Assembly (NCBI GenBank): GCA_900556255.1
Contig: USNZ01000015.1
Span: forward strand, 1-11,955
Origin: an uncultured Oscillospiraceae bacterium
Lineage (GTDB): Bacteria > Bacillota > Clostridia > Oscillospirales > Ruminococcaceae
DNA: 11,955 nucleotides
Reading direction: 5' to 3'
Of this stretch, positions 1 to 11,955 are shown piece by piece (the stretch's first letter is position 1; each line of letters opens with the position of its first letter). Under the pieces are notes generated by a model. It was given only the letters and a program-made list of their open reading frames with translations, made no database searches and was not told where the DNA came from. The translations under genes and the position numbers were made by a program.

Positions 1-599
1 TGGTAGCCTTTTTTGGTCGCGCATTTGATCTGCGCGGCGGCTTCGGCTGGCCGGGGCTGTACAGCAGGAGCGCCTGCTCCCTCGGTGAAAGGAAATATTT
101 TTCCTCGACATCGTTCATCAAGATATCCGATAAGGTACACGCGCTTTCTTGCCTGCGGTACACCGAAATCTGCGCTGTTAAGAACCTGCCATTCGACAAA
201 ATACCCCAGCTTTTCCATTTCGCGCAGGATGGCCGCAAATGTCCGCCCGCCGTCATGGTCGAGCAGGCCGGGAACATTTTCAGCCAGCCAGTACTTAGGG
301 TGCCGGGCTTCAGCCAGTCGGGCAAGCTCAAAGAACAAGGTGCCCCTTGGGTCGTCGAATCCGCCGCGGCTTCCGGCAATGCTGAAGCTCTGGCAAGGAA
401 ATCCGCCGCAGAGCAGGTCGAAGTCGGGCAGGTCGGCGGGGTCTGCTTTTCGGATATCGTCAAGGAACCACTCTCCCTCCATGTCAAACAGGGCGCGGTA
501 GCTGCGGTCGGCGTGTTTGTCGATCTCGCAGTGTCCCACGCAGACAAAATCGCCGGCACGGGTCAGCCCCTCGCGGAAGCCTCCAATGCCGGCGAACAT
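1..599 (-). CDS. DNA (cytosine-5-)-methyltransferase, N-terminal part (runs off left edge)
   Basis: This enzyme transfers a methyl group from S-adenosylmethionine to C5 of cytosine in DNA. About 199 residues are visible, counted from the ATG at 599. They show the conserved blocks in order: motif I FAGIGGFREG (residues 2-11), motif IV GGFPCQSFS with the catalytic Cys at about 69, motif VI ENVPG (about 108-112), and motif VIII QARKR (about 149-153). The variable region and the C-terminal motifs are beyond position 1. The start is unclear. The reading frame stays open upstream of the ATG and encodes IKTIRYLD, which completes the conserved first strand (YLDxFAG), but that extension has no ATG, GTG or TTG before an in-frame stop. 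An ATT at 621-623, just after a G8 run, is one possible rare start. No restriction endonuclease partner is visible. It may be a stand-alone methylase that protects the element from restriction; that role is inferred. Confidence 0.93.
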   Translation of the reverse strand, partial: MFAGIGGFREGLTRAGDFVCVGHCEIDKHADRSYRALFDMEGEWFLDDIRKADPADLPDFDLLCGGFPCQSFSIAGSRGGFDDPRGTLFFELARLAEARHPKYWLAENVPGLLDHDGGRTFAAILREMEKLGYFVEWQVLNSADFGVPQARKRVYLIGYLDERCRGKIFPFTEGAGAPAVQPRPAEAAAQIKCATKKGY

Positions 600-625
600 A
601 TCTAAATAGCGAATGGTTTTAATAT

Positions 626-646
626 CACCCCCCCCAAAAAAAAAAA
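626..646. repeat. Double homopolymer tract C8A11 (minus strand: T11 G8 TGAT) upstream of the methyltransferase
   Basis: Eight C residues (628-635) are followed by eleven A residues (636-646). On the minus strand this reads T11 G8 then TGATATT, directly before the methyltransferase coding frame. A near-copy lies at 10297-10317. Runs of this length are prone to slippage, so an assembly or sequencing length error is possible. The G8-TGAT end also resembles the ideal Shine-Dalgarno sequence GGAGGTGAT. Confidence 0.8.
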
Positions 647-679
647 GAAGAAAAAGCCTGCACGGTCGTTAAATGTCAA

Positions 680-687
680 CTGTACAG
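680..687. promoter_or_regulatory. 8-bp palindrome between RHH gene and methyltransferase
   Basis: CTGTACAG is a perfect palindrome in the short gap between the tandem RHH gene and the methyltransferase. Overlapping it on the minus strand is TTGACA (674-679), a perfect -35 hexamer, but no acceptable -10 box follows at 16-18 nt. It could be an operator; there is no direct support. Confidence 0.2.
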
Positions 688-707
688 ACTAAATGTATGA
701 TTCGGTT

Positions 708-1175
708 CTATGCGTCCGGATCAGCGCTATCCTCGCTTGGTGGAACTTCCTCGGATGCTTCGGTGCGTTCGGCGTTTTCAGTGATTTCCGCATTTACCAT
801 GCTCTTGTCTGGCTCCGCCTCATCGCCCAACGCGTTGCTTTCGTCGGATCGCTGCGCAGCCAAGGCTGCCTCGAATTCTTCGTCGGCGTCGGCCAGCGCG
901 CTTTCGATCAGGCTGACAACAAATTCCTTTTGCGTCAGCTTGCGGTGATAGACCTGCTCGAAGCGGGCGAGATATTCCTTGATGCGCTGGAACAGTTCCT
1001 CGGATACCTGAAATGCCATGGTTCGTGTTGCCATGTGGACGCCTTCTTTCTGCTGCTCAAAAAAGTTGTGTACGGCCAGTTCAATGAATTGCGCGGTGGT
1101 GATGCCCTGTCGTTCCAGTTCCAGCCTGATCTGCTGGTGCAGGTCATCCGGCAGGGTGACGGTCAGTTTGCTCAT
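708..1175 (-). CDS. Tandem ribbon-helix-helix (CopG/Arc-like) DNA-binding protein with acidic tail
   Basis: A 155-residue protein. Residues 3-40 form one RHH unit: the strand KLTVTLPDD, then two helices ending near FIELAVHNFF. Residues 51-94 form a second unit: the strand TRTMAFQVSEE, then helices through KEFVVSLIESAL. The last ~50 residues are rich in Glu, Asp and Ser. RHH proteins bind DNA as dimers, with paired strands in the major groove, so two units in one chain could act as a built-in dimer. The start at 1175 is supported by GAAAGGAG (1181-1188) five nucleotides upstream. An internal ATG at 1034 has AGAAGG upstream and could give the second unit alone. The 12-bp repeats at 1218-1253 lie just upstream, suggesting autoregulation or centromere binding. 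The exact family is not recognised. Confidence 0.8.
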   Translation of the reverse strand: MSKLTVTLPDDLHQQIRLELERQGITTAQFIELAVHNFFEQQKEGVHMATRTMAFQVSEELFQRIKEYLARFEQVYHRKLTQKEFVVSLIESALADADEEFEAALAAQRSDESNALGDEAEPDKSMVNAEITENAERTEASEEVPPSEDSADPDA

Positions 1176-1217
1176 GTTGACTCCTTTCAGTGTGCAGGTA
1201 CGCTTTTGGGAAGCAAC

Positions 1218-1253
1218 CAAAGCATACCGCAAAGCAAGCGGCAAAGCTATCAC
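1218..1253. repeat. Three direct repeats with 12-bp period (CAAAGC-led iterons)
   Basis: CAAAGC starts at 1218, 1230 and 1242, exactly 12 bp apart. The full units are CAAAGCATACCG, CAAAGCAAGCGG and CAAAGCTATCAC; the first two agree at 9 of 12 positions, while the third keeps only the CAAAGC core. A CCGC/GCGG inverted pair (1227-1230 and 1238-1241) spans the middle. Short regularly spaced repeats next to RHH genes are typical operators or parC-like centromeres. The location between the parR-like gene and the tandem RHH gene fits this, but binding is inferred. Confidence 0.5.
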
Positions 1254-1279
1254 CAGAACCAACGATATTTCATTGCGAA

Positions 1280-1295
1280 TTGCATCTGAATGCAA
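1280..1295. promoter_or_regulatory. Inverted repeat upstream of the tandem RHH gene
   Basis: TTGCAT-CTGA-ATGCAA is a perfect 6-bp inverted repeat with a 4-nt centre, in the gap between the parR-like gene and the tandem RHH gene. It has no T run on either side, so it looks more like a protein-binding site than a terminator. Confidence 0.3.
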
Positions 1296-1370
1296 GCAGA
1301 AGCAACAATCCGCACAGCCTGGTTTGAGCCCGCTTGATTACTGCATGGGAACCACTCCCCTCGATTTTGA

Positions 1371-1652
1371 TTACAATGTTGCTAAAAAATCCAACGCCGC
1401 CTTTGGGATTCCTTTGCCGTCTTGCGGTGGCGGGGCGGCAAAAGCGATTTGCGCTTTTTCCAGTTCCTCCCGAACGGCCCTGCGCACCGTTTCCTCCAGC
1501 CGGTGTTCCTGCTCGCTTTGCAGCAGGGCGCGGACGATGAGCGCCTTGCGGTTTCCGTCCGGGGCGGCCTGCAAAAGCTGCCACGCGCGGCGGTCATCTT
1601 CGCAGCGCAGATTGGGGCGGAATACGAATTGCGGCCGCGGCGGCCGGTTCAC
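1371..1652 (-). CDS. ParR-like ribbon-helix-helix centromere-binding protein
   Basis: A 93-residue protein whose N-terminal half fits a ParR-type RHH: a strand around PQFVFRPNL, a first helix from CEDDRRAWQLLQ, a turn at APDGN, and a second helix RKALIVRALLQ. The rest is a charged helix (RLEETVRRAVREELEKA) and a Pro-rich tail. It starts with GTG at 1652, overlapping the stop of the ParM-like gene as GTGA, so translation is probably coupled. In type II partition systems, ParR binds repeats at the centromere and caps the ParM filament. The gene order parM-parR and the size match that arrangement. The assignment rests on the RHH pattern and position, since ParR sequences diverge strongly. Confidence 0.68.
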   Translation of the reverse strand: MNRPPRPQFVFRPNLRCEDDRRAWQLLQAAPDGNRKALIVRALLQSEQEHRLEETVRRAVREELEKAQIAFAAPPPQDGKGIPKAALDFLATL

Positions 1653-2569
1653 CCCTCGCTCACACGGCCCGAAAGCTGCGCCAACGCGCGCTCGAATCCG
1701 ACCGCGTTCACCTTGTCATCCGGCAGGAACATCGCGCGGCACAGGCCGTCTTTGGGGCCGACGTGGCGCTGCACGATCCCCGCGCCGCCGCCCAGCATGA
1801 CCGTGGGCAGGGCGCGCAGGTCAAATCCCGCTTCGGTCACCAACGCGAACAGCCGTTCGGTGTAGGCGCGGCCTTGCTGCCGCACGATCTCACGCACAGA
1901 ATCGCCCAGGGCGCAAGGCCCGCCCGCCAGCATCTGCTCAATCTGCGCGTCGGTCAGGGAAAGCCCTGTTTCGCGCCGCACCTGCTCACGCACAGCATCG
2001 ATGCAGCGGATCATGCCGAATTCCAGGCTGTGCGCGGTCTCCGCCACGGGGCGGGCGTTGTCGATCCGCATGAGATCCACCGTCCATCCGCCGATGTCCA
2101 TGAGCAGCAAGGACGGCTCATCCAGCAGCAGGTCGGGGTCTGTCAGCAGCGCGGCGTAGCCCTGCGGGAACAGTGCCACATCCTCAACGGCGATCTTGTA
2201 TTCTGTGCCCTCGAATCGGAACAGGACCGGCTGGGAGCGGAGCAGGTATTGCCGAAATTTTGGCTTGTCCCGGCCAAAGCTTGTCAGCGGTAGCCCTGCT
2301 GCAATTTTAACCGAACTCTCGTTTGGTGCGCCGCGCATTTTGATTTCCTGTGCCAACGCCGCGAGCGTCAGCAGGTAGTAGGTGTCGTTCTCGGTCTTGT
2401 CGCAGCGCACCGGCTGGCGCCCCGTGCCGCAGACGTAAAACTGTCCGTCCACCTCCAGCACACTCTGCCGCGTGTACGGCTCGTGGCTGCCGTAGCAGGT
2501 CAGACCGGCCGGGAAGGAACAATGCCGCGTCTTGATGGCGTAGTATCCGTGGTCGATTCCGATGATCAT
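1649..2569 (-). CDS. ParM/StbA-like actin-family segregation ATPase
   Basis: A 306-residue actin-fold ATPase. Visible motifs are phosphate-1 IGIDHGYYAIKT (residues 3-14, Asp6), phosphate-2 LLLMDIGGWTVDL (about 154-166, Asp158) and the adenosine motif VMLGGGAG (about 257-264). Proteins of this type polymerise with ATP to push DNA copies apart, working with an RHH adaptor bound to a centromere. The start at 2569 is preceded by AGAGAGG and begins exactly at the first actin strand (MIIGIDHG); a longer open frame upstream has no comparable support. The next gene is the ParR-like RHH protein, overlapping by GTGA. The role is stable inheritance of the element while excised or circular, or a host-adapted variant of that. 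Family assignment is firm; the precise subtype is not. Confidence 0.9.
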   Translation of the reverse strand: MIIGIDHGYYAIKTRHCSFPAGLTCYGSHEPYTRQSVLEVDGQFYVCGTGRQPVRCDKTENDTYYLLTLAALAQEIKMRGAPNESSVKIAAGLPLTSFGRDKPKFRQYLLRSQPVLFRFEGTEYKIAVEDVALFPQGYAALLTDPDLLLDEPSLLLMDIGGWTVDLMRIDNARPVAETAHSLEFGMIRCIDAVREQVRRETGLSLTDAQIEQMLAGGPCALGDSVREIVRQQGRAYTERLFALVTEAGFDLRALPTVMLGGGAGIVQRHVGPKDGLCRAMFLPDDKVNAVGFERALAQLSGRVSEG

Positions 2570-2641
2570 GTTTTGCCTCTCTTTCGTTGTTGAGATGTCT
2601 TTTTTGCAATGCTTTTGCGGTGGAAAGGCTCCTATACAAAA

Positions 2642-2694
2642 ACCGGCTGGGAAGAAATCGACGGCCTTGCAGTGAAACTTTCCTCCCAGCCGGT
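2642..2694 (-). terminator. Intrinsic terminator of the fibre/sortase operon
   Basis: On the minus strand, 16-nt arms (2679-2694 and 2642-2657) pair at 15 of 16 positions around a 21-nt loop. The innermost 4 pairs are separated from 11 perfect outer pairs (ACCGGCTGGGA with TCCCAGCCGGT) by one mismatch. The stem is followed by TTTTTG. It lies downstream of the sortase stop and upstream of the ParM-like gene, so it separates the two transcription units. Confidence 0.75.
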
Positions 2695-2850
2695 AAGTAA
2701 GAGTTAGGGGGAGAGTGTGAGAGGGGGAAAGAGGCCAAGCACCCGGCCATCGGCAATACCGGCAGCGGAGTGCAAAACCTGGCCCTAAAAATGGGTACAC
2801 TTCTCCCGTGGCGTTTCGCCTTTTCAAAATCAGGGCGGCCCGCCCGCGCA

Positions 2851-2864
2851 AAGCAAATTTGCTT
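2851..2864. promoter_or_regulatory. 14-bp perfect palindrome downstream of the sortase
   Basis: AAGCAAATTTGCTT is a perfect palindrome about 20 bp past the sortase stop codon. It has no loop and no following T run, so it looks like a dimer-binding site more than a terminator. Its binding partner is unknown. Confidence 0.3.
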
Positions 2865-2885
2865 CCTTATCCACTCTCTTCCTTT

Positions 2886-3617
2886 TTATTTTTTCACCGC
2901 ATCCACCAGTTTGGCTACCACCAAATAGCGTGTGTCGGATTCGCCGGTGCAGGTGGAGAGGGTCAGAATGTGGTCGGTCAGGTTCAGCGTTTCCCCGTTG
3001 TCCAGCGTATTGCGCGCGGCTGCCTTTGCCAGAATCTGCGCGAAGGCCGCATCATCCGGGTTCGGCTCGATGCAGTCCCGGTCATCCGCCGCACTGCACA
3101 CCCCGGCGCTGACAACGCGGTAGGTCAGGGCAGCGTCGGGCAGCGAGAGATAAATGTAAGGATGTTCTTCGGCAAAGCTGTCCTGCTCGTAATTGTGCAG
3201 CGCCTTGAACCCGCCCTCATAGCCGTCCTCGAAGGTGTGGCCGTAGAGCACAAGGTTGCGGGAAAGGCTGGTGCTGTTCAAATCACACGCATAGTCGGCA
3301 AAAACGCAGCCGTGGACATCGGCATTGCCCGCGGTGTCGCGGCGCAGGTAATAGTCGTTGTCGGACGCCTGCTGCACCGGGGCATCGATGTTGGTGCCGG
3401 GCACGGTGATCCACGCGCCGGTTTCCGTGTTGTCCTCCTGCGCCAGACGCGGCTCCGGCTGGGACACCGTGACGGACAGCGCCCTTTCCACACGCTGTTC
3501 TGCCAGCGCTGTGCGGTTGTGCCAAAGGCAAAACAAAACGGCGCACAGGACAATGCCTGCCGCCGCACACCAAAGGAAAATTTTCCGCTTGTCTACGTTC
3601 TTCCTTTTGCTTTGCAT
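2886..3617 (-). CDS. Class B sortase
   Basis: A 243-residue membrane-bound transpeptidase. Residues 12-32 form an N-terminal membrane anchor after a Lys/Arg-rich start, and the catalytic domain lies outside. Catalytic residues are visible: His127 in NLVLYGHTF, Cys223 in TLSTC, and Arg230 in SDTRYLVVAKL. The YGHTF and TLSTC contexts, the YxYLSLPD segment and the length fit class B rather than A or C. Sortases cleave a sorting motif and join the new carboxyl end to a cell-wall amine or another subunit. The start at 3617 has GGAAGGTGA four nucleotides upstream, and the gene begins 16 nt after the stop of the FPQTG-ending protein. It is the last gene of the operon. Its natural substrate is unclear, because no visible neighbour carries a full sorting signal. 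Confidence 0.93.
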   Translation of the reverse strand: MQSKRKNVDKRKIFLWCAAAGIVLCAVLFCLWHNRTALAEQRVERALSVTVSQPEPRLAQEDNTETGAWITVPGTNIDAPVQQASDNDYYLRRDTAGNADVHGCVFADYACDLNSTSLSRNLVLYGHTFEDGYEGGFKALHNYEQDSFAEEHPYIYLSLPDAALTYRVVSAGVCSAADDRDCIEPNPDDAAFAQILAKAAARNTLDNGETLNLTDHILTLSTCTGESDTRYLVVAKLVDAVKK

Positions 3618-3633
3618 CTGCTCACCTTCCCGA

Positions 3634-4737
3634 TCACCTTTCCGGGATGCCCGTCTGCGGGAAGTATCTGACCAGCACCGTGGGCGCGCTTTCCTGCGCG
3701 GCGGTCAGCGTCCAGTCCACATAGCCGAGCAACCCCTGCAATTCCTCCGGCATATTCTGGTCAAGCGTCAGCGTCAGGTTCAGGTGGGCCGTGCCGGTTC
3801 CGCTGTAACGTCCCAGCGGCAAATCATTGCGCATGGTGTTGGTGTCGGTGTCCAGATTGCCCCACACGGGGCCGCTGTATAGGGTTTCGTTGTCCGGGCC
3901 AGTCACCGTAATCACAGCATATTGTTTGAGCAGCTTCCAGATTTTTTCCTCAGTTTCTGCACCCAGTTTGTTGTTGTCCGCCAATGCGGCGCGAAGCCAC
4001 AGCGAACACGCGGCATCGGAATCGTTGCGGGCTGTATAGTCGATGGCAACCAACTGGCTGCGGGTCTCACCGGGGCAAAGATTCTGGAAATCCAAAAACA
4101 GCTGCCCGTCCGGGTATTCGATCAGCCCACCATTCTCATCGTAGGTAAAGCGAATATGCGCCGTCTGCGTCTTGGCCGCCACTGCGTCCGGTGTACGGCG
4201 GTAGGCCGACCAGGTGCGTCCCCACAGCGTGGGGCTGTCGCCGCTGGCCTGCAACAGCTCCATCGTCACCCCAATGTGCCCGGTGCGGCCCGCCAACTCG
4301 TTTGTCAGATTCGGGGAAACCGTGAAAGATTCAAACAGCGCCGTACTGCATTGGTTCGGTTCCACAATGTCGTTGTAGTACCAGTAGCCGTCCTCGCCCT
4401 GCGTCCAGTCGGCGGTGTTATAGGCGGGGAACACGCAATCGGTGGCGTCCATGTCTGCCGCTGTTTCGTCATCCCAATCAATCACCACTTTGGCCCGCAC
4501 AAGGGAGCTGGCTGTGCCGGTATTTTTCACCCAGACGCACTTTTCGACCGTCTGCCCCGGCGTGATCGTCTGCCCCTGCTCGTATTTTTCCTCGACGATG
4601 CCCTGCACTGTGGCAGTGGAAATGTGGTTGGTCACGGTGCTTGACGTGCGCCAGCCCGCCAGCGTTCCGCCCGCGCACAGCGCCGCCGCCAGGGCCAGTG
4701 CTGCCGCGCCAAGCCCGATTTTTACCTGTTTTTTCAA
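3634..4737 (-). CDS. BsaA/TasA-like SipW-dependent surface protein with C-terminal FPQTG
   Basis: A 367-residue secreted protein. The N-terminus (KKQVKIG, a hydrophobic stretch to about residue 24, then GGTLAGWRTSSTVTNHIS) matches the signal region of TasA/CalY/BsaA-type proteins cut by SipW. The body is beta-rich, with VKNTG and a segment YNTADW…GYWYYNDIVEPNQCSTALFESFTVS that parallels the small protein at 9036-9533. It ends RYFPQTGIPER: an LPXTG-like motif with only four residues after it, and no hydrophobic span or charged tail. The start is set at TTG 4737 because GGGAGG (4746-4751) sits 8 nt upstream and because this gives a normal signal peptide. An in-frame ATG at 4788 would overlap the previous gene by 32 nt and add 17 charged residues. 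It is probably a fibre subunit or the sortase substrate; this is inferred. Confidence 0.83.
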   Translation of the reverse strand: MKKQVKIGLGAAALALAAALCAGGTLAGWRTSSTVTNHISTATVQGIVEEKYEQGQTITPGQTVEKCVWVKNTGTASSLVRAKVVIDWDDETAADMDATDCVFPAYNTADWTQGEDGYWYYNDIVEPNQCSTALFESFTVSPNLTNELAGRTGHIGVTMELLQASGDSPTLWGRTWSAYRRTPDAVAAKTQTAHIRFTYDENGGLIEYPDGQLFLDFQNLCPGETRSQLVAIDYTARNDSDAACSLWLRAALADNNKLGAETEEKIWKLLKQYAVITVTGPDNETLYSGPVWGNLDTDTNTMRNDLPLGRYSGTGTAHLNLTLTLDQNMPEELQGLLGYVDWTLTAAQESAPTVLVRYFPQTGIPER

Positions 4738-4745
4738 ATTATCGT

Positions 4746-4751
4746 CCTCCC
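4746..4751 (-). promoter_or_regulatory. Ribosome binding site fixing the TTG start at 4737
   Basis: GGGAGG on the minus strand lies 8 nt before TTG 4737. The alternative ATG at 4788 lies inside the preceding gene. This site decides the start of the FPQTG-ending protein. Confidence 0.7.
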
Positions 4752-4756
4752 ATTCT

Positions 4757-7700
4757 TTATGAATTATCCTGCTTCGGGGTAATTTCATTCACGATCAGCG
4801 CGCAGTCGCGGTCCTCCGCCCAGCTTTGGCGCACATTCCGCGCCGTCACGCTGGCCGATGCGCGGCAGCCGGTCAGTTCCAGCACCGCACAGTCGGCTTT
4901 CGCCGTGCCGTTCTCGGCATCCTCAAACTGCACCAGTGCATGGCAGGCGGTCTGGCTCTCGATGACGGTGTAAACGCCGCCCGAAAGCCCCGTGAAGGTC
5001 ACACTGGCGCAGACATCGCCGTTCTCGTCCGGCTCGGCATCGAGCGAAAGCTGCACACTCTGCCGCTGCACCCGGCCCTTGGCGTCCGTCAGCGTGAACG
5101 TAAACACCGGCGCGCCGTGCGCGGCCAGCAGATCGGATGCGGGCAGCTTCTTGGTCACGGTGATCTTGCCCGGCTCGACGTTCGTTGTCACTTCATCGGT
5201 CGGCAGAGTAATTTTATCCTCGCGGTACTGCACCGACGCCCTGTTGCTCACGGAGTTGCCCATGACAACCGATTGCACCCGCACCGTGAAGGAAACTCTT
5301 GCTTCCGACTGCGTGGGAATTTCCAGCGTCCATACAATCTTTCCGTTGTTTTCCGCGCCGTTCTCCGTGATGGAATTTTCCACCAACTCGGTTCCTTCGG
5401 GGATTGCATCGGTGATCGTCACGGTCTTTGCCACGTCGGCCGGATTGCAGCACGTCACGGTGTACACCAGCGTATCCCCGGCCCGCACCGTGCCGCCATT
5501 CAGGTCGTTTCCCGCTTCATCCATCACGGTCTTGGTCGGCGCGTCTACCGGCACATACACCGCCTTGACGGTGTGGTCAGCGTCGATGTCCGCAAACTCA
5601 ATATTCTGCGGGTATTTTTTCGCCAGATTGTTCTGCATTTTTTCGGCATCCTCGTCCAGATAGATGCCACTCAAAAGGTAATTGCCGCTTGCCAGCGGGG
5701 CATATGTCACTGCTCGGCTCTCTCCCAAAGGTACTTCGCTTTCCGTTTTGGTCTGGGTCGTCCCGTCGCTTTCGCTCGTTATGTTGTCGGATACCGCCTG
5801 CCCAATGTCCGGCGTCCCGTTCACCGCAATGGCCTTCAGGGTAAAATTGATCCTCTTCCACTGTGCGGTAAAGGTCGTGTCATAGTCGTTGGCGTAGGAA
5901 GTTCCCGCAGCCAGCAGACCGTCTGTCAGGGCGGTTTCGCCGTTCCAACTCTGCGTGGCCTTCCAGCCAAGGAAGCGGTAGCCCTCCTTCTGCGGTTCGG
6001 CCTGCACGGTGTAACCCTGGCCGTTGTGCTTGGTTTCGGAAAAGCCGTTCTGCGCGCCGTTCAGCGTTCCGCCGTCCAGATCGTAGGTCATGGCAGCCTG
6101 CCAGCCCGCATAATACGAAAGAACGGCAGGCTCCGCTGTTACGGTTTTGTGGTTGCCATAGCTGCCCAAAATGCTGCCGCCGTCGTCGTTTATCGTAATA
6201 TCCTGCAAGGCTGCGCCGCCTTGCAGTGTCGTCACGCCGTCCGCGTAGGTTTTGGCGTCCAGCAGCCAATCCGCAAAGCAGTGGGTCTGCACGGCGGCGC
6301 TGTGCCCGGCATTCGCTGAACAAATGTAGTAGGGCGCGGTATCGTCCACATCGGTCGGTGCCGTCACATCCGCCGTGATGCCGTAGAACTTGCGCACTGT
6401 GCCCAGCAGTTCCCCGCTGTCGATGCCGTCCACGGTCAGCGCGGTGCCCGCCGCAGCGTCGTGATTGTAATAATAGCGATAATTCGATTTGTAGGACAAC
6501 CAAACATCATGCGCGTCGGAGTTTTTCATGCCGAAATAGGCGTCCTCAATAGCGGTATAGTATACGTTGGTGTCAATTCCGTTCTCCGGGTGCTGCTCCG
6601 CCGTCTGGGCGTTGTTGGATTCCCGGCTATTTTCCCAATCCAGCACCGCCGTGTCCGACTGGATGATCGTCCGCCCCAGCCACGGGTTCTCGCAGGTCAC
6701 GCCAAGCTGTTCCCGTGTTCCGCCGTTCCAGGTGACAACGTCCGCATCCTGTTTCAGATGGATGCTGTCACCGGCGGGAATCTGCAATGTTGAATCGGTG
6801 CGGAACACATCGACGCCGTCCAGCATCACCGCGATGCGCAGGCCGGAATTTTGCAGGGTTTTGTCGGCGGAAGTTTTCACTTCGACGCCGTCCTTGAGTG
6901 TCGTGTCTGTTCCGCTTCCCGCGTAGATTTCCGCGTGTTCCGCGCCGTTTTCGGTAAAACTGCCGCCGGATACCGTTGCCTTGGTTCCACCTTTCAGGTA
7001 CAGCCCGCTGTGGCCGTTTTCGTGCGATGTGACCGGCGCGGTCAGTTCAAGCGTTGCCGTCTGGTCCAGCGATTCATTTTTCATCGCGCTGATGCCGGAA
7101 TAGCTGTTGCCGTAGCAGTTCAGGTGATCGCCCTGCACAGTGCCGCCGTCCGTGTGGACGCCGTCCGCGGCGTTATTGTACACGGCGGTCGTTTCGTCGC
7201 CGTTCGCGGAATCCGCGGCCTTGCCGATCCACAGTTGCCCCTGGGTGTAAACGCCGTTGATCCCGTTTGCGTAGATATGGTTCCAGCCGTACAAATAAGT
7301 CTTGCTGTCAGGGTAGCACTGCACGCCGTTGCCCGCATTGTTCAAAATACCGCAATGGCTGATTTTCATCGTGCCTGCGCCTTGTACGTCCAAGCCGGGG
7401 AAGGTGTTGGAAGCGGTGTCCCCGTCTGTCGTCAGGAGATTGGCGGTGTTGTAGCCGTTGTTCTCCACCTGGCAGCCGGTCAGGGTCATAACGCTGTTCG
7501 AGCGCACATTTGCGCCCGTCCAGCCGTTGCCCCAGAAGAAGCAGTTTTCCGCGCTGGCGGAGCTGTCGGCTTCGGGGATGTCAAAGCCGGAGGTTTTGTT
7601 CCACACAAAAGAGCTGGCCGCTGCCTGCACATGGGAACCGGCGGCACAGGTCAGCCCACCGCCGCCAAGGCCCTGTGAGCGCACATTGCCGGAAAGAACA

Positions 7701-8644
7701 GCCGAACCGTTCTCAAAGCGATACAGCGCGGTTCCGTCGCCCGCATATTCGCCATTGTTGAACACCAGCGAGCCATTGATCTCGGCCTGGCCGGGGTTCA
7801 GCAGAATACCGTTGTCGTTTCCGTAACCCACGGTACAGTTTTGCAGGCTGATTTTGCTGTCTGTGCCTTCGGTGTAAACGACGTTCTCGCAGTTGTTATT
7901 GCCATTGAGGAAGACGTTCTCAATTTCCAGCGTCGTGCCGCCGGAAATATAAATCATAACGTTGTCATGGTCGGTCTGTACACCGCTGGCGTCGCCCATC
8001 CGCAGGCTGGCGTTTTGGGTGTAGGTGTAGCCCTGCGCAACGGTTTCACTGCCCACGCCGACGGTGTTGGTGTATTGGGCACTCCCGGTGCCGACCAGAC
8101 GCAGATTTTTGCTGACGGACAGCACCTCGTCCAGTGGGATGGTGATCTCGCCGGAAAGATAGATCGTAGCGCCATTTGCGGCAGAGGCGACAGCGGATTT
8201 CAGCTCTGTCCAGCTTGTGACGGCATCTTGGGCGGAGGTACCGGATGCGTCGTAGAGAGAGACTTCCTCAACGGCGAGATCATTGGAAAAGGCGCTTACT
8301 TCAGCGGGAATTTCCGCGTTGGAATCGCTGTCGGTTTCTTTATTTTCCGTCAGTTCGCTTGATTCGGCACTTTCCGGCGTTGCGTCGGAAAGCGCCGTGC
8401 TTTCATCCTGTGTCGATACAGGCGTTGGTGTCGGGGTAGTTGATGCTTGGTTTTCCGCCTGATCCTTTGTGCTGTCACCTTCCGCAATATCCGCTTCAGC
8501 GATGCCGCTCCACTCGTCAGCAACAAATTTTCCCTGCGTTCCTTGTGCCAGCACGGCAGTCGCCATACCGAACAACAGCAAAGCGGCCAGCCCTGCTGCC
8601 GCCAAAGACAGCAGCGGTTTGTTCTTTTCTTTCGCTTTTCTCAT
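4757..8644 (-). CDS. Giant beta-helix surface protein (putative adhesin), 1295 aa
   Basis: A secreted protein with several domains. Residues 1-34 are a signal peptide (KEKNK, hydrophobic core, VLAQG). Residues 35-135 are a Ser/Thr/Glu-rich linker with TPTPTP. Residues ~140-575 look like a right-handed parallel beta-helix: irregular ~20-25-residue coils rich in Asn and Gly, such as ISLQNCTVGYGNDNGILL. A mixed region follows. Residues ~850-930 are an InlB/Flg_new-type repeat (MTYDLDGGTLNG…YRFLGW…FTAQW). Residues ~1030-1140 are a DUF11-like domain (GDTLVYTVTCCNPA…ITDAIPEGTEL). Residues ~1155-1275 are a Cna-B-like domain (ITVTKKLP…FTFTLTDAKG). There is no C-terminal sorting motif or membrane anchor; it ends NEITPKQDNS. 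ATG 8644 overlaps the SipW stop as ATGA, with AAGGAG upstream. Probably a fibre-tip or matrix adhesin; no enzyme activity is evident. Confidence 0.85.
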   Translation of the reverse strand: MRKAKEKNKPLLSLAAAGLAALLLFGMATAVLAQGTQGKFVADEWSGIAEADIAEGDSTKDQAENQASTTPTPTPVSTQDESTALSDATPESAESSELTENKETDSDSNAEIPAEVSAFSNDLAVEEVSLYDASGTSAQDAVTSWTELKSAVASAANGATIYLSGEITIPLDEVLSVSKNLRLVGTGSAQYTNTVGVGSETVAQGYTYTQNASLRMGDASGVQTDHDNVMIYISGGTTLEIENVFLNGNNNCENVVYTEGTDSKISLQNCTVGYGNDNGILLNPGQAEINGSLVFNNGEYAGDGTALYRFENGSAVLSGNVRSQGLGGGGLTCAAGSHVQAAASSFVWNKTSGFDIPEADSSASAENCFFWGNGWTGANVRSNSVMTLTGCQVENNGYNTANLLTTDGDTASNTFPGLDVQGAGTMKISHCGILNNAGNGVQCYPDSKTYLYGWNHIYANGINGVYTQGQLWIGKAADSANGDETTAVYNNAADGVHTDGGTVQGDHLNCYGNSYSGISAMKNESLDQTATLELTAPVTSHENGHSGLYLKGGTKATVSGGSFTENGAEHAEIYAGSGTDTTLKDGVEVKTSADKTLQNSGLRIAVMLDGVDVFRTDSTLQIPAGDSIHLKQDADVVTWNGGTREQLGVTCENPWLGRTIIQSDTAVLDWENSRESNNAQTAEQHPENGIDTNVYYTAIEDAYFGMKNSDAHDVWLSYKSNYRYYYNHDAAAGTALTVDGIDSGELLGTVRKFYGITADVTAPTDVDDTAPYYICSANAGHSAAVQTHCFADWLLDAKTYADGVTTLQGGAALQDITINDDGGSILGSYGNHKTVTAEPAVLSYYAGWQAAMTYDLDGGTLNGAQNGFSETKHNGQGYTVQAEPQKEGYRFLGWKATQSWNGETALTDGLLAAGTSYANDYDTTFTAQWKRINFTLKAIAVNGTPDIGQAVSDNITSESDGTTQTKTESEVPLGESRAVTYAPLASGNYLLSGIYLDEDAEKMQNNLAKKYPQNIEFADIDADHTVKAVYVPVDAPTKTVMDEAGNDLNGGTVRAGDTLVYTVTCCNPADVAKTVTITDAIPEGTELVENSITENGAENNGKIVWTLEIPTQSEARVSFTVRVQSVVMGNSVSNRASVQYREDKITLPTDEVTTNVEPGKITVTKKLPASDLLAAHGAPVFTFTLTDAKGRVQRQSVQLSLDAEPDENGDVCASVTFTGLSGGVYTVIESQTACHALVQFEDAENGTAKADCAVLELTGCRASASVTARNVRQSWAEDRDCALIVNEITPKQDNS

Positions 8645-9042
8645 GCAAAACTCCTTTTTGTGTCATTCAGAATTTTGACCGGATATCCCATCCAGGGCAG
8701 GCACAACTGCACCCTCCCAACGATGTTCTCCGCCGTGACAGGTGTATCTGCCACGTTGTTTGTCAGTCCCTGCGTCGTGACCGTCCGAGCCGCCTGGTCG
8801 ATGGCGACGATTCTGTGCGTTACCGTGCCGCCCGCTGTCTTGTAGGTAATGTCCTGCCCGACTTTCAGTTCGTCAAACGACATCGGCACAACGACAAGCA
8901 AGCTGCCCACGGGCAATACAGGCTCCATGGAGCCTGTCAGCACGGCGTAACAGCGGATACCGCTGACGGAAATCAGCACGGCGGCAGCAATCGCGGCGGC
9001 AAAGATCAGCGGCCCTGCCGCTTTCATCGGTTTTTTCACCAC
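8641..9042 (-). CDS. sipW: SipW-type signal peptidase I (Ser-His)
   Basis: A 133-residue membrane protease that removes signal peptides from TasA/CalY/BsaA-type proteins. It has one N-terminal membrane span (residues 9-29). The nucleophile is Ser38 in LTGSMEPVLPVGS, and His76 in GTVTHRIV stands where ordinary bacterial signal peptidases have Lys. This marks the ER/archaeal-like subfamily that includes SipW. Later conserved pieces are TTQGLTNNVADTPV (Asp99) and NIVGRV. Many SipW proteins have a second, C-terminal membrane span, but this one stops at DTKRSFA without it. The start is GTG 9042, with AGGAGG (9050-9055) 7 nt upstream; a second GTG follows at 9039. It overlaps the previous gene and, through ATGA, the giant surface protein. 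Its likely substrates are encoded on both sides. Confidence 0.92.
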   Translation of the reverse strand: MVKKPMKAAGPLIFAAAIAAAVLISVSGIRCYAVLTGSMEPVLPVGSLLVVVPMSFDELKVGQDITYKTAGGTVTHRIVAIDQAARTVTTQGLTNNVADTPVTAENIVGRVQLCLPWMGYPVKILNDTKRSFA

Positions 9043-9533
9043 GTTCCGCCCTCCTGAACCGCTTCAAAGTAGACGCTGAGGGTGTAATGATTCAGCGCCG
9101 TAGCGTCCGCGCTCTCGCTGTATGTCACAGTATCGAACAGCGCGTCATTGCGGCAATCTTCTCCCGGCTGCAAAGTTTTGGCGTAATACCAGAAATCCTC
9201 CGTTTCGTCGTAGCGCCAGTTTTCGGTGTTGTAGTTGAGGGTACAGGCATCCTGTGCCGCGCTATCTGAGAAAATCACGCGGGCGCGAAGACGCAGCGGA
9301 AGGTTGCCGGTGTTCACCACATACGGGCGCTTCATGAACGAATTGCCCGGCTGCACCGGAACATCCGGGTTCTGAATGTCCTCTTTCGGGTCAAATGTCA
9401 CCTCACCGACCGTGAGGGTGTTGGTGCGCGATGCTTGGGCAATAAAATAAGCGCCTGTGACGCCGACCAGACAAACTGTCAGGGCCAGCGCCGCAAGCGC
9501 GGCGAACAAGATATTCTTTTTTGCTTTGCTCAA
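9036..9533 (-). CDS. Short TasA/CalY-like SipW-dependent protein
   Basis: A 165-residue secreted protein. The signal region (KAKKN, hydrophobic residues 8-25, GVTGAYFIAQASRTNTLTVG) has the form recognised by SipW. The mature part is one beta-sandwich-like unit with YVVNTGNLPLRLRARVIF and YNTENW…DFWYYAKTLQPGEDCRNDALFDTVTYS. The latter lines up with a segment of the FPQTG-ending protein. The start is TTG 9533, overlapping the previous stop as TTGA. A strong AAAGGAGG lies 10 nt upstream, so the start is likely reached by coupled translation. It could be a minor fibre subunit, an adaptor, or an assembly protein like B. subtilis TapA; length and sequence do not decide among these. Confidence 0.8.
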   Translation of the reverse strand: MSKAKKNILFAALAALALTVCLVGVTGAYFIAQASRTNTLTVGEVTFDPKEDIQNPDVPVQPGNSFMKRPYVVNTGNLPLRLRARVIFSDSAAQDACTLNYNTENWRYDETEDFWYYAKTLQPGEDCRNDALFDTVTYSESADATALNHYTLSVYFEAVQEGGTW

Positions 9534-10228
9534 GATTCAGCAACCTCCTTTCCCATGACGGCGGCCCACACATCCTGCGGGGTGTTGGCGTCGGCCACAT
9601 AGTCGCTTTGGATGGCGGTCAAGCGGCAAATAATATCTACCGCCGTGCCCTGCGGCAAATCGCCCTCCACCACGTTCGCATAGGTCACGCAGTCAAACAG
9701 CGGCGGCGTCTGTGCGCCGGGCGCAATGGCGGATTCATACGCATAGATGAATGTGTGGGTTTCCTCCGTTTCAGTTTCTTCCAGCAGGCTCCAGCCGTCG
9801 TTGGGCTGAAAACTGACCAGATCGACCGTGTGCGGTTCGCCGCCATTGTCCAGAACGCCCGCCCCGCTGGTCGGCTCCTGATTTGTTTCGTCGCTTCCGT
9901 CTGCTTTGGCGGTTTCTGCAATCGTATAAGTTCTCACGCTGGCGCGGGGAATCTCGACTTGCAGGTACATATAGGCTGCGGTCGTGCTTTCCGCCGCGTT
10001 GCAGGCCGTGGGGTCTTTGGCTACCGTCTTGCCGGGGTACAGCACCTTCGCTTCATCCGGCAGCTTGTCCCACTCTGGCTCGGTCAGTTCTGCCTCCAGC
10101 TGACCGACCGCGAACGTGTTGACGGTTTGCGGCGTCTGGTGCGTCAGGTAAGCCCCCGTCCCGGCCACTGCGCCCAAAACGGCAATCGTTGTGACAGCGC
10201 ATAGGGCAATGATGTGTTTTTGTTTCAT
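9530..10228 (-). CDS. TasA/CalY-like SipW-dependent fibre protein
   Basis: A 232-residue secreted protein and the first gene of the operon. Residues 1-40 give the diagnostic SipW-dependent signal pattern: KQKH, hydrophobic 6-22, GTGAYLTHQTPQTVNTFAVG. A family-typical LTEPEWD follows at 48-54 and YPGKTVAKDP soon after. Further on are AAYMYLQVEIPR and the segment THTFIYAYESAIAPGAQTPPLFDCVTYAN, which has the same W/FD.VTY framework as the other two paralogues here. TasA-type proteins build extracellular fibres in biofilms and are trimmed by the partner SipW, which is encoded two genes on. ATG 10228 has AAGGAG 7 nt upstream; a longer in-frame TTG start at 10288 has no such support. Confidence 0.86.
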   Translation of the reverse strand: MKQKHIIALCAVTTIAVLGAVAGTGAYLTHQTPQTVNTFAVGQLEAELTEPEWDKLPDEAKVLYPGKTVAKDPTACNAAESTTAAYMYLQVEIPRASVRTYTIAETAKADGSDETNQEPTSGAGVLDNGGEPHTVDLVSFQPNDGWSLLEETETEETHTFIYAYESAIAPGAQTPPLFDCVTYANVVEGDLPQGTAVDIICRLTAIQSDYVADANTPQDVWAAVMGKEVAES

Positions 10229-10266
10229 GGCATTCTCCTTTTTGGCTTGATTGTATGGCGAAAAAC

Positions 10267-10281
10267 ATAAAATCGTTTTAT
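10267..10281. promoter_or_regulatory. Inverted repeat upstream of the fibre operon
   Basis: ATAAAA-TCG-TTTTAT is a perfect 6-bp inverted repeat about 40 bp upstream of the first fibre gene. On the minus strand a TATAAA (10277-10282) overlaps it and could be a -10 element, but no -35 consensus stands at the right distance: the T10G7 tract lies there instead. A repressor site over the promoter is possible. Confidence 0.3.
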
Positions 10282-10296
10282 ACGGCAAGCAAAGGC

Positions 10297-10317
10297 ATCA
10301 CCCCCCCAAAAAAAAAA
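10297..10317. repeat. Double homopolymer tract C7A10 (minus strand: T10 G7 TGAT) upstream of the fibre operon
   Basis: Seven C residues (10301-10307) are followed by ten A residues (10308-10317). On the minus strand this reads T10 G7 TGATG, about 70 bp before the first fibre gene. The tract at 626-646 has the same layout, and both share an outer GSC-TTTTTCTT flank. It is prone to slippage in vivo and during sequencing. Confidence 0.8.
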
Positions 10318-10327
10318 TGAAGTAAAG

Positions 10328-10369
10328 AAAAAGGCGAGCGGCTTCCCTTACGAGAGCTTGGCGCTAGCC
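10328..10369 (-). terminator. Possible minus-strand terminator hairpin in the divergent region
   Basis: On the minus strand GGCTAGCG (10362-10369) pairs with CGCTCGCC (10333-10340) at 7 of 8 positions around a 21-nt loop, followed directly by TTTTT. It would stop transcription heading left from the abi side and insulate the fibre operon. One mismatch and a long loop make it tentative. Confidence 0.3.
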
Positions 10370-10397
10370 TTCGACTTTCTGGCACGGTATAATCAAC

Positions 10398-10425
10398 TTG
10401 ATTTTGTCGCTTTTTGAGTTATAAT
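10398..10425 (+). promoter_or_regulatory. Sigma-A-type promoter of the structured RNA and abi gene
   Basis: TTGATT (10398-10403) and a perfect TATAAT (10420-10425) are 16 nt apart in an AT-rich stretch. Transcription would start near 10432, just before the structured leader. A second TATAAT at 10388-10393 lacks a partner -35 box. Confidence 0.7.
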
Positions 10426-10435
10426 TAAAAATAAA

Positions 10436-10550
10436 GAGCTAGGGAGGCTCTGATTAAATCTGGTGTGCGGCACGGCGGATGGCGTGCGATAGACGGCGTG
10501 ATATGCGCCAAGCCCTCAGGGCACGATTTATTCAGAGGTTTCCTAGTAGT
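10436..10550 (+). ncRNA. Structured RNA upstream of Abi_2 gene (abiF-RNA-like)
   Basis: Arms at 10439-10460 and 10525-10546 (22 nt each) can pair along their whole length with two G-U pairs and only two mismatches. They enclose three hairpins: GCACG/CGTGC (10470-10474 with 10483-10487), GGCGT/GCGCC (10495-10499 with 10505-10509) and GCCC/GGGC (10512-10515 with 10519-10522). A promoter lies just upstream and the Abi_2 start codon 31 nt downstream. Conserved structured RNAs (the abiF RNA motif) are known next to Abi_2 genes and have been described as RNA antitoxins of HEPN toxins; both points are from memory. Membership in that RNA family is inferred from position and fold and was not tested against the covariance model. 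It could instead be a regulatory 5' UTR. Confidence 0.6.
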
Positions 10551-10577
10551 CGTAAAAGTGCAATGAAGGGAGTCCAA

Positions 10578-11516
10578 ATGGCAAATCGCCCAAAATTAAC
10601 AATAGAGGATCAAGTGGCGTATATGAAAAACAAAGGGATTACCTTTGACCACTGTTCTGAAAAAGATGCCGTGCGTTTTTTGCAGGAAAGCACATACTTC
10701 TTTAAGGTTAAAGCGTTCGATAAAAATTACATTGCTCATCCAAAGACCGGGCATTATTATAATTTGGACTTTTCTTATCTCATGGAGCTTTCAACCTTAG
10801 ATATGCGCTTGCGAAGGCTTATTTTACACGCAACTTTAGATATTGAACATTTCCTAAAAGTACAACTGATTCGAGATGTAAGTTCAAATCCGGTTGAGGA
10901 TGGCTATCAAATTGTCGAAAAGTTCTTTTCTGAAAATTCCAGCGTAAAAAATTCCATCAGTGAAAAATCGAAGAATTCCATGTGCAAGGATCTTGTGGAA
11001 AAGCTGGAAAGTGAAAATTATGCGATTTGGAATTTGATTGAAGTCCTCTCCTTTGGTGACTTTGTGCGGCTCTATACCTTGTATGATAGGGAGTATGGGA
11101 ATCACAATAAAGGGCTCATTCAATGCCTTTATGCCGTAAGGTGCCTCCGGAATGCAGCTGCCCATAACAACTGCTTATTAAATAGTTTAAGGTTGCCCTA
11201 TACGCGTAAGATTCACTCCTCCTATTCCATCAGCCGCGCTGTGAGTCAAATTCCCAACGGACCAAAGACAACATCCCGCGAAAAAAAGCTGGCCAATCCG
11301 GTGATTCATGATTTTGTCGCAATGCTGTATGTATACAAGAAAATTGTATCTTCGCCCCGCACAGCAGAGCATTTCACAAAGGAATTGCACGATTTATTCG
11401 ACATTCGTATGAAACGGCATAGCAACTATTTCGAATCAAATGAGTGCATATCATCTGCCTATCACTTTATGAAAACTGTGATTAATGATTGGTTTCCATC
11501 AGGCCAGGAGTTATGA
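10578..11516 (+). CDS. Abi_2 family HEPN protein (AbiD/AbiF-like abortive infection)
   Basis: A 312-residue cytosolic protein. Family features in order are LTIEDQVAYMKNKGITF (7-23), YFFKVKAF (40-47), STLDMRLRRLILHATLDIEHFLKVQL (72-97), WNLIEVLSFGDFVRLYTLY (151-169) and RNAAAHNN (191-198). The last holds the HEPN RNase motif R-N-x3-H (Arg191, Asn192, His196). Abi_2 proteins stop phage spread by shutting down the infected cell, and related HEPN proteins cleave RNA. ATG 10578 is chosen because GGGAG lies 5 nt upstream and the family starts here; an open frame reaching back to 10479 crosses the structured leader and reads as Arg-rich nonsense. The gene is clearly more AT-rich than the operon to its left, suggesting a separate origin. 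It faces away from the fibre operon. Confidence 0.92.
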   Translation: MANRPKLTIEDQVAYMKNKGITFDHCSEKDAVRFLQESTYFFKVKAFDKNYIAHPKTGHYYNLDFSYLMELSTLDMRLRRLILHATLDIEHFLKVQLIRDVSSNPVEDGYQIVEKFFSENSSVKNSISEKSKNSMCKDLVEKLESENYAIWNLIEVLSFGDFVRLYTLYDREYGNHNKGLIQCLYAVRCLRNAAAHNNCLLNSLRLPYTRKIHSSYSISRAVSQIPNGPKTTSREKKLANPVIHDFVAMLYVYKKIVSSPRTAEHFTKELHDLFDIRMKRHSNYFESNECISSAYHFMKTVINDWFPSGQEL

Positions 11517-11542
11517 ATCTATATTTGTGGTTGAAAAATCCA

Positions 11543-11581
11543 TTGACATCCCGATTGGAATTGAGGTATCCTATTAAGGAT
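11543..11581 (+). promoter_or_regulatory. Candidate promoter overlapping an inverted repeat
   Basis: TTGACA (11543-11548) is a perfect -35 box, 18 nt from TATCCT (11567-11572), a 4-of-6 match to the -10 box. ATCCT-ATTA-AGGAT (11568-11581) overlaps the -10 position and could be an operator. A transcript from here would be only about 60 nt before the terminator. Confidence 0.4.
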
Positions 11582-11584
11582 GAA

Positions 11585-11604
11585 CAAAAACAGGTCACTG
11601 TTTT
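11585..11604 (+). other. Hairpin 5' of the terminator
   Basis: AAAAACAG-GTCA-CTGTTTTT is a perfect 8-bp inverted repeat with a 4-nt loop, A-rich on one side and T-rich on the other. It directly precedes the strong terminator and may act with it, or form the body of a short RNA. Confidence 0.5.
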
Positions 11605-11608
11605 TAGA

Positions 11609-11640
11609 GGGCTGGTGCACGCACCAGCCCTTATTTTTAT
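11609..11640 (+). terminator. Strong intrinsic terminator downstream of abi
   Basis: GGGCTGGTG (11609-11617) pairs perfectly with CACCAGCCC (11622-11630) around a CACG loop, followed by TTATTTTTAT. It lies about 90 nt after the abi stop codon and would end the abi transcript, as well as any short RNA begun at the 11543-11572 promoter. Confidence 0.85.
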
Positions 11641-11912
11641 CCTTATCTAAGCATAGCTGAGTCCCTTGGTAAAATATTATAAAGGCAGCGCCGCAATAAG
11701 CGTATTGTTACCCTTATAAAAAGGCGGATTTCCATAGCTTCGTTGGCTGGTCAAACATTAACCTCATATCGTTGGCCTGCAGGGATATTTGCAAAGCAGG
11801 GAAGTGTCGCAAATTGGCCTTCAGGACTCCTTTGCCGAAAGAACCGCATTGGAATATATCGTATCAACAAATTATTTTGACGGATACTTTGCCTTAACCT
11901 GATACACTACGC

Positions 11913-11955
11913 TAGAGCACCTGACTGTTAATCAGGGTGTCGTCCGTTCAAGTCG
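11913..11955 (+). tRNA. tRNA-Asn(GTT) 3' fragment, likely attachment site (cut by window end)
   Basis: The sequence begins at the D-arm (TAGAGC) and continues with the anticodon arm CCTGA-CTGTTAA-TCAGG (anticodon GTT, Asn), the variable loop GTGTC, and the start of the T arm (GTCCG-TTCAAGT-CG). Upstream of TAGAGC there is no GCTC partner for the D stem and no AGTTGG loop, so the 5' half is missing. This is the footprint left when an element integrates into a tRNA gene and duplicates its 3' part. The exact core and the 3' end cannot be seen. Confidence 0.75.

Follow-up and report, generated by a model that had tools for sequence, protein, structure and literature searches.

Pairs of an AbiF protein and an RNA have been proposed as the ancestors of Cas13. 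In C. difficile, AbiF-Cd is described as a toxic protein that its RNA neutralizes, in cis and in trans, by binding it directly (PMC12373285). For AbiF-RCd22 of the C. difficile prophage phi027, the same source describes RCd22 as lying upstream of the gene, with read-through co-transcription and two RF03085 abiF motifs (PMC12373285). Direct binding of AbiF to a non-coding RNA is likewise reported for PbAbiF-AbiFr (PDB 8vz6; review PMC12737573), and an RF03085 sRNA is reported from cyanophage S-CREM1 (PMC9964418).

Here we analyze a stretch of 11,955 nucleotides from an uncultured Oscillospiraceae bacterium (contig USNZ01000015.1), called the window throughout, which carries an Abi_2 gene. AbiF-RCd22 is described as pairing an Abi_2/AbiF protein (R202/H207) with a neighboring small structured RNA that has a SigA promoter and a terminator to itself (PMC12373285). 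The window resembles it in this arrangement, but its RNA lies 3' of the gene, is built of two unlike hairpins and belongs to no Rfam family above threshold. Toxin and RNA also stand on separate apparent promoters here, in contrast to C. difficile. We consider it highly probable that the locus is a two-part AbiF-type toxin-RNA cassette, in which an RNA of ~64 nt downstream of the gene holds the Abi_2 toxin off and the folded leader is a repeat. Table 1 lists the features.

Table 1. Features of the Abi_2 locus, in window positions, and orphan copies of the downstream RNA, in positions of their own records
Feature	Position	Strand	Basis
Promoter-like site of the Abi_2 mRNA, TTGATT-16-TATAAT	10398..10425	+	10/12 matches; frequency at chance level
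Imperfect palindrome in the Abi_2 leader, probably a MITE-like dispersed repeat	10438..10547	.	fold z -3.77; ends resemble repeats
Probable ribosome-binding site, aagggag	10566..10572	+	read from sequence
Abi_2 / AbiD-F family HEPN protein, 312 aa, putative RNase toxin	10578..11516	+	Pfam, PADLOC
R-N-x3-H motif codons (R191-H196)	11148..11165	+	RNAAAH invariant in 32/32 aligned homologues
Apparent promoter of the downstream RNA, TTGACA-18-TATCCT	11543..11572	+	10/12 matches; arrangement recurs across loci
Non-coding RNA past the gene (the downstream RNA), proposed to be the antitoxin of Abi_2	11578..11641	+	68.5 bits; covariation; conserved position
Stem 1, A-rich/U-rich (AAAAACAG / CTGTTTTT)	11586..11605	+	R1 alignment
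Stem 2, GC-rich hairpin; with the following U-tract also an intrinsic terminator	11607..11632	+	covariation and terminator pattern
Orphan RNA, abuts tRNA-Pro	L156 4282-4346	-	
Orphan RNA, abuts tRNA-Pro	L157 1913-1976	+	
Orphan RNA, abuts tRNA-Pro	L159 7656-7719	-	
Orphan RNA in a bacterial genome, 17 nt after a tRNA-Trp gene	L142 1501-1565	-	

The Abi_2 gene and its product

The preliminary description of this DNA had named an Abi_2 protein with an R-N-x3-H motif, and this was borne out. The gene, from an ATG at 10578 to a stop at 11516 (312 codons), is a member of the Abi_2/AbiF family, with matches to Pfam Abi_2 (E 4.7e-21; 76.4 bits against a cut-off of 25.6) and PADLOC AbiD (E 1.3e-26). 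The motif reads R191-N-A-A-A-H196 and does not vary in an alignment of 32 homologues picked from 120 listed. Most of these homologues start near 10578; an alternative in-frame ATG at 10479 falls within the leader palindrome, and the extension that it would add has no counterpart in most of them. By structure comparison, the predicted fold of the protein is that of AbiF, and its nearest solved relative is PDB 8vz6 (PbAbiF-AbiFr). A sequence search of the PDB with the family profile returned two designed proteins alone (E 0.6-0.8), and a BFVD fold search with the protein gave no match at E<=0.001. Homology, predicted fold and the published AbiF systems (PMC12373285, PMC12737573) also support the broader idea that an RNA antitoxin accompanies the Abi_2 HEPN toxin and that the pair is linked to Cas13.

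An RNA element follows Abi_2 genes

Our comparison set comprised 97 related loci, the best 80 of 115 bacterial ones and 17 from viral contigs, whose proteins share 31-66% identity with the window Abi_2 in the best segment. Reading their flanks, we found an element common to the 3' side of most Abi_2 genes, in the order sigma-70 promoter, GAACAAAAAC-loop-GTTTTT, short linker, GC-rich hairpin and U-tract; a motif-pattern scan finds it in 78 of 98 sources. A covariance model, R1, was built from 18 downstream elements with the window excluded. On the window it matched 11578-11640 (68.5 bits, E 3.2e-12), the next best match there scoring 14.1 bits. Over the 98 sources (753,639 bp), R1 matched once in each of 67 at E<=0.1, always on the gene strand; these matches include near-identical copies, so that 58 are distinct. 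Loci L003-L029 matched in 27 of 27 cases.

R2, the same model re-trained on the 67 matches and thus on the window too, gave 83 matches at E<=1, 82 of them one per source at the 3' flank and the last antisense of a true match. A small structured RNA therefore adjoins the gene across relatives, in 67 of 98 sources by R1 and 82 of 98 by R2. No R2 match was obtained in 16 sources; the flank of L079 is 2 nt long and the protein match of L064 is truncated. Counted from where the protein match ends, which need not be at the stop codon, the RNA starts 15-143 nt further on. Matches in Campylobacterota are weak (L037, L046, L050 and L053; R2 E 0.17-0.43). By BLAST, the downstream RNA had no match in phages and one, of 27 nt, in a plasmid record (E 0.1).

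A variant RNA whose second hairpin differs (ACTAGGGCGGTGCGTGCA...AAACTAGATTTGAGCTT, with small differences) lies 3' of Abi_2 at L031, L033, L034, L036, L039, L045 and L047; the records are all titled Lachnospiraceae, Lachnoclostridium or Enterocloster.

Searched against 33 genomes bearing an Abi_2 of this clade, R1 gave 35 matches at E<=0.01. Known Abi_2 loci account for 33 of them (26 by sequence, 7 by contig coordinates); of the other two, L192 lies beside an Abi_2 remnant and L191 (37.1 bits) is a false positive within an unrelated coding gene. Among 341 genomes of the class there were 15 matches in 14 genomes, and just one, the L003 locus, had Abi_2 in the fetched DNA. Two were strong orphans (L141 and L142, at 66.9 and 58.6 bits), and the remaining 12 scored at most 41.4 bits, with no Abi_2 in the fetched DNA; R1 matches below ~40 bits mean little. 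As only 15 candidates were scored per genome, under strict filters, the 341-genome search is no census, which the covariance model now makes possible on a broad scale.

Structure and promoter of the RNA

The alignment of 67 RNAs (58 distinct) was fitted by R1 and is thereby biased towards the structure; in it, 92.8% of cells pair, versus 73.3% when shuffled. Two-sided changes occur in 14 of 18 pairs versus 11.4 in shuffles (8 of 500 shuffles reach 14), and cells with such a change number 218 versus 68.5. Covariation is 0.587 versus 0.233 shuffled (0 of 500 shuffles reach it), and 0.039-0.144 when partners are slid. Stem 2 carries two-sided changes in 10 of 10 pairs of this R1-fitted alignment. 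Stem 1 has them in 4 of 8, and its core A-U pairs are nearly fixed: at columns 10-12, 56-58 of the 58 distinct RNAs keep the three A-U pairs, a hint that base identity matters as well as pairing. A plain MAFFT alignment of 40 RNAs recovered stem 2 unaided, with two-sided changes in 11 of 11 pairs; it did not recover stem 1, whose length varies, so that it was left unaligned. For 16 RNAs chosen from 82, shuffle z scores ran from -2.96 to -6.58, with -5.82 for the window.

The guide of a Cas13-type system is a variable segment of ~20-30 nt. Our RNA alignments display no variable segment of guide length; the stems pair with themselves and the loops are short. The suggestion that the RNA guides the HEPN toxin is for this reason unsupported.

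The promoter pattern consists of TTGACA, 16-18 nt and TATAAT, placed 12-15 nt ahead of the A-run. It was counted in 69 rows (61 distinct), left after 9 misplaced elements were dropped from 78, and at least 10 of 12 positions match at 47 of the 61 distinct loci, where dinucleotide shuffles expect 0.4. In the window itself the -10 box, TATCCT, has only 4 of 6 matches, and the promoter count of a single-window scan is at chance.

Stem 2 and the U-tract fit the pattern of a terminator and, alone, would be an ordinary one. Conceivably, then, the whole element is just the terminator of the Abi_2 mRNA, kept as the cassette moves as a unit. We regard this as improbable, as most of the loci scored have a promoter ahead of the element, and an A-rich/U-rich second stem with a mostly kept GAACAAAA start would be superfluous in a terminator. 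A promoter of its own and a compact, stable structure would also suit a regulator without contact to the protein, for instance an sRNA directed at the Abi_2 mRNA or at some host target. That the nearest solved relative, 8vz6, binds its non-coding RNA directly, as AbiF-Cd is described to do (PMC12373285), makes such a role unlikely, and so do the short loops of the RNA, among which no long fixed single-stranded seed was seen. An RNA antitoxin of the Abi_2 protein remains our preferred reading.

Relation to known RNA families

Rfam gave no match over the whole window at E<=1; in 11500-11700 at E<=10 it gave sub-threshold matches to unrelated families, with no RF03085. At 16 loci scanned, no Rfam family stood above its gathering score at the RNA. 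RF03085 resembles the downstream RNA in being a small RNA tied to Abi_2 genes and phage-borne too. It differs in that it has no match in the window and none above cut-off in any of 31 Abi_2-bearing genomes (150 candidates scored per genome); of the five weak matches below cut-off in those 31 genomes, none falls, by contig and position, on that genome's own downstream RNA. In our literature search, neither titles nor abstracts mentioned an RNA encoded 3' of Abi_2; an earlier description in the Cell 2025 or Weinberg 2017 papers is possible. The class is absent from Rfam and from the literature searched.

Two other small RNAs were seen near these loci. At 1501-1538 (+), L117 has an RNA that resembles RF03085 below threshold and is preceded by a TATAAT box. 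The contig also bears two copies of the downstream RNA; read by eye, no Abi_2-like ORF lies alongside the RF03085-like match. At L005, an Rfam DUF3800-VIII RNA (5010-5074, +) lies past the Abi_2 gene and its RNA, separate from and beyond the latter, giving two unlike small RNAs in a row.

Proposed function of the cassette

By analogy, the cassette most likely works like AbiF-RNA pairs. What the computations show is the conservation, position, covariation and promoter of the RNA, how the protein is predicted to fold, and the resemblance of the leader ends to repeats. Transcription, binding, neutralization and release on infection would, by inference, run as follows. The Abi_2 HEPN protein would be a dimeric RNase toxin. 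The RNA of ~64 nt (11578-11641) would be made from its own promoter directly 3' of the gene and end at its own terminator; as judged from AbiF-Cd and PbAbiF-AbiFr, it would bind the HEPN dimer and block the RNase. Infection would halt transcription or degrade the RNA, the supply of RNA would be lost, and the toxin would be freed. Since toxin and RNA appear to have separate promoters, their ratio would be set by the two. The leader palindrome may damp the toxin further.

A second RNA architecture, which accompanies its toxin across many Bacillota and, with matches that are weaker, in Campylobacterota, would offer an independent route to the question of how a HEPN protein became dependent on RNA.

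The folded leader resembles a dispersed repeat

The preliminary description had placed the antitoxin in the leader, whose 22-nt ends it saw pairing across 64 nt with three hairpins. As a structure this holds up: the arms (10438-10460 and 10525-10547) are 23 nt long, form 21 pairs with two mismatches and enclose 64 nt, in which folding places three hairpins. The leader (10438-10547) has an MFE of -56.3 kcal/mol, and 0 of 200 shuffles were as stable. The promoter that it had noted ahead of the leader is present as a site with 10 of 12 matches, yet the window has three such sites and 3.0 are expected by chance.

The strong fold (z -3.77) would suit an RNA antitoxin or guide of the Abi_2 protein, as would a position upstream of the gene, which is where RCd22 is described to lie in C. 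difficile (PMC12373285). Other observations make this role very improbable for the leader, which we rejected as antitoxin after the 97-locus comparison and the search for repeats. It has no BLAST match at E<=0.01 in any of the 97 related Abi_2 loci, and none in plasmids and phages. When the 145 nt 5' of the start were folded at 94 of the 97 loci, the median z was -0.05; yet 5 of 94 lay below -3, so single loci can fold, and folded leaders are sporadic rather than a family trait. The Rfam abiF check that had been suggested for the leader was negative, both in the whole window at E<=1 and in 10300-10700 at E<=10, where two weak, unrelated matches were all that appeared. Both ends of the leader, finally, resemble dispersed repeats elsewhere. 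With no BLAST relatives of the stem at the 97 loci and with MITE-like ends, the long stem in that sense lacks covariance support. The conserved, covarying RNA is downstream, and taking the leader for the antitoxin was probably wrong.

The nearest relative in the comparison set is a Gemmiger MAG (L003), and in its family the leader element has weak matches (E<=0.01) in 9 of 297 genomes. One genome, G292, holds two loci, L113 and L114, where both leader ends are matched in the correct order (86% over 29 nt, 79-80% over 42-45 nt) with spans of 202 and 184 bp. The ends of L114 are TAGGGAAGTGCTGATTAAATCTGGTGCGC... and ...GCCAAGCCGTTAGGCGCGATTTAATCAGCGCTTCCCTA, and their counterparts in the window are CTAGGGAGGCTCTGATTAAATCTGGTGTGC... 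and ...GCCAAGCCCTCAGGGCACGATTTATTCAGAGGTTTCCTAG. Composite palindromic repeats of ~180-200 bp were seen at L113, L114 (=L120), L121, L122 and L126. Searching with the L114 element gave matches at E<=1e-4 in 40 of the 297 genomes (two candidates scored per genome); many copies lack the outer arms and span the inner core alone, and the window element is without that core. By tblastn, none of 27 loci matching the leader element or the L114 repeat (one of them viral) has an Abi_2 gene.

The 5' arm of the window scored above the best of 100 shuffles at 11 of 26 repeat loci, tied at 1 and fell below at 14, with L114 and L120 among the 26 being the same place and the 3' arm scored without shuffles. 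Exact arms at the window spacing occur in 0 of the 297 genomes, so the repeat claim rests on similar, not identical, ends. On viral contigs, the exact-arm pattern met two unrelated stretches and a looser one-arm pattern one stretch, with no copy of the leader element. Given the core-less matches, the 11 of 26 loci and the absence of exact arms, the leader element would seem to be a shorter relative within a family of composite repeats.

MITE-like repeats and the leader have in common that they are short and non-coding, with terminal inverted repeats and several copies per genome. The leader palindrome has terminal inverted repeats without coding capacity, and dispersed copies sharing its ends are found at L113 and L114 of one genome; its core is shorter than in the ~180-200-bp copies. 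TA, as a target-site duplication might leave, stands at both outer ends of the window palindrome and of L114, though any inverted repeat ending in TA would show it too. Judged from sequence, the folded leader is most likely a repeat inserted between promoter and Abi_2 gene, not an antitoxin, and we take it to be a MITE-like palindromic repeat. A literature search on this repeat found nothing. A transposon-like palindrome in a leader can thus pose as a regulatory RNA.

Orphan copies of the RNA in phages and beside tRNA genes

Scanning viral contigs with the RNA pattern gave 5 records, all matching R1 at 47-72 bits; two more patterns yielded no new orphan. L158 is the contig of L084 and carries an Abi_2 gene. 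In the other four, neither the fetched DNA nor the whole records gave an Abi_2, the whole-record search being run without a positive control of its own. At L156, L157 and L159, whose records hold no Abi_2, the RNA meets a tRNA-Pro gene with 1-3 nt of overlap. These three RNAs and their flanks are alike, and one metagenome supplied two of them; a single event may account for all three. Phage genes (portal, terminase, exonuclease, head maturation protease) are present in L159 and L156, and stem 2 of L157 is nearly the same as in L022 and L026, from Eubacterium and Lachnospiraceae. The orphan RNA of L155 (5136-5196) lies near an integrase gene, with a reverse transcriptase on the same stretch (1430-6644) and no tRNA gene nearby. 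For the L142 RNA, a gene of phage regulation (Phage_pRha) lies ~1 kb away, in a genome with no match to the Abi_2 profile. Intact copies such as these, without an Abi_2 gene and beside tRNA genes, also speak against a mere mRNA terminator.

L192 (6519-6705, +) carries a broken Abi_2 fragment with the RNAAAH box (E 2.4e-8) and, behind it, an RNA that is intact (53.0 bits); a cassette with both Abi_2 and RNA intact stands ~6 kb away on this contig. The L141 RNA may likewise follow an Abi_2 remnant, to judge by a weak match to a 20-residue tail (E 0.12). An RNA that outlives its toxin and phage copies that adjoin tRNA genes are traces that an antitoxin, and its theft, could leave.

Phage PhiTE is described as carrying a pseudo-ToxI against type III ToxIN, a phage RNA that mimics a bacterial RNA antitoxin (PMC3475682). 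The orphan RNAs of viral contigs, as we propose them, would be a similar phage-borne imitation of a bacterial RNA antitoxin; they differ in toxin and RNA, and in standing singly, three of four against a tRNA gene. tRNA-processing enzymes could excise the phage copy from beside the tRNA genes. We see an even chance that the RNA forms a separate AbiF-type antitoxin class, downstream, with its own promoter and not known to Rfam, and that phages carry decoys of it, partly beside tRNA genes, whose excision by tRNA processing would neutralize the host Abi_2. Such decoys would be the surprising part of the cassette's story, and the orphan copies beside phage tRNA genes make a directly testable case of counter-defense.

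Elsewhere in the window, 2886-10228 (-) holds a sortase, a beta-helix surface protein and sub-cut-off matches to signal peptidase and camelysin, and an actin-like gene (1649-2611) adjoins this cluster.
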